DNA of 64,000 nucleotides, taken from NCBI GenBank assembly GCA_937873495.1, contig CALMXZ010000009.1:62001-126000 (forward strand), written 5' to 3'. The notes below the pieces were generated by a model. The model did not search any database and had not been told where the DNA came from. It saw only the letters and a program-made list of their open reading frames with translations. A program made the translations under genes and the position numbers. The stretch is from an uncultured Trueperaceae bacterium. Lineage in GTDB: Bacteria > Deinococcota > Deinococci > Deinococcales > Trueperaceae. Below, one piece after another: positions 1-64,000 of this stretch. Every line of letters begins with the position of its first letter. The first letter of the stretch is position 1.

Positions 1-1
1 C

Positions 2-2981
<2,980 letters not shown>

Positions 2982-2985
<4 letters not shown>

Positions 2986-3536
2986 CGCCCGTGACTTGGC
3001 TTGACGTCGCCCTAGTGCTCATGGTCGTGGTCACGACCGCGCTCGGGGCGAAGCGGCGTCTGGTCGGGTTCGTGGTCGGGATCGGGGGCGCGCTGCTCCT
3101 CCGGCCGCTCATCATCATCGGCTCGCGCGACCTCTGGATCGCGCTCGCCGCCGGCGTCTGCGGCACGCTCATCCTCGCCCTCATCGGCCAGCGCCTCGTG
3201 CCGGCCGGCCGCCGCCAGCGAGGCGGCACGGCCGTGCTCGGCGGCGTCGGCGGGGCCGTCCTCGGCCTGAGCCTCATGTTCGCCCTCGTGACGTCCCTAC
3301 CCATCGAACGCAGCACGGCCAACGAGCGCGAGATCTTCTACCCACCGCGCACTGCTCCGGCCGGCCTGGCCGTCACGTTCGCGCAGTCGCCCCTCGTCCT
3401 CGAAGGGCGCGCCATCCTGCTGCACCCGCTCCTTCCCGCGCCGACGCCGGCCGAGGGCCTCGCGAACCTCACGTCGCGCGCGGAAGGGCTGCTCCACCGC
3501 TGGCTCGTCGTCGGCGAGCCGTGGGCGGCCCCCTGA
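2982..3536 (+). CDS. CvpA-like membrane protein
   Basis: A 184-aa integral membrane protein with about four hydrophobic segments (roughly residues 4-20, 25-45, 50-68 and 80-102), then a soluble tail of ~80 residues. The N-terminus (TWLDVALVLMV, then a short loop with K/R) resembles the CvpA/colicin V production family, which often has an uncertain role. The ATG overlaps the pheT stop (ATGA), so it is the third gene of the pheST operon. The family call rests on topology and the N-terminal pattern only. Confidence 0.6.
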
Positions 3537-3588
3537 GCTGGCGGAACCGTCGCAACGAACCTGCTGTGAAGCCGTAGGCTGCTCTCGC

Positions 3589-3626
3589 GTAAGAACGGCG
3601 TAAGGTCGTGAGGGGAGAATGGGACC
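3589..3626 (+). promoter_or_regulatory. glmS leader with GTAAG tandem element
   Basis: Two GTAAG units start at 3589 and 3600, 11 bp apart, inside GTAAGAACGGCGTAAGG. The pilA leader (34038-34054) carries the same 17-mer with one difference. A weak -10 (GAGAAT, 3615-3620) lies 15 bp after the second unit and 6 nt before the ATG. The overlapping GAGGGGAG could instead be a Shine-Dalgarno, so promoter and ribosome-site readings compete here. Confidence 0.4.
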
Positions 3627-5459
3627 ATGTGCGGAATAGTCGGTTACGTAGGCGGCCGTGAGGCTGCGGGGGTCATCCTGGACGGCCTTGGCCGCCTCGA
3701 GTACCGTGGTTACGACTCCGCCGGGCTGGCCGTCAAAGGCCTCGGCTCGGACGGGCAGCTGCGCGCGGTCAAGCGCGCCGGCAAGCTCAGCGTCCTGCGC
3801 GACGCCGTGGCCGCCGGCCTCCCCGCCGGCTGCGTCGGGCTCGGGCACACGCGTTGGGCCACGCACGGCCGGCCCAACGACGTCAACGCCCACCCGCACC
3901 TCTCCGAGGACGGCCGCCTAGCCGTCATCCACAACGGCATCATCGAGAACTACGTCGAGCTGCGCGAGGAGCTCGCCCAGCGCGGCCACGTGTTCGCCTC
4001 CGAGACCGACACGGAGGTGCTCGTGCACCTCATGGAGGAGGCCTACGAGGCCACCTCCCACGACCTCGCCGCCGCCGTGCGGGCCTGCCTCGCGCGGGTG
4101 TCCGGCGCCTACGCGCTCGTCGTCGCTCACGCCGAGCACGACCTGCTCGTCGCCGCGCGCAACACGAGCCCCCTGGTCATCGGCCTCGGCTCGCACGAGA
4201 ACTACCTGGCGTCCGACGTGCCCGCGCTCCTGCCGTACACGCGCGACGTCATCTACCTGCTCGACGGCGACGTGGCCGAACTCGGCCGCGACGGCGTGAC
4301 CATCACCGACCTGAGTGGCGTCCTCCAGGCGCGCGAGACCAACCGCGTCGAGTGGGACGCGGAGGCCGCCGAGAAGGGCGGCTACGAGCACTACATGCTC
4401 AAGGAGATCTACGAGCAGCCCACCGTGCTGCAGAACACGCTCTTCGGGCGGTTCACGCACGGCGGGTTGGACGTCGAGCTCGGCCTGAACCTCGATCCGA
4501 AGGCCGTAGATCGAGTCGTGATCACCGCCGCCGGCACGGCTTCATACGCCGGCGAGGTGGGCCGCACGTTGCTGCGGCGGCTGGCGCGCCTCGACACCGT
4601 CGTCGAGGTCGCGTCCGAGTTCCGCTACTCCGAGCCCGTCGTCGACGAGCGCACGCTCTGCATCGTCGTCTCCCAGTCCGGCGAGACCATCGACACCCTC
4701 GAGGCCATGCGCGAGGCGAAGCGGCGCGGCGCGCGCACGCTCGCCATCCTGAACGCCAAGGGCTCGAGCATCAGCCGCGAGGCGGACGATGTCCTCTACA
4801 TCCACGCCGGCCCTGAGATCGGGGTCGCGAGCACGAAGGCCTACCTCGGCATGGTCGCAGCGTTCTCGCTCCTCTCGTTCTGGTTCGCTCGTGAACGCGG
4901 GTACATGGACGACGACGCGGCGCGCGAGTACGTGCGCGCTCTGCGGGAGCTGCCCGGTCAGGTCGAGCGCGCGCTCGGCGTCAGGGAGCACGTCGCGCAC
5001 ATCGCGGAGCAGATCAAGGGCGCGCGCAGCTCGCTCTTCCTCGGCCGCGGCATCAACGCCGCCACCGCCCTGGAAGGCGCCCTCAAGCTCAAGGAGATCT
5101 CGTACGTGCACGCCGAGGCGTACCCGATGGGCGAGATGAAGCACGGCCCCATCGCGCTGGTAGACAGCGCCTTGCCCGTCGTGGCCGTCGCCACCAACTC
5201 GCCCCTCTACGACAAGACGGTCTCCAACCTGCAGGAGGTGCGCGCGCGCGAGGGCCGCCTCATCGTCGTAGCCGACGAGGACGACGCCAAGATCGGCCGC
5301 CACGCCGAGTTCGTCATCCCGGTGCCGCGCACGCTCGAGCTCCTCTCGCCCGTCGTGAACGTCGTGCCGCTGCAGCTCCTCGCCTACGAGGTGGCGCGCG
5401 CGCTCGGCCGCGACATCGACCAGCCTCGCAACCTCGCCAAGAGCGTGACCGTCGAGTAG
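3627..5459 (+). CDS. glmS: Glutamine--fructose-6-phosphate aminotransferase
   Basis: Makes glucosamine-6-phosphate from fructose-6-phosphate and glutamine, the entry step to UDP-GlcNAc and peptidoglycan. At 610 aa it has family length. The nucleophile Cys2 is in MCGIVGYVG. The glutaminase domain covers residues ~1-230 (GHTRWATHG, HNGIIENY). Two SIS sugar-isomerase domains follow (SQSGETIDT near 350, the second SIS domain near 480). The C-terminal DIDQPRNLAKSVTVE is the conserved active-site tail. No glmS ribozyme-like leader is seen; the leader holds the GTAAG element instead. Confidence 0.97.
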   Translation: MCGIVGYVGGREAAGVILDGLGRLEYRGYDSAGLAVKGLGSDGQLRAVKRAGKLSVLRDAVAAGLPAGCVGLGHTRWATHGRPNDVNAHPHLSEDGRLAVIHNGIIENYVELREELAQRGHVFASETDTEVLVHLMEEAYEATSHDLAAAVRACLARVSGAYALVVAHAEHDLLVAARNTSPLVIGLGSHENYLASDVPALLPYTRDVIYLLDGDVAELGRDGVTITDLSGVLQARETNRVEWDAEAAEKGGYEHYMLKEIYEQPTVLQNTLFGRFTHGGLDVELGLNLDPKAVDRVVITAAGTASYAGEVGRTLLRRLARLDTVVEVASEFRYSEPVVDERTLCIVVSQSGETIDTLEAMREAKRRGARTLAILNAKGSSISREADDVLYIHAGPEIGVASTKAYLGMVAAFSLLSFWFARERGYMDDDAAREYVRALRELPGQVERALGVREHVAHIAEQIKGARSSLFLGRGINAATALEGALKLKEISYVHAEAYPMGEMKHGPIALVDSALPVVAVATNSPLYDKTVSNLQEVRAREGRLIVVADEDDAKIGRHAEFVIPVPRTLELLSPVVNVVPLQLLAYEVARALGRDIDQPRNLAKSVTVE

Positions 5460-5560
5460 AAGACCGCTACCGGATAGTGGAGGGACGGTTAACCATACGG
5501 TGTGCGTTTGACCGCCGGCAGCCCGCCGCTGGGGTTTACCATCCGGGCGAGGCGAAGCGC

Positions 5561-5737
5561 GTGAGGGAACTGGCTGCCATCAGGGAAGCGATCGTCGAGC
5601 GCGTCACGGACTGCGACGACGCGCTCCTCCTAGGCCGCATCGAGAGCATGCTCGACGAGGCGGAGGAGGGCAAGGCGCTCCTAGAACTGGACGACGCCGT
5701 CATCGAGGAAGTCCTCAGGCGGCTGCTCGACGACTGA
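5561..5737 (+). CDS. Small acidic hypothetical protein
   Basis: A 58-aa protein, VRELAAIREAIVER at the start, then an acidic helical run ending in EEVLRRLLDD. I chose GTG 5561 because GGCGAGG lies about 8 nt upstream. An in-frame GTG at 5477 would extend it to 86 aa but has no ribosome site, and the added residues look non-coding. Composition suggests a two- or three-helix protein. It follows glmS by 101 nt on the same strand. I do not recognise the family. Confidence 0.5.
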   Translation: MRELAAIREAIVERVTDCDDALLLGRIESMLDEAEEGKALLELDDAVIEEVLRRLLDD

Positions 5738-5799
5738 ACGCGGCGTCGGGCCGAGCGTGCCGGCGTTCTACGGCGCGCCGCGACCGGTGCGAGCGGCCC

Positions 5800-6654
5800 T
5801 CAGATGTAACCGGCGGACTTCAGGATGAAGTAGACGCCGATGGCCGCCGCGCCCCACAGGAGCCACTTCAGGTACTTGCTCCCGGACTTGCCCGTCCACT
5901 TGCCGAGGCTCTCGCGGGCCACCGCCGCCTCGTGGCGCTGCTGGCTCCGCTGCGCCCGGCGCAGCGACTTGACGCTCTTGTTGAGGTGCCCCTTGCGGCG
6001 GTAGGCGACGCCCAGGTTGTGATGGGCGTTCGCGAACTCCTCGTTGAGCTTGAGGGCGGCCTGGTAATGCTCGATGGCCTCGTCGACCCGGCCTTGCTCG
6101 AGCGCGACGTTGCCGAGGTTGGTCAACGCCCGGTAGTGCCGCGGGTCGATGCGGATGGCCGCCTCGAACTGCTCCTGGGCGGTGGCGAGCTCGGAGTCGT
6201 AGATGCCGACCGTGCCGAGCTGGGTGTGGCGCTCGGCCGGGAACCAGGTGCTCTCGTCGAGGCGCGCGAGCACCGCGGCCGCGGCGTCCGGATCGCGCTT
6301 GTCGAGCTCCTTGGCGGCCTCCTCCAGCACGCGCAGGTCCGCGACCAGCGCGTCCCACGGCACGATGGCGGCCGGGGCCTCCAACCGCTCGATGCGCTCG
6401 ATGGCCTTGGCGAAGGAGCGCTCGTGGACGAGGTCCTCGACGTCGGCCAGCGCAGCGAGGGCCGACTTGATCCGCGGCTCCGGCTCGCCCGTCACGAAGT
6501 AGGCCTGCCGCGCGGCGGTGAAGCGGCGTTGCGCGAGGAGCTCGCGCCAATCGAGGCCCGGCTGGGCCGGCTCGGCGGCGGTCGATAGGCTCCCCGTGTC
6601 GAGGTGGTCCGGCGCCGCGCCGGAGCGGTGGTCTTCCGTCTCGTCTCGTGTCAC
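5800..6654 (-). CDS. TPR-repeat protein with C-terminal membrane anchor
   Basis: A 284-aa protein. The central part has tetratricopeptide repeats (roughly residues 150-235), with the typical ALTNLGNVALEQGRVDEAIEHY and NAHHNLGVAYRRKG helices. The last ~20 residues form one hydrophobic segment (YLKWLLWGAAAIGVYFIL), so it is probably tail-anchored. TPRs mediate protein-protein contacts; the partner is not evident. The GTG start (VTRDETEDHR) overlaps the glgA stop by four bases (GTGA), so it is co-translated with glycogen synthase. The frame continues upstream only as the shadow of glgA. Confidence 0.75.
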   Translation of the reverse strand: MTRDETEDHRSGAAPDHLDTGSLSTAAEPAQPGLDWRELLAQRRFTAARQAYFVTGEPEPRIKSALAALADVEDLVHERSFAKAIERIERLEAPAAIVPWDALVADLRVLEEAAKELDKRDPDAAAAVLARLDESTWFPAERHTQLGTVGIYDSELATAQEQFEAAIRIDPRHYRALTNLGNVALEQGRVDEAIEHYQAALKLNEEFANAHHNLGVAYRRKGHLNKSVKSLRRAQRSQQRHEAAVARESLGKWTGKSGSKYLKWLLWGAAAIGVYFILKSAGYI

Positions 6655-8066
6655 ACCCAAGACCGTAGCACGCTCTCGTAGAGAGCCGAATAGGCGGCGG
6701 CCGACGCCTGCCAAGAACGGTCGATGGCCATGCCGGCCGCCTGCATGCGGCGCCAAGCGGGGGTGCCGTACGCCGCCAGCGCCTCGCCTGCCGCCCACGC
6801 CAGCCCGGCGCTCGTCTCGTGCTCGAAGACGAAGCCGGTCGCGCCGTGCCTCACGGTGTCCTTGAGGCCGCCGGTGGCCCGCACGATCGGCACCGTGCCG
6901 TAGCGCATGGCGATGAGCTGCGAGAGCCCGCACGGCTCGAAGCGGCTCGGCACCGCCAGCGCGTCGGCCCCGGCGTAGATGAGGTGGGCGAGGGCCTCGT
7001 CGTAGCCGATGTGCGCGCCGACCAGGTCGCTTCGCGCGCCCGCGAGGTCGGCCACCGCCTCCTCCAAGGCGGGGTCGCCCGCGCCGAGGACGACCAGCGA
7101 CCAGCCCTGGTCGAGCAGCCGGGGCGTGGCCTCGATGAGCAGGTCCATGCCCTTCTGCTCGGCGAGCCTGGACACGACGGCCAGGAGCGGTCGGTCGGCC
7201 GCCAGGCCGAAGCGTCTCGCGAGTGCCGCCTTCGCGGCGCGCTTGCCGGCCGGAGCGGCGGCCGTGTACGGCTCGGGCAGGGCCGGGTCGTGCGCCGGGT
7301 CCCACACGTCGGTGTCTATGCCGTTCAGGATGCCGGTCAGCTTGCCGGACAGAGAGCGGAACGTGCCGTCGAGGGTGTAGCCGTACTCCGGCGTCTGGAG
7401 CTCCTCGGCGTAGGTCGGGCTGACGGTCGTGACGCGCGTCGCGAAGCCGACGCCCGCCTGCATGGCGTTCGCGCGCCCGAAGTGGTCGAGGTACGAGCCC
7501 ATGAGGTCGGGGCCGAGGCGCAGCCACCGCACGGCGTCCTCCAGGCTCGACTCGCCCTGGTACTGGACGTTGTGAACGGTGAAGACGCTGCGCATGCCGG
7601 GGAAGCCAGGCGGCAGGTGCCAGCCGCGCGCGAGGATCATCGGCAGGTAACCCGTGTGCCAATCGTGCGCGTGGACGAGGTCGGGGGCGAAGGCGAGCCG
7701 CTCGGCCACGCTCGGCACGGCGCGCGAGAAGCGGGCGAAGCGCCTGGCGTCGTCCGGGTAGCCGTACGGCTTGGCCCTACGGAAGTCCGGATGGCCGACG
7801 AAGGCGTAGCGGACGGTGCCGGCGCCGGGCACGTCCTCCTCGAGCACCCCTACGCCGACGGGTTCGAAGCCGCGGTCGAAGGGGCTGGGCACGTCGCCGA
7901 CCCAGTAGGGCGAGACGCCGCCGCCCAGCTTGGCGTACCAGGGCGTGACGACGAGCACCTCGTGCCCCAGGCGCGCGAGCGCCTTCGGTAACGCGCCGGC
8001 CACGTCCGCGAGGCCGCCCGTCTTGCTGAAGGGCGCCACCTCGGCCGCCGGGAAGAGGATCTTCAT
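6651..8066 (-). CDS. glgA: Glycogen synthase (ADP-glucose type, GT5)
   Basis: Transfers glucose from ADP-glucose to the growing alpha-1,4-glucan. The 471-aa length is typical of bacterial GlgA. The N-terminal ADP-glucose motif KTGGLADV starts at Lys15. The C-terminal Rossmann half holds the donor-site segment near RFEPCGLSQL and the ATGGLKDTV loop. The start has no clear Shine-Dalgarno; instead a TAAGCT box lies 7 nt upstream of the ATG, suggesting a leaderless transcript. The TPR gene follows in overlap. Confidence 0.96.
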   Translation of the reverse strand: MKILFPAAEVAPFSKTGGLADVAGALPKALARLGHEVLVVTPWYAKLGGGVSPYWVGDVPSPFDRGFEPVGVGVLEEDVPGAGTVRYAFVGHPDFRRAKPYGYPDDARRFARFSRAVPSVAERLAFAPDLVHAHDWHTGYLPMILARGWHLPPGFPGMRSVFTVHNVQYQGESSLEDAVRWLRLGPDLMGSYLDHFGRANAMQAGVGFATRVTTVSPTYAEELQTPEYGYTLDGTFRSLSGKLTGILNGIDTDVWDPAHDPALPEPYTAAAPAGKRAAKAALARRFGLAADRPLLAVVSRLAEQKGMDLLIEATPRLLDQGWSLVVLGAGDPALEEAVADLAGARSDLVGAHIGYDEALAHLIYAGADALAVPSRFEPCGLSQLIAMRYGTVPIVRATGGLKDTVRHGATGFVFEHETSAGLAWAAGEALAAYGTPAWRRMQAAGMAIDRSWQASAAAYSALYESVLRSWV

Positions 8067-8073
8067 GCCTCAG

Positions 8074-8079
8074 AGCTTA
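8074..8079 (-). promoter_or_regulatory. -10 box TAAGCT of glgA (leaderless layout)
   Basis: On the minus strand TAAGCT is followed by 7 nt and then the glgA ATG, so transcription would begin at or next to the start codon. The same spacing recurs at several genes in this window and at the SRP RNA. Confidence 0.5.
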
Positions 8080-8199
8080 GCGCCGAGGGCCAGGGCCCGG
8101 TGGTCGGGTGGCCGCCCGACGGCCACCCTGCGGCCGCCGGCCGCCCACACGTCACGGCTTCACGTCGGCGTGCAGACTTAGGCTCTCATGTAAGGCCCT

Positions 8200-8205
8200 T
8201 ATACT
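8200..8205 (+). promoter_or_regulatory. -10 box TATACT upstream of ctpA
   Basis: A good match to TATAAT, 9 nt before a short uORF (ATG 8215) and 35 nt before the ctpA ATG. No clear -35 is visible at 16-18 bp; GTAAGG lies just upstream at 8190. Confidence 0.5.
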
Positions 8206-8214
8206 CTAGGCCGC

Positions 8215-8244
8215 ATGCAGGTCGAGCAAACGGAGGCTTCATGA
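8215..8244 (+). CDS. Nine-codon uORF (MQVEQTEAS) coupled to ctpA
   Basis: ATG 8215 opens nine sense codons that end in TGA 8242-8244. The stop overlaps the ctpA ATG (8241) in ATGA. The uORF would sit at or very near the 5' end of the transcript from the TATACT box. The ctpA Shine-Dalgarno CGGAGG lies inside it. Whether it is translated is inference. Confidence 0.35.
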   Translation: MQVEQTEAS

Positions 8245-9581
8245 AGCGGAGATGGTACATCGCGGGACTGGTGGTGCTGGTCGCGGCCACGGTGATGGTC
8301 GTGAACGCTCAGCTGTCGCGCGATTACGCTAGCGAGTTCCTCAACAACCCCACCGGCCGTGCGCTCGTCCAGGCGTTCGGGGCGCTCAAGAGCGGCTACC
8401 TGAACGACGTGGATGACGACGCCCTGATCCAGGGCGCCATCAAGGGCATGCTCGAGTCGCTCGACGACCCGTACACGAGCTACCTCCTACCCAAGGACGC
8501 CGCTCGCGACAGCCAGGACCTCACGGGCTCCTTCGAGGGCATCGGCGCGGTCCTCACCCCCCACGACAGGCAGAGCGGCAAGGGCGTCGAGATCCTCACG
8601 GTCTACGCCGGTGGCCCGGCCTCGGGCGCCGGCCTCATGCGCGGCGACGTGTTCCTCGAGGTCGAGGGGGTCGACGTGCGCGAGCTGACGACCTCCGAGG
8701 TCGCCGACCTCGTGCGCGGCCCGAAGGGCACGACCGTCCACCTGATCATGGAGCGCCCCGGCGTCCAGGACCCCATCACGTTCGAGATCCAGCGCTCCAC
8801 CATCCAGATTGTCGACGTCTCGAGCACCCTGCTCCCCAACGGCGTCGGCTACATCGCGCTCGCGTCCTTCAACAACCAGCGCCTGCACGACCAGCTCGTC
8901 GAGCACCTCGACAAGCTCATCCTCGAAGGCGCCAAGTCCCTCGTCCTCGACCTCCGCGACAACTCGGGCGGCCTCCTCAACCAGGCCATCCTCATCGCGG
9001 ACGAGTTCCTGAGCAAGGGCGACATCGTGTTCCAGCGCTCGCGCGGCGTCACGCAGCGCATCGCTTCCGCCGACCAGCACGCTTACGACCTCCCGATGGT
9101 CGTGCTCGTCAACGAGAACTCCGCCTCGGCCTCGGAGATCGTCGCGGGCGCCCTCCAGGAGAACGACCGCGCGCTCGTGGTGGGCGAGCAGACGTTCGGC
9201 AAGGGCGTCGCGCAGTCCGTCCTATCGCTCTCGGACGGCGGCCAGCTCCGCTACGTGTCCTTCGAGTGGCTCACCCCGCTGCGCCGCAGCATCGCGGAGA
9301 AGGGCATCACCCCGGACGTGTACGCGCCGGACACGCGCTACCCACGCACCATCTCCGTCGACGGCCAAGGCCTGCGCGATGGGCAGACGGTGCAGCTGGT
9401 GGTCGACGGCCAGGTCGTCGGTGAGGCCGTCTCCGGCGACGACGGTAAGTTCCGCATCCTGGCCCTCGGCGGCGTGCGCGAGGTGAGCGCCGTGCAGGGC
9501 GAGGCCATCGTCCACCTGGACACCGACACGGCCCTCCAGACGGCGGTCAGCACCCTAGAGGGGCAGCTCAGCCGGCGCTGA
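8241..9581 (+). CDS. S41 C-terminal processing peptidase (CtpA-like)
   Basis: A 446-aa exported serine protease. ATG 8241 has CGGAGG 5 nt upstream and gives a hydrophobic N-terminal anchor (residues ~5-23). A PDZ domain spans about 95-185 (GIGAVLTPHD, GLMRGDVFLEVEG). The S41 core holds the nucleophile Ser in NENSASASEIVAGAL and the general-base Lys in GEQTFGKGVAQ. C-terminal ~80 residues form a family-variable tail. Such proteases trim periplasmic or membrane proteins. Both catalytic residues are present, so it should be active. Confidence 0.93.
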   Translation: MKRRWYIAGLVVLVAATVMVVNAQLSRDYASEFLNNPTGRALVQAFGALKSGYLNDVDDDALIQGAIKGMLESLDDPYTSYLLPKDAARDSQDLTGSFEGIGAVLTPHDRQSGKGVEILTVYAGGPASGAGLMRGDVFLEVEGVDVRELTTSEVADLVRGPKGTTVHLIMERPGVQDPITFEIQRSTIQIVDVSSTLLPNGVGYIALASFNNQRLHDQLVEHLDKLILEGAKSLVLDLRDNSGGLLNQAILIADEFLSKGDIVFQRSRGVTQRIASADQHAYDLPMVVLVNENSASASEIVAGALQENDRALVVGEQTFGKGVAQSVLSLSDGGQLRYVSFEWLTPLRRSIAEKGITPDVYAPDTRYPRTISVDGQGLRDGQTVQLVVDGQVVGEAVSGDDGKFRILALGGVREVSAVQGEAIVHLDTDTALQTAVSTLEGQLSRR

Positions 9582-9624
9582 AGGCGGGGCCGCGATGGCC
9601 GGCTGAACCACAAGACAGTGAACG

Positions 9625-9657
9625 CGCGCGGCGCCCGGAGAACCCGGGCGCCGCGCG
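9625..9657 (+). terminator. GC-rich hairpin after ctpA
   Basis: A 14-bp perfect stem (CGCGCGGCGCCCGG, 9625-9638, pairing with 9644-9657) lies 43 nt after the ctpA stop. There is no T-run, so it may act with a protein factor or simply as a 3' stabiliser. Confidence 0.5.
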
Positions 9658-9689
9658 TCATGGGCCGCGAAGGCCCTCGCTCGCTGCAT

Positions 9690-9713
9690 GCTGGGCGCTT
9701 CAGAGCGCCCAGC
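9690..9713 (-). terminator. Hairpin directly after pckA
   Basis: GCTGGGCGCT (9690-9699) pairs with AGCGCCCAGC (9704-9713) around a TCAG loop. It begins 3 nt past the pckA stop on the minus strand. It is back-to-back with the ctpA hairpin, insulating the convergent pair. Confidence 0.55.
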
Positions 9714-9715
9714 CC

Positions 9716-11320
<1,605 letters not shown>

Positions 11321-11396
11321 GGGAGCGTACCTCCGCGGGTCGAATGAGGGGCTAGCGCGGCACCCGCTGCGTCGGCGGGCGGGCCACCCGCCACTT

Positions 11397-11448
11397 ATAC
11401 CAGCGGCGCCCAGTGGGCCAGACCGCGCGCCGGGCCCTACTGGTATAC
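11397..11448. repeat. Inverted repeat TATACCAG between tamB and pckA
   Basis: TATACCAG (11397-11404) and CTGGTATA (11441-11448) form an 8-bp inverted repeat around a 36-bp GC-rich centre that itself can fold. It lies after the tamB stop and ahead of pckA, which read the same way. It could be a tamB 3' structure, or a paired operator, since the left arm overlaps the likely pckA -10 (TATAAG). Confidence 0.4.
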
Positions 11449-11453
11449 GGGTC

Positions 11454-14400
11454 TCACCACCGCAACGTCAGGCCGACCTGGAACGCGCTGCGCTGGGTGG
11501 AGAGCACGACGCCCGTATCGACGCCGAACGTCGGCCCGAAGGAGTACGAGAGCGCCACGCCGATCTCCGGCCGCGGCGACTCGTTCATGCCGGCCGTCGG
11601 GACGTCGACGCGCGCGGTCACGTCGAGGTCGAGCGGGCCGAGCCCGTAGGAGAGCATCACCTCGTTCGTAAGGGAGTAGCCGCCGTCAGGGCCGTCGTAA
11701 GTACCGATCCGGTAGCTCGCGAAGAGCTCCGGGTTCAGGTAGCCGCCGAGGCGGAGCGAGACGCCGAAGGGGTGCGTCGAGTCGTCGATCAGGCTCGAGA
11801 TGGCCGACGTCTTGATCTCGACGACGTCGAGGCCGAGCGCCGCCTTGAGCGCGTTGGACAGCTCGCTGATGACGAACAGATCGATGGCCGTGTCGAGCGC
11901 GCCCTGGGCGACGGCCTGGCCGAGACCGCCGCTCGCGACGATGCCGGAGTTCAGCTCGAAGCGTCCGAGGGTGATGAGCGACATCAGCTCCGCGTCCGTG
12001 AACGACCGCACGCCCTCGCCCTCGACGTCGATACGGGCGTCGGACGACACGCGCGGTTGCAGGTCGAAGCGGAAGCCCCCTTCCTCGCCGGGCGCCGGGA
12101 CCATCTGGCCCGTGAACGCCAGCTCGACGACGAAAGTCTGGCCCTCGCGCGGCGCGGCGAACGACACGCGGCTGTCGGCGCTCACTACCCGCGACTTGTC
12201 GAACTCGGCGTGCGCGGCGACGTCCAGCTCGGGGTAGACGCCGCCGCTCTGGTTGAAGGTGGCCACGGCGCGGTCGATGGTGAAGTCGCGGCCCGAGAAG
12301 CGCAGGTTGCCGCGCAGCGCGTGGGCGGTGCCGGTCAGCTTCGGATCGGCGGCGTTGCCGCTCAGCACGAGGTCGAGCGCCGCCTCGCCCGAGCCGAGGT
12401 TGGTGGAGAGGAGCACGCGCTGCGGGGCCCGGATGGCGAGGTCGGCGAAGCGCAGGACTGACGCAGGCTCGCCGCCACCGGCCGGCCGCGCCTGGGTGGG
12501 CGGCTCGCCGCCCTCGGCGGCCGTCGTCGAGCCGCGGGCGCTCGGGTCGACGATGATCTCGGAAGCCACGACCGCCCCGCCCAGCGCGACCCCGCCGCTC
12601 TCGCCCGCGACGGTAAGGTCCGCGTCGACGAGCGCCCGACCGACGAGCAGGGCGGGGAAGGCGACCGTCAGGCCGTTACCGCGCGCGCTCAGCGCCAGGG
12701 GGAGCACGCTGCCGGTCAGTTCGAGCGTGCCGGTGCCCATGAGCCCCGTGGCATCCAGGCGCAGTTCGCCCGCGGCGCCCTTGGTGAGGGCCCCATGCAG
12801 GTCCTGCACTACGCCGAAGCTGAGCAGGTCGAGGCTACCGTCGAAGCCGACGTCGACGTTTGTCAGCGCCAGGGGCGCCAGCGTGAGGCGCGCGTCACCG
12901 GCCACGCTCAACGCGCCCTCGAGCGGCGAGACGCCGCTGACGAGCGCGGCCACGCTCAGCTCCGCCCCGTCCAGCTCGATCTCCGTGTCGGCGAGGCGGT
13001 AGCGGCTGCCGGACAGCTCGATGTCCAGCCCGGGGCTCGCGAAGCGGGCCTGCGGCACGGCGGCGTCGCCCGAGACGTCGAGGGTGAACGTGCCGGTCGC
13101 GCCGGCGCCGATGCGTGCCAGGCTCGGCACGATCCCCAGGAGCGGCGTGAAGTCCGCGTCCGCGGCCGACAGGTGGAAGTCGAAGCGGTCGAGCGACAGC
13201 TCCCCGTGCGCGTCCCAGCTGCCGAGCCCGGCGAAGTCGGCGCGCTCGACGACCAGCTTGCCGGCGTCGAACACGAGGGTGAGGTTGCCGACGGTCGGCA
13301 CGCCCGCGCGCTCTAAGCGGACCTCTTCGGTGGCGAGGCGCAGGTAGCTGCTCCCCAGGTCCGCGAAGGGGAGGTCGAAGCGCACTACGCCCGTCGTGTC
13401 GGCTGTCACGTCGCTCGGCCCCACCACGGCCTGCGCGAGGAACTGCGCCGGGAAGCGCTCGAAGCGTCCGAGGCCGCTCAGGCGGTTGCCGGCCAGGTTG
13501 GCCGCCACGGTGGCGCCCTTGAGGCGCAGGCTGGCGTCGAGGGAGGAGAGGGAGCCGCTCAGGTCAAGTTCCAGACGCGAGGTGCTGCCGGCGGCCGAGA
13601 TCTCCGGGCTCACGAGCTGGCCGAACACGAATTCGTCGCGCAGCTGCACGACGCCTGTCAGCGCGCCGGTCAGGTACGGCGCGCGCGCCGCCACTACCGG
13701 CAGCTTCGAGAGCTCGAGGGTGCGGAGGCGCGCCTCGAGGCGGCCGCCTTTCGGGGCGCCCGCCACGACGCTCTCGGGGAGGATGCCGGCCAGGCCCCAC
13801 GAGCCGGTGAGGGTGAGGCGCCCCGCCTCGGCTTCCAGGACGACGCTCCCGCCGATCCGGCCGTCCGCGACGGTGCTGTCGACCGTCAGCGCCACGGCCC
13901 CGACGCCGGCCGGCGCCAGGCGGACGCCCTCCACCTGGACGTTGCCGCGCAGCTCGCCGCCGGAGTGCTCCAAGCGCGAGTTCACGCGGCCGCCGCCGAT
14001 CCTCAGGTCGGCGTCGAGCCCGACCACGCCGCCGGCCTGGTCGTACGTGCCGTGCAGGAGCCCGAGCGGGCCGTCGTACTTGAGGCGCCACGTGCCTTCG
14101 CCTGCGGTGATGGCGACGGGCAGGCGGTACTCGCCGGGCTCGGCCTGAGCGGCCGTCAGCTGCAGGTCGGTGCGGAAGACGACTTCGGCGCGCACGTCGG
14201 CGCTCGCGGCCGTGACCGTCCCGTCGGCGCTTACGTCGACTCCGGCCACCGTCGTGCCCAGCCCGCGGAAGGTGACGCTCGGCTCGGGGGCGAGGTCGAC
14301 GCGCAGCGAGCCGCTCACGTCGTCGGTGCCCGTCAGCTCGAGCCCGTGCGCCGCGACGTCCGTGACGAGCTGGAAGAGGTCGTTGGCATGCAGCTCGGTC

Positions 14401-17400
14401 TGGGCGCGCAAGCCCGGGAGGCCCGCGACCTGCGCCGCCAGCACGGGCGCCGAGTTGTCGCCACCCAGCGTGACCCTGGCGGGTCCGAGCTCGAGGCGCA
14501 CCGTTCCCGCGGCGGTGAGCCCGGCGCCGAGCACGGTGCGGAGCCTGACCTGGGAACTCGTCGGCAAGGCGGCCGTGGCGCCCGGGCGCGGCGCTTCGAG
14601 GAGCGTGGCGACCGTGAGGTCGGTGTCGGGGTAGACCCGACCCTGCACGCGTACGCTCTGCGTGAGAGGGCCGCCCTCGACGAACTGGTCGAGCGTCAGG
14701 CCCGCGGTCGAGACGGCCACGCGGCCGCTCGCCGTCAGGGCCCCGGTGACGTTGGTGAGGAGCACGAGCTGCGGCAGCTGCCCCTCGCCCTGCACCGTGC
14801 CGGTGGCGTCGATGGCTAAGCCTGAGATGCTGCCGCCGGTGTAACCGGCCGTGCCCGTCCACGGCCGCGCGTCGGCGGCGCGCGCGGCGCTCAGTTCGAG
14901 CGCGCCGCCGAACGCCTGGCCGCTCAGGTTCGCTTCGATCGCGCCGCCGGTGCTGGAGAGGTGAGCCTCGAGTTCGAGCTGCGCGCCCGAGAGCCGCGCC
15001 GCGAGCGCTCCGTCTTGCAGCGTCCCGCTCCCGCTGGCGGAGAGCCGCGTGTCGGCGGCCATGGCCAGGTCGGCTAGCTCGGCGGTCCAACGCCCGGCGC
15101 CGACCTCGAACTCGCCACGGAGGTGCTCGCTGGTCAGCGAGACGGTGCCGAACGGCGCCTCGGCCACGATGTCCAGGTCGCCGAGCGCGATGCCGGCCAC
15201 CGCCGTGCCGAGGACGGTTCCCTGGAGCCACGGCCCGGCGCCGTCGCCGGCGAGGCGCAGTTGGAGTGCGCCGGCCAGGTCCGGTTGGACTGTGGCCAGG
15301 TCGCCTGTCAGGCGTGCCCAGCTCAGGTCGGAGGCCACGCTGGCCGTCCAACCGGTCAGGCGCCCGGCGCCAGTCATGCGGACGGTGCCCTCGCCACCCT
15401 CCTCGACGTCGGAGAGGAGGAGCACGGCCTCGCCCCACCGCGCCGAGCCGGACGCGCGCGCCTCGCCACCGTGGAGGCTGGCGCGCAGGTCGGTGGCGAA
15501 CTGGCCGAACGTGAGGTCGCTGGCGAGCTGAACCTCGCCGGCGGCGGGGCGGGCGCTGGCGGTGAGCGTGCCGCGCACGCGGCCGTCGCCCCGCAGGTCG
15601 GCGTTGACCACCGGGTCGGCGAGCGAGCCGCCAAGCGACAACGTGCCGCTTACGCTGCCGCCGAGCCCGCGCGCCCCAACGGCCGTCGCGTCGAGGGCGG
15701 CCGTGATGGTCGCGCCGCCGAGGTCGCCGAGGTTGGTCGCTGCGATGGCGACGGGGCCGCGCAGCGTGCCGGTCAGTTCCGTGCCGTTCAGGTCGACGTC
15801 GGCGAGGTCGACGGCGGCGCTCAGATTGAGGCGCAACCCGCCGGCGTCGTAGCCGAGGCTGCCCGAGCCGGTCACGAGCGAGCGCGGCGCGGCCAGGCGC
15901 AGGTCGCTCACCATGACGCCGGAGCCCTCCAAGCTCGCGGAGAGGCTCAGGCGCGGCTCGTCGACCTGGGCGAGCCAGCCGCCGACGTCCAGGTCGGTCA
16001 GGGCGACCTCGGCCCGCCAGCTCTGCGGGGCGGCGAGCGTCGCCGTGCTAGATGCGCGCAGCGCCGGTCCGTCGAGCTTCACGGTGAGGCGACCGTCCGC
16101 GAAGGTCACCGGGCCGGAGGCCGCCACGTCGCCCGTCACGCGCGCCGTGCCTGCCAGCGTCGGGCTCGCGAGGGTGCCGCCGAGTTGCAGGTCGGCGCTC
16201 AGCTCGGCGAGGAACCCGCCGACCTGCGGCGCCACGGCCGCCAACGGCGCGTGCGCTGTCAGCGTTCCTCCCAAGCTCGCGTCGGCGAGCGGATCCGCCG
16301 AGAGCTCCACGCGCGCCTCGGCCGCCGGGCCTGCCACCCGCTCGTGCAGGAGCTTCACATGGGCGAAGAGCCCGCCGGCGCCGGTCGCGGAGAGTTCGGC
16401 GCGGGCCTCGGGCAGGTCGGCGTGGACGGCGGACGCGACCAGGTCGCCGGCGAAGCCGGTCGCGCGCGCCCAGGTGAGGTCGGCGGATTCGATCTCGACC
16501 CGCAGCGGCGCCAGCGACTCGGTGGCGGGGAAGAGCGAGAGCAGCTCCGCCACGTCGGCCTCCGTCGCCGAGCCCGTCAGCGCGAGGCGCGCTCTGGCAA
16601 GGTCGAGGAGCGCGGCCGGGCTGTCCGCCGGCGACACCCCGAGCGTGGCGACGAGCCGGCGCCATCCGAGCCTTAGTTCGTGCGGGCCGACGGCCAGCGT
16701 GGCCGGCTCGAGGTCGGATCCGGCGGCGAGCGTGCCCGTCAGGTTCAGGCCTTCCAGGCCGCTGTCGGCTGCGCTGAGCGTGCCGGAGAGCGAGAGGCGC
16801 GGGTCGTCCGCGGGCAGGAGCCCGGACACGGTGGCGTCCAGCGCGGTGAGGGTCACGCCCTGCCCGCCCCAGGCAAGCGCCGAGGTCGCCGTGAACCCGA
16901 CGGGTGCGAGGCTGCCGGCCGGCGCCGCGAGCTCGACGGCTCCGGTGCCCGCCCCGATCCTGGCGCTCAGCGAGGCTCCGCTGTAGGTGGCGGCGAGCGT
17001 GCCGCCCCCAGCGCCGTCGCCCGCCACCCTGAGCTCGAGGGGCGCTCCGCCGAACGTGCCGGCCAGGTGCGCGGCAGGGAGCGCCCCCGGGGCGCTCTCC
17101 CAGGCCAACAGGCCGTCCAGTTCGCCGGCAGGACCGCGGAGGCTCACGCTGAGATCGTCCGGTGCGGTGCCGGCCAGGCGTAGGACGTTGTCGCCGAGCC
17201 GCGCGCTCAGGTCGAGGACCAGCTCGGTCGTGAACGGCCGGGTGGTCAGGCCGGCCCGGCCGCCGCCCGTCACGTCGAGGTCGAGCCCGAAGGCGGCCCC
17301 GAGTGCCCGCCAGTCCACGGTGCCGAGGTCGAGTTCGGCTCGCAGGTCGGCGGCCTCGCCGGTCAGGCTCGCGGTGGCGACCTCGGCGCCGCCGTTCGCC

Positions 17401-20400
17401 ACGCTCACCTGCCCGGCGTAGGTAAGGCCGTGGCCGGCCAGGTCGGCGCGCACGCCCGGCGTGAGGCCGTCCGGCAGCCCCGCTACCGCGACCAGCGCCG
17501 CGGCCTCGGCGCGCCAGGCCCCGTCCGGGGCCAGCGCGATCGAGAGCTTGGCCGGCTCCGGCAGGGCGGAGGCGACGAGGTCGAGCCCGAAGGCGGCCCC
17601 GAGGCTGGCGGCGGGGACGAGCAGCTCGGCGCTGACGCCGGCCGAGAGCGAGGCCTCGGCGTCGCCGGTCACCGCCCCGCTCACGTCCGCCTGCACGCGC
17701 GCGTCCGCCAGCGTTCCGCTCGGCGTGAGCGCCACGGCCACAGGCCCGGCCGCCGTCCTGGCGCTCACGACCAACCGGCCGCCGAGGGTGCCATGGGCGA
17801 GGGTCAGGGCGCCCTCGGCGGCCGGTTGGCCGGGCGAAGCCTCGTCGCCTGCGCCGGCGGGCGACGCGCTTTCGCGCGTCCGCAGCGTCACGCTGCCGGT
17901 CGCCTGCTCGAGGGCGAAGTCGAACGCCATGGCGGGCACGCTCGCCACGTCACCTAACTCGAGGGGGCTCGTCAGGAGCTCGCCGCTCAGGCCGTCGCGC
18001 CAGGCGAACGTGGCCGTCGCCAGCCCCTCCTTGGCGCTCGCCGTTCCGGTGAGCGCGAGCTGCGGGACGAGGGTGCCGGCGGCGTTCGCGTTCAGGTCTC
18101 CGGCGGCAGACGCATCCGCGGCGACGCGCAGCTCCTCGCCCTGCCCGGTGAGCCTGACGGTCGCGGTCAGCGGACCGGCTAGTTGCGCGGTGAGGGCTCC
18201 GAGCCACCGGCCCTGCTCGAGCACGAGTGTGCCGCCGAGCGTGCCGGTCATGCCCGCCGGTAGGTAGCGATCGAGCGCGGCGTCGTCCGCCCGCAGCCTG
18301 AGCCGGCCGGCGCCGCGCACCACCTCGTTGCTGACGTAGATCCCGGCACCCTCCAGCACCAGGTCGGCGCGCGCACCCGTGCCGCTGAGGCGGGCGCGCA
18401 ACGGCTCCTCGCCCTCGCGGGCGACGGCCGGCACGAGGTCGAGGCTCGCGCGGTAGCGGGGGCCGCGCAGGAGGTCGATGGTGGCCTCCGCGGTCACGCG
18501 CCAGTCCGGCCGGTACTGCTCGGGCAGCATGGCGGCCAGCTCGGTGGCAGCGGCGTCGACGGTGAGCGTGAGCTCGGCCGGCGTGCCGCTCGCGTCCGCG
18601 AGGTGGGCGCCGGTGGCGGTGTTGACGAGGCTGAGGCTCAGCGGCACCGTGGCGGGGTCCGTGAGGGTCGCCGCCGTCGCGCCGACCGGGCCGGGCGTGA
18701 GCGTGGCTCTGTACTCCGTGCCCGCGTACGCCGCCGTCGCGGCGAGCGCTCCGCTCAGGCGCCACCGGCCGCCCGCGCTGCGCACGTCGAGCCGCTCGCC
18801 GCCCAGGCTCAGGCCCCCCGCTAGTTCGCTCCACGAGAAGTCGAGGTCCCACTCCAGCGGTAGGACGCTCACCGGCCCGAGCGCCAGCTCCGCCAGCGTG
18901 CCGCCCCCGCGGACGCCGGTGAGGTCGACCACTATGCCCGTCAACGGGCCCACCGCCAGCGTCATGGCGCCGCCCGGCCCGCCACCACCATGGGGGGTCA
19001 GGCTCAGCGCCCCCTCGCCGCTGACGGGTAGCCCGGCCGCTTCGCCGACGAGTGTCAGCGCGAGCCCGTCGCCCGTCGCCACGCCGCTCAGCCGCAGCGG
19101 CAGCGGCTTCACGAGCGTCACGTCAACCAGGCCGGACAGTGCGGCGGCAGCCGCGCCAGGCGGGGCGCCACCGGCGACGCCGTGCAGGTCGAGGGCCATG
19201 GAGCCTTCCGCGCCCACCGCGCCGAACCCGAGGGCGCGTGCCAGCGCCTCGACCTCTTCCGTGCCGGTAGCCGACCACGCTCCGTCTGCCAACGAGTAGT
19301 CGAGGTTCAGCCCGGCGGCGGCGACCGCCACGCTACGCGCCCCGGTCCAGTCCGCCTCGAGCCGCACGGGCAGGTCGCCGAGGAGGCCGGTGGCCGTGGC
19401 GGAGCCGAGCGCCTGCTCGAGCCGGCCCTGCAGCGCCAGGTCGAGGGGGAGGGCGACGCCGACCGCCTCCGCCGCGCGCGGCACGGACACGGTGAAGGCG
19501 TAGCCGTCGTCCGCTTCGTTCAGCGCGGCGCTGATGCTCGCCCAGCGCTCGCCGCCGGCCAGGCGCGCAGGCAGGTCGGTGACGGTGAGGCTCGACGAGT
19601 CGCCGGAGCCGACCCGGAGGGCAACCGGCGCGCCGTCCGCGCCGATCGCCAGCGTCCAGCCGTCGCCTCCGGCCCTCAGGTCCATCGGCAGGGAGCCGAG
19701 CTCGAGCGCCAGCGGTCCGGCGTGCGCGTCGGTGGCGGTCGCGGCGGCGTTGACGGTGATGACGCCGTCGGCGAAGGTCGCGTGGCCGGTCGTGACCGCG
19801 AGGGTGGCGCCGATCTGCGAGGCGGCGTCCGCGTCGGAGCCTGCGCCGGTCGCGGATCCGCTCGCGACGACCACGGGGTCGAGCGTGAAGTCCGCCTCCA
19901 CCCGCAAGGGGGCCGTGCCGACGGTGGCTGTGAGCGTCACCGGTCCGAAGCGCCCGTCGACGGGGCCGACGGCGCCGTTCGTGAGGCGGGCGGTGAGCGA
20001 ACCGCGCAGGTCGATCGGGGCGCCGTCCGTCGCCGCGGCGAGCCCGAACCCCGCGAGGGCGAGGGTCAGCGGCTCCCGGCCGTTCACCTCGGCCCGGAGG
20101 GCCAGGTCGGTGGGTGTGCCGGTCGCGCTCACGGCGAGGTCGACCGGCGTGCCGAGGAGGTCGGTGCGCACGTTACGGAGGTTCACGCCGCCGTCGAGCC
20201 GCCCGTCCGCCAGCACCACGGCGCCGGAGAGCTCGATGCCGGGGTCGCCGCTGCCGGACACGAACGCCTGCCAGCCGTCCGGATCGAGGCGCCCGTCGAG
20301 CGCGAGATCGACGGCCGCCCCGGCGACGTCTCCCGCCCAGGTGGCCGCGAGCCGCCCTTGCGGGTTGCCGCCCATGGGCAGGTCGACGCTCACGGACCGC

Positions 20401-21638
20401 AGCGTGCCGCCCGGCCGCAGCCCCGCGTATTCGAAGCCGCTCAGGTCGACGTCGCTCGCGCGCACGCGCAGGAGCTGCTCCCCGCGCGGTCCGGGAGCCA
20501 CGGCGAGGGAGACATGGCCGCCGGCGAGGGTCATGGTGGAGTCGACGTCGAGCGCGTTGCCCTTGAGGCCGAAGCGCGCGTCGATCCCAGCCGCAGCGAG
20601 GCCGTTGACGGTTCCGTCGCCGCGCGCCGTGCCCGTGAAGTCGACGGTCCGCCACCCGCTGATCGCGAGGTCGATGGTCGTGTTGCCCTCGACCGCGAAG
20701 GGGAACTCGGCGGGGAACTGGTCGCGGAGCAGCCAGGCCACGGCCGCCGCTAACGACGGCGTCGCCTCGCCCGTGACCGCGAAGCGCTCGGCCTCGATGT
20801 CGACCGTGCCGGAGGCCCTCACCTCCCCGCCCATGCCGCGCCCTCGCAACTCGGCGGTCAGGAGCGGATAGTGGAGCTTGACGGTGCCGGCGATCTCCTC
20901 GGCGCTCATGCCGAGCTCGGCTACGCTCCCGCCCATCAGTGTGAAGTCGCCTGAGATCCGACCGTTCACCACCGCGAGCGTGCCCGTCACGGTGCCGCCG
21001 AGGGCGCCCGGCCACCAGTGCTGGGCGAGGGTGACGTCGGCGCGCTCGACCGCGCCTGCGAAGTTCAACGTGTTCGGGTCGAGCGTGCCGCTGAAGCGCG
21101 CGGCGCCCTTGGCCGTGATGAGCTCGCCACCCACGAGGAGGCCCGCGGCGCCGTTCTCGAGGGTGAGGTCGGAGATGGTCGCGTCCGGCAGGGTGAAAGG
21201 GACCTGCTTGATGGTCACGGTCGAGCCGACGAGGCGCACCTGCCCTAGCCGCACGCGGGGCGTGAACCCGACGGCCGGGCCGGAGCCGCCGCTCGCGACG
21301 AGGTCGAGGTCGGACAGGTCGATCTCGCCGGCGGCGCCCTCCACCTCGGCATCGAGGGGCAGCTCGCCGCCGAGCAGCGCGGGCAGGAAGTAGCCGACGC
21401 GCAGGCGGTCGAAGGTCAGGTGCGACCCGAAGGCGTCCACGCGCAGGCCCGCCAGGGTGACGCCGCTCCAGGCGTTGCCGCTGCTCGAGGAGTACGCGAT
21501 GCTGACGCCTTGCCGCTCGGCCGCCGCGATCAAGTAGCGCAGCAGGCCGTCGCGCACGACACTCGTGCCCGGCGCCAGAGCCGCCGCCCCGAGCACGAGG
21601 GTGACTATTAAGGCGGTGAGCAGCGTTCTGCGAGGCAT
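11454..21638 (-). CDS. Giant TamB/DUF490-like envelope protein
   Basis: A 3394-aa protein with an N-terminal membrane anchor (residues ~5-27). A very long run of short beta-strand-like units follows (alternating polar/hydrophobic, rich in G, A, L, T, D). The C-terminal ~400 residues resemble the TamB domain: a DLAIRAPQRVLL segment, RGNLRFSGRDFTIDRA, and a final stretch ending in an aromatic residue (VGLTLRW), as outer-membrane-facing proteins often do. TamB-family proteins form hydrophobic-groove bridges for lipid transfer, or assist outer-membrane protein assembly, between the two membranes. E. coli TamB is about 1260 aa, so this is about 2.7 times longer. No partner BamA/TamA gene is adjacent. 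No frameshift is seen. A start without a clear ribosome site is the weakest point. Confidence 0.85.
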   Translation of the reverse strand: MPRRTLLTALIVTLVLGAAALAPGTSVVRDGLLRYLIAAAERQGVSIAYSSSSGNAWSGVTLAGLRVDAFGSHLTFDRLRVGYFLPALLGGELPLDAEVEGAAGEIDLSDLDLVASGGSGPAVGFTPRVRLGQVRLVGSTVTIKQVPFTLPDATISDLTLENGAAGLLVGGELITAKGAARFSGTLDPNTLNFAGAVERADVTLAQHWWPGALGGTVTGTLAVVNGRISGDFTLMGGSVAELGMSAEEIAGTVKLHYPLLTAELRGRGMGGEVRASGTVDIEAERFAVTGEATPSLAAAVAWLLRDQFPAEFPFAVEGNTTIDLAISGWRTVDFTGTARGDGTVNGLAAAGIDARFGLKGNALDVDSTMTLAGGHVSLAVAPGPRGEQLLRVRASDVDLSGFEYAGLRPGGTLRSVSVDLPMGGNPQGRLAATWAGDVAGAAVDLALDGRLDPDGWQAFVSGSGDPGIELSGAVVLADGRLDGGVNLRNVRTDLLGTPVDLAVSATGTPTDLALRAEVNGREPLTLALAGFGLAAATDGAPIDLRGSLTARLTNGAVGPVDGRFGPVTLTATVGTAPLRVEADFTLDPVVVASGSATGAGSDADAASQIGATLAVTTGHATFADGVITVNAAATATDAHAGPLALELGSLPMDLRAGGDGWTLAIGADGAPVALRVGSGDSSSLTVTDLPARLAGGERWASISAALNEADDGYAFTVSVPRAAEAVGVALPLDLALQGRLEQALGSATATGLLGDLPVRLEADWTGARSVAVAAAGLNLDYSLADGAWSATGTEEVEALARALGFGAVGAEGSMALDLHGVAGGAPPGAAAAALSGLVDVTLVKPLPLRLSGVATGDGLALTLVGEAAGLPVSGEGALSLTPHGGGGPGGAMTLAVGPLTGIVVDLTGVRGGGTLAELALGPVSVLPLEWDLDFSWSELAGGLSLGGERLDVRSAGGRWRLSGALAATAAYAGTEYRATLTPGPVGATAATLTDPATVPLSLSLVNTATGAHLADASGTPAELTLTVDAAATELAAMLPEQYRPDWRVTAEATIDLLRGPRYRASLDLVPAVAREGEEPLRARLSGTGARADLVLEGAGIYVSNEVVRGAGRLRLRADDAALDRYLPAGMTGTLGGTLVLEQGRWLGALTAQLAGPLTATVRLTGQGEELRVAADASAAGDLNANAAGTLVPQLALTGTASAKEGLATATFAWRDGLSGELLTSPLELGDVASVPAMAFDFALEQATGSVTLRTRESASPAGAGDEASPGQPAAEGALTLAHGTLGGRLVVSARTAAGPVAVALTPSGTLADARVQADVSGAVTGDAEASLSAGVSAELLVPAASLGAAFGLDLVASALPEPAKLSIALAPDGAWRAEAAALVAVAGLPDGLTPGVRADLAGHGLTYAGQVSVANGGAEVATASLTGEAADLRAELDLGTVDWRALGAAFGLDLDVTGGGRAGLTTRPFTTELVLDLSARLGDNVLRLAGTAPDDLSVSLRGPAGELDGLLAWESAPGALPAAHLAGTFGGAPLELRVAGDGAGGGTLAATYSGASLSARIGAGTGAVELAAPAGSLAPVGFTATSALAWGGQGVTLTALDATVSGLLPADDPRLSLSGTLSAADSGLEGLNLTGTLAAGSDLEPATLAVGPHELRLGWRRLVATLGVSPADSPAALLDLARARLALTGSATEADVAELLSLFPATESLAPLRVEIESADLTWARATGFAGDLVASAVHADLPEARAELSATGAGGLFAHVKLLHERVAGPAAEARVELSADPLADASLGGTLTAHAPLAAVAPQVGGFLAELSADLQLGGTLASPTLAGTARVTGDVAASGPVTFADGRLTVKLDGPALRASSTATLAAPQSWRAEVALTDLDVGGWLAQVDEPRLSLSASLEGSGVMVSDLRLAAPRSLVTGSGSLGYDAGGLRLNLSAAVDLADVDLNGTELTGTLRGPVAIAATNLGDLGGATITAALDATAVGARGLGGSVSGTLSLGGSLADPVVNADLRGDGRVRGTLTASARPAAGEVQLASDLTFGQFATDLRASLHGGEARASGSARWGEAVLLLSDVEEGGEGTVRMTGAGRLTGWTASVASDLSWARLTGDLATVQPDLAGALQLRLAGDGAGPWLQGTVLGTAVAGIALGDLDIVAEAPFGTVSLTSEHLRGEFEVGAGRWTAELADLAMAADTRLSASGSGTLQDGALAARLSGAQLELEAHLSSTGGAIEANLSGQAFGGALELSAARAADARPWTGTAGYTGGSISGLAIDATGTVQGEGQLPQLVLLTNVTGALTASGRVAVSTAGLTLDQFVEGGPLTQSVRVQGRVYPDTDLTVATLLEAPRPGATAALPTSSQVRLRTVLGAGLTAAGTVRLELGPARVTLGGDNSAPVLAAQVAGLPGLRAQTELHANDLFQLVTDVAAHGLELTGTDDVSGSLRVDLAPEPSVTFRGLGTTVAGVDVSADGTVTAASADVRAEVVFRTDLQLTAAQAEPGEYRLPVAITAGEGTWRLKYDGPLGLLHGTYDQAGGVVGLDADLRIGGGRVNSRLEHSGGELRGNVQVEGVRLAPAGVGAVALTVDSTVADGRIGGSVVLEAEAGRLTLTGSWGLAGILPESVVAGAPKGGRLEARLRTLELSKLPVVAARAPYLTGALTGVVQLRDEFVFGQLVSPEISAAGSTSRLELDLSGSLSSLDASLRLKGATVAANLAGNRLSGLGRFERFPAQFLAQAVVGPSDVTADTTGVVRFDLPFADLGSSYLRLATEEVRLERAGVPTVGNLTLVFDAGKLVVERADFAGLGSWDAHGELSLDRFDFHLSAADADFTPLLGIVPSLARIGAGATGTFTLDVSGDAAVPQARFASPGLDIELSGSRYRLADTEIELDGAELSVAALVSGVSPLEGALSVAGDARLTLAPLALTNVDVGFDGSLDLLSFGVVQDLHGALTKGAAGELRLDATGLMGTGTLELTGSVLPLALSARGNGLTVAFPALLVGRALVDADLTVAGESGGVALGGAVVASEIIVDPSARGSTTAAEGGEPPTQARPAGGGEPASVLRFADLAIRAPQRVLLSTNLGSGEAALDLVLSGNAADPKLTGTAHALRGNLRFSGRDFTIDRAVATFNQSGGVYPELDVAAHAEFDKSRVVSADSRVSFAAPREGQTFVVELAFTGQMVPAPGEEGGFRFDLQPRVSSDARIDVEGEGVRSFTDAELMSLITLGRFELNSGIVASGGLGQAVAQGALDTAIDLFVISELSNALKAALGLDVVEIKTSAISSLIDDSTHPFGVSLRLGGYLNPELFASYRIGTYDGPDGGYSLTNEVMLSYGLGPLDLDVTARVDVPTAGMNESPRPEIGVALSYSFGPTFGVDTGVVLSTQRSAFQVGLTLRW

Positions 21639-21881
21639 CGCGTCAGGCGGCTAGGTCCCGTTCTTGAGCGGAGCTCGGGGATGGGGTGCGATGGGCGGCA
21701 GGAACCCCGTTCCCTACGCGCTTCACGTGCGCCGCACGCTACCACGACGTTATGAGAACGTCCCGGTGGCTACGGCACACTCGGGCGTGCGATCCGGTGC
21801 AGCCGACCGCGGTGGTGGGGCGCTTCGCCCGACCCCCCGGGCGGCCGACTGCCGGCATCGGACCGGTGGCGAGGCGTGGGG

Positions 21882-21887
21882 TAACAT
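21882..21887 (+). promoter_or_regulatory. -10 box TAACAT before acylphosphatase gene
   Basis: TAACAT lies 10 nt upstream of ATG 21898, and it overlaps ATG 21886. If it is the -10, the ATG at 21886 cannot be on the transcript, and translation would start at 21898 with little or no leader. Confidence 0.4.
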
Positions 21888-21897
21888 GCCCCCACTC

Positions 21898-22230
21898 ATG
21901 GCGCCCAGCACGGAAAAGCCCACCCAGACGCCGACTCCCGCGCAAGCGGACCCGAGCCGTTTCACCGCCATCGTGTCCGGCGACGTGCAAGGGGTCGGCT
22001 ACCGCGCCTTCGCGCGCCGCTACGCTACGGAGCTCGGCATCGGCGGACACGCGGAGAACCTGGCGGACGGCCGGGTGGAGGTCGTCGCGGAGGGGCGGTA
22101 CGGCGACCTCGTGGTGCTGCTCAAGCACCTGAGGGTCGGACCGGCGCACGCGGCGGTGAAGAGGGTGGACGTCGAGTGGTCGGCCACCCCGCCCAGCCTC
22201 TCGGGCGCGCCCGAGTTCAGGACCTACTGA
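21898..22230 (+). CDS. acyP: Acylphosphatase
   Basis: A 110-aa protein; the acylphosphatase fold is ~90 residues and starts at about residue 20 after a P/T-rich tail. It hydrolyses carboxyl-phosphate bonds. The signature GDVQGVGYRAFARRYA holds the catalytic Arg (in GYRAF), and the catalytic Asn is in GHAENLADGRVEVVAEG. The start at 21898 follows from a TAACAT box that overlaps the other candidate ATG (21886). The stop shares a base with the trpC start (TGATG), so the two are co-translated. Confidence 0.9.
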   Translation: MAPSTEKPTQTPTPAQADPSRFTAIVSGDVQGVGYRAFARRYATELGIGGHAENLADGRVEVVAEGRYGDLVVLLKHLRVGPAHAAVKRVDVEWSATPPSLSGAPEFRTY

Positions 22231-23213
22231 TGGCGGGCCGCGGCGGTAGCGAGCCTGAGGGCTCGGGCGGCGGAGCCGAGCCGGCTGGCGCCGCGTCTTC
22301 GCGCGCGTCAGCCGTGGCGCCGGCCCCGCTCGGCGAGGCGCGCCTCGCCGCCATCCCCGGCGTCCTTGGCAAGATCGCGCGCGAACGGGCGGCGGATCAC
22401 GCCTCGGCGCCTCGCGACAGAGGGCTGACCGACCGCACGGAGCGCGACCGCGAACATGATGGCGCGAGCCATGGTGTCGGCGCGCCGACCGAGCGCGCGG
22501 AGCGCGACCCTCGGCCGGTGTTCTCCGCAGCGCTCCTCGCCGCCAAGCACGAGGCTGCGGCCGCCGGCCTCACGCCCCTCGCCTTCATCACGGAGATCAA
22601 GCGCTCGAGCCCGTCGCAGGGGCACATCGCGCCGCTCGACCCCGTGCGCGCCGCGCGCGAGTACCTGGCGGGCGGGGCCGCGGCGCTGAGCGTCCTCACG
22701 GAGCCGCGCCACTTCGGCGGCGACCTCGCGCACCTGCGCGCCGTCGCCGGCGCCGTGCCGCTGCCGCTGCTACGCAAGGAGTTCGTTGTTCACCCCGAGC
22801 AGGTGCGCGAGGCGGTGGCCGCGGGCGCGAGCGCCGTGCTCCTGATGGTCAGCGTCCTCGGGGAGGCAACGGGCGAGTACCTGCGCTACGCAAAGGGGCT
22901 CGGGCTGGAGGCGCTCGTCGAGGTGCACGACGCCGGCGAGCTCGCCGTGGCGTTGGAGGCCGGGGCGCGCGTGCTGGGCGTCAACAACCGCGACCTGACC
23001 ACCCTCGCCGTCGACCTCGGCACGGCGCCCAAGCTGATCGCCGCGGCCCGAGAGTCGGGTTACGCCGGGGTGAGCGTGGCGGAGTCCGGGTACGCGACCA
23101 ATGCCGACCTCGCGTCGGTCGCCCACCTGGCTGACGCCGTGCTGGTGGGCACGAGCCTCGCGGGCAGTGGCGACCTCACGGGGGCGCTCCGCAGGCTCCG
23201 CGGCATGGCCTGA
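22230..23213 (+). CDS. trpC: Indole-3-glycerol phosphate synthase
   Basis: Closes the indole ring in tryptophan synthesis (CdRP to indole-3-glycerol phosphate). The TIM-barrel core shows the catalytic Lys in ITEIKRSSPSQG, the second Lys in LLRKEFVV, Glu in LVEVHD, and Asn in GVNNRDLTTL. At 327 aa it is longer than the usual ~255-270. The excess is an N-terminal A/S/G-rich tail (~40 aa) and a charged insertion of about 40 residues between GVLGKIARERA and FSAALLAAKH. No other trp gene is adjacent. An internal start would remove the tail but not the insertion. Confidence 0.93.
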   Translation: MAGRGGSEPEGSGGGAEPAGAASSRASAVAPAPLGEARLAAIPGVLGKIARERAADHASAPRDRGLTDRTERDREHDGASHGVGAPTERAERDPRPVFSAALLAAKHEAAAAGLTPLAFITEIKRSSPSQGHIAPLDPVRAAREYLAGGAAALSVLTEPRHFGGDLAHLRAVAGAVPLPLLRKEFVVHPEQVREAVAAGASAVLLMVSVLGEATGEYLRYAKGLGLEALVEVHDAGELAVALEAGARVLGVNNRDLTTLAVDLGTAPKLIAAARESGYAGVSVAESGYATNADLASVAHLADAVLVGTSLAGSGDLTGALRRLRGMA

Positions 23214-23254
23214 AGGCGGGCCTTGGCAGGCTCCGTGGCATGGTCTGAGGGCGG
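23191..23254 (+). repeat. 29-bp imperfect tandem duplication at the trpC 3' end
   Basis: The 29 bp from 23191 to 23219 recur at 23226-23254 with three C/T or A/G changes. The first copy holds the trpC stop; the second places a second in-frame-looking GGCATGG...TGA downstream. It looks like a small local duplication beside the M16 promoter. Confidence 0.75.
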
Positions 23255-23270
23255 CCATAGGACCCACGGC

Positions 23271-23276
23271 TATACT
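23271..23276 (+). promoter_or_regulatory. -10 box TATACT of the M16 operon (leaderless layout)
   Basis: TATACT is followed by exactly 7 nt and then ATG 23284. There is no Shine-Dalgarno between them, which supports a leaderless start. Confidence 0.6.
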
Positions 23277-23283
23277 TGCGGCC

Positions 23284-24522
23284 ATGTCGCTAACCGCGGC
23301 GCCCGTCGGCGCCCTTCACGAGTTGACGCTACCCAACGGTTTGCGCGTCGTCTACGCGCCCATGCCGTGGCTGCCGACGGTGAGCGCGACGCTCTCGCTG
23401 CCCTTCGGCTCCACGACCGATCCGGAAGGGCAGGAGGGCGCGGCCAACGTCCTGCACGAGTGGTTGCAGCGCGGCGCCGGCTCTCTCGACTCCCGGGCCT
23501 ACACGGACGCCCTCCTCGACCTCGGCGTGCGCCGCGGTGGCGGCAGCGGGCGCGAGGCGAGCAGCTTGGCGTTCGGCTTCCTCGAGTCCGTGGCCGCGCC
23601 GGCCCTCGACTTGCTGGCCGCCTCCGTGAGGGAGCCGCGCCTGGAGGAGGCCGAGTTCGAGGCGGCGCGCGACCTGGCGCTGCAGGAGCTCGCGTCGCTG
23701 GACGACGCGCCGACGCAACGCCTCTTCGAGGCCCTGCAGGCCGAGTTCTTCGCCAGCGCGCAGCGCCGCAGCGGCTACGGCACGGAGGAGGGCCTCACCG
23801 CTCTCACGCCGGCGGGCGTACGTCATGACGCCGCCCGGCGTCTCGGACCGCAGGGCGCCGTCCTCGGTCTGGCGGGCGGCGGCACCTGGGAAGGCCTCGC
23901 CGAGGCCGTCATCGCCGCCTTCGGCTCCTGGAGCGGCGGCAACGTGCCCGTCCCGCCCGCGCGGGTCGCGCCGGTCGGCAGGCACCACGTCGATGCCGAC
24001 TCGAACCAGGTCCAGATCGGCCTCGCGTTCCCCAGCCCGGCGCCTGGCACGGACGACATGTACGTCTACCTCCTGGCCCTCGAGGTCCTCTCGGGCAGCA
24101 TGGGCGCGCGGCTCTTCACGGAGGTGCGCGAGAAGCGTGGCCTGGTGTACTCGGTGAGCGCGTTCTTCCGCGCCCTGCGCGGCTTCGGCTACACCCTCGG
24201 GTACGCGGGCACCACCGCCGAGCGGGCGGGCGAGACCCTCGAGGTCTTCCTCGCCGAGTTGGCGCGCCTCGCGGAGGGCGTCTCGGACGCCGAACTGGAG
24301 CGCGCCCGCACTGGGCTCCTCTCCAGCATCGTCATGGCGGGCGAGGCTTCCGGCGCCACCGCCGGCCGCCTCAGCAACGACGTCGTGCTCTTCGGGCGGC
24401 CCCGCACGGCCGCCGAGATCACTGCCCATATCGAAGGCGTGACGGCGAGCCAGGTGAACCGCTACTTGGCGGCGAACCCCATCCCGCAGCCAACCGTCGT
24501 CACCCTGGGGCCGGCGGCATGA
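23284..24522 (+). CDS. M16 peptidase-like protein, non-catalytic partner
   Basis: A 412-aa member of the M16 (pitrilysin/insulinase-like) family. The position of the zinc motif HXXEH reads VLHEWLQRG, so the motif is broken and the subunit should not cut. The second-half signature is retained (RLFTEVREKRGLVYSV, with the conserved R and Y that bind substrate). In two-chain M16B enzymes one chain carries zinc and the other supplies these residues, and the next gene carries the zinc motif. The start fits a leaderless -10. The stop overlaps the next ATG (ATGA). Confidence 0.88.
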   Translation: MSLTAAPVGALHELTLPNGLRVVYAPMPWLPTVSATLSLPFGSTTDPEGQEGAANVLHEWLQRGAGSLDSRAYTDALLDLGVRRGGGSGREASSLAFGFLESVAAPALDLLAASVREPRLEEAEFEAARDLALQELASLDDAPTQRLFEALQAEFFASAQRRSGYGTEEGLTALTPAGVRHDAARRLGPQGAVLGLAGGGTWEGLAEAVIAAFGSWSGGNVPVPPARVAPVGRHHVDADSNQVQIGLAFPSPAPGTDDMYVYLLALEVLSGSMGARLFTEVREKRGLVYSVSAFFRALRGFGYTLGYAGTTAERAGETLEVFLAELARLAEGVSDAELERARTGLLSSIVMAGEASGATAGRLSNDVVLFGRPRTAAEITAHIEGVTASQVNRYLAANPIPQPTVVTLGPAA

Positions 24523-25757
24523 AGGGCGTTGAACTGCGCTTCGACGAGGTGCGCCTCGCCAACGGGCTCACCGTCATCGGCGAGCACAACCCCCAGGCCG
24601 CCAGCATGGCCATCGGCTACCTCGTTCATACGGGCGCGCGCGACGAGACGGCCGAGGTGGCCGGCGTCTCTCACTTCCTCGAGCACATGCTCTTCAAGGG
24701 GAACGAGGCCTACACCGCGGACGACCTGAACCGCACCTTCGACGAACTCGGCGCCGATTACAACGCCTTCACGAGTGCGGAGCGCACCGTCTACTACGGG
24801 GCGGTCGTCGCGAGCCGCGCGCTGGCGCTGCTCGACGTCCTGACGGAGCTCATGCAGCCGAGCCTGCGCCAGGCGGACTTCGACATGGAGAAGAAGGTCA
24901 TCCTCGAAGAGATCGCCATGTACCAGGACCGCCCGAGCAGCCGGCTCTTCGAGCGCGCCAACGAGCGCTTCTGGAACTCGCACCCGCTCGGCAACAGCGT
25001 CCTCGGCTCCAGCGAGAGCATCGCGGCCCTGACCCGCGACCAGATGCTCACCTACTTCGAGCGCCGGTACTCGCCCGGTAACGTCATTCTGGCGCTGGCC
25101 GGCAACTACGACCTCGACGCCGTGCTGGAGCGCGTGGGCAGGCAGGCCGGCACGTGGCCGGCGTTCGACGCGACCCGCGACCGCCCGCCTGCGTCCCTCG
25201 CGCGCGGCCGCGAGCGCCTCACGGACGCCTCGCTGAAGCGCCTGCACGCCGCCTTCTACGCCCCGGGCGTGCCCGCCGAGACGCGGGAGGCCAGGTACGC
25301 GGCCGGCCTGCTGGCCAGCGTCATCGGCGCCGGCGACGGGAGCCGCCTCTACTGGGAGCTCGTCGACAAGGGGCTGGCCGACAACGCGTCGCTCGGCCAC
25401 GAGGCCAGCGAGGGCGCCGGTGCGTTCGTCGGCTACCTGAGCACCGCCCCCGAGCGCGCCGAGGAGGTCATCGCCAGCTACGTGCGCGTGCTTGGGGAGG
25501 CGCAGGACGCTGGTGTGAGCGATGCGGAGTGGCGCAGGGCGCAGTTGCGCACGGCCACGGGCCTGACGATGCGCGCCGAGACGCCCATGGGCCGGCTGAT
25601 GTCGTTCGCCGCCACCTACCAGACCCTCGGCGAGTACCAGAGCCTCGCCCGGATGGTCGATGAGGTCATGAGCACTCCGCTCGCCGCGGGCCTGGAGCTG
25701 CTCGCCGGGCGTCCGTTCGACGACGCGTACGTCCTCACGCTCGGCCCGGACGCCTGA
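24519..25757 (+). CDS. M16 zinc peptidase, catalytic subunit
   Basis: A 412-aa chain of the same length and fold as the preceding gene, with an intact inverted zinc motif HFLEH in VSHFLEHMLFKG near residue 50 and a downstream Glu in MEKKVILEEIAMYQD. The C-terminal half has GSRLYWELVDKGLADNA in place of the RXXXY site. With the previous gene it should form a heterodimeric M16B protease that degrades unfolded or small peptides. The genes overlap by 4 bases. Confidence 0.92.
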   Translation: MKGVELRFDEVRLANGLTVIGEHNPQAASMAIGYLVHTGARDETAEVAGVSHFLEHMLFKGNEAYTADDLNRTFDELGADYNAFTSAERTVYYGAVVASRALALLDVLTELMQPSLRQADFDMEKKVILEEIAMYQDRPSSRLFERANERFWNSHPLGNSVLGSSESIAALTRDQMLTYFERRYSPGNVILALAGNYDLDAVLERVGRQAGTWPAFDATRDRPPASLARGRERLTDASLKRLHAAFYAPGVPAETREARYAAGLLASVIGAGDGSRLYWELVDKGLADNASLGHEASEGAGAFVGYLSTAPERAEEVIASYVRVLGEAQDAGVSDAEWRRAQLRTATGLTMRAETPMGRLMSFAATYQTLGEYQSLARMVDEVMSTPLAAGLELLAGRPFDDAYVLTLGPDA

Positions 25758-25864
25758 GGCGTGCCGAGCGTGGGCGCCACCGCCCTCGGCTCTATGCCAA
25801 GGGCACATGAACTCCCCTTGAGGAGCCGGGCAGCCTTCTAATGAGGCGTTCTATAGACTCCGGC

Positions 25865-26557
25865 ATGCGAGCACTCCACGATGTCCGACCACGCAAGCTC
25901 GCCCTCACAGCGGCCATCGTCCTGTTCGGCGCCATAGCGAGCTGCTTCGGCGCGTCCGGGGCGGCACTGGCCGCGGCGCCGTTCGCGGCCCTCACCGTCA
26001 CGCCCGCGGGCGCCCAGCAGTACGACATAACGACCGGGATCACCACGTTGCCGGACGGCGGCAGTATCGTCGACCAGGACACGGGCGTCGCGCTCGAGGC
26101 GCAGCGGATCGTCTACCTCGCCGGCGTGTACGTCGAGGCCCAAGGGGTCCGGGTGACGGGTACCTTCGGGGAGGTCGACGCCGAGGAGCTGCGCATCGAC
26201 CTCGTGACGGGCGTGCTCACCGCCACCGGAGGCCTGAGCCTCACGCGCGAGGCCCTGACGGTCGTCGCCGACCGGCTCACGTACCACGCGGCCGACCAGG
26301 TCGCGGTGTTCGCCGGCGGCGTCATGGGCAGCGACCCGCGCTTCCAGTCGGAGCGGGTGCTCCTCGACGTGGCGACGGGCGATGTGCTCCTCGACGGCGA
26401 GTACACGTTCGAGGGCAGCCTCTTCGCGCTGCAGTCGCCCGAGGGCGGCGGCGTGCTCGCCCTGCGCCTGGTGGTCACGGCGGCCGGCGAGGCGGCGTAC
26501 GACGCCGCCACCGAACCGGCCCCAGAGCTGCTGGAACGTTTCGCACCGTACCTCTAG
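25865..26557 (+). CDS. LptA/OstA-N-like exported protein
   Basis: Starts at ATG 25865, giving a 230-aa product with a signal peptide of ~37-50 residues (hydrophobic core LALTAAIVLFGAIAS). An upstream in-frame ATG at 25841 would add 8 residues but leave the signal less regular. The body reads as repeated beta-strands: VDQDTGVALEAQRIVYLAGVYV, then FGEVDAEELRIDLVTGVLTATGG, ALTVVADRLTYHAADQVAVFAGG. This pattern (DxxTG, A-D-x-L-x-Y) matches the OstA-N/LptA beta-jelly-roll, a periplasmic bridge for lipopolysaccharide or another lipid. No database search was possible. Confidence 0.65.
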   Translation: MRALHDVRPRKLALTAAIVLFGAIASCFGASGAALAAAPFAALTVTPAGAQQYDITTGITTLPDGGSIVDQDTGVALEAQRIVYLAGVYVEAQGVRVTGTFGEVDAEELRIDLVTGVLTATGGLSLTREALTVVADRLTYHAADQVAVFAGGVMGSDPRFQSERVLLDVATGDVLLDGEYTFEGSLFALQSPEGGGVLALRLVVTAAGEAAYDAATEPAPELLERFAPYL

Positions 26558-26570
26558 CCCCGCGGCGGGT

Positions 26571-26576
26571 CATGAT
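26571..26576 (+). promoter_or_regulatory. Weak -10 CATGAT before the LptD-like gene
   Basis: CATGAT (4 of 6 to TATAAT) is 6 nt before GTG 26583, the same layout as other leaderless-type sites. The upstream LptA-like gene ends only 25 nt before, so read-through is also possible. Confidence 0.3.
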
Positions 26577-26582
26577 TCCAGG

Positions 26583-28790
26583 GTGAAGGCTCGCCCGGCG
26601 TTCGCACCTCCCGGCTCGTCACGGCGCTTGCTCGTGCGGCTGGTCGTCGCGCTGGTCCTCCTGGCCGTCGCCGGGGTGGCGGCAGCCCAGTGCTCGCGTG
26701 GGCCGCGCACCGCCTCCATCACCCTGCCCGGCTTCCTGGCCGTCTACTACCAGCAGTTCAGCAGCAACGCCGCGGCCGACACCGCCGAGTTCTACGGCGG
26801 CGTGTGCGTCACGGCCGTCGGGGGCGAGTGGACTGTCATCGCCGACCGCGTCCACGTCGGGAAGCTCAGCACCGACATCTTCATCCAAGCCGCACAGCCG
26901 ACCCTGTACATGGAGGGCTGGCGCATGTCGGGCGACGACCTCGTGGCGGACGTCGAGCACCTGACGCTGACGGGCGCGCGCTTCACCGGCCCCGACGTCG
27001 GCGGGAGCGCCGGCCGGCTGGACATCGACCTCGCCACGAGCTCGTTCACCCTCGCCGACCTCGTGTTCACCGGCAGCTCCTTCGCCGTCACCGGTCGGCT
27101 CGCCACGCTGCAAGGCGCGGTGCTGCAAGTGGAGGGGGCCGGCGTCACCACGTGCATCGGGCCGGAGCCACCGCCGTTCGCCGTGGAGAGCAGGGTGGCC
27201 ACCATCGACCTCGACGGACGCTCGGTGCACCTAAGAGAAGGCCTGCTGCGCGTCGGCAGCCTCCGCATCCCGCTGCGCGACGAGGTCGACGTCAACGACA
27301 GGACCTTCGCGGACTTCGAGTTCCCCGTCAAGGTGGCCAACGTCGAGGCGAGCCCGACCAGCCCCGCGCAGCGCGGCGAGGGGCTGAGCGTGCGCGTGGT
27401 GGGCATCCCGGTCGCGGACGGCGTGACGCTCGAGGTCGGCGCTACCGGCGTCAACCGGCCGGGGCAGACCGCGCCCGTCGCCCTGCTGCGCGCCGTGGCC
27501 GACGAGGGGCGCGTGCGCGGCACGGTCGGTATCGAGGCCGGCGCGCCGTACCTGGACGTGGCTGTGAGCACGCCGCTCGAGCCCTGGCTGACCCTGTCCG
27601 TCGGCGCCCGGAGCGGCGCGGCGCCGGCGCGCCGTGCCAGGCACGAGGGGCGCGTCGGGCTCGAAGCCACCTTGCCTATGCCCGCCCTGAACGGCTCGGT
27701 GACGGCCGAGGTCTTCGCGGCCATCACCGCCCTCACGGAGCACGCCGGCGCCAGCCAGCCGCAGGTGGCCGGCGCGCGGCTCGGGGTGAGCACGACCCTG
27801 ACGGCCAGCACCGGACCCCTGCGTGTCGGCGACGTGCCCTTCGGCACGTTCGGCGTCGAGGCCCGCGCTCAGGCAACGCGCTACCCGTACGTCTGGGGCG
27901 AGAGCGTGACGGTCGACTCCGCGACCCAGTGGGGCCTGCGCGTCGCCCCGACCTGGCGGCTGAGCACGGGGCCGGTGACCGCCAGCCTCGGCTACGACGC
28001 GCGCTTCACGAACGCCGCCTCGCCGTTCGGCACCTCGGTGGACGGCCTGACCGCCTTGCAGCGGGCCACCGGCAGCGTCGCCGTGCAGGGTGGCATCGCC
28101 GGGCCGGTGAGCGGGCGGTTGGCGTTCTCCGTCACCTACGACGCGTTCGCGACGCCGAACCTGCCCGTCGGCTTCAAGCGCCTGAGGGGCACGGGCAGCG
28201 TGGCGCTGGCCGCCGAGCCGTGGACGGTCAGCCTGGCCGCCACCGTCGAGACGGCCGGCCTCGTCAACGCCCTCCCCAACGTGCCTGCCTTCGTGGAGGT
28301 CGACCTGAGCGCCACCCGTCACGGGTGGCCCGTGCTGGCCGCCGGCGCGCCGTACGGCTCGCTGGAGTTCGGCCTGAACGCGCAGTACGGCCTGCTCGCC
28401 ACGTCGAGCGGCCTGGAGCGTCTCGAGCTGCGGGCCGGCGTGCCGCTCGCGTTCGAGTCGGTCGAGCTGCGGCCGTTCGTGGCGGTCGACTTCGTCGGCC
28501 TCCTGAACGGCGGCTCGCCCAGGCTGAGCGGCTACGGCCTCGACGCCACCTTCATCACCTGCTGCGGCTCGTTCACGCTCGGCGCGCTCAACACGCGTGG
28601 GGCGTGGGGCGCGTCGATCGCCGTCGACCTGGAGCGGCGCCCCGGCGCGGGCGGCGGCGCGGCCACGCCAACGCAGCCGGCGCCGGTCGAGGACGGCGAC
28701 GGCAACGACGCTCAACCCGGCACGGAGCCCGTCGAGCCGGACGGGCCCGACGGCGGAACGGACCCGGGTATCATGCCCGGCACCCCATGA
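26583..28790 (+). CDS. LptD-like outer-membrane biogenesis protein
   Basis: A 735-aa exported protein: signal peptide near residues 15-38, then an OstA-like beta domain (TASITLPGFLAV, EFYGGVCVTAVGGEWTVIADRVHVG) and a ~450-residue part with alternating amphipathic strands and small glycines that looks like a beta-barrel. Cys pairs include residues in GVTTCIGP and TCCGSFTLG. The C-terminal ~50 aa are P/G/E-rich. The layout (OstA-N plus barrel) and its place between LptA-like and LptF/G-like genes suggest LptD. The stop overlaps the LptF/G start (ATGA). The GTG start is the first that keeps the signal peptide. Confidence 0.65.
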   Translation: MKARPAFAPPGSSRRLLVRLVVALVLLAVAGVAAAQCSRGPRTASITLPGFLAVYYQQFSSNAAADTAEFYGGVCVTAVGGEWTVIADRVHVGKLSTDIFIQAAQPTLYMEGWRMSGDDLVADVEHLTLTGARFTGPDVGGSAGRLDIDLATSSFTLADLVFTGSSFAVTGRLATLQGAVLQVEGAGVTTCIGPEPPPFAVESRVATIDLDGRSVHLREGLLRVGSLRIPLRDEVDVNDRTFADFEFPVKVANVEASPTSPAQRGEGLSVRVVGIPVADGVTLEVGATGVNRPGQTAPVALLRAVADEGRVRGTVGIEAGAPYLDVAVSTPLEPWLTLSVGARSGAAPARRARHEGRVGLEATLPMPALNGSVTAEVFAAITALTEHAGASQPQVAGARLGVSTTLTASTGPLRVGDVPFGTFGVEARAQATRYPYVWGESVTVDSATQWGLRVAPTWRLSTGPVTASLGYDARFTNAASPFGTSVDGLTALQRATGSVAVQGGIAGPVSGRLAFSVTYDAFATPNLPVGFKRLRGTGSVALAAEPWTVSLAATVETAGLVNALPNVPAFVEVDLSATRHGWPVLAAGAPYGSLEFGLNAQYGLLATSSGLERLELRAGVPLAFESVELRPFVAVDFVGLLNGGSPRLSGYGLDATFITCCGSFTLGALNTRGAWGASIAVDLERRPGAGGGAATPTQPAPVEDGDGNDAQPGTEPVEPDGPDGGTDPGIMPGTP

Positions 28791-29920
28791 GGACGTTCCT
28801 CTCGCGCATCGACCGCTACCTGTTGAGGGAGAGCTTGCCGCCGTTCCTCTTCGGCCTGGTGCTCTATGCGAGCCTCGCCGTGGTGAGCGTCACCATCCCC
28901 CGGTTGCAGTGGATCGTCGGCGCGCCGGTGGTGGAGCTGGGCGTGTGGCTGCTCGTGCAGCTGCCGCAGGCGCTCGTGCAGACGCTCCCCATCGCCCTGG
29001 TGCTGGCGGTGCTGTTGGCGTTCGGCCGCCTGGCGAGCGAGAACGAGCTCCTGGCCCTGCAGGCGGGGGCGGTGCCCGTGCGCCGCGTGGCCGGGGTGTT
29101 CGTCGGGCTTGGCATGGTGTGCGCGCTGGCCGTGCTCGCCATCAACCAGTGGGTACTGCCCGTGACGAACACCTTGGTCACGAAGCAGTACTGGGAGCTC
29201 ACCTCCGGACAGACCGGTCTGTTCCGCCTCGCGCAGCAGGCCCTGCCGGTAGACGACTTCACCTTGCACTTCGCCGTGGCCGCCGAGCGCGGCACGCTCA
29301 TGCGCGATGTGAGGATCGAACGCTGGGACGGCGACACCTTCACGCTCCTGCGGGCCAAGGAGGGGCGGTTCGAGGGGGTGAACCTCGTGCTGAGCGGTTA
29401 CCGGATAGACGGTCTCGACCTCTCCGCGCTGGACGGCGCCACGGACGACCCGGCGGCCGCCCTCGCGCGCCTGGTGCGCTTGCGCAACGTGCCGGCCGAT
29501 CCGAACTCGGAGCTGACGCTCACGACGAGCGTGACCCTGGACGAGCTCGTGACGCGTTTCGGCGCCGGCGGCTTCGAGGACAACCGCTCCATCACGCAGT
29601 TGTGGGACGACTCGCACCGCGCGGCCGTCTCCGCCACCGAGCGGCGCCGATCGGCCGCCCTGATGCACCGCAAGCTGGCGGAGCCGTTCACCAACCTCGC
29701 GCTGCTGCTCGTGGCGGTGCCGCTCAGCCTGACCTACGCGCGCACGCGCGGCGTGGCGTTCGGCCTGAGCCTCGTGGTGACGCTCCTGTGGTACCTCTTC
29801 TACACCTTCGGCCAGCTGTTCGCCCAGACGGGCCAGCTCCCCGTGTGGCTGGGCGCGTGGCTCGGCAACCTGGTGTTCGCGGCGCTCGGGCTCGTGCTGT
29901 TGGCCCGGCGGGTGCGGTGA
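28787..29920 (+). CDS. LptF/LptG-family permease (YjgP/YjgQ)
   Basis: A 377-aa inner-membrane protein with six predicted transmembrane segments: about three in residues 15-120 (SLPPFLFGLVLYASLAVVSV; QALVQTLPIALVLAVLLAFG; VGLGMVCALAVLAINQW) and three in 290-370. A beta-rich periplasmic domain lies between. The N-terminus RIDRYLLRESLPPFLFGL is typical of the family (cf. FDRYLLRE). It is the transmembrane part of an ABC lipid exporter; no LptB-like ATPase is nearby. Third gene of the envelope operon. Confidence 0.85.
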   Translation: MRTFLSRIDRYLLRESLPPFLFGLVLYASLAVVSVTIPRLQWIVGAPVVELGVWLLVQLPQALVQTLPIALVLAVLLAFGRLASENELLALQAGAVPVRRVAGVFVGLGMVCALAVLAINQWVLPVTNTLVTKQYWELTSGQTGLFRLAQQALPVDDFTLHFAVAAERGTLMRDVRIERWDGDTFTLLRAKEGRFEGVNLVLSGYRIDGLDLSALDGATDDPAAALARLVRLRNVPADPNSELTLTTSVTLDELVTRFGAGGFEDNRSITQLWDDSHRAAVSATERRRSAALMHRKLAEPFTNLALLLVAVPLSLTYARTRGVAFGLSLVVTLLWYLFYTFGQLFAQTGQLPVWLGAWLGNLVFAALGLVLLARRVR

Positions 29921-30040
29921 GCCGTGGTTTGGCGCGACGGGTACTCAAATGCGATAGATCACCGGGCGGCCACTCGTTGGCGCGGTTACCGGCCGGCGGC
30001 GCGGGGGCTGGGTGTCTCTCCGCGAGCCCTCGGTGTTGAG

Positions 30041-30062
30041 CTAAGGTTGAGCGCTAAGGTTG
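30041..30062 (+). repeat. Direct repeat CTAAGGTTG upstream of rel
   Basis: CTAAGGTTG occurs at 30041-30049 and 30054-30062, 13 bp apart, about 70-90 bp before the rel start. It could be part of an operator. The rest of the 208-bp gap between the permease and rel holds nothing else I recognise. Confidence 0.35.
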
Positions 30063-30128
30063 GCTCGACCCCGAGGGTCCGGCTGGCAGCCCGGAACCCA
30101 CGCTGCTTCCGCCGCGAGTGGTAACCTC

Positions 30129-32537
30129 ATGAGCCTGATGGCTCCCGACAACGCCGCCTCCCAGACCGCCAAGGACGCCCCCGCCTCCCAAGCCGGCGCG
30201 GGCGGCCAAGGGGACGAGACCGGCACGTCTACGGGAGAGCCCGCCCGAGGCACCCAAGCAGGGGAGCCCGCCAAAAACAAACAAGCCGAGGAGCCCGCCC
30301 GAACCACGAAGGCCGGCCCCGCCGTGCCCAAGAGCCTCCTGAACGCCACGAGCTACCTCTCGGCGCAGGACGCCGCCAGGCTGGCGGAGGCGTACGCGTT
30401 CGCCGAGGAGCACCACCGCGGCATGCTGCGGCGCTCGGGCGAGCCGTTCATCAACCACCCTGTCGCCGTCACCGAGATCCTCGCCGAGATGAACCTCGAC
30501 ATCAGCGCCCTCATGGCGGGGCTGCTGCACGACACGGTCGAGGACACGAGCGCCACCTTCGAAGCCATCGAGGAGCGGTTCGGCGAGACGGTCAGACGCA
30601 TCGTCGAGGGCGAGACGAAGATCAGCAAGCTCGCCGTGCGGGTCTACGAGAACGAGCAGGCCGAGAACCTCAGGCAGATGCTCCTCGCCATGACGAGCGA
30701 CGTGCGCATCATCCTCGTCAAGCTCGCCGACCGGCTGCACAACATGCGCACCCTGCGCTTCATGCCGCCGCACAAGCAGCTCTCGATCAGCGAGGAGACC
30801 ATCGAGATCTTCGCGCCCCTGGCGAACCGGCTCGGCATCAACCACATCAAGAACGAGCTCGAGGACATCGCTTTCCGCTACCTCGAGCCCGAGCGCTACC
30901 TACAGCTGCAGCGGCAGGTGCGCATGCGCCAGTCGGAGCGCGAGGCGTACGTCAAGAAGAGCATCAAGCTCCTCGACGAGCGCCTGCGGCAGGAAGGCCT
31001 CAAGTTCGAGCTCTCCGGCCGCAGCAAGCACCTATACAGCATCCACCGCAAGATGCTCCGCGACCACCGCAACCTCGACCAGATCTTCGACCTCATGGCC
31101 ATCCGCGCCGTGCTCGATCCGGGCGAGAACGACCTCGGCAGCGGGCCGAACGGCCACGGCGGCCCCGCCCTCCCGAACGAGGAGGCCGAGAAGGCGGTGT
31201 GCTACCGGGCGCTCGGCATCGTCCACTCGCTGTGGACGCCCATCCCGGGGCGCTTCAAGGACTACGTCGCGGTGCCGAAGCCCAACGGCTACCAGAGCCT
31301 CCACACGACCGTCATCGGCCTCCTCGGCCAGCCCATCGAGGTCCAGATCCGCACGCGGCACATGCACGAGGTCGCCGAGTTCGGGGTGGCGGCGCACTGG
31401 GCGTACAAGGAGGGCGTCGAGGACACGACCGAGATCCAGAAGCGCCTCGACTGGATGAAGCAGCTCCTGGAGGTCGACACGAGCTCGGAGGACGCCGACG
31501 CGTTCGTCGACGCCGTCAAGACCGACCTCCTCAGCGAGCGCGTGCTCGTCTTCACCCCGGCCGGTGACGTCGTTAACCTTCCGCGCGGCTCGACGCCCAT
31601 CGACTTCGCGTACCACGTGCACACCGAGATCGGGCACCGGTGCATCGGGGCGCGGGTGAACGGCGAGATCGTGCCGCTCAACCACGAGCTCGCTACCGGC
31701 GACCGCGTGGAGGTCCTCACCAACCGCTCCAGCCAGTACGGGCCGAGCCAGGACTGGCTCAACATCGTCGTCACGCGCGGTGCCAAGCAGAAGATCAAGC
31801 ACTACTTCCGCGCCCAGGCCCGCACCATGCAGCTCGACAGCGGCAAGCGCTCGCTTGAGCGTGCCTTGCGGCGGCGCAGCCTGCCGGTGGCGAAGCTGAC
31901 GTCGCGCGCCAAGCTCGAGGAGGTCGCCAAGCAGCTCATCAACGCCGAGAGCGTCGACGAGCTCCTCTTGGCGATAGACGCCAGCCGCGTATCGGCCAAG
32001 GCCGTGGTCGAGGCGCTTGTGCCCGACCTGGTGAAGGAGCGCCGCCCCTCGCCGGCGGCCGAGGCGCCGAAGAAGAGCGTGAGCGGGGTGTACGTCGACG
32101 GGCTGGACGCCCCGGCCAACCTGGCGCGCTGCTGCAGCCCGGTGCGGGGCGACGACGTGATCGGCTACATAACGCGCGGCCGCGGCATCAGCGTGCACCG
32201 GGTGGACTGCCCGAACGTCAAGCACCTCATGCTCACCGAGCAGGACCGCTTCGTGCAGGTGACGTGGGACGCGCCGGCGGGCGAGGTCTTCGCCGTCGAC
32301 TTCGAGGTGCTCGGCATCGATCGCCCCGGCCTCCTCAAGGACGTGCTCGACGTGATTAGCGGCATGAACAAGAGCGCCGGCCGCGTGGCGGCCGACGTGC
32401 AGGGCGCCATGCGCGCGCGCATCATGTTCCGCGTCGACGTGAAGGACCAGGCCGAGATCGAGTTCATCAAGGAGAGCGTGGCGCGGATCGCGGACGTGAC
32501 GCGGGTGTACCGGAGCAGGCCCGGGTTGAAGGCCTGA
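30129..32537 (+). CDS. rel: Bifunctional (p)ppGpp synthetase/hydrolase
   Basis: An 802-aa RelA/SpoT homologue that makes and breaks the alarmone (p)ppGpp. After ~65 residues of A/G/E/P/K-rich tail come: an HD hydrolase domain (FINHPVAV, LLHDTVEDT, KLADRLHNMRTL, all metal residues intact); a synthetase domain (FKDYVAVPKPNGYQSLHTTV); a TGS domain near 470-530 (VLVFTPAGDVVNLPRGSTPIDFAYHVHTEIG); and a C-terminal ACT domain. Both activities should be present. Start choice is uncertain: ATG 30129 or in-frame ATG 30138, because TAACCT (30122-30127) fits a -10 for the latter. Confidence 0.95.
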   Translation: MSLMAPDNAASQTAKDAPASQAGAGGQGDETGTSTGEPARGTQAGEPAKNKQAEEPARTTKAGPAVPKSLLNATSYLSAQDAARLAEAYAFAEEHHRGMLRRSGEPFINHPVAVTEILAEMNLDISALMAGLLHDTVEDTSATFEAIEERFGETVRRIVEGETKISKLAVRVYENEQAENLRQMLLAMTSDVRIILVKLADRLHNMRTLRFMPPHKQLSISEETIEIFAPLANRLGINHIKNELEDIAFRYLEPERYLQLQRQVRMRQSEREAYVKKSIKLLDERLRQEGLKFELSGRSKHLYSIHRKMLRDHRNLDQIFDLMAIRAVLDPGENDLGSGPNGHGGPALPNEEAEKAVCYRALGIVHSLWTPIPGRFKDYVAVPKPNGYQSLHTTVIGLLGQPIEVQIRTRHMHEVAEFGVAAHWAYKEGVEDTTEIQKRLDWMKQLLEVDTSSEDADAFVDAVKTDLLSERVLVFTPAGDVVNLPRGSTPIDFAYHVHTEIGHRCIGARVNGEIVPLNHELATGDRVEVLTNRSSQYGPSQDWLNIVVTRGAKQKIKHYFRAQARTMQLDSGKRSLERALRRRSLPVAKLTSRAKLEEVAKQLINAESVDELLLAIDASRVSAKAVVEALVPDLVKERRPSPAAEAPKKSVSGVYVDGLDAPANLARCCSPVRGDDVIGYITRGRGISVHRVDCPNVKHLMLTEQDRFVQVTWDAPAGEVFAVDFEVLGIDRPGLLKDVLDVISGMNKSAGRVAADVQGAMRARIMFRVDVKDQAEIEFIKESVARIADVTRVYRSRPGLKA

Positions 32538-32595
32538 GGTTCAGCGGTCAAGCGAGACGGTCACGAAGCGCAATCAGCACTGAGAGACGCGCGGG

Positions 32596-33093
32596 CTAAT
32601 CCACCCAAGCTGGCTTCGCGACGATGGGCTGCCCCTTCCCTTCTTTCGGAGTGAACACGACCTGCACGTGGTAGCCGTAGGCGCTGGCGGCGCGGAGGAT
32701 CGTGTCGAGCTGCAGGTTCGCGTTCGGCTGTTTGATCTGGTGCGCGCGGGCGCGGCTGATGCCTTGGGCTTCGGCGGCGTCGCCTAGGCTGAGATCGTGG
32801 CGTTCGCGCATGGTGCGTAGGGCGGTGCCGAGGGAGTCCGCAAGGCCCCTGGCTATCAACCGGTCCCACAACTCTTGGAGGTCGTCGAAGATCAACGCGC
32901 CGTGTGTCGGCAACTCACGATCGAGGATCCCGGTCTCGATCTCCTCGGGCGTCAACAGCTTGTTCAGCTCTTCGATCACAGCCAGCGTCTCGGCGTCGTA
33001 CTCGTGGTCCTCATCCTCAGCGGCGCAAAGTTCTGGGGCGCCTGTGTCGTCTGGGGTGGCGATCTGATCGGTTTCGCCCCATTTCGATCTCAT
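32596..33093 (-). CDS. XRE-family DNA-binding protein
   Basis: A 165-aa acidic protein. ATG 33093 is chosen because GGAGG lies 8 nt upstream. Residues ~100-155 form a helix-turn-helix (LGTALRTMRERHDLSLGDAAEAQGISRARAHQI) followed by ILRAASAYGYHVQVVF, the HTH layout of XRE proteins and antitoxin-like regulators. The N-terminal half is Glu/Asp-rich with an LTPEEIETGILDRELP motif. No toxin-like partner is next to it. It is divergent from the tyrosine phosphatase gene, sharing a 117-bp intergenic region. Confidence 0.75.
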   Translation of the reverse strand: MRSKWGETDQIATPDDTGAPELCAAEDEDHEYDAETLAVIEELNKLLTPEEIETGILDRELPTHGALIFDDLQELWDRLIARGLADSLGTALRTMRERHDLSLGDAAEAQGISRARAHQIKQPNANLQLDTILRAASAYGYHVQVVFTPKEGKGQPIVAKPAWVD

Positions 33094-33197
33094 GGCACAT
33101 CCTCCGTTCCGGATGACATGATGGGTGTAGCAGCAAGCGTACCCGACAAGTAGGCTTGCAGATTTCGGTAGTTCAGAGCGGGTCCTCGCGTAGCGGT

Positions 33198-33203
33198 TAC
33201 CAT
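33198..33203 (+). promoter_or_regulatory. -10 box TACCAT of the phosphatase gene (leaderless layout)
   Basis: TACCAT is followed by 7 nt and ATG 33211. The identical hexamer with the same 7-nt spacing precedes the SRP RNA 660 bp away, which supports it as a real -10 in this organism. Confidence 0.55.
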
Positions 33204-33210
33204 CCACCCG

Positions 33211-33735
33211 ATGACGACCGAGCTCGACACCCCACCTCTCAACAAGCTAGCCATCCTGTTCGTGTGCACGGGCAACATCTGCCGCTCGCCCACGGCGGAG
33301 GCGGTCTTCAGGGCCAAGGTGGCCGAGGCCGGGCTGGCTGGCCTGGTCGAGGTCGGCTCGGCCGGCACGCACGGCTATCACATCGGCGACCCGCCGGATC
33401 CGCGCTCCGTGGCGGCTGCCGCACGGCGCGGTTACGATCTCACCGGCCTGCGCGGGCGCCAGCTGAGCACTTACGACGCCGAGCGCTTCGACTACGTGCT
33501 GGTCATGGACAGGGACAACTACAGCGCCAGCGTGCGCGCGCTGGGCGGGGCTGAGCCCAGCGACGGGCAGCGGGCGCGGGTGAGGATGTTCTTGGACTTC
33601 GCGCCTGGTGTGCGGGAGGTGGAAGTGCCCGACCCGTACGTCGGCGGACCGGAAGGCTTCGAGCATGTGCTGGACCTGATAGAGGAGGCGAGCGATGGGC
33701 TGCTCGCCGAGGTGCTGGCGCGGCTCGAGCGCTGA
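33211..33735 (+). CDS. Low-molecular-weight protein-tyrosine phosphatase
   Basis: A 174-aa enzyme. The catalytic P-loop CTGNICRSPTAE puts the nucleophile at Cys19 and Arg25 (C-X5-R). The general acid Asp is in PDPYVGG near residue 140, as in the family. It removes phosphate from tyrosine residues; in bacteria it often acts on capsule or kinase systems, but no tyrosine kinase gene is adjacent. The start is supported by a TACCAT box 7 nt upstream. An N-terminal ~12-residue tail precedes the first strand. Confidence 0.93.
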   Translation: MTTELDTPPLNKLAILFVCTGNICRSPTAEAVFRAKVAEAGLAGLVEVGSAGTHGYHIGDPPDPRSVAAAARRGYDLTGLRGRQLSTYDAERFDYVLVMDRDNYSASVRALGGAEPSDGQRARVRMFLDFAPGVREVEVPDPYVGGPEGFEHVLDLIEEASDGLLAEVLARLER

Positions 33736-33758
33736 GGGAACTGGTGAGGAAGAGGAAA

Positions 33759-33858
33759 GCCCCACCGGTTGCCAACGGCACCTGACGATCACCCCTTAAG
33801 GCTGCTTCTTCCGACCTGACCTGGTTCGGGGGTCGCCACCGCGTTGGGCCGGTGGGGC
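33759..33858 (-). ncRNA. ffs: Signal recognition particle RNA (small bacterial type)
   Basis: On the minus strand the core CCAGGTCAGGTC, the GGAA tetraloop, then GAAGCAGCC matches the conserved Ffh-binding apical loop. The ends GCCCCACCGG and CCGGTGGGGC pair perfectly, closing a ~100-nt hairpin. A TACCAT -10 lies 7 nt before the 5' end, and TTTCCTCTT follows the 3' end. The gene is convergent with the upstream phosphatase gene. Confidence 0.92.
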
Positions 33859-33865
33859 GAAGGGG

Positions 33866-33871
33866 ATGGTA
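33866..33871 (-). promoter_or_regulatory. -10 box TACCAT of the SRP RNA
   Basis: TACCAT on the minus strand, with 7 nt to the first base of the paired 5' end of the SRP RNA. It serves as an internal calibration for -10 to start distance. Confidence 0.6.
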
Positions 33872-34037
33872 ACACGGCGGGGAGGCCGTGGTGCTAGGCC
33901 CCGCCTGGGTGAGCGAGCAGGAAGGTTACGGGCCATCATGAGGGTTGTGGGGTACCTCACAAACGTTCGGTTCTGGCGTGTGGAGCAGGGTCACTAGGCT
34001 CGGGCCTACCTGGGCGTCGGGTCATCTCATGGGAAAT

Positions 34038-34069
34038 GTAAGAACTGCGTAAGGATGCCTTGCTAGGCT
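34038..34069 (+). promoter_or_regulatory. pilA promoter with GTAAG tandem and extended -10
   Basis: GTAAG units at 34038 and 34049 (11 bp apart) lie 15 bp before TAGGCT (34064-34069), which is preceded by TGC, an extended -10. The two GTAAG units sit about where a -35 would be, as for class II activator sites. The 17-mer GTAAGAACTGCGTAAGG differs from the glmS copy at one base. Confidence 0.5.
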
Positions 34070-34076
34070 CCTCTCA

Positions 34077-34095
34077 GCACGGGCAAAGCTCGTGC
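34077..34095 (+). promoter_or_regulatory. 5'-terminal hairpin of pilA leader
   Basis: GCACGGGC and GCTCGTGC pair over 8 bp (one G-T) with an AAA loop. Base 34077 lies exactly 7 nt after the -10, so the transcript should begin with this hairpin. An 87-nt leader follows. 5' hairpins of this sort can protect abundant mRNAs. Confidence 0.45.
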
Positions 34096-34163
34096 CGTAC
34101 TAACCAGGCGAACGGGCAATCATCCATCCATCATCCCGGACGCCGAATCGGAAGGAGCGCATC

Positions 34164-34544
34164 ATGCGCAACCGTAAGACGCAAGGCTTCACCCTCATCG
34201 AGCTGCTGATCGTCATCGCGATCATCGGCATCCTCGCCGCGGTTCTTATTCCGAACCTGCTCAATGCTCGCAATCGTGCTAACGACACGGCCACTACGGC
34301 CTTCCAACGGAACGTTGTAACGTGGCTGGCCGCGGCCGATACGGCTGCCACTACGCCCGCCGCGCAGACTGCTCTCCAGGCCGTGACGGACTGCACGGAT
34401 GCTCTTCTCGTTGCAGAAGGTGGAGCCGCAGCGCTGCCAAACGCAGTCACTAGCTGCGCTATCTCCTACGCATCGGCGACTAGGCGCTACACGGTTACCG
34501 TGGCATCTAGGGGCGGCGGAACGATTCCGAACCTCCAGTACTAA
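34164..34544 (+). CDS. pilA: Type IV pilin (major-type)
   Basis: A 126-aa prepilin. The leader MRNRKTQG is cut before FTLIELLIVIAIIGILAAVLIP, with Glu at +5 as in class III signals. The C-terminal part (residues ~35-126) has two Cys (TDCTD and TSCAIS) that can form a disulfide loop. It is the building block of a pilus or pseudopilus. The ribosome site is GGAAGGAG. A strong terminator follows at 34563-34597. Fewer G/C-ending codons than neighbouring genes. Confidence 0.92.
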   Translation: MRNRKTQGFTLIELLIVIAIIGILAAVLIPNLLNARNRANDTATTAFQRNVVTWLAAADTAATTPAAQTALQAVTDCTDALLVAEGGAAALPNAVTSCAISYASATRRYTVTVASRGGGTIPNLQY

Positions 34545-34562
34545 TTAGCGGTAAGTCGTTCA

Positions 34563-34597
34563 AGCATCCGCCTCTTATTTGGGGCGGATGCTTTTTA
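34563..34597 (+). terminator. Rho-independent terminator after pilA
   Basis: AGCATCCGCC (34563-34572) pairs with GGCGGATGCT (34583-34592), then TTTTT. It is the cleanest intrinsic terminator in the window and ends the pilA transcript before the minor-pilin genes. Confidence 0.85.
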
Positions 34598-34823
34598 TCA
34601 TGGGCTTGCGTAACCCCGCAGATTGATGCGCTTGACCGCACCGTCCCTTCTAGAAAGTTTACGGCCAGCGCAGCTAGGCTTTACCAAAGGCTAGGGAGAA
34701 TATCTAGGTGCTGTGGCTATGATGTAGAGAATTGCGATCGGGATATGAAGCGCATTCTGTATAGACAAGCAGCTCATTCTTCTCCTATGACGCCTTCAAG
34801 CTAACCGCTGTATCGTCTCGCTC
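34598..34823. other. AT-richer gap between pilA and the minor-pilin cluster
   Basis: About 225 bp without a plausible gene. It is richer in A/T than most of the window. I see only weak promoter-like hexamers (TATAGA near 34762) and no clear -35. Confidence 0.4.
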
Positions 34824-34862
34824 TTCCGGTCTATCACCCTATTCGGGGGTGAAGAACCGGAA
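34824..34862 (+). promoter_or_regulatory. Imperfect hairpin upstream of minor-pilin operon
   Basis: TTCCGGT pairs with ACCGGAA (7 bp), and inside it CACCC pairs with GGGTG. It ends 11 nt before the TAGACT -10 of the first minor-pilin gene. It could be a terminator remnant or an operator with dyad symmetry. Confidence 0.4.
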
Positions 34863-34872
34863 TGCAAGTCAT

Positions 34873-34878
34873 TAGACT
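34873..34878 (+). promoter_or_regulatory. -10 box TAGACT of the minor-pilin operon (leaderless layout)
   Basis: TAGACT is 6 nt upstream of ATG 34885, and no Shine-Dalgarno precedes that ATG. It decides the start of the first gene and gives it a 37-residue pre-sequence. Confidence 0.5.
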
Positions 34879-34884
34879 TAGCCC

Positions 34885-35412
34885 ATGAGATGGCAAGCAA
34901 ATTGTAGGCCTGGCAGTGTGTGGCCGGCATCGATGGTTCCTCACAGCTATGGACCAGTTGGCTCTTCGCGTTTTGCTGGAGAACGTTCTAAGGGCTTGAC
35001 GCTTTTGGAGGTTTTAGCTGTTCTGGCGATCTTGGCGGTACTGCTTGCCCTTGCTGTGCTTAACGGTCGAGGTGCATTGACCGGTCAGCAAGACCGAGCG
35101 GCAGTAAGATCAATTCAACAGTCTATTTGGCAGGGGGCTTCCGCGGCATCTGCGCGGGGCCGCAATACGGAGCTGGTTCTGTCTGGTAGACAGGTAATAG
35201 TGCGTGAGGTCGGAAGCGGGCGTCTTGTCCGAACCGAAGAACTTCCTGCAGGTGTGACCACGAACCTTCCACATCTAATCTTCACCCCCCCGGGAAAAAT
35301 CAGTGCAGATAGTTTCGCTCTTGTAGAGGACGGGATCACCGTGAATACGTCCGCGGGCACGACCCTCCTCAAGGTCTCGATAATCGGCGAAGTAATCGCT
35401 GAGGGGGAGTGA
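34885..35412 (+). CDS. GspH/FimT-type minor prepilin
   Basis: A 175-aa protein with a prepilin cleavage site RSKG|LTLLEVLAVLAILAVLLALAV; the Glu at +5 is present. The unusually long pre-sequence (about 37 residues from ATG 34885) would shorten to ~21 if ATG 34933 were used, but the upstream TAGACT box supports 34885. The body (GASAASARGRNTEL, IFTPPGKISADSFAL) fits GspH/FimT. It probably primes pilus or pseudopilus assembly. First of four co-directional genes. Confidence 0.82.
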   Translation: MRWQANCRPGSVWPASMVPHSYGPVGSSRFAGERSKGLTLLEVLAVLAILAVLLALAVLNGRGALTGQQDRAAVRSIQQSIWQGASAASARGRNTELVLSGRQVIVREVGSGRLVRTEELPAGVTTNLPHLIFTPPGKISADSFALVEDGITVNTSAGTTLLKVSIIGEVIAEGE

Positions 35413-35416
35413 TGGT

Positions 35417-35890
35417 GTGAAGGCAGAAAGCGTTCGTAGGCCGCGCATCATAGGCTTTACACTGGTCGAGGTTCTGATAGCGATCGCCGTGCTTGGTATA
35501 GTCCTTGCGGCCGTTTCTATTACTATGCTGTCAAGCATCCGGCAGAACCATACCGCTGGCAACCGCTCTCAGGCTGCGCAGATAATGAACTACCTTGGTC
35601 GCCGCATTGCCGGAGGCGAGGTCTCCCAACTAGGCGGCACTTCCTGGTCTTATGGCACCTTGGCGACGTCGTTTACCGATCTTAGTCGAGAGGGCAACCT
35701 GGCAGATACCGACCTATATAGGGCTGAGGTTGCGCAGTTCCCGCGCATTGGCTTAGGCACCACTGCCATCCCGCACTATCGGGTCACCGTGTGCTGGAAC
35801 AACTCTGGCAGTGAATCGTGTGTTTCTGGGGATACAGCAGGCCCTGGGCCGGGAGCATCTAGTGGCGAGAGTCTGCCAGGAATCAACTGA
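35417..35890 (+). CDS. PilV-like minor prepilin
   Basis: A 157-aa prepilin: MKAESVRRPRIIG|FTLVEVLIAIAVLGIVLAAVSI, Glu at +5. GTG start has GAGGGGGAG 7 nt upstream; it is 4 nt after the previous stop. The C-terminal tail has two Cys (TVCWNNSGSESCVS), probably a disulfide, and a G/P/S-rich end. Minor pilin assigned by position and helix; family name inferred. Confidence 0.8.
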   Translation: MKAESVRRPRIIGFTLVEVLIAIAVLGIVLAAVSITMLSSIRQNHTAGNRSQAAQIMNYLGRRIAGGEVSQLGGTSWSYGTLATSFTDLSREGNLADTDLYRAEVAQFPRIGLGTTAIPHYRVTVCWNNSGSESCVSGDTAGPGPGASSGESLPGIN

Positions 35891-35900
35891 GGTTCTAAGA

Positions 35901-36779
35901 ATGAGGAAGAATCGGATACGCGGCTTCACGCTTATCGAGCTTCTGGTTGCTATGGCTATCTTTGGCGTCATCATGACTCTTGCTTACGGTGGAATCGTGA
36001 ATGCCTTACGCGTGCAGTCGGTTCAAGAAGTTACGACTTCAGCGCAGGCAAGGCTCCGCCGTGTGGTTGAGGTAGTCACGCAGGACATCCGTAGTGCGGT
36101 TTTCGGCAGTGTTACTGCCACGCCGTATGCCTCCGGCCAGACGAGCATCTCCTTCATGCTTCTGTCCGGGGCCGCCGGCTTTCCGGTGGAAAACAGCGCT
36201 AGCTTTTCACTTGGCACGACTAGCACTATCGCCGCCCGGTCCGCTGAGGCGTCTTTGCTGGTCGGGAAGCGGGTCGTGATGGTGAATAGTACCGGACAAG
36301 GGGTGGTATACACCGTTGGAAGCGTGAACGACCTCGGCAATAACCGGTTCCAACTGAACCACGGTTCTTGCCGTAATACCATCGACTGGGCGGGCGGCGT
36401 GCAGCTCTTTGAGATCTCGCAACTTGGCTTGCGATATGCAGCGGCAGACCGGACGATTTACCAGAGTTCAGGGAGCGGTGACGAGCAGCCACTCGCTTTC
36501 AACGTCGACGATTTCCGGCTAGAGTACACTTACCATACTGGTGCGGCTAGTGCCTCCAATCCGACGATTGTGCGAGACGCACCCTTTACAGTAGGCGGCG
36601 TACCTACGCGAAAGTACGTTGATGCGAGCGGCTTCACCTATATTTTGGACCGCGTGCAAATGGTTATCTCGTCTGTCGAGCAGAGTAGCGGCAGAACAGT
36701 CGAGCGCACCTACTCCGGCTACGTCGACCTTTCGTCCAACGCGCACTTCACCTTGATGGAGGTTCTACCGTGCGGCTAA
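35901..36779 (+). CDS. PilW-like minor prepilin
   Basis: A 292-aa prepilin with leader MRKNRIRG and helix FTLIELLVAMAIFGVIMTLAYGG; Glu at +5 is present. The C-terminal ~250 residues are larger than in pilA, as expected of PilW/GspJ proteins that cap the tip. The ATG has a weak site (GAGG). It follows the previous gene by 10 nt and overlaps the next by 10 nt. Confidence 0.8.
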   Translation: MRKNRIRGFTLIELLVAMAIFGVIMTLAYGGIVNALRVQSVQEVTTSAQARLRRVVEVVTQDIRSAVFGSVTATPYASGQTSISFMLLSGAAGFPVENSASFSLGTTSTIAARSAEASLLVGKRVVMVNSTGQGVVYTVGSVNDLGNNRFQLNHGSCRNTIDWAGGVQLFEISQLGLRYAAADRTIYQSSGSGDEQPLAFNVDDFRLEYTYHTGAASASNPTIVRDAPFTVGGVPTRKYVDASGFTYILDRVQMVISSVEQSSGRTVERTYSGYVDLSSNAHFTLMEVLPCG

Positions 36780-38869
36780 GCTCTCAACGCGGCGTGGCGA
36801 TGATCGTCGCCTTGTTCGCTCTCGTTTTGGTAGCCGGCATCGGCACCCTGCTCTTCAGCAGGACCATCAATGAGATGCGGCATAGCAAGGATGACGCCGC
36901 GATCGTCCAAACGCTCCTGCTGGCCCGTGGCGGTAGCAACGTCGCAGGGGCACTCTTGGCAAATGACATAAACACCATGCTCAGGGACGCCGTGCGCTAC
37001 ACCAGCACGCCCGGCCCATGGGTGTTCGGCGAAGGCAGCGGCGATGCGCCTACGGCCTCTTCCGTCATAACCCGGTTGAACTCGGTGATCACACGGTTGC
37101 AACCTGCCGTAGACGGTCTCTTGTGCGGCAACGCCATCGTCCCCACCGACACAGGGGCAGAGATCCAGCTGCGCCTCTACTTCGCCTCCACCGCATGCGG
37201 CACGGCGCTGCCGTCAGACGTGCGGTTGCCGGCCCCGCGCTACGTCTCCGGCCCACGCAGGAACGCCGATGGCGCGGGCGTCCAGACCTACGCTCTGCCC
37301 TTCGTGCTCGTCTCCGAGGCCAGCCTGGGCGAGTACCGGCGCAACATCGTCACCCAGGGCGAGTACCGCTTCGAGGTCGGCCAGGCCAACTTCTCGATGT
37401 GGGCGTACTTCACCAACCGCGAGGTGAGCAAGGACGTCAACGGCAATTGGGTAGACAAGATCTACTTCACGGACCAGACTATGATCGACGGCCCGGCTCA
37501 CACGAACGGCCACTTCGCATTCGCATACGACCCGTGGTTCGGTGGCAGCGTCAGCAGCGCCGGCTGCAACGACGCGAGTTGCACGTCGGTCGACCGCGGC
37601 GCCTACCTCTACAACTATCAGCACACCGAGCAGTACAACTGCAGATGGGCGGACGATACCAGCAACTGGGAATATTATGCCGACTCAAACGGCGATTATG
37701 TATACTCTGGTGGTCGTTACGTTGCCTATAATAGCCGTAACCATCGCGGCATGCAGCGCTACTCAAGGCGTCGGCCACAGGTCTGGAAGTGCGACGAACG
37801 CAAGCTCGACCTGATCCCGGATACGGTTCTCGGGCCTAACCCTAACCTCGGTGGCAACGCTCCTAACTTCGCCGGTGGCGTGGGCTGGGACTCGCCCAGG
37901 ATCGATCTGCCCAAGAACAACTACCTGCAGCGCGACATCGCGCAGGGCGTCGGCAGGGCCGACGAAGGCCTGTACTTCAACAGCGAGCTATATAGCCTCG
38001 AGTTCTTCGCTGGCACGAACGCCGCTTGGAACGGCAACGTGAGCAGCGTTACGCCCACGCGCGTCAACGGGGTCTGGACGCCGGCGGCCAGCTACCAGTA
38101 CGTGCGCGGCTGCACGAGCAGCAACGCCACCTCGTGCACGGTGTACCGCTTCAACGCGGCGGGCACGGTGGAGGTCTACAACAACGTCTCCAAGACGTGG
38201 TCGGTGCGGGCCAGCGGCCGCACCTTCAACGGCGTCATCTACGTCAATGGGGTAGTGCAGCGATTCCAAGGGCCGGCGCGCACGAACAGCAGCAACTCCG
38301 ATACGGCCGCGCCGGCTCTGGCGGCCTTCGCGCAGATCACGCTGGCCAGCAACAACGACATCCGCATCACGGGCGATATCAAGTACGAGTCGCCGCCCTG
38401 CGCGAGCATTCCCACCAGGAACGCCGACCGCTCCGTGAACAGTGCCAACTGCAACAACCTCGCGGCCAAGAACGTGCTGGGCGTGTACACGCAATCGGGC
38501 AACGTCCTGGTAGGGCACGGCCATACGAACTCGGGTAGCGATAGCACGACTCTCAACGCCCCGGACGACGTGCAAGTGCATGCGGTCCTCATGAGTGCCG
38601 AGAACGAGGTCAAGGTCGAGAAGTACAACACCGTCGACGCCGGCGGCTTCTTCCTCATGGGCGGCATGATCCAGGAGCGCCGCGGCATCTTCGGCACCTT
38701 CAGCGGTAAGGGCGCGAACGCCACCCGCACGGGCTACGACCGCATCTACACCTACGACCCCCGCATGGGCCGCGGCATGGCGCCGCCGTTCTTCCCGTCC
38801 ACCAACGTCGACGACGTCACGACGGTCACCTTCTTCACCTTCGGGCAGAGGGAGCAGTTGTACGACTAG
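36770..38869 (+). CDS. DUF4900-like pilus-associated protein
   Basis: A 699-aa protein with an N-terminal hydrophobic helix (GVAMIVALFALVLVAGIGTLLFS) but no prepilin-type GFTxxE, similar to PilX-type starts. The centre has TDQTMIDGPAHTNGHFAFAYDPWFGG, which resembles the DGPVHTNG segment of DUF4900 proteins that accompany pilins in Deinococcota. The C-terminal half is beta-rich with Cys pairs. GTG start with GGAGG 7 nt upstream. The last gene of the operon; its 3' half returns to the high GC of the genome. Confidence 0.7.
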   Translation: MRLSSQRGVAMIVALFALVLVAGIGTLLFSRTINEMRHSKDDAAIVQTLLLARGGSNVAGALLANDINTMLRDAVRYTSTPGPWVFGEGSGDAPTASSVITRLNSVITRLQPAVDGLLCGNAIVPTDTGAEIQLRLYFASTACGTALPSDVRLPAPRYVSGPRRNADGAGVQTYALPFVLVSEASLGEYRRNIVTQGEYRFEVGQANFSMWAYFTNREVSKDVNGNWVDKIYFTDQTMIDGPAHTNGHFAFAYDPWFGGSVSSAGCNDASCTSVDRGAYLYNYQHTEQYNCRWADDTSNWEYYADSNGDYVYSGGRYVAYNSRNHRGMQRYSRRRPQVWKCDERKLDLIPDTVLGPNPNLGGNAPNFAGGVGWDSPRIDLPKNNYLQRDIAQGVGRADEGLYFNSELYSLEFFAGTNAAWNGNVSSVTPTRVNGVWTPAASYQYVRGCTSSNATSCTVYRFNAAGTVEVYNNVSKTWSVRASGRTFNGVIYVNGVVQRFQGPARTNSSNSDTAAPALAAFAQITLASNNDIRITGDIKYESPPCASIPTRNADRSVNSANCNNLAAKNVLGVYTQSGNVLVGHGHTNSGSDSTTLNAPDDVQVHAVLMSAENEVKVEKYNTVDAGGFFLMGGMIQERRGIFGTFSGKGANATRTGYDRIYTYDPRMGRGMAPPFFPSTNVDDVTTVTFFTFGQREQLYD

Positions 38870-38897
38870 CGAGTAGTCGGCTCAGATACTAAGGCTC

Positions 38898-38936
38898 GGT
38901 CCCCGGTTCGCTGGTTCTGGAACCGGGGACCCTTCT
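38898..38936 (+). terminator. Terminator after the minor-pilin operon
   Basis: GGTCCCCGGTTC (38898-38909) pairs with GAACCGGGGACC (38920-38931), followed by CTTCTT. A 12-bp stem with a pyrimidine-rich tail, 28 nt after the last stop. Confidence 0.8.
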
Positions 38937-38992
38937 TCACGAAACAGACGTTACTAGCGGCATGCGCCTATGTGCGGCCGTCGGGCTGCCTC

Positions 38993-40201
38993 TCAAGCCT
39001 GAGCAGGAGGAGCCATACCCATGAGGTCCGCTATGTAGCTCGCGAGCAGTCCAACGGCGATCTCTAGGCCGCGCTCATCGAGATCGAACCTGGAGTGGTG
39101 GTGCGCGAAGGACGTGTCCGGGCCAGAGCTCGTTCCTACGAAGAAGTAGCAGCCCGGCGCTTGCTCCAGCCAGAGCGACATGTCATCGCCGCCCATGCTA
39201 GGTGCTCGAACGACGAGGTTCTCTTCGCCGAGCATTCTAGTCGCCACACGGCGGAAGTGTTTCACCGCCGTGCTGTCGTTGACCACCGCTGGTGCGCCCT
39301 CTCTCCAGTCGATCGTCGAGGAGCACCTGTGAAGCCCCGCCGTTGTGTCCACTACCTCGAGCGTGCGAGCGCGCAAGCGTGAACGAGTGGCTGAGTCGAA
39401 GGTACGTAAGGTGCCCTTCAGCTCGACCTCTTCGGGGATGATGTTGTAGGCCGTGCCGCCATGGCAGCTGGTGATGCTGATGACCGCTTGGTCGATCGGG
39501 TCCGTCTCCCGGCTTATCAAGGTCTGCAAGGCAAGAACCATCTGCGATGTGGCCACGATCGGGTCTATGCATGCGTTGGGATAAGCCGCATGGCCACCGC
39601 GGCCCTTGATCACGATCCTGAACGAGTCGGTGGCCGCCATCACCGGACCTTCTCTAACTACCACGGTACCGAGGGGATCCGTGCTCGACAGATGCAGCCC
39701 GACCACGTGGTCGATACTCATGCCGTCTAGGCCGCCATCCTGGAGCATGGCCTTCGCTCCTTTGACGATCTCCTCGGCCGGTTGGAACACGAACACCACG
39801 CGGCCCGAAAGCCGCGCGCCGTGGGCTTTGATGATCTCCACGACGGTAAGCAGGATCGCCACGTGTCCATCATGTCCACAGGCGTGCATCTTTCCCTCGA
39901 CGGTAGATCGGTAAGAGACCGTCTTCTCATCGGTGATCGGCAACGCGTCCATATCCGCTCGCGCCAGGATCGTTGGGCCAGGCTTGCCGGTATCGAAGAC
40001 CGCCACCACGCCAGTACGGCCAACACCCGTTCGCGCGCTGATCCCTAGCTCGCGCAGCCGTTCGGCGATTCTCCTCATCGTGCGGTGCTCTTCGAAGGCG
40101 ACTTCGGGATGTCGGTGGAGGTCTCGCCGTACAGCCACGGTGCGGGCTTGTAGGGCAGAGGCTTGTTCAAGGATGGGGTCGTGCATCTGTTGTAGCTCCA
40201 T
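38993..40201 (-). CDS. M20-family amidohydrolase
   Basis: A 402-aa metallo-amidohydrolase of the M20D group (hippurate/IAA-amino acid hydrolase type). It shows HACGHDGHVAILL (metal), QPAEEIVKGAKAM (catalytic Glu pair) and a C-terminal HHHSRFDLDE segment. It removes acyl groups from N-acyl amino acids or cleaves small amides. ATG 40201 has no good site; in-frame ATG 40186 has GGAG upstream and may be the true start. Last gene of the catabolic island. Confidence 0.9.
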   Translation of the reverse strand: MELQQMHDPILEQASALQARTVAVRRDLHRHPEVAFEEHRTMRRIAERLRELGISARTGVGRTGVVAVFDTGKPGPTILARADMDALPITDEKTVSYRSTVEGKMHACGHDGHVAILLTVVEIIKAHGARLSGRVVFVFQPAEEIVKGAKAMLQDGGLDGMSIDHVVGLHLSSTDPLGTVVVREGPVMAATDSFRIVIKGRGGHAAYPNACIDPIVATSQMVLALQTLISRETDPIDQAVISITSCHGGTAYNIIPEEVELKGTLRTFDSATRSRLRARTLEVVDTTAGLHRCSSTIDWREGAPAVVNDSTAVKHFRRVATRMLGEENLVVRAPSMGGDDMSLWLEQAPGCYFFVGTSSGPDTSFAHHHSRFDLDERGLEIAVGLLASYIADLMGMAPPAQA

Positions 40202-40246
40202 GCTCGATAGCGATCAGGACGGGAAAGTGATCCGGTAAACGCCGAA

Positions 40247-40990
40247 TCACTCGGGCATTCTGGGCCCACGCACCGGCACGACCGGCTCGGCCATGCTGAG
40301 CGTTGGCATGGCCAGCAGGTGCCTTATGAGGTGAGCGACTTCCCGCGGGTCGAGAAGGGCGTCTCTGGGCATCTCCGGAGTCGCCTCCCATCTCATGCGA
40401 GTGTCCATCGCCCCGGGGCACACGGTGGTCACCCTGATCCCGAGATCTCGCCCCTCATGCCAGAGAGCTCTGCCGAGGCCTTCGATCCCCGCTTTCACGG
40501 CTAAGTAACCTGCAGCCTTTCGTGCCCCAACCAAGCTCGCTTGCGATCCGATGTTAACGATCTGGCCGCCGCCTTGCGCTTTCATCCGGGAGAACGCGAG
40601 GCGACTGCAGTAGAACACCGAGCTGAGGTTGACCGCTAAGACTCTCTCCCAAGCCGCGTCCGTCAGGTTGGTGAAGTCTTCGATCTGCGCTAGCCCCTGG
40701 CAGTTGATGAGGATGTCGATCCTGCCGAGTAGTTCGACGGCACGATCGAACGAACGCTCCACGGCGGCTGAGTCCGTAGCGTCGGTCGCTGCGACGTGCA
40801 CCTCGGCGCCATGCGAGGCGGCCAGCTCGCGCACGACCTCCAGGTCATCGAGGTTCCTAGCCATCAGGAACAGCCGCGCACCGGACTCGGCCATCGCCAA
40901 CGAGAGTCGCCGACCTAGGCCGCCCGTGGCCCCGACTATCAGACACGCCTTGCCGCAGATCGCGTTGGTCATGTCGTCCGTGAGGCTCAT
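40247..40990 (-). CDS. Short-chain dehydrogenase/reductase
   Basis: A 247-aa NAD(P)-dependent oxidoreductase. The Rossmann motif is GATGGLGR (T-G-x3-G-x-G type), the NNAG position reads NCQG, the catalytic Ser is in NIGSQASL, and Tyr and Lys are in AAGYLAVKAG. The substrate is not predictable. It overlaps the M24 stop region by 4 bases (ATGA), so it is translated with it. Confidence 0.92.
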   Translation of the reverse strand: MSLTDDMTNAICGKACLIVGATGGLGRRLSLAMAESGARLFLMARNLDDLEVVRELAASHGAEVHVAATDATDSAAVERSFDRAVELLGRIDILINCQGLAQIEDFTNLTDAAWERVLAVNLSSVFYCSRLAFSRMKAQGGGQIVNIGSQASLVGARKAAGYLAVKAGIEGLGRALWHEGRDLGIRVTTVCPGAMDTRMRWEATPEMPRDALLDPREVAHLIRHLLAMPTLSMAEPVVPVRGPRMPE

Positions 40991-42108
40991 GCGACGATCA
41001 CCAGGTCGCCTGTCAGGTCGCCGAGCCTTTCGGCCCCTGCGTCGCTGACCAGTACGACGTCTTCGATGCGGATGCCGAAGTGGCCTTCGACGTAGATCCC
41101 TGGTTCTAGCGTGAACGTCATCCCGGCCTTCACCTCGCCGGAGTTCCCTTCGACCAAGTAGGGCGGTTCATGTTCATCCAACCCTATGCTGTGGCCGAGG
41201 CGGTGGGTGAAGTGCTCGCCGTAGCCACCTTCCCTGATGACTTCGCGCGCTAAGCGGTCCAGAGCCTCGAACGCAACGCCGGGCCGTGCGTTCGCGAAGG
41301 CGGCCTCTTGCGCCCTCTGAACCAAGTCGTACGCTTCTGCGAACCGCGATCCTGGCCGCGGCGCCCCGATATGGAACGTTCGTGTGAGGTCCGCATGGTA
41401 TCCGTCAACGACCCCGCCGAAGTCGATGACGACGGCATCGCCTTCCCGCATCTTCCGATCGCCGATGTGATAGTGCGGATGCGCTCCGTTCGGTCCGCTG
41501 GCCACGATCGCCAGGTTCGTGACTCGCAGTTTGCTTTCCATACATATGCCCATCAACTCTTGCCCTAGTTCCAGCTCGGTCCGCCCTGAGAAGCGGCTTC
41601 GGCCAAGCCTGGCTAGACAGGATGTCGCCTCACTCTGAGCTAGCCTCAGTAACCGGATCTCATCCGGGGTCTTGATCTCTCGCAGCTTCGAGACGATCTT
41701 GTCGCCCATAGCCCAAGAGGCGTTTGGAAGCCTGTTCATGAGGGGTACGAGGAACCTGCCCTCGAGCCCTCCGTTCACGGCGATCGTTCCGGCGAAGCCT
41801 TGTCCGCTGCCTAGGTGGTTCACGACCATATCGATGGGGTCGCTTGTCTCATCCCACGTGATGATGCGGAAGGGAGGCGCGCTTTGCTGGAGTAGGGGTG
41901 CCTCGAAGGCCGGCATCACCATGAGCGGCTCCTCGTGGCTAGGCAAGACGAAGAGGGTCAGGCGTTCGCTCGGCCAAGTGCTATAGCCGGTGAGGTACCG
42001 CATGTCGGAGGACACGGAAACGAACAGGTACTCGATCGCCTCGGCGGCCATCCGCATCTGGACTTCTCTCCACCTGGCGGTATAGCTAGCTTGATTCATT
42101 TGCTCCAC
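40987..42108 (-). CDS. M24 aminopeptidase/creatinase-like
   Basis: A 373-aa pita-bread hydrolase. N-terminal creatinase-type domain (residues ~1-140), then catalytic half with all five metal ligands: Asp in VIDFGGVVDGYHADLTRTF (two Asp), His in HRLGHSIGL, Glu in FTLEPGIYVE and Glu in RIEDVV. It resembles Xaa-Pro peptidases. GTG 42108 or ATG 42099 both possible. It overlaps the GGCT-like gene by 23 nt. Confidence 0.92.
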   Translation of the reverse strand: MEQMNQASYTARWREVQMRMAAEAIEYLFVSVSSDMRYLTGYSTWPSERLTLFVLPSHEEPLMVMPAFEAPLLQQSAPPFRIITWDETSDPIDMVVNHLGSGQGFAGTIAVNGGLEGRFLVPLMNRLPNASWAMGDKIVSKLREIKTPDEIRLLRLAQSEATSCLARLGRSRFSGRTELELGQELMGICMESKLRVTNLAIVASGPNGAHPHYHIGDRKMREGDAVVIDFGGVVDGYHADLTRTFHIGAPRPGSRFAEAYDLVQRAQEAAFANARPGVAFEALDRLAREVIREGGYGEHFTHRLGHSIGLDEHEPPYLVEGNSGEVKAGMTFTLEPGIYVEGHFGIRIEDVVLVSDAGAERLGDLTGDLVIVA

Positions 42109-42580
42109 TCGTAACGCCGTGCCCCATGCCGTCTTGGAAGGTTCGAACGATCTCGCGTAGTCCTTCCCGGTACTCTTGGGTCAGTTGAAGGTCTGCGGCT
42201 CCGCGGAAGATGGGGGCTACATACTCCGACGAGGGGGCGAACGGCTCGATGGGGTTGGGAATGATGTAGGTGGTGGCGCTCGTCATGTGCCCGTCGGTGT
42301 TCCTGACCAGCACGTCTATCCTCTGGTACCAACCTTCCTCCACGCCGGAGGCGTTGTCCAGGTCTTGGAACTCGTCCGCTGTGAGTTCGTACAGTGCTCC
42401 AGCCAGCAGTTTGGTCGGCGCCTCGGCGATGGTGCAGCCGCCTCGAAGCGGATCAGTCGAGTACGCGGCGAACGCCAAAGCCGAATCGGCCAGGTATGCG
42501 ATGCCCCTGAACTCGGCAGTCGGGGCGTAGCGCTTCATGCTTGCGAAATCAAGCAACGTGCAGTAACCGAAATACAACAC
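42086..42580 (-). CDS. Gamma-glutamylcyclotransferase-like protein
   Basis: A 164-aa protein with the GGCT/AIG2-like start LYFGYCTLLDFASMKRYAPTA (cf. the Y-G-S-x-x motif) and LLAGALYELTADEFQDLDNASGV, the usual AIG2 strand-helix. Members open gamma-glutamyl amides to 5-oxoproline. The catalytic Glu is likely in the DEFQDLD region but I cannot place it with certainty. It sits between the M29-like gene and the M24 peptidase. Confidence 0.7.
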   Translation of the reverse strand: MLYFGYCTLLDFASMKRYAPTAEFRGIAYLADSALAFAAYSTDPLRGGCTIAEAPTKLLAGALYELTADEFQDLDNASGVEEGWYQRIDVLVRNTDGHMTSATTYIIPNPIEPFAPSSEYVAPIFRGAADLQLTQEYREGLREIVRTFQDGMGHGVTSGANESS

Positions 42581-42636
42581 TTCGGGCCCTCCAAGGGTTG
42601 GCGATCGTGATCCCGAACCGGAATCACCTGGTTCTT

Positions 42637-43638
42637 CTAGCCGAGGTTGAGGAATCCGAGACCAGGTGCGAACTGATTGTTCTGGATGACTGTGGTGTTG
42701 TCGAAGGTTACTTCGGGAGAGGCCATCACTATATCCACGTGATGCTTACTCGTACCGACGGTCCCGCCCCACGAAGGATCCTGCGATCCGAAGCCGATAT
42801 CCAAGCAGCCGTAGTATCTCTCATCCTCGAAGATGTTGCCGGAGAGGCTAGCGCGCGGGTTCATGCCGAAGCTGTAGTGGCAGATCTCGAACAGCTTCGG
42901 GTCGCCTTGCTGTTCGAGGTGTTGCTTGTACCTGCGAGCGTCCACTCCACCCTCGATGGCCACGACCTTGCCGGCCTCGACCACGAGTCTGAACGGTTCC
43001 GACACCAGCCCTAGGGTGGACATGCTGCCGTCGACCACGATCACGCCTTCGAGCGTCTCTTCCACCGGCGCGAACGTCACTTGGCAGCCTGGATAGTAGT
43101 CCAACTCGCCTGGATCGAGGGCCATGCCATCGCCGATGATCACTGGACGACCGCCGACCTTGCAGGAGATATCCGTACCCAGCTCGGACCGGATAGTGCA
43201 ACGGTCCGCAGCTGCCAAGGCACGTCCGAGCCGCTTCGCGTTGCTAACCAGGCCGTCGTAGTCGACGCCGACGATCCCTTCTATCAGGTAGTCTTCCATC
43301 CCGCGCGGTTCGGTCACCAGGACGCGAGCTCCCCTCGCAAGAGCGGTCTGACAGCCTTCGGACCGCGTGAACAAGCTGCGACCCAACCCCAGGACTACAT
43401 CAGCCCGCTCAAGCGCACCGTTCACGCTGGGAACCGGCGCAACCTCCGTGATGCGCCGCTCCCTCTCCACCACGAGCGCCGCCTTGGCTCCTACGTTGAT
43501 GGCAGCCGCAAGGTAGGCATGTGCGATGGCCAGGTTGGTTCCCGTGTCCGCTACCACGAGCACGCTCTCGCCCTCCTTGACGGCTGACAAGGTTCGAACC
43601 ACTGCGTCTGCCACTCTCGCGAACCTCAACTCGGTCAT
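42637..43638 (-). CDS. M29/COG2309-like aminopeptidase or NicX-like dioxygenase
   Basis: A 333-aa protein; ATG 43638 has AGAGGGAA upstream. The body has the COG2309 pattern: ADTGTNLAIAHAYLAAA near residue 35, VLGLGRSLFTRSEGCQ, and a C-terminal half with LFEICHYSFGMNPRA, DERYYGCLDIGFG and VGTSKHHVDIV, the region that binds metal. Relatives include M29 leucyl aminopeptidases and 2,5-dihydroxypyridine dioxygenase. I cannot tell which. It follows the permease genes. Confidence 0.65.
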   Translation of the reverse strand: MTELRFARVADAVVRTLSAVKEGESVLVVADTGTNLAIAHAYLAAAINVGAKAALVVERERRITEVAPVPSVNGALERADVVLGLGRSLFTRSEGCQTALARGARVLVTEPRGMEDYLIEGIVGVDYDGLVSNAKRLGRALAAADRCTIRSELGTDISCKVGGRPVIIGDGMALDPGELDYYPGCQVTFAPVEETLEGVIVVDGSMSTLGLVSEPFRLVVEAGKVVAIEGGVDARRYKQHLEQQGDPKLFEICHYSFGMNPRASLSGNIFEDERYYGCLDIGFGSQDPSWGGTVGTSKHHVDIVMASPEVTFDNTTVIQNNQFAPGLGFLNLG

Positions 43639-43678
43639 GATCGTTCCCTCTCTTCCCGGCTGGGATGCGGCCGGGAGA

Positions 43679-44524
43679 CTAGCCATCTGCGCGGACGTCC
43701 ATGGTCTTACGCAGAGAATCCCCGAGTACGTTGAACGCTAGGGCAAGCGCGCACACGGCCAGCCCAGGGAAGAGCGCCAGATGTGGCGCTTGCCATAGGT
43801 AAAGCCGGCTCTCACTCAGCATCACGCCCCACTCTGGAGTCGGCGGTTGAGCCCCTAGACCGAGGAACCCCAGGCCCGCGATCGCCAGAACCGTGTCGGC
43901 GACCATCAGACTTAGCTGGACCACGATCGGCATGAGGCTGTTAGGCGCTAAGTGCTTGACCAAGAGCCTCCATGACGAACATCCGAGCGCTACCCCGGAC
44001 TCGACGTAGAGCTTCGTCTTCTCAGAGAGGATCGTGGCGCGTGCCAGACGGGCGATGATCGGGATCTGCGTGATGCCCACCGCAATGGGCGCGGTCAGCA
44101 AGCCAGGTCCTAGGATCACGACGGCACAAAGGGCCAATAGCAAGCCTGGGAACGCCATCATCGCGTCCAGAAGGCGCATCGTGACGTTGTCTAGGACGCC
44201 GCCAACGAAGCCGCTGACGAACCCCAACACAACTCCGATGCCCCCGGCCAACACGATGGCCACGAAACTTGCTCCTAAGGACACTCGCGCGCCATACAGC
44301 ACTCGGCTGAGCACGTCACGGCCGAGTTGATCGGTGCCGAACAGGTTGTGGCTCGAGGGCGGTAACAGGGCAGAGGACAAGTCCTGTTTGAAAGGGTCGC
44401 GCGGTGTGAGCCAGGACCCCGCGAATAGAGCCAGCACTACAGCCACGAGCGTCAGCTGCGTGCGGGCGCCCTTCCAGCCAAAGCGGGCCGAGTCCCGACT
44501 AGGTCTTGCCAGCCTGGTGATCAT
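43679..44524 (-). CDS. Dipeptide-type ABC permease (DppC-like)
   Basis: A 281-aa permease. ATG 44524 overlaps the DppB stop (ATGA); longer starts lie inside the other gene. It has an N-terminal segment, the GTDQLGRDVLSRVLYGAR motif typical of DppC/OppC, five or six membrane segments, and the EAA-loop region near residues 180-200 (ESGVALGCSSWRLLVKHLAPNS). It moves substrate delivered by a binding protein. No ATPase gene is near. Confidence 0.92.
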   Translation of the reverse strand: MITRLARPSRDSARFGWKGARTQLTLVAVVLALFAGSWLTPRDPFKQDLSSALLPPSSHNLFGTDQLGRDVLSRVLYGARVSLGASFVAIVLAGGIGVVLGFVSGFVGGVLDNVTMRLLDAMMAFPGLLLALCAVVILGPGLLTAPIAVGITQIPIIARLARATILSEKTKLYVESGVALGCSSWRLLVKHLAPNSLMPIVVQLSLMVADTVLAIAGLGFLGLGAQPPTPEWGVMLSESRLYLWQAPHLALFPGLAVCALALAFNVLGDSLRKTMDVRADG

Positions 44525-45441
44525 CCGTGGCGCACCCGCGGATCCAGCAGCCCGTAGAGGATGTCGGCGAGTAGGTTTAGGACCAGGAACGTCGCTGCAA
44601 GCACGAGGACGGCGCCTTGGACTACGGCGAGGTCCCGCCGCAGGATGGCGTCGAGCATCAGTCGGCCCAAACCAGGCCACACGAAGACCGTCTCTGTCAG
44701 GACGGCCCCACCGAGCAGGTACCCGAACTGCACGGCTAGGATAGTGACGACGGGCACTATCGCGTTCCTCAGCGCATGCACGTAGTCGATCCGACCTTCA
44801 CGAAGCCCCTTCGCTTTGGCGGTGCGGATGTAGTCCAGCCGGAGGACCTCGAGCATCGTTGCGCGCGTCATCCTTGCCACGAAAGAGGTTTGGTAGATCC
44901 CGATGGTGAGGCCAGGCAAGATAAAGGTAGTCCAGTCGCCCTTACCGGTCGCCGGAAGCCACCCCAGCTTCACGGAGAAGAGCAGCACGAGCAGGATCCC
45001 TACCCAGAACACAGGAATGGATATGCCTAGCGTCGTTATGCTCGTGGTGAACATGTCGAGGAAAGATCCGGGCCGACGTGCTGCACCGATGCCAAGCGGT
45101 ATGCCGACGGCGATCGCCACGCCCATGCCCACGCACGCCAACTGCAGGCTGTTGAGGAAACGTGTCGCGACTTGTGGCAGGACAGGTTGGCGCGATGTCA
45201 TCGATCTACCGAAGTCTCCTTGCATCACTCGCCCCAGCCACGCCAGATACTGAACCGGTAGGGGCTTGTCGAGCCCAAGGTCGCGTCGGAGCTCCTCGAC
45301 TATCTCCTGTGAGACGCCGGGGCCAGCTAGCAACCTTGCGGAGTCGCCAGGGACCAAGGCCAGCATCACGAACACACTGAGCGTGACCAACAAGAAGACG
45401 GGCACGGTCGCCATAGCCCGTGAAAGCACGAAAGAGACCAC
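44521..45441 (-). CDS. Dipeptide-type ABC permease (DppB-like)
   Basis: A 306-aa permease with DppB features: RLLAGPGVSQEIVEELRRDLGLDKPL, QYLAWLGRVMQGDFGRS, and the EAA-type loop RTAKAKGLREGRIDYVHALRNA. GTG 45441 has AGGAGG 7 nt upstream; an upstream GTG at 45501 would add 20 residues without a site. About six membrane segments. It lies after a hairpin that separates it from the binding-protein gene. Confidence 0.92.
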   Translation of the reverse strand: MVSFVLSRAMATVPVFLLVTLSVFVMLALVPGDSARLLAGPGVSQEIVEELRRDLGLDKPLPVQYLAWLGRVMQGDFGRSMTSRQPVLPQVATRFLNSLQLACVGMGVAIAVGIPLGIGAARRPGSFLDMFTTSITTLGISIPVFWVGILLVLLFSVKLGWLPATGKGDWTTFILPGLTIGIYQTSFVARMTRATMLEVLRLDYIRTAKAKGLREGRIDYVHALRNAIVPVVTILAVQFGYLLGGAVLTETVFVWPGLGRLMLDAILRRDLAVVQGAVLVLAATFLVLNLLADILYGLLDPRVRHG

Positions 45442-45542
45442 TGCCTGCCTCCTATCTCGGGTCGAAAGCGTAGTTGTCGTTTCATGGGCAGGGTCGGACA
45501 CTCTGCACGCATGTATGTAGACGCTAAAAGGCCGTCTTGTTC

Positions 45543-45569
45543 GGGGCCGGTAACCGAGTTACCGGCCCC
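45543..45569 (-). terminator. Hairpin between binding-protein and permease genes
   Basis: GGGGCCGGTAAC and GTTACCGGCCCC form a perfect 12-bp stem with a 3-nt loop, 18 nt past the binding-protein stop. It has no T-run, so it more likely stabilises the upstream message, keeping binding protein in excess over permease. Confidence 0.65.
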
Positions 45570-45587
45570 GTGATGAAGAGGGCGATG

Positions 45588-47135
45588 CTATCGGGCTGAG
45601 TCGATCCCCGCGTTGCGTAGGATCAGCGTCTCATCGGAGAGGACCCCGATGCCCGTGAGGCTCTCGCGAACTCCCCAAACTGACTTCGCCGCGTACAGGA
45701 ATATCCACGGGGCGTCTGAGGAGACGATCTCTTGAGTCCGCCTGAAGATCTCGGCGCGTTCTTCTGCGTCGGTAGTGACGCTGCCTTCCTCGACTAGCCG
45801 GTCGAACTCGGCGTTCGAGTAGAAGCCTGTGTTCCAGCCGGCCGGAGGCCACATGTCAGACGCGAGTGCCCACTTCGACACGACGCTTGGCTCGCCTGTA
45901 GCGGCCTCCCAGCCAAGCAGGTACATCTCGGTGTTGTTTCCTCCGTCAAGCGGGGTCAGGATCCGGTCGATGAAAGCTCCCCATTCGACGGACTCGATCT
46001 TGGCAGTTACACCGACATCTGCCAGATAGCCCTGGACGGCCTCGGCAAGCTGCTGGCCGGCGAAGTAGCGTCCGGATGGCACCCAGAGGGAGACCTCGAA
46101 CCCGTTCTGGAAGCCGGCCTCAGTAAGCAAGGTACGGGCACGGGCAGGGTCGTATGTGTAAGCGCCGTCGTTCGAGTAGCCCCACGTGCTTGGAGAGATG
46201 TAGGAGCTGGTCGGCGACCCAAGCCCCTGCAGCACGGTGGCGACGATGGCATCCCGATCGACGGCGAAGTTGAGGGCCTGTCTTACTTGCTGGTTGTCCA
46301 GTGGGGCGTGCTGGACGTTCAAGCCGATGTGGATGACGCGCGTTGTGTCCGAAGTGAGCACACTGATGCCAGGCACGGCTTGGAGCATCGGGATGAGGCT
46401 TGCTGGAACATTCGCGATGATGTCCGCTTCTCCCGTTTGCAGCATCAGCGCCCGGGTAGCGTCGTCGCTAACGGGTACGAACCTGATACCGGCAAGCTCG
46501 CTAGCCCCGCCCCAGTAACCCTCGAAACGTTCGAGCTGGATGTAGTCTCCGCCTACCATGTCCGCTAGCCGGAACGGACCGGTTCCCACGGGATGCAGAG
46601 CCAAATCCTTGCCATACGCCTCGATCGCGGCCGGGCTGATCATGGCCGCTCCGGCGTAGGCTAGCTCGTTCAGGAGTATCCCCGAAGGATGCGTCAAATC
46701 GAACCTGACGGTGTAGTCATCCAGGGCTACGACATCCTTTATCATCTCGAACTCTGTCCGACGCGTGAGCGCGTTGTCTGGGTCAAGTACGCGCGCGAAG
46801 GTACTGACGACGGCCCCGGAGTCGAACGCTGTTCCATCGTGGAACTTCACGTCGGCCCTCAGGTGGAACACCCACGTCAGATCGTCGAGCGACTCCCACG
46901 ACGTCGCGAGCATCGGGTGGATCTGGTTCGTAGAGTCCGCGTAGACGAGGGTGTCATATAGGGCCAGAACGACTGCGTTCGTGGGAGGTGACGCTTGCAT
47001 GTGAGGGTCCAGGCCTTCGAACGACTGGACGCCCATGGCCACAGTTATCTCGCTCTGCGCAAGAACTACGAACCATGCAGACAGTACCAGAGCTGTCGCT
47101 AAACGGACTGCGCGGCGGAAGAAGTGGTGGTGCAT
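45588..47135 (-). CDS. Dipeptide-type ABC solute-binding protein (SBP_bac_5)
   Basis: A 515-aa exported binding protein: signal peptide MHHHFFRRAVRLATALVLSAW..., no lipobox Cys. The body shows the family's TLDPH-like segment (GLDPHMQASPPT), TWVFHLRADVKFHDGTAF, VGTGPFRLADM and a C-terminal WIFLYAAKSVWGV. It captures oligopeptide-like or amide ligands and passes them to the two downstream permeases. AGGAG lies 6 nt before the ATG. Confidence 0.93.
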   Translation of the reverse strand: MHHHFFRRAVRLATALVLSAWFVVLAQSEITVAMGVQSFEGLDPHMQASPPTNAVVLALYDTLVYADSTNQIHPMLATSWESLDDLTWVFHLRADVKFHDGTAFDSGAVVSTFARVLDPDNALTRRTEFEMIKDVVALDDYTVRFDLTHPSGILLNELAYAGAAMISPAAIEAYGKDLALHPVGTGPFRLADMVGGDYIQLERFEGYWGGASELAGIRFVPVSDDATRALMLQTGEADIIANVPASLIPMLQAVPGISVLTSDTTRVIHIGLNVQHAPLDNQQVRQALNFAVDRDAIVATVLQGLGSPTSSYISPSTWGYSNDGAYTYDPARARTLLTEAGFQNGFEVSLWVPSGRYFAGQQLAEAVQGYLADVGVTAKIESVEWGAFIDRILTPLDGGNNTEMYLLGWEAATGEPSVVSKWALASDMWPPAGWNTGFYSNAEFDRLVEEGSVTTDAEERAEIFRRTQEIVSSDAPWIFLYAAKSVWGVRESLTGIGVLSDETLILRNAGIDSAR

Positions 47136-47219
47136 GCTTTCTCCTATCGGCGATCGGTCGATTCACTGAGGGTGGGTGGAGTGCTAGCGGTCCTCCTTCT
47201 TCCGGATATGGCGATACGA

Positions 47220-47906
47220 TTACGAGGCGAGATGGATGCCCAAGGCCGTTGCGGACTCTCTGAGCACTGTTGCAACTGCGGCCTTGGCATCTTCAACGTT
47301 TCTACGCTTGACTGCGTTCAGTATGTCCGCGTGTTGCTCGACAGTTCTGGAGCTCATGGAAGTCGCGTATACCTGCTTACGCAACGGTTCAAGGATGCCT
47401 TGCGCCAGCTGCAGGAGCAGATCGTTATGGGTAGCCCGTGCTAGTGACATGTGGAACTTGACGTCCGCTTCCTCGAGGTGACGAGCGTCTCGTATCGCCG
47501 CGGCGTGTCGCATCTCATCGAGGATCGTTGTTATGGCGTCTAGCTCGGACGAGGAGGCCCTTAGGCACGCCAACTCGACGATGGCGGCGTCGAGGTACGA
47601 GCGCACCTCGAGTAACTCACGTAGGTCTCTATCGCCAAGCATGACCGCCAGGGCGGCCTGGCGACCGAGAGCCCCCTCCAGCCTCTCCGAAATGAAGGTG
47701 CCACGCCCCTTGACCATGCGGACCAGGCCCAGGGCCGAGAGAGACTGAAGGGCTTCACGCAGCGAAGCGATGCTCACGCCGAGGCTGACGGCGAGTTCTC
47801 GCTGAGGAGGCAGCTGGTCACCCCGGCCGAACTCTCCACGCGAGACGGCGTCGATTATGCGATTAGCGATCTCCTCAGGCAGACTTTTCTGAGATATCTC
47901 TTCCAT
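47220..47906 (-). CDS. GntR/FadR-type regulator (FCD domain)
   Basis: A 228-aa DNA-binding regulator: winged helix at residues ~7-75 (LPPQRELAVSLGVSIASLREALQSLSALGLV) and an FCD ligand domain with metal-type residues (His in VKFHMSLARATHN, His in EQHADILNAV). It probably controls the island downstream, reading the same direction with an 84-nt gap. It would bind a metabolite of the imported substrate. No operator palindrome was certain. Confidence 0.92.
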   Translation of the reverse strand: MEEISQKSLPEEIANRIIDAVSRGEFGRGDQLPPQRELAVSLGVSIASLREALQSLSALGLVRMVKGRGTFISERLEGALGRQAALAVMLGDRDLRELLEVRSYLDAAIVELACLRASSSELDAITTILDEMRHAAAIRDARHLEEADVKFHMSLARATHNDLLLQLAQGILEPLRKQVYATSMSSRTVEQHADILNAVKRRNVEDAKAAVATVLRESATALGIHLAS

Positions 47907-48156
47907 CCATACACCTGTTCCTGATGAGTGGAACTTCGAGGACTAGATGGCTCAGCGGCAGCCATCGATGATGTTTCTTGAGTGTGCAGGTTAGCAGGTG
48001 TTCAGAACGCAGTCAATAGACCATCGCGGCTTGGACATCCCGGGGCTGCAGAGTGCTGCTGCCACGGCTCGCTGCGTAGAGCTGGTCGTCGCGGGTAGCC
48101 CCGCCCATTAACTATCCCTGTTGGTACAGTCTCCCAACACGCCCTCGGGAGGCCTA
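47907..48156. other. Gap upstream of the regulator, no gene seen
   Basis: About 250 bp between the regulator start and the truncated cyclase copy. No ORF with coding character, no tRNA, no IS end I can recognise. It should hold the regulator promoter (minus) and perhaps a promoter for the truncated copy. Confidence 0.5.
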
Positions 48157-48270
48157 ATGAGACAGTCTCTAGCCGTACTCGCACTCGCCTTCTTGCCCTT
48201 CGCGGTGGCCCAAGCCCCGCGCACGATGTCGACGTCGTGCTGCTTGCTCCATTTGCGCGGCGTCTCGTAA
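48157..48270 (+). pseudogene. Truncated copy of the cyclase-family 5' end
   Basis: ATG 48157 opens MRQSLAVLALAFLPFAVAQ, nearly identical to the signal peptide of the intact gene at 50243. Homology starts with the ribosome site (GAGGCC) and ends abruptly at GCACGAT (48227); the rest reads into IS3 sequence and stops at TAA 48268. A broken duplicate, about 75 bp of it recognisable. Confidence 0.8.
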
Positions 48271-48379
48271 GCCACACCGAGATCGGCTGCTAGCGAACCG
48301 ATGCACTTACCGCTGGTCCGGAACAAACGAACGGCCTCCTCTTTGAACTCAGGCGGGTAAGGCGGGGCGCCTTCGGCAT
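48228..48379 (-). pseudogene. IS3-type OrfA transposase fragment, frameshifted
   Basis: The minus frame gives PYPPEFKEEAVRLFRTSGKCIG and LAADLGVAYETPRKWSKQ, the HTH of IS3/IS911 OrfA. ATG 48379 with AGAGGGAG starts MPKAPR in another frame, so one base has been lost. The 3' end is cut at the cyclase remnant. Confidence 0.8.
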
Positions 48380-48430
48380 GAACACTCCCTCTGCTCAGCA
48401 CTCTAGCCGAGCGAACAGGCGTCCACCGAA

Positions 48431-48595
48431 CGGGGGCATTCCCGGGACGCACGGCGCGGCATCATCGACTACATCGACTTCTACAACTCTGAGCGCTCCC
48501 ACACCAGCCTGCAAGGTCGAACCCCGATAGATGCTTACAGCGAGTCCCGGTCGACAGCGCCCATGCTGCCGGCACTACCCAGGCGCAGGCCATGA
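48431..48595 (+). pseudogene. IS3-type OrfB (integrase) C-terminal fragment
   Basis: The plus frame ending at TGA 48593-48595 contains IIDYIDFYNSERSHTSLQG and TPIDAY, the classic YIxFYNxxRxHSxLGxxTP end of the IS3 rve integrase domain. It points the opposite way to the OrfA piece, so the element is rearranged, not just decayed. Confidence 0.8.
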
Positions 48596-48667
48596 ACCTG
48601 TGCTAGAACCTAAAAACCAAGAGGAGATGTCCAACAGGCGGGGTCCACCGCTTGTATCTGTTGCCCG

Positions 48668-48755
48668 GTAGGGTCCACCCTACATTCTCCATCGCGAGCC
48701 TAGGTAAAAGGTATACATTCTACTGGGTGAGCCCGCGTAGAATGTCTACATTCTA
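48668..48755 (+). promoter_or_regulatory. Operator-like array: three TACATTCT at 33-bp spacing
   Basis: TACATTCT starts at 48681, 48714 and 48747, exactly 33 bp apart (about three helical turns). An inverted copy (AGAATGTC side) abuts the third, giving the dyad TAGAATGT-CT-ACATTCTA (48738-48755). A second dyad GTAGGGT-CC-ACCCTAC lies at 48668-48683. The third copy overlaps the -35 position of the ATPase promoter. Confidence 0.6.
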
Positions 48756-48768
48756 GCCATGCTTGATG

Positions 48769-48774
48769 TAGCAT
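48769..48774 (+). promoter_or_regulatory. -10 box TAGCAT of the ATPase gene (leaderless layout)
   Basis: TAGCAT is 6 nt before ATG 48781, with no ribosome site between. The repeat array ends 14 bp upstream. Confidence 0.5.
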
Positions 48775-48780
48775 GTCGTC

Positions 48781-50208
48781 ATGGCCGCACGGATCGGACA
48801 GACGGCGCAAGAACTCGCCCGACTCAACCCTTGGTGGAGACAGCGTAACTGGGCAGAGCTTGACCCGGACCTGCAAGAGGTGCGCCTAACGGCGCTTCAA
48901 TACCGGCCTGGCGTACTAGACGACCTTGAAGCAGGAAGCTTGTACATACTCAGAGGGCCGCGCCGGGTGGGCAAGACCGTGGCGATGCTTCAGTCTATTC
49001 AACGTCTACTTGAGCAAGGTGTCCCGCCGCATGCCATCGTCCGGTTCGCGGCCGACGGATGGACGGCCGCGGATGTGCGTACATTGATCACGAACGTTCC
49101 GTTGCCGCCTGTTCCCGACCAACAGCCACGCTACTGGTTCGTAGACGAGATCTCCTCGGTCCGAGGAGGCTGGGACCAGCAGATCAAGTGGTTGCGTGAC
49201 AATGATCCCGGTTTCCGTAGCGCGACCGTCGTTCTAACCGGTTCTAATGCAGCAGGCCTGACCGAGGCGGGAGGAACCCTTGCCGGGCGCAGAGGCAGCG
49301 GGTCGCGGCTGGACCGCACGCTCTTGCCGATGGGTTTCAGAACCTTCGTGGAAACGCTCGATCGGAACGACCGACCACCACTTCCAACCCTCCGGCTCTC
49401 CGAGTTGCATTCCACCCGTGCAGCGGAAGCGTACGCATCACTGATCCCTTGGCTCGACATTCTGGTGGCGGCCTGGGGTCAGTACTTGCAGTACGGGGGT
49501 TTTCCCAAGTCAGTGGCCGCCGCCCGGCGGGGCGAAGCCCTCCCTGAGGCCTTCGTCGAGGACATCTACAGCGTTGTATCGGGCGATGCGTTCAAGTCGA
49601 GCAGGTTGCCGAGCACGACTGAGATGGCGCTGCTGGAACGTCTTTGGAAGAGTATGGCGGCCCCAGCCAACCTGACCGCCATAGCTCAGGACGTTGGCGT
49701 AGCTCAAGAAAGCGTCTCTCGTCATGTGGAGTTCCTACGCGACGCGTACCTGCTTTGGGTGTGTCCGCTCAAGGCAAGCACTGGGTGGCTTCCCAAGGTA
49801 CGCAGTCAGCAGAAGCTGTATGCAGTCGATCCGCTGATAGCTCGGCTACCCCACCTCAAGAACCAGTACCGAGCTGATGTGGACCCAACGGTCCTCACCG
49901 AGATGCAGCTGGGACTTGCTGTCAGGCGTCGGATACTTGCGGAAGGCCTCGCTTCGCTTAGCGACGACTTCCTGTTCTTCGAGCGGACACCCAGTCGCAA
50001 GGAGATCGACTTCGTGGCAGAAGCGCTGGGCGGTGTAGCCCTGGAGGGCAAGTACATAAGTAGTGGCCGTTGGCGTTCCGAGGCGGCCACCGTCGAAGCG
50101 TCCGCTTGGAAGGGCATTCTAGCAACCCATAACGTGCTGGACATAGGCGACCAGTCGCGCGCCTGGGCCGTCCCGGCCGGTCTGCTGGCGTACCTTATCG
50201 ATACGTGA
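48781..50208 (+). CDS. AAA ATPase with DUF4143-like C-terminus
   Basis: A 475-aa ATPase. Walker A GPRRVGKT at residues 59-66, Walker B YWFVDEIS near 120, sensor VVLTGSN near 155. The C-terminal half resembles DUF4143: LQYGGFPKSV, a winged-helix part (LTAIAQDVGVAQESVSRHVEFL) and a nuclease-like E-x-K region (FFERTPSRKEIDFVAE, ALEGKYI). Such proteins are common mobile genes of unclear role. It sits in a rearranged stretch with IS remnants and lower GC, consistent with transfer. Confidence 0.85.
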   Translation: MAARIGQTAQELARLNPWWRQRNWAELDPDLQEVRLTALQYRPGVLDDLEAGSLYILRGPRRVGKTVAMLQSIQRLLEQGVPPHAIVRFAADGWTAADVRTLITNVPLPPVPDQQPRYWFVDEISSVRGGWDQQIKWLRDNDPGFRSATVVLTGSNAAGLTEAGGTLAGRRGSGSRLDRTLLPMGFRTFVETLDRNDRPPLPTLRLSELHSTRAAEAYASLIPWLDILVAAWGQYLQYGGFPKSVAAARRGEALPEAFVEDIYSVVSGDAFKSSRLPSTTEMALLERLWKSMAAPANLTAIAQDVGVAQESVSRHVEFLRDAYLLWVCPLKASTGWLPKVRSQQKLYAVDPLIARLPHLKNQYRADVDPTVLTEMQLGLAVRRRILAEGLASLSDDFLFFERTPSRKEIDFVAEALGGVALEGKYISSGRWRSEAATVEASAWKGILATHNVLDIGDQSRAWAVPAGLLAYLIDT

Positions 50209-50242
50209 GTTAGAGTCCGGCCAAGGTGTTCTTGGAGGCCCC

Positions 50243-51007
50243 ATGAGACAGTCGCTAGCCGTACTTGCCCTCGCCCTCTTGCCCTTCGCGGTGGCCCAAG
50301 CCCCGCGCACGATAACGTTCACCCGCGTCGTCGACCTCAGCCACGTGATCAGCACGGATATCCCGCTGTGGCCCGGCGACCCGCCCGTCGAGCTCGAGCC
50401 CGTGGCCGAGTTCGAGACGGACGGCTACTACCTGCGCCGCTTCTCGATCGGCGAGCACAGCGCCACACACATGAACGCACCGAACAGCTTCCACGAGGGC
50501 GGGGTGGGCATCGACGCGTACTCGCCGGAGTCGCTCGTGGTGCCGGCCGTCGTGATCGATGTGCGTGAGAAGGCGGCCGCGGACCCCGACCACGCGGTGA
50601 GCCTCGACGACATCGCGGCGTGGGAAGCGGTGCACGGTCCCGTGCCGGCGGGCTCGGTGGTCATCGCGTACACGGGCTGGCAGGAGAAGTGGACCGACGC
50701 TGCGGCGTTCTTCAACGAGGACGCGGATGGCGGCATGCACTTCCCGGGCTTCGCGGGGGAGACCACGGCGTTCCTACTGAGTGAGCGCGGCATCGCCGGC
50801 GTCGGCATAGACACGCACGGGGTAGACCCGGGCCAGGACGAGGAGTACGCCACGAACACCCAGGTGCTGGCCGGCAACGGCATCGTTCTTGAGAACCTCA
50901 CGAACCTCGACCAGCTGCCCGCTACGGGCGCCACACTCGTGATCGGCATCCTGCGGCTCTACGAGGGCTCCGGCACGCCGGTCTCCGTGTTGGCGTTCGT
51001 GCCCTGA
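50243..51007 (+). CDS. Exported cyclase-family hydrolase
   Basis: A 254-aa protein with a signal peptide (MRQSLAVLALALLPFAVAQ). The cyclase/kynurenine-formamidase-like fold shows DLSHVISTDIPLWPGDPP and the metal motif HSATHMNAP in place of HxGTHxDxP, so the second Gly and Asp differ. A later H in GIDTHGVDPG is kept. It may cleave an amide outside the cytoplasm. Ribosome site TTGGAGG. Its 5' end is duplicated at 48157. Confidence 0.87.
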   Translation: MRQSLAVLALALLPFAVAQAPRTITFTRVVDLSHVISTDIPLWPGDPPVELEPVAEFETDGYYLRRFSIGEHSATHMNAPNSFHEGGVGIDAYSPESLVVPAVVIDVREKAAADPDHAVSLDDIAAWEAVHGPVPAGSVVIAYTGWQEKWTDAAAFFNEDADGGMHFPGFAGETTAFLLSERGIAGVGIDTHGVDPGQDEEYATNTQVLAGNGIVLENLTNLDQLPATGATLVIGILRLYEGSGTPVSVLAFVP

Positions 51008-51069
51008 ACAGGGCTACCGAGGGTCTACGGATAGTGCCCGCGTCTGGTTCGCGGTGGGCCAACGAATCA

Positions 51070-51106
51070 GGTTCGGGTTCCCGCCTTTTCAGGGGGAACC
51101 CGAACC
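51070..51106 (+). terminator. Hairpin after the cyclase gene
   Basis: GGTTCGGGTTCCC (51070-51082) pairs with GGGAACCCGAACC (51094-51106), a 13-bp stem. No T-run on the plus strand. It lies between the cyclase and the convergent lipoprotein gene, so it may serve both. Confidence 0.6.
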
Positions 51107-51173
51107 CTAGCGTAACGACCGATCGTCTTCTCGACTCCTCTAGTCGGGGAGTCGCCTGGCGCGTCCTGAAGTC

Positions 51174-51947
51174 CTAGACGCCCGTCCTGCACCGCACCTC
51201 GTAGTTCCAGAGCGTGCGCGGGTCGGGGCCGAGCACCTCGATGGTGAACGAGGTCCCGCCGGTCTTCTTGAAGACGCTCGGTACCTCGCCCGTCTTGGGG
51301 CCGACCACGCCGCCGGGGTAGAGGGGGTCGCCGTTGTGGCGGGCGTCACCGCGCCAGCCGGTGTCGTGGGCGAGGGTGCCGTCGGGCTTCACCACCAGGA
51401 GGCGGTCCGGGATGCCGATGGTGTCGAACCTGATGTCGAAGACCGCGCCGACGGGTACGGCGCTGATGTCCCACCTGTCGATCGTGACCCCGTAGGAGCC
51501 CGACTTCTGGCTCACCCAGTCGCCGCAGGAGGCCAGGACGACCTCGCGCTCCGGCGTGGCGCCGCCGATGCTCACGATCGCGGACGCCGTGGCCGAGCGC
51601 CCGGCGTTCTCGACGGCCGCGACCAGCGCGTACACGCCGGCCTCGGCGTACGACTGCGTGATGTCGAGCCTGGCCGCGCCGTCCACTACCGCCACGTCCT
51701 GCTCGCCCGTGCTGCCGCCGGCGAAGTTCCACTTGAGGGTGGCCGTCTCGTCGCCGTCGCGGAAGCCGGTGGCTTGCAGCGTGAAGGTGTAGGGCGTGTT
51801 GACCTCGCCGTCGCGCAGGTAGTCCGGCGTGACAGTGAGGGCCAGCCGGGGGCGGTGGCTCTGTGGGGTGGTCGGCGCCGTCGTGCTGCAGGCTCCTAGG
51901 AGCAGGAGCAGTCCGGCTAGGGTGCCAGCTTTGAGGAGCTGCTTCAT
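51174..51947 (-). CDS. Lipoprotein with PKD-like domain
   Basis: A 257-aa lipoprotein: signal peptide with lipobox LGAC|STT at Cys20. Residues ~35-125 look like an Ig/PKD-like beta-sandwich (PYTFTLQATGFRDGDETATLKWNF). The C-terminal ~110 residues hold two Cys (ASCGDW, VRCRTG). No enzyme motif. A TATAAC -10 lies at 52028-52033 and a GGAGGG ribosome site before the ATG. Function unknown. Confidence 0.75.
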   Translation of the reverse strand: MKQLLKAGTLAGLLLLLGACSTTAPTTPQSHRPRLALTVTPDYLRDGEVNTPYTFTLQATGFRDGDETATLKWNFAGGSTGEQDVAVVDGAARLDITQSYAEAGVYALVAAVENAGRSATASAIVSIGGATPEREVVLASCGDWVSQKSGSYGVTIDRWDISAVPVGAVFDIRFDTIGIPDRLLVVKPDGTLAHDTGWRGDARHNGDPLYPGGVVGPKTGEVPSVFKKTGGTSFTIEVLGPDPRTLWNYEVRCRTGV

Positions 51948-52027
51948 GGTGTTTCCCTCCGTGTTACCGGGTAGCGCCGTGCGGCCGGTACTACTCCGGT
52001 GCCCATCCAGGCTTCGTGTACGCGTTA

Positions 52028-52072
52028 GTTATACGCGCACGGTTCTTACGGGGTTCAGAGGGAAAACTTACG
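52028..52072 (-). promoter_or_regulatory. Lipoprotein promoter with two CGTAAG units
   Basis: On the minus strand CGTAAG units occur at 52067-52072 and 52045-52050, 22 bp apart (two turns), the second reading GTAAGAAC as in the glmS and pilA elements. TATAAC (52028-52033) lies 16 bp after it. CGCGT and ACGCG flank the -10. Confidence 0.45.
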
Positions 52073-52083
52073 TGTTTCTTAAA

Positions 52084-52116
52084 CGAAGAAGCGCCCCCAC
52101 CGGTGGGCGGGGGCGC
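52084..52116 (-). terminator. Terminator after lipoprotein gene 52142
   Basis: On the minus strand GCGCCCCC pairs with GGGGGCGC, followed by TTCTTCGTTT. It is 25 nt after the stop and separates the two lipoprotein genes. Confidence 0.75.
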
Positions 52117-52141
52117 CGGACATACCGGAAGGTGCCGGTGC

Positions 52142-52699
52142 TTAGTTGGGCGCGACGATCGCCACGTTGTACGTCTGGCTGAACGCGCCGAAGGCGTTGT
52201 CGTAGAAGAGGGTTACGGCGGCGTACCAGCCCGTTGGGTAACCGGCCGCGATGTGCTGCTGGGCGATATCGACGTTCAGGAGCTGGACGGTGCCGGCCGG
52301 AAGTTCGACCGGGTAGCCCGGCCCGGGGCGCGCGCCCGCCGAGAGCGAGTTACAGCCGACGACGGGGTCGGGCTCGTCGCACAGGAAGCCTGCCGGAAGC
52401 GTGACGTTCAAGCTGCGTGGGTCGTCGTACGTGGCGCCGATGAGGGTGCCGCCGGCGTTGTAGTACTCGATGTGGTAGCCGGTCACGGTCGTAACGGGCC
52501 CACCCGCGCGCGTGGAGAGGACCAAGGTGCGGGTCGCGATCGTGATCTCGCCGCCCGTGCTGACCTCGTATCCGAGTTCGTTCACCGGCGTGAGCCCGAA
52601 CAGCAATCGGTTGGCGTTCGGCGCGGCGAACATGGAGCAGGCGGATAGGGTGACGACTAGGGCGAGGACAGGCAGGGTCCGCGCGAGGTAACGCTTCAT
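52142..52699 (-). CDS. Lipoprotein of unknown function
   Basis: A 185-aa lipoprotein; MKRYLARTLPVLALVVTLSAC|SMF has the lipobox at Cys20. ATG 52699 is chosen for AGGAGG 8 nt upstream. The body is beta-rich with paired Cys (FLCDEPDPVVGCNS). Resembles secreted beta-sandwich proteins; no family recognised. A terminator follows. Confidence 0.7.
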   Translation of the reverse strand: MKRYLARTLPVLALVVTLSACSMFAAPNANRLLFGLTPVNELGYEVSTGGEITIATRTLVLSTRAGGPVTTVTGYHIEYYNAGGTLIGATYDDPRSLNVTLPAGFLCDEPDPVVGCNSLSAGARPGPGYPVELPAGTVQLLNVDIAQQHIAAGYPTGWYAAVTLFYDNAFGAFSQTYNVAIVAPN

Positions 52700-52871
52700 T
52701 GGCAAAATCCTCCTAAGTACACCGTCCACGACGACTGCCGAACTGTATCACGTGCTGCTCGGCCACAACGGCGAGAAAGTGCACAGGGGCCGGGCTCACC
52801 GGCGCTCGGACCCGGTCTCGCCTGGCCACCGGCGGGCCGCGTGCGTGCCCGGTCCGCGTCGCCCGGATCCG

Positions 52872-53375
52872 TCACTTCGGAACCTTGGGCGTGGCGAACG
52901 CGAGCGTCCAGTAGCTGCCCGCCCGCGCCGCGCCCATCTCCGTGAACGAGGCGCTCATGATGCTGTTGCAGTGCGGGGTGCTCCCGAGCCAGCCCTTCAC
53001 GACGGACGCCTCGTTGGGGTAGCCCATGGCGGCGTTCTCGCCCCAGGTCGAGTACTGGTAGCCGGTCCGCGCGATGCGCTGCCCGGGGTTGCTGCCGTCC
53101 GAACCGGTGTGGGTGAGCTCGTTCATGCTCAGCATGTCGTCGCTGTGCGCCTGCGCGGCCTGGATGAGCAGGTCGTGCATCTTGAGGGGCGGCACCGATG
53201 GCTTAGCGATCGTGCCGCAGGTGACCCCGGAAGCGCGGGCGGCGTTGACGTGGAGCAGGATCTCCGCTGAGAGCGTGCGCTGCCCCGCGGTCGGCCCGCC
53301 GGTCGAGCAGGCCGCCAGGAAGGCGACGAGCGAGGTGGTCAGGGCCAGCGCGAGGAGGGGGCCGCGGATCCGCAT
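52872..53375 (-). CDS. CAP-domain (SCP/PR-1-like) lipoprotein
   Basis: A 167-aa lipoprotein (LAAC|STGG). The CAP core shows NAARASGVTCG, LLIQAAQAHSDDMLSMNELTHTG, GENAAMGYPNEASVVKGWLGSTPHCNSIM and EMGAARAGSYWTLAFA, the layout of extracellular SCP-like proteins with a His-Glu-His-like cavity. Possible roles are binding or peptide cleavage. The TAACCT box 6 nt before the ATG suggests a leaderless transcript. Confidence 0.88.
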   Translation of the reverse strand: MRIRGPLLALALTTSLVAFLAACSTGGPTAGQRTLSAEILLHVNAARASGVTCGTIAKPSVPPLKMHDLLIQAAQAHSDDMLSMNELTHTGSDGSNPGQRIARTGYQYSTWGENAAMGYPNEASVVKGWLGSTPHCNSIMSASFTEMGAARAGSYWTLAFATPKVPK

Positions 53376-53381
53376 GCGGCG

Positions 53382-53387
53382 AGGTTA
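53382..53387 (-). promoter_or_regulatory. -10 box TAACCT of the CAP gene (leaderless layout)
   Basis: TAACCT on the minus strand, 6 nt to the ATG at 53375, with no ribosome site between. Confidence 0.5.
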
Positions 53388-53667
53388 GTCGGTCCGCCGC
53401 GGCGGGGGTGTGAAGTCAGCCTCGGTCTACCCAACACCGACCGAACCTACACCCCCTGCGTAACCTCGAGCCGGTCCAAGCGATCGGTTAAGGATGGCCG
53501 GGCGATTTCGCGGCAAGCACGCGCGCCGATACCGTATCCTTGCCCCATCCGCAGCGCGATCCTGACCTCTAGGACCGCGCTGTGCCGTGCGGAGCCGCGG
53601 AGGCTCCGCACGCCCCGATCGTCGTTACGCCCGGCGCGGCAGACGCGCCGGCGGAGGAGAGGCCCTA

Positions 53668-55905
53668 ATGAAGGTGAAGCGGAGTACCGGTCTGTTCGCG
53701 GGGTTGCTCTTGGTGGCCGCGCTCGTCGTCGCGGCGTGCTCCCAACCAACGCCTGCCCCGAAGGACGCGCGGCTGACGGGCACGATCACGGTGGCCGGCA
53801 GCACTACGCGCGCCGGAGCGCTGCAACGCTCGGAAGGCGCCGGTCACCTCGCCGCGCTCCTCGCCACCTGGCAACTCGACGAGTCGCTCACGGACTTCGT
53901 GCCTGGCGAGCTCGTCGTGCGCTTCGTCGAACCGGCGGGCGGCCTTGCCCCCATGAGCGTGCAGGCGGCCGGTGGGCGCCTCGACTTCGTGCGCGAGGTC
54001 GGCGCTAGCGGCTCGGGGCTCTATAGGCTGCCTTCCGGCCTCAGCGGCCAGCTGGCGGTCGACCCGATCTCGGCGACGCTGGCCACGGCACGCGAGCTGA
54101 ACGCCCGCCCCGACGTCCTATACGCCCATCCGAACTACCTCTTCCATGCCATGGCCACGCCCAACGACGAGTACTACTCGTACCAGTGGCACTACGACCA
54201 GATCGGCATGGAGGCGGCCTGGGACATCACCAAGGGCTCCAGCAGCGTGGTCGTCGGGGTAGTGGACAGCGGCATCCTGTACAGCTCCACCGTGGCAGCG
54301 AACCGCCACCCTGATTTCGCCCCATCGCGCATGCTGCCCGGTTACGACTTCATCACCGACCCCGCCAGCGCCATGGACGGCAACGGCCGCGACTCCGACC
54401 CGTTCGACTCGGTCATCGACGGGAGCTTCCACGGCAGCCACGTGGCCGGCACCATCGGCGCCGCCACCAACAACGGCACCGGCGTAGCCGGCGTCGACTG
54501 GAACGCCAAGATCTTCAGCGCCCGCGCGCTCGGCAAGGGCGGGAGCGGCACGTTCGTCGACATCGTCGACGCCATGCTGTGGTCGGCCGGCTACACCGTT
54601 ACGGGCGCGCCCGTCAATGCCAACCCTGCGGACGTCATCAACATGAGCCTCGGCGGGCAGGGGACGTGCTTCCCGGACCTCCAGGCGGCCATCGACCTCG
54701 TCTCCATGCACACCATCGTGGTGGTGGCGGCCGGTAACGACAACATGAACGCCGGCAACTTCACCCCGGCGAGTTGCGGGGGCGTCATCACCGTGGGCGC
54801 CACCGACTACTCCGGCGACCGCGCGCCCTACTCAAACTACGGCTCCCGCATCGACGTCATGGCTCCCGGCGGCAACACCGGCGTCGACTTCAACGGCGAC
54901 GGCTTCAGCGACGGCGTCCTCAGCCTCGTTTACAGCACCGACATCGGCGATTGGGACTACGCCTTCTATCAAGGCACCTCTATGGCCGCGCCGCACGTGG
55001 CCGGCGTCATCGCCCTCATGAAAGCGCTGAACCCGGACCTCGACACGGCCGGGGCGCTGGCCGCCCTGCGCACGACCGCACACAAGCTGAGCGGATCCGC
55101 GTGCGAAGGCTACGGCACCAGCGAGCCTAGAACGCTCGGTCCAGACGATTGCGGCGCCGGCCTCATCGACGCGGCCGCGGCCCTCGCCTACGTCCGCGAC
55201 GGCACCGTCACCCCGATCGCCGGCGACCTCGCGTTCGACCCGGCCGTGCTCGACTTCGGCTCCACGGTCGACATCGTCACGTTCGAGATCACCAACACGG
55301 GCAGCACGGCGGTCGACTGGACCCTCTACGGCTTCCTCGACGCCGAGGACAACCCGGCGGCCGTCCCGGGTGGCGACGGCGGAGCGCTCTACATGGTCAG
55401 CGGTTACCCGTACTCCGGGACCCTGGCGGCGGGAGCGAGCGTGATCACGGCGCTCGAGGTGGACCGCAGCGCCCTCACCGCCGAGGGCCAGTACCAGGTG
55501 CACCTCCTCTTCACGGTCGACGGCGTCGATTACGTCGGCCCACCCGCCCGCTTCACCAAGCTGCGCGACTCGGCCGCTGTGACCGGCCCTACGGTCGTGG
55601 AGGCGAACATCGCCGTCAACGGCCAGTGGATGGTGAGCGGGGCCCAGCAGTCCGCCGGGCTCCTCACGAGCTACGACTTCCGGGCGGCGCCCGGCCTGAC
55701 GATCGTAGGGGCCTGGATCGACGTGAACGCCAACTCGACCATCGACACCGGCGACTACCTGGGCTTCCATGACCAGCTCGTGACGGTGGAGGCGGGCAAG
55801 AGCTACACCCTGCCCATCGAGGTGTCGCCATACTTCGAGGGCGGCGACACGCGGTGGCCGGCGGAGTGGCTCGAAGCCCTCGGTGGAGGAGCGACGACAG
55901 AGTGA
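53668..55905 (+). CDS. Subtilisin-family serine protease lipoprotein
   Basis: A 745-aa S8 protease. Lipobox VAAC|SQP at Cys24, then ~140 residues of pro-domain-like sequence. The catalytic triad is Asp200 (VGVVDSGIL), His255 (SFHGSHVAGTI) and Ser438 (QGTSMAAPHVAG); Asn357 is in AAGN. The C-terminal ~220 residues are beta-sandwich-like. GGAGGAGAGG precedes the ATG. It should be active on the cell surface or periplasm, degrading proteins or processing neighbours. Confidence 0.95.
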   Translation: MKVKRSTGLFAGLLLVAALVVAACSQPTPAPKDARLTGTITVAGSTTRAGALQRSEGAGHLAALLATWQLDESLTDFVPGELVVRFVEPAGGLAPMSVQAAGGRLDFVREVGASGSGLYRLPSGLSGQLAVDPISATLATARELNARPDVLYAHPNYLFHAMATPNDEYYSYQWHYDQIGMEAAWDITKGSSSVVVGVVDSGILYSSTVAANRHPDFAPSRMLPGYDFITDPASAMDGNGRDSDPFDSVIDGSFHGSHVAGTIGAATNNGTGVAGVDWNAKIFSARALGKGGSGTFVDIVDAMLWSAGYTVTGAPVNANPADVINMSLGGQGTCFPDLQAAIDLVSMHTIVVVAAGNDNMNAGNFTPASCGGVITVGATDYSGDRAPYSNYGSRIDVMAPGGNTGVDFNGDGFSDGVLSLVYSTDIGDWDYAFYQGTSMAAPHVAGVIALMKALNPDLDTAGALAALRTTAHKLSGSACEGYGTSEPRTLGPDDCGAGLIDAAAALAYVRDGTVTPIAGDLAFDPAVLDFGSTVDIVTFEITNTGSTAVDWTLYGFLDAEDNPAAVPGGDGGALYMVSGYPYSGTLAAGASVITALEVDRSALTAEGQYQVHLLFTVDGVDYVGPPARFTKLRDSAAVTGPTVVEANIAVNGQWMVSGAQQSAGLLTSYDFRAAPGLTIVGAWIDVNANSTIDTGDYLGFHDQLVTVEAGKSYTLPIEVSPYFEGGDTRWPAEWLEALGGGATTE

Positions 55906-55944
55906 GATTGCACGCACCCGGGCGCTAAGGTCGGCGTCTAGCAT

Positions 55945-55973
55945 CTAACTACCTGCCGATAGGAGGTAGCTAG
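55945..55973 (+). promoter_or_regulatory. Hairpin that can hide the ribosome site of the next gene
   Basis: CTAACTACCT (55945-55954) pairs with AGGTAGCTAG (55964-55973), with one mismatch. The Shine-Dalgarno AGGAGG (55961-55966) lies partly in the loop and partly in the stem, just before ATG 55974. Confidence 0.45.
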
Positions 55974-57821
55974 ATGAATGTTCGGATACCGGCACTAGCG
56001 CTAGGTGCGTTGTCAGCTTGCGTGTTGTTACTGGCCGCGTGCGGTGGGGGAGGCGTTACACCTACGCCGCTCCCACCCACGGGCTTGAGCTTGGATACGG
56101 ATATCGCCGCGCGTGGCGCCACCGTGGTCGTCAGTGGGACCGATCTGGGCTCCAGCGGCACGGTCGAGGTCGGCGGCGTCGCCGCCACCGGCGCCACGTG
56201 GGGCGCCGGCAAGGTGACGGTCGTGGTTCCCGCGAACGCGCCGGGCGGCCCGCAGCAGGTCAAGGTAACTACGGCCGGGGGCTCCGCCACGGTCGACCTG
56301 TTCGTCGGCGTGGACTTCGCCTCCGGCACCCTCGACGAACTGATCGCCCTCGGCCTGCCGCGCGGCACGGCCGTGCGCCTGGGGTCCGGCACGTTCTCAG
56401 CGACCGCCGAGGAGGTGATCATCGACAACCTGAGCCTCTACGGCATGGGCAAGGACGTGACCACCGTAGACATCGGCGCCGCCCCCAACCACCTGCTGTA
56501 CTACGCGGACATCGGCCAGAAGGTGGTCCTCACGGGCCTGAACCTGAAGACAGACTTCGCGTTGTTCGTCACGTCGCCCGCCCTCGCGCCGGCGACGGCC
56601 CACCCAGCAGCGGCGCTGGACCTGACCGCCCCGCCCCGTGACGTCCTGGCGCAGATCAACGCTCTCGCCGCCGAGCGGCTCAGCCGGCCCGGCGCCCAGG
56701 CGACGAACGAGAACACCAGCCTCGGGTTCAAGGACATGACGTTCAGCCAGGTGCTCGGTGGTGGCATCATCGCCACCGTGAACATCGCGAGCGGGCTGAT
56801 CGTCTACCCTGGCAGCGTCACGCTGGACGGCGTGAGCGTAGTGGGTCCGACCACCCAGTTCGGCGCGTACGCAGAGGACGACGTGGTGGTGCGGAACAGC
56901 CAAGTGAACGCCGGGCAGGCGTTCGTGGCGTCCTTCGCCGGCACCGTCACGATCGCCGACTCGACGCTCAGCAGCACCGCTCCCGCCAGCGGAGCCATCA
57001 CGTTCGGCGCTCGCGGCGCCTCCGTGACGGGTTCGACCATGACCGCGCCGGACGGCGAGGTCACCATCGCGACGCTGGTCCCCGTCTCCATGGTCCCGCT
57101 GCACGCCGACGCCGTGGTGACGGGCAACATCTTCCTGGCGCAGCGCGCCGATCCAACCGACACCTACGGCGGCGAGGTCAGCCTCACCTTCGGCCCGGGA
57201 ACCGCCGTGGTGGCAGACAACAAGCTGACCGCCGGCCGCCAGGTGGAGGTCGGCTCCTTCGGCGCCGTGACGACTGTTCGCGACAACACCGTGACCCTCG
57301 GTCAGACCGGCGCCACGCTCGCCCTGATGTTGCTCGATGCCAACGACGCTCCGTACCTGGGCTTCAGCGGCAACAAGGTCACGTTCGTCTCGACCGGCTC
57401 GCTCCTGATCGAGGGCGGCCCCTCGGTCGCGGTGACCGACAACACGTTCACCGGTCACGCCGACACCGGCGCCGCCGTCGCCGTCGAGCAGACCGATGAC
57501 AACCTCATCGGCGTCGGCTTGACGGGCAACGTCTTCAAGGACTTCTTCCAGGCCTTGATCATCGAGGGTGATGGCAGCACGTTCGCAGGCCTCACCGTCA
57601 ACGCCAACGGCAACACCTTCGACTTCCCCATCGACGCCGCCCCGAAGGCGGCCCTCGTGCAGGACCTGGCTAGCGCCGGCGACCTGGAGATAGACCTCTC
57701 CGGTAACGTCTGGGGCACCAACACCAGCGCGGCGACGGTGGAGGGTTACGTCACCGTGAACACCGGCAGCATCACGGGCACGCCGGTGAGCCTGACGGTG
57801 GCTCCGATCGTGCTCCCATGA
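55974..57821 (+). CDS. IPT/TIG plus beta-helix lipoprotein
   Basis: A 615-aa lipoprotein (LAAC|GGGG). Residues ~35-105 form an IPT/TIG-like domain (GLSLDTDIAARGATVVVSGTDLGSSGTVEVGG). The rest has repeated N/D/G/T/V units (NNLSLYGMGK, VRNSQVNAGQAF, DNTFTGHADTG) typical of right-handed parallel beta-helix proteins. No catalytic residues of a pectate-lyase type are obvious. Surface-binding role is likely but unproven. Confidence 0.8.
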   Translation: MNVRIPALALGALSACVLLLAACGGGGVTPTPLPPTGLSLDTDIAARGATVVVSGTDLGSSGTVEVGGVAATGATWGAGKVTVVVPANAPGGPQQVKVTTAGGSATVDLFVGVDFASGTLDELIALGLPRGTAVRLGSGTFSATAEEVIIDNLSLYGMGKDVTTVDIGAAPNHLLYYADIGQKVVLTGLNLKTDFALFVTSPALAPATAHPAAALDLTAPPRDVLAQINALAAERLSRPGAQATNENTSLGFKDMTFSQVLGGGIIATVNIASGLIVYPGSVTLDGVSVVGPTTQFGAYAEDDVVVRNSQVNAGQAFVASFAGTVTIADSTLSSTAPASGAITFGARGASVTGSTMTAPDGEVTIATLVPVSMVPLHADAVVTGNIFLAQRADPTDTYGGEVSLTFGPGTAVVADNKLTAGRQVEVGSFGAVTTVRDNTVTLGQTGATLALMLLDANDAPYLGFSGNKVTFVSTGSLLIEGGPSVAVTDNTFTGHADTGAAVAVEQTDDNLIGVGLTGNVFKDFFQALIIEGDGSTFAGLTVNANGNTFDFPIDAAPKAALVQDLASAGDLEIDLSGNVWGTNTSAATVEGYVTVNTGSITGTPVSLTVAPIVLP

Positions 57822-57830
57822 CCGGGTCGG

Positions 57831-58568
57831 TCACAGGTCGGACAGGATGCGCGCCCTGAGCGCGTCGTACTCCGACCTGGAGAGGCGGCCGGCGCGGTAG
57901 AGCCCCTCGACTTCCTCTAGGCGTTCCGCCACCGTGCGGCCGCCGGCCTTCGGGTCGGCGGCCGCGCCGTTGTTCGGGTCCGTCGCGGCCGCGGCGACGC
58001 CGGCCACCGTCCTGAAGAGGTTCGCCTTGGCCTCCGGGTCGAGGTCGACCTGCTCGCCGTTAACGAACACGGTTGTGGTGCCGGCGGAGCGCTCCTTGGC
58101 TTGCCGTGACCTGTCGAGGATCTCCTGCAGGTCGATGCCCGCGAAGCCTACGCCGGATGTCGCACCGGTCCGCCTGCGCCACGCGTTGCCAAGGCCCCTG
58201 CCGAGAGCCGGCAGGACGGTGGCGGCGAGGAGGGCGAGAACGACGAAGGCGCCGCCGCTGAAGACGAGCCCCGCGTAGAGGAACGTCTGCAGGGTCACGG
58301 TCTTGACCTCGCCGTCCGGCATGACGCACGAGAACACCTGGCTCACACCTTGTTGGCCGGGTTTGTACGAGTAGTTGTAGGAGTCGTGCTGAGCAGCGCC
58401 GCCTTTGCACGCCATGGCGTTCGCGAAGGCCACGGAGCGCGGGAACACCGCACCGACCACGGCCGCCCCGACGAACCCGCAGAAGAGCGCTACCCCTATC
58501 AGGGCGACGAAGCCGATGACCTTGAGGGGCGTCCTGCCCGCGACGCGCCGTGATTCCTTCGAGTGCAT
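57831..58568 (-). CDS. Membrane protein with SHOCT domain
   Basis: A 245-aa protein. ATG 58568 has AAAGGAGC upstream. Two hydrophobic segments (residues ~15-40 and ~90-115) flank a Cys-containing loop (MACKGGAA, FSCVMPDGE). The C-terminus ends in a SHOCT helix (VEGLYRAGRLSRSEYDALRARILSDL). SHOCT domains are short oligomerisation helices, often membrane-linked. Convergent with the beta-helix gene. Confidence 0.82.
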   Translation of the reverse strand: MHSKESRRVAGRTPLKVIGFVALIGVALFCGFVGAAVVGAVFPRSVAFANAMACKGGAAQHDSYNYSYKPGQQGVSQVFSCVMPDGEVKTVTLQTFLYAGLVFSGGAFVVLALLAATVLPALGRGLGNAWRRRTGATSGVGFAGIDLQEILDRSRQAKERSAGTTTVFVNGEQVDLDPEAKANLFRTVAGVAAAATDPNNGAAADPKAGGRTVAERLEEVEGLYRAGRLSRSEYDALRARILSDL

Positions 58569-58639
58569 GAGAGCTCCTTTCGGCCATTGAACGGCCGACA
58601 GGGCTCGCGGGGGATGAGGTCCGCCACTCGCCCGAGGGC

Positions 58640-59569
58640 TTACACGAAGATATGCCGCGGCAACACGGCCGAGACCACCCAGTTCGGCGCGTCGACGACC
58701 TCGCTGATGCGAAGGTTCACGGCCACGCTGCATAGCGCGTAGGCGAGGTCCGGGTCCATGCCGTACTCCGTGGTGAGGTGGTCGACCATGGCGTAGATGG
58801 CGGTTTTGGTCGCTTGCAGCAGGTCGGGCGCGATCCCCATGGTGCCGTAGAAGCCCTTCGGGTAAGGCTCCGTGGCGTGCGCTGGCCCGAGCTCGTAACG
58901 CGGGCTGGGGAACTCGGCGTTCTTGATGAGGCCGACTCGCACCTTGACCGTCATGGCCGTCTCGATGGCCGTGCCGCACACCTCGCCGTCGCCCTGCGCA
59001 GCGTGCGTGTCGCCGATCGACAGCAGCCCGCCGTGCACTGCTACCGGCAGGTAGAGGCGGCTGCCGCGCGTGAGGTCGCGGATGTCCATGTTCCCGCCCT
59101 GCTGCCGCGGTGGCACCACGCTGTGCCTGCCCGGCTCGCGGAGCGCGAGGCCGATGGTGCCCGGGAACGGCCGCGTCGGTATGTGGATGCCCGGCTGGAA
59201 CTCCACGCGCTTCGCGTCGTAGTGCGAGATGTTGAGCAGCGGGTCGGTGAACTCCTCGGCCAGCAGCCCGAAGCCAGGGATGATGCCGGTCCAGCCCCAG
59301 CCGCTCTCCGTGAAGTCGAGGATGTCCACCGCCACCACGTCGCCGGGCTGGGCGCCCTCCACGTAGATCGGTCCGGTGACGGGGTTGACCTTCTCGAAGT
59401 CCAGCTTGGCCACGTCCGCGGCCGTCGAGTTGGCGTCCAGCTGCCCGCCGGAGGAGTCCACCGTGTGGATCTCGAGCTCGGCGCCCGGTTCGACGCGCAG
59501 TACCGGCTCGAGGGCGTTGTCCCACCCGAAGTGGTGGTGGTGATGGTGGATGGTCTTGTACTGGCTCAT
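58640..59569 (-). CDS. Acetamidase/formamidase family enzyme
   Basis: A 309-aa amidase of the FmdA/AmdA family. FGWDNALEPVLRVEPGA opens the fold, then VNPVTGPIYVEGAQPGDVVAVDI, the central GGNMDIRDL and VHGGLLSIGDTHAAQGDGEVCGTAIE motifs, all typical. It cleaves formamide- or acetamide-like compounds to ammonia. A native run of six His precedes FGWDN. GAGGT lies upstream of the ATG. It follows the binding-protein gene on the same strand. Confidence 0.93.
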   Translation of the reverse strand: MSQYKTIHHHHHHFGWDNALEPVLRVEPGAELEIHTVDSSGGQLDANSTAADVAKLDFEKVNPVTGPIYVEGAQPGDVVAVDILDFTESGWGWTGIIPGFGLLAEEFTDPLLNISHYDAKRVEFQPGIHIPTRPFPGTIGLALREPGRHSVVPPRQQGGNMDIRDLTRGSRLYLPVAVHGGLLSIGDTHAAQGDGEVCGTAIETAMTVKVRVGLIKNAEFPSPRYELGPAHATEPYPKGFYGTMGIAPDLLQATKTAIYAMVDHLTTEYGMDPDLAYALCSVAVNLRISEVVDAPNWVVSAVLPRHIFV

Positions 59570-59677
59570 CTAGTTACCTCGTCTCTCACGGGGTTGGCCG
59601 CCTGGCCGCCAAGTCGTGCATGGCGGCAGGCGAGGCTTCTCGCCAGCTTACGGACCGTAGGTTTCATCAAGGGAACA

Positions 59678-59717
59678 CGGTTGTCGGTGGCACGGTCGAC
59701 CGTGCCACCGACAACCG
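59678..59717 (-). terminator. 40-bp perfect palindrome between binding-protein and amidase genes
   Basis: CGGTTGTCGGTGGCACGGTC is followed at once by its exact reverse complement (arms 59678-59697 and 59698-59717). It would form a 20-bp hairpin with almost no loop, 16 nt after the binding-protein stop. No T-run, so it is probably a message stabiliser or a partial stop. Confidence 0.75.
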
Positions 59718-59732
59718 CGAGGGAGCCCCGCT

Positions 59733-61379
59733 TTACTGCGCTCTACGCACCATCTCGTAGTGGACGGGGATGTGCATGGGGTCCACGAAGATCGCGTCCG
59801 GGCCGGTCACGTTGGTGGAGTGCATGCTGACCTGCAGCTCGTGGAAGATGGGGATCCAGGGGGCGTCGCCCATGATGTCGACGAAGATCTGCCGCCACTC
59901 GTCGACGCGCTCGGCCTGCTGGTCGGCGCGGGCGAGCGTATCGGCGTGGGCCGCTCGGGCCTCGATGCTCTCGTCGCAGTAGCGCGCCCAGTTCCAGCCC
60001 CCCGGGATGTTGGAGGCGCACGCGAGGATCGGCCAGTAGAAGTTGTTCGGGTCCGGGTAGTCGGCGATCCAGGCCATGCCGCCCGACCAGAGGAGCGGGG
60101 CCTCACCGGCGCCGCCCGCCTCGATGACGGTGCTCTGGGCCTGCGTGCGCAGCTCGGCGCGCACGCCGATCTCGGCCAGGTCTGCCTGGATCGCCTGGGC
60201 GATGCGGTCGTTCGGCGCGACGTTGTAGGCGTACAGGACCGTATCGAAGCCGTTGGGGTAGCCGGCCTCCGCTAGGAGCGCCTTGGCCGCCGCCGGGTCG
60301 TACGGGTAGCCGGCGTAGCTCGTGTCGTGGCTCTCGAAGAGCGGCGGGAGGATCTGGACGGCGGGCACGGCGCGGTTGTTGATGATGCGCACGATGCGGT
60401 CTTTGTTGACGGCCATGTTCAGGGCTCGGCGCACGCGCACGTCCGTGAACGGCTCCATCTCGACGTTGATGGTCACGTAGCCGGTCTGCATCTGCTCGCC
60501 GAGCGAGACCTGCTTGCTCCAGGTCGGATCGGCCATGACTTCCGTGTACCTGGCGCCCGGGATGCCGTCGCCGAGGATGTCGACCTCGCCGCGCTGGAGG
60601 CGCAGGAACGCCACGTTCGGGTCGACGCCGACCTGGAAGGTCAGCTCGTCGAGGTAGGGAAGGCCGGCCTCGAAGTAGTCGGGGTTGCGCTCCAGGACTA
60701 TGCGCTGCCCAAGCACCCACTCCTTCAGCTTGAAGCCGCCGGTGCCGACCGGCTGGTGGCCGAAGTCGCCCGCCGCGGCCTCCACGGCCTCCTGCGGCAC
60801 GACGTGGGCGAAGTTGAGGCCGAGCTTGTGAAGGAACGCGGCGTCGGGCTCGGTGGTGGTGAACTGCACCGTGCGGTCGTCCACGACGACGATGCCGCTG
60901 ACCTCACTCGCCGCGCCGTCGATGAACTCCTGGGCGCCGGCGATGGTGAGGTAGAAACCCTGACCGGGGCTCTGCGTGGCGGGGTCGAGGGTGCGCTCCA
61001 GCGTGTACTTGACGTCGCCGGCCACGAGGGCGCGACCGTTGTGGAACTTGACCCCGTCACGCAGCACGAACGTGTAGGTCAGGCCGTCGTCGCTCACCGT
61101 GTAGCTCTCGGCGAGGTGCGGGACGAGCTCGGTGGTGCCCGGCACGTAGTCCATCAGGCCGTCGAAGAGCGACTTGATGATGGACCAGTTCTGCCAGTCG
61201 TAGCCGATGGCCGGGTCGAGGGTGCTCACGTCGTCCTGGAACGTGACGATCGCGCTGCCGCCTTGCTGCGCCATGGCCGTCCCGAACGCAAGCACGCTCG
61301 CCGCGGCGAGCGCCAGCCACGGCTTACGCCTACGCGAGGGGGCCTGCTCTCCCGTTGGATCGATCCGTCCTCTTCCCAT
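59733..61379 (-). CDS. Dipeptide-type ABC solute-binding protein (SBP_bac_5)
   Basis: A 548-aa exported binding protein with a signal peptide (~residues 18-38, WLALAAASVLAFGTAMAQ) and no lipobox. Family segments: VSTLDPAIGYDW, LAESYTVSDDGLTYTFVLRDGVKFHNG, VGTGGFKLKEWV and a C-terminal DAPWIPIFHELQ. It captures peptide- or amide-like substrates for the two permeases encoded just upstream in the same direction. Confidence 0.93.
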   Translation of the reverse strand: MGRGRIDPTGEQAPSRRRKPWLALAAASVLAFGTAMAQQGGSAIVTFQDDVSTLDPAIGYDWQNWSIIKSLFDGLMDYVPGTTELVPHLAESYTVSDDGLTYTFVLRDGVKFHNGRALVAGDVKYTLERTLDPATQSPGQGFYLTIAGAQEFIDGAASEVSGIVVVDDRTVQFTTTEPDAAFLHKLGLNFAHVVPQEAVEAAAGDFGHQPVGTGGFKLKEWVLGQRIVLERNPDYFEAGLPYLDELTFQVGVDPNVAFLRLQRGEVDILGDGIPGARYTEVMADPTWSKQVSLGEQMQTGYVTINVEMEPFTDVRVRRALNMAVNKDRIVRIINNRAVPAVQILPPLFESHDTSYAGYPYDPAAAKALLAEAGYPNGFDTVLYAYNVAPNDRIAQAIQADLAEIGVRAELRTQAQSTVIEAGGAGEAPLLWSGGMAWIADYPDPNNFYWPILACASNIPGGWNWARYCDESIEARAAHADTLARADQQAERVDEWRQIFVDIMGDAPWIPIFHELQVSMHSTNVTGPDAIFVDPMHIPVHYEMVRRAQ

Positions 61380-61472
61380 CCTTGCCTTCCTTCCGCGCCC
61401 AGCGGCGCTCCTTCACCGGCACTCGCCTCGTCGGCTTGACCCCCAAGGCGGCCGGATGAGGCGAGGTGTCCG

Positions 61473-62465
61473 CTACGAGTACCGGATCCTCGGGTCGAGT
61501 ACCGGGTACACGAGGTCGGCGAGCAGGTTGCCCACGACCACGAAAAGCGCGGTGACTATTACGCCTCCCATTATGACCGGGATGTCGACCAGTTGGATGG
61601 CTTGCCAGATCATCTGCCCGATGCCCGGCCAGCCGAACACACTCTCGACGATCACGATGCCGCCCATGAACACCCCGATGTCGAGCCCGACGAGCGCCAC
61701 CACCGGCAGAACGGCGTTCTTGAGGACGTGCTTGGCCACGACACGCCGCGGCAACACGCCCTTGGCGCGCGCCGTTCGCACGTAGTCCTGCCGCAGCACG
61801 TCGATCATGGCGCTGCGTGTGACGCGCGCGTACCAGCCGCCGCCCGCCAGGCCGACGGTGACGGCGGGGAGCACGAGGTGGAGCGGAGTGCCGTAGCCGC
61901 CGAGCGGGAAGACGGGCAGCAGGTAGGCGAGGAAGTAGATGAGGAGCAGGCCGACGACGAACTGCGGCGCCGACACGCCGACGAAGGCCAGCGTCATGAC
62001 CGCCTGGTCGATGCGCGTGCCGCGCCGCAACGCGGCGAGGATGCCCGTCGGCAAGCCTATGAGGAGTTCGAAGAGGATGCCCGCCATGGCGAGCTGCAAG
62101 GTGGGCAGGAAGCGGGACTTGATGAGCCGCGCCACGTCGGCCTTCTGGGCGTACGACCGGCCCATGTCGCCCTGCACCAGGTTCTTGAGGTAGCTGAAGT
62201 ACTGCACGGGCAGCGGCCGGTCGAGGCCGAGCTCCGAGCGGATGCTGGCGACGGTCGCCGCCGTGGCGGAGCGCCCGGCGATCATGCGCGCCGGGTCGGC
62301 CGGCAGCAGGAACACGAGGAGGAACGTGACGATCGTGACGCCGATCATCACCCCGACCGCCTGCAGCAGGCGTTGGCCGAGGTAGCCGATCACCCGCCGC
62401 CTCGCCGTGCCGGCGGGCGCGCCGGGGCGAACGACGCCCGCCCGCCCCTCATCGCGAGCGCGCAC
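61473..62465 (-). CDS. Dipeptide-type ABC permease (DppB-like)
   Basis: A permease of 330 aa from GTG 62465, or 306 aa from GTG 62393, which has GGCGAGG upstream and gives the usual short N-terminus (VIGYLGQRLLQ). It shows LPADPARMIAGRSA, VQYFSYLKNLVQGDMGRSY, and the EAA-type loop VRTARAKGVLPRRVVAKHVLKNA. About six membrane segments. It partners the DppC gene, 22 nt upstream. Confidence 0.92.
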   Translation of the reverse strand: MRARDEGRAGVVRPGAPAGTARRRVIGYLGQRLLQAVGVMIGVTIVTFLLVFLLPADPARMIAGRSATAATVASIRSELGLDRPLPVQYFSYLKNLVQGDMGRSYAQKADVARLIKSRFLPTLQLAMAGILFELLIGLPTGILAALRRGTRIDQAVMTLAFVGVSAPQFVVGLLLIYFLAYLLPVFPLGGYGTPLHLVLPAVTVGLAGGGWYARVTRSAMIDVLRQDYVRTARAKGVLPRRVVAKHVLKNAVLPVVALVGLDIGVFMGGIVIVESVFGWPGIGQMIWQAIQLVDIPVIMGGVIVTALFVVVGNLLADLVYPVLDPRIRYS

Positions 62466-62487
62466 TGTCGCGTCGGTGCGCCTGGAC

Positions 62488-63387
62488 TCATCTGCGCTCC
62501 GAGAGGTCGAGTGCGTCGCGCAAGCCCTCGCCGAGGAGGTTGAACGACAGCGAGGTGAGGAGGATGGCCGCGCCGGGGAAGATCACCAGCCACGGGGCGT
62601 TGAGGAAGTACGACTGGCTCTCGTTGATGATCCCGCCCCATGAAGGCGTGGGCGGCTGCACCCCCACGCCGAGGAAGCTCAGCGACGCTTCCAGCAGCAC
62701 CGTCGTGCTGATCCCGAGCGTGCCGAAGACGAGGAGCGTGCTCACCAGGTGCGGAAGGATGTGGCGCGCCAAGGTGCGCAACGTTCCGACGCCGAGGGCC
62801 CCGGCCGCCTCAACGAACTCGCGCCGCCCGAGGGACAGGACCTGGGCGTAGATGGCCCTCGCGATCCAGACCCAGTTCACGAGCGCGATGACCAGCGCGA
62901 CGATCCAGAGGCTGGGGCGCAGGATGGCCGCGAGCGCGATGGCCAGGATCAGGGCGGGGAAGGCCGTCATGACGTCCGTCAGCCGCATCAGGACCGTCTC
63001 CACCCACCCTCGGAAGTAATCCGCGGCCAACCCGACGAGGAGCCCTATCAGGACGGCGGCCCCGTTGGCCACCACGCCCACGAGCAAGGAGATGCGGGCG
63101 CCGTAGATCACGCGCGAGAGGAGGTCGCGGCCGAGCAGGTCGGTGCCGAACCAGTACGGCGCGGCCGGCGGTAACGGGAAACCCTCCAGCGTGAGCCCGT
63201 CGAAGTACTGCTTGGCGGGGTCGTGCGGCACCAGTAGCGGTGCGAAGATGCTCACCGCCAGCACCACGAGCACGCCGCACAAACCGACGACGGCCGCCCG
63301 GTCGGCCAGGAAGCGCTTCAGGCGCTTCGGCAGCTGCCGTGCCGGCGTGGACCGAGTCGGCGGCGCCCCCTGTGACCTATCGATCAA
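62488..63387 (-). CDS. Dipeptide-type ABC permease (DppC-like)
   Basis: A permease of ~299 aa from TTG 63387, or 331 from ATG 63483, which lies deep within the phosphatase gene. It shows FGTDLLGRDLLSRVIYGARIS, the EAA-type loop VEAAGALGVGTLRTLARHILPHL and LSFLGVGVQPPTPSWG. Five or six membrane segments. It overlaps the phosphatase end by 11 nt, so the phosphatase and the importer are one operon. Confidence 0.9.
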   Translation of the reverse strand: MIDRSQGAPPTRSTPARQLPKRLKRFLADRAAVVGLCGVLVVLAVSIFAPLLVPHDPAKQYFDGLTLEGFPLPPAAPYWFGTDLLGRDLLSRVIYGARISLLVGVVANGAAVLIGLLVGLAADYFRGWVETVLMRLTDVMTAFPALILAIALAAILRPSLWIVALVIALVNWVWIARAIYAQVLSLGRREFVEAAGALGVGTLRTLARHILPHLVSTLLVFGTLGISTTVLLEASLSFLGVGVQPPTPSWGGIINESQSYFLNAPWLVIFPGAAILLTSLSFNLLGEGLRDALDLSERR

Positions 63388-64000
63388 AGTCTCCCAGGCC
63401 AAGTTCGGCCGCGAGAACGCGAGCCGCCGCCACCGCGCTGCGCGTCCCGGTCGCCACGGCGAGCTTCGAGCGCAGCCAGTCATCGCCGCCCTGCCAGACC
63501 TCGCAGACGGCGCCGGCCTCGCGCGCGATCACCATGCCGGCCGCGACGTCCCACGGGCTCAGGCCGAACTGCCAGAACAGGTCGACGCGCCCGTCGGCCA
63601 CGAAGCAGAAGTCGCGGCAGCAGGCGCCGCTGGCGCGGACACCGGCCGAGGCGGCCGCGACCTGTTGGAAGAACTCCGTCTGGGGTGTAGCCTCCGGCCT
63701 CGAGAACGTGAAGTTGGTGGAGACGAGCGCGTGGGAGAGCGGCCTGTCGTCCGTGCGCTCTAGCCTCGCCCCGTTGCGCCAAGCTCCCGCACCGGTCACG
63801 GCCCATGTGACGGTGTCGTCCCCAGCGTGGTAGATGGCGCCGAGCACGCTCTCGCCGGCCTCCACGAGGCCGATGGAGACGCAGAAGGCGGGGTAGTTGC
63901 GCACGAAGTTGTGGGTGCCGTCGATGGGGTCGATCACCCACACCGGGGCGCCGTCGTCGAACTCCGCCAGTCCGTCCTCCTCACCGAGGAGGCCGAAACC
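63377..64000 (-). CDS. Inositol-monophosphatase-family enzyme (N-terminus cut)
   Basis: 208 codons lie in the window; the start is beyond base 64000. It has GEED (metal Glu), DPIDGTHNF (metal Asp pair) and a later metal Asp in SPWDVAAGMVIAREAGA. It removes phosphate from inositol phosphates or related sugars/histidinol phosphate. The operon link to an importer is unusual. The family call is firm, the substrate is not. Confidence 0.92.
   Translation of the reverse strand, partial: GFGLLGEEDGLAEFDDGAPVWVIDPIDGTHNFVRNYPAFCVSIGLVEAGESVLGAIYHAGDDTVTWAVTGAGAWRNGARLERTDDRPLSHALVSTNFTFSRPEATPQTEFFQQVAAASAGVRASGACCRDFCFVADGRVDLFWQFGLSPWDVAAGMVIAREAGAVCEVWQGGDDWLRSKLAVATGTRSAVAAARVLAAELGLGDFDR

What the first reader, a model, noticed from the sequence alone, without database searches (positions are those of the whole stretch)
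48668..48774. Exact 33-bp array of TACATTCT upstream of an AAA/DUF4143 gene
TACATTCT starts at 48681, 48714 and 48747, with 33-bp steps (about three helical turns), so all copies face one side of the helix. The third copy also forms an 18-bp dyad (TAGAATGT-CT-ACATTCTA), and a second dyad GTAGGGT-CC-ACCCTAC is fused to the first copy. The array ends just before a leaderless-type -10. This is a dedicated, multi-site control region for a single mobile ATPase gene. The ATPase or a partner could bind it, or it could be an iteron-like site.
Basis: seen in the sequence. Interest (0 to 1): 0.65.

Follow-up and report, generated by a model that had tools for sequence, protein, structure and literature searches.

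The report
Self-operator array before PDC-S01 ATPase gene
The three evenly spaced DNA copies are real and look like the docking sites of a gene switch, most likely recognised by the ATPase they precede, and similar gene-specific switches sit in front of most genes of this very common but uncharacterised candidate anti-virus gene family.

Summary
TACATTCT occurs three times, only at 48681/48714/48747, in exact 33-bp steps. Copies 2 and 3 are the right halves of two 18-bp imperfect palindromes (48705-48722, 48738-48755). Within 3 mismatches that 18-mer occurs nowhere else in the 3.4-Mb genome. The array is tied to the gene: the closest homologue (59% identity, a Micrococcales MAG, another phylum) has GGTATACATTCT twice at the same 33-bp step, with diverged spacers. 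A 25%-identical archaeal homologue (Haloferax plasmid) has a different word, TACAA, four times at exactly 33 bp.

A survey of 181 AAA_14/DUF4143 genes (PADLOC PDC-S01) generalises it. 63% have a significant inverted or direct repeat upstream, against 13% of 232 control genes from the same genomes (P=1e-26). No excess lies downstream. The sequence is private to each subfamily, direct repeats are helically phased, and inverted repeats often overlap the promoter and end at the start codon. Operator similarity tracks the wHTH and DUF4143 domains, not the AAA domain.

Best reading: a cooperative autoregulatory operator, probably bound by the ATPase's own winged helix. Iteron, transposon-end and RNA readings are disfavoured. 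Binding and repression are untested. The upstream GGGTCC dyad is not conserved.

The parts
48705..48722 (+). Operator 2: imperfect palindrome TAAAAGGTATACATTCTA (right half TACATTCT at 48714)
   Evidence: 14/18 symmetric; GGTATACATTCTA identical to L002 unit 1; occurs only here and at operator 3 in the genome within 3 mismatches
48738..48755 (+). Operator 3: TAGAATGTCTACATTCTA (right half TACATTCT at 48747), over the putative -35
   Evidence: 16/18 symmetric; exactly 33 bp after operator 2
48681..48688 (+). Copy 1: TACATTCT half-site, 33 bp before copy 2; no left half-site
   Evidence: full 18-bp unit only 2/18 symmetric
48769..48776 (+). TAGCATGT: degenerate inverted half-site (7/8 to TAGAATGT, 31 bp after it) overlapping the putative -10
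   Evidence: sequence; 10/18 symmetric unit; inference
48745..48774 (+). Putative promoter: TCTACA, 18 bp, TAGCAT, 6 nt before ATG (leaderless type)
   Evidence: by eye, 8/12 to consensus; below the 9/12 threshold of the scan
48781..50208 (+). AAA_14/DUF4143 ATPase, 475 aa (PADLOC phage-defence candidate PDC-S01)
   Evidence: Pfam AAA_14 2.9e-14, DUF4143 3e-6; PDC-S01 3.1e-24; AlphaFold model pLDDT 89.1
49612..49773 (+). Winged helix-turn-helix (aa 278-331), proposed operator reader
   Evidence: model helices 278-290, 298-305, 309-321, strands 325-331 and 344-348, pLDDT about 90-95; weak ArsR-type hit at 282-325, far below its cut-off
49810..50190 (+). DUF4143 domain (aa 344-470), with E408/D410 and E422-x-K424 as expected for a PD-(D/E)XK-like fold
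   Evidence: fold assignment is from general knowledge of the motif, inferred
48668..48683 (.). GTAGGGTCCACCCTAC dyad; probably not part of the operator
   Evidence: no counterpart in L002; GGGTCCACC also at 48641-48649 next to the IS remnant
48108..48595 (.). IS3-type remnant: HTH_Tnp_1 ORF reversed (48108-48452, -) beside a C-terminal IS3-type transposase-like fragment (48458-48595, +)
   Evidence: HTH_Tnp_1; translation IIDYIDFYNSERSHTSLQGRTPIDAY, family assigned by eye
48148..48227 (+). Displaced copy of the start of the cyclase gene, with the ancestral upstream flank
   Evidence: 92.5% identical to 50234-50313; continuous with the cyclase in G003/G004
50234..50313 (+). Start of the intact cyclase gene, second copy

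Best explanation
The array is a gene-private, cooperative operator that controls the promoter of the AAA_14/DUF4143 (PDC-S01) ATPase directly downstream. Dimers bind 18-bp imperfect palindromes placed three helical turns (33 bp) apart, so that they sit on one face and can touch; the nearest site covers the -35 region and its degenerate partner the -10. This is one case of a family-wide tendency: most of these genes carry their own private operator next to the start codon. Shown: the sites, their spacing, their link to the gene and its conservation, the family-wide enrichment and the covariation. Inferred: protein binding, the identity of the protein, repression rather than activation, and the trigger.
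For: (1) Same motif and same 33-bp step upstream of the 59%-identical L002 gene: core 23/26 identical, spacers 9/40. (2) Unique in the own genome and in 111 genomes of the phylum. (3) 25%-identical archaeal homologue: TACAA x4 and GTTGT x3 in 33-bp steps. (4) 181 family genes against 232 controls from the same genomes: inverted repeats 48% vs 9%, either repeat type 63% vs 13%, P=1e-26; downstream of the same genes at control level. (5) Direct-repeat periods cluster at 21-24, 31-33, 39-42 and 46-47. (6) Inverted repeats overlap predicted promoters in 47 of 73, 27.5 expected, and often end at the ATG. (7) Arms covary in a 13-gene subclade: 157/208 paired, shuffles mean 123, maximum 138. (8) The four family genes of the own genome have four different sites. 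(9) Operator similarity tracks wHTH (0.14, bootstrap 0.04-0.25) and DUF4143 (0.26, 0.14-0.39) identity, not AAA (-0.09) or the linker region. (10) Confident wHTH in the model.
Against: No binding, footprint or expression data. The window promoter is weak by consensus. The DUF4143 domain tracks the operator at least as well as the wHTH, so which domain reads DNA is open; pairs are not independent and start codons were assigned by rule. 37% of family genes show no repeat above threshold. Copy 1 lacks a left half-site. Control regions were anchored on ORF starts and target regions on the Walker motif, a small difference in definition.
Confidence: 0.68

Rival explanations
1. The sites are operators, but for a separate host transcription factor, not for the ATPase.
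For: A GntR-family regulator lies nearby (47220-47906), and binding is not shown.
Against: The word follows the ATPase across phyla and occurs nowhere else in the genome, so a host regulator would have this single target. The four family genes of this genome carry four different sites. Similarity follows ATPase C-terminal domains.
Confidence: 0.15
2. Iteron-like or Cdc6/ORC-like initiator sites: the AAA+ wHTH protein loads at the repeats to start replication or transfer.
For: The fold is AAA+ plus winged helix; ORC2, Cdc6 and clamp loaders are among the best structure matches. Direct repeats at helical steps resemble iterons.
Against: Chromosomal single gene. In most family genes the site is a single inverted repeat over the promoter ending at the ATG rather than an iteron array. 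Only 2 of 72,556 plasmids hold a relative at E<1e-5, and no phage does.
Confidence: 0.05
3. Recognition site for movement: the array is an end, target or integration site of a one-gene mobile element.
For: Patchy distribution; recent insertion beside an IS remnant with an 80-bp duplication.
Against: Repeats are enriched upstream only, not downstream of the genes, and they are placed on promoters. The motif is absent from the flanks and from the rest of the genome. No transposase or recombinase domain in the protein.
Confidence: 0.07
4. RNA-level control: the repeats fold in a 5' leader.
For: Inverted repeats with covarying arms are also what an RNA hairpin would give.
Against: Here copies 1 and 2 lie upstream of the putative -35 and the promoter is leaderless-type, so they would not be transcribed. 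Direct repeats at helical steps and overlap with promoters point to DNA.
Confidence: 0.05

Closest known systems
PADLOC PDC-S01 (AAA_14/DUF4143, COG1373-type) single-gene phage-defence candidates
   Same: The window protein and its relatives match PDC-S01 profiles. PMC12988326 calls PDC-S01 the fourth most common defence across prokaryotes (29,494 in Bacteria, 9,986 in Archaea) and says validation is pending for most such candidates.
   Different: I found no description of operators in front of these genes in the open papers searched. The window protein is a divergent member: longer N-terminus, DUF4143 just below the Pfam cut-off.
Type Ia ParA autoregulation (plasmid F sopA/parA promoter)
   Same: An ATPase with its own winged helix binds repeated and inverted motifs cooperatively over its own promoter; half-sites 28 bp apart, three dimers (PMC8465637).
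   Different: ParA is a deviant-Walker P-loop ATPase with an N-terminal wHTH and a ParB partner. Here AAA_14, wHTH in the middle, DUF4143 at the C-terminus, no partner gene, and a site that changes with each subfamily.
Cdc6/ORC-type AAA+ winged-helix initiators and archaeal STAND-like ATPases (2qen, 2fna, 1w5t)
   Same: Fold class: AAA+ ATPase followed by a winged helix.
   Different: Low overall TM-scores (0.23-0.36), added DUF4143 domain, sites at the own promoter instead of origins.

Membership tests
PDC-S01 / AAA_14-DUF4143 ATPase | AAA_14 and DUF4143 domains in one protein | tested here: met
   AAA_14 53.6 bits (cut-off 27); DUF4143 27.5 bits (cut-off 28.1) by hmmscan and 30.2 bits in the genome search; PDC-S01 3.1e-24
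PDC-S01 / AAA_14-DUF4143 ATPase | Walker A and B intact | tested here: met
   G59, K65, D122, E123 invariant in 22 sequences
PDC-S01 / AAA_14-DUF4143 ATPase | Anti-phage activity | not testable with these tools
   Not tested here; candidate status only in the literature
Autoregulatory operator | Symmetric or repeated sites over or beside the gene's own promoter | tested here: met
   the promoter itself is predicted weakly
Autoregulatory operator | Site conserved with the gene across species | tested here: met
   L002 same word and step; L003 different word with period 32; L341 different word with 33
Autoregulatory operator | Gene product binds the site and changes transcription | not testable with these tools
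   Only indirect: covariation with wHTH/DUF4143
Iteron replicon | Repeats next to an initiator gene on an autonomous replicon | tested here: not met
   Chromosomal contig, single gene inserted beside a cyclase gene
Transposon ends | Matching repeats at both borders of the element | tested here: not met
   Motif absent downstream; family genes show no downstream excess

The most novel reading that the evidence does not exclude
Most or all PDC-S01 ATPases carry and read a private cis site at their own start codon, so that each copy in a genome is insulated from the others. Bound at this site the ATPase is held inactive and repressed, and release from it (by invading DNA or a change of nucleotide state) is the sensing step of the defence. 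Operator choice would then be a specificity code that diverges together with the wHTH and DUF4143 domains.
Probability: 0.15. Interest if true: 0.85.

Novelty: new variant of a known kind. Interest (0 to 1): 0.6.

Why it matters
PDC-S01 is reported as one of the commonest candidate defence genes of Bacteria and Archaea, and I found no account of its mechanism. A private operator-like site at nearly two thirds of the surveyed genes gives a concrete handle: a DNA sequence to bind, a promoter to assay and a predicted reader domain. It also suggests that many paralogues can coexist in one genome because each controls itself only.

Tried and rejected
Viral contigs hold no relative of the protein. 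The 113 viral contigs with the spaced pair are mostly AT-rich chance or internal tandem repeats, none beside a DUF4143 gene. Plasmid BLAST with the array or with the IS region gave nothing. Sequence search of solved structures gave only spurious hits. A direct-repeat test alone understated the pattern (28%); adding inverted repeats raised it to 63%. Two 'control' genes with strong repeats turned out to be DUF4143 genes and were removed. L024 (36% identity) has an inverted repeat upstream (CAAACATGGGGGGGTT / AACCCCCCCATGTTTG) rather than direct repeats. The GGGTCC dyad was considered as part of the operator and rejected as not conserved.

Full report
Observation. The unit is larger than the octamer. 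Copies 2 and 3 are right halves of 18-bp palindromes, TAAAAGGTATACATTCTA (48705-48722) and TAGAATGTCTACATTCTA (48738-48755); copy 1 has only the right half. In the whole 3.4-Mb genome the 18-mer with up to 3 mismatches occurs only at these two places, and the spaced pair is in no other of 111 genomes of the phylum.

The gene. The ATPase (48781-50208) has AAA_14, a confidently modelled winged helix (aa 278-331) and a DUF4143 domain, and matches the phage-defence candidate PDC-S01. The closest solved folds are archaeal STAND-like ATPases, ORC/Cdc6 and clamp loaders, all at low TM-score.

Conservation. The closest homologue found (L002, a Micrococcales MAG, 59% identity) has GGTATACATTCT twice, again 33 bp apart. 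In register, the 13-bp cores match at 23 of 26 positions while the spacers match at 9 of 40. The next one (L003, 42%) has a different word with period 32. The recognition-helix region is alike in the window and L002 (VSRHVE) and different in L003 (LKSRIG). A 25%-identical archaeal protein on a Haloferax plasmid has TACAA at 1341, 1374, 1407 and 1440 and GTTGT at 1358, 1391 and 1424 of L341, again exactly 33 bp. Word and architecture are thus separable: the architecture persists while the word changes with the protein.

Family survey. DUF4143 genes were collected from up to 390 genomes and 181 upstream regions were analysed. Direct repeats (z>2.5) occur in 50 of 181 against 12 of 232 control genes from the same genomes (P=2e-10). 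Inverted repeats occur in 87 of 181 against 21 of 232 (P=1.5e-19), and either type in 114 of 181 against 30 of 232 (P=1e-26). Downstream regions of the same genes are at control level (9.6%). Direct-repeat periods fall at 21-24, 31-33, 39-42 and 46-47, close to whole helical turns. Inverted repeats often end within a few bases of the start codon and overlap predicted promoters more than random placement allows (47 of 73 against 27.5). In one 13-gene subclade (CCTTG...CAAGGATG, the last ATG being the start) the two arms covary: 157 of 208 positions pair, against a shuffle mean of 123 and maximum of 138. A second subclade shares the word CTTGCAATCGGCCGA in 23-bp steps across several families of bacteria.

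Who reads it. Four family genes of the window's genome have four different sites (TACATTCT at 33 bp; GCTCGGAAAGTGGTAAC at 23 bp; TTGCACCGATTGT..ACAATCGGTGCAATG; CATCCTTGCAAAT..ATATGCAAGGATG), which argues against one shared host regulator. Over about 2,000 pairs at 38-70% identity, operator similarity depends on identity in the winged helix (0.14) and DUF4143 domain (0.26) and not on the AAA domain or linker region; a bootstrap over sequences keeps both above zero. This favours self-recognition and leaves open whether the winged helix, the DUF4143 domain or both touch DNA.

Mechanism proposed. Dimers on two or three phased palindromes cover the promoter and repress it, as type Ia ParA does (PMC8465637). 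Repression rather than activation is inferred from the overlap with the putative -35/-10 and with start codons across the family. Release by nucleotide state or foreign DNA is speculation.

Context. The gene is absent from the other five genomes of the genus. In two of them, G003 and G004, the cyclase gene has an uninterrupted upstream region, whereas here the cyclase start is duplicated (80 bp, 92.5%) on both sides of an IS3-type remnant and the ATPase. The insertion is therefore lineage-specific, but no border repeats or recombinase were found.

Limits. No wet data; start codons by rule; genome pairs not independent; the window promoter is weak by consensus. The literature check covers only open-licence papers, where DUF4143 appears in one paper.

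Noticed in passing
L034 upstream of 883; orthologues L219 and L220: A paralogue in the same genome has a 23-bp-period array (GCTCGGAAAGTGGTAAC, four or more copies) kept in two sibling species.
   Followed up: partly
48148-48227 and 50234-50313: 80-bp duplication (92.5%) of the cyclase gene start flanks the insert; too long for a usual target duplication. Siblings have an uninterrupted locus.
   Followed up: partly
48108-48595: Scrambled IS3-type remnant: HTH_Tnp_1 ORF on the minus strand abuts a C-terminal transposase-like fragment on the plus strand.
   Followed up: partly
L341 1341-1445: Archaeal (Haloferax plasmid) relative has TACAA x4 at 33-bp steps and lies next to a cas3-type gene.
   Followed up: partly
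L290, L277, L237, L239, L308, L261, L236 upstream regions: Subclade with a shared 23-bp-period word CTTGCAATCGGCCGA across several bacterial families.
   Followed up: partly
PMC4406477: A Thermus thermophilus AAA_14/DUF4143 gene (TT_P0211) is listed with value 6.6 in a table of expression changes with plasmid DNA, downstream of a CRISPR array; a possible hint of induction by foreign DNA.
   Followed up: no
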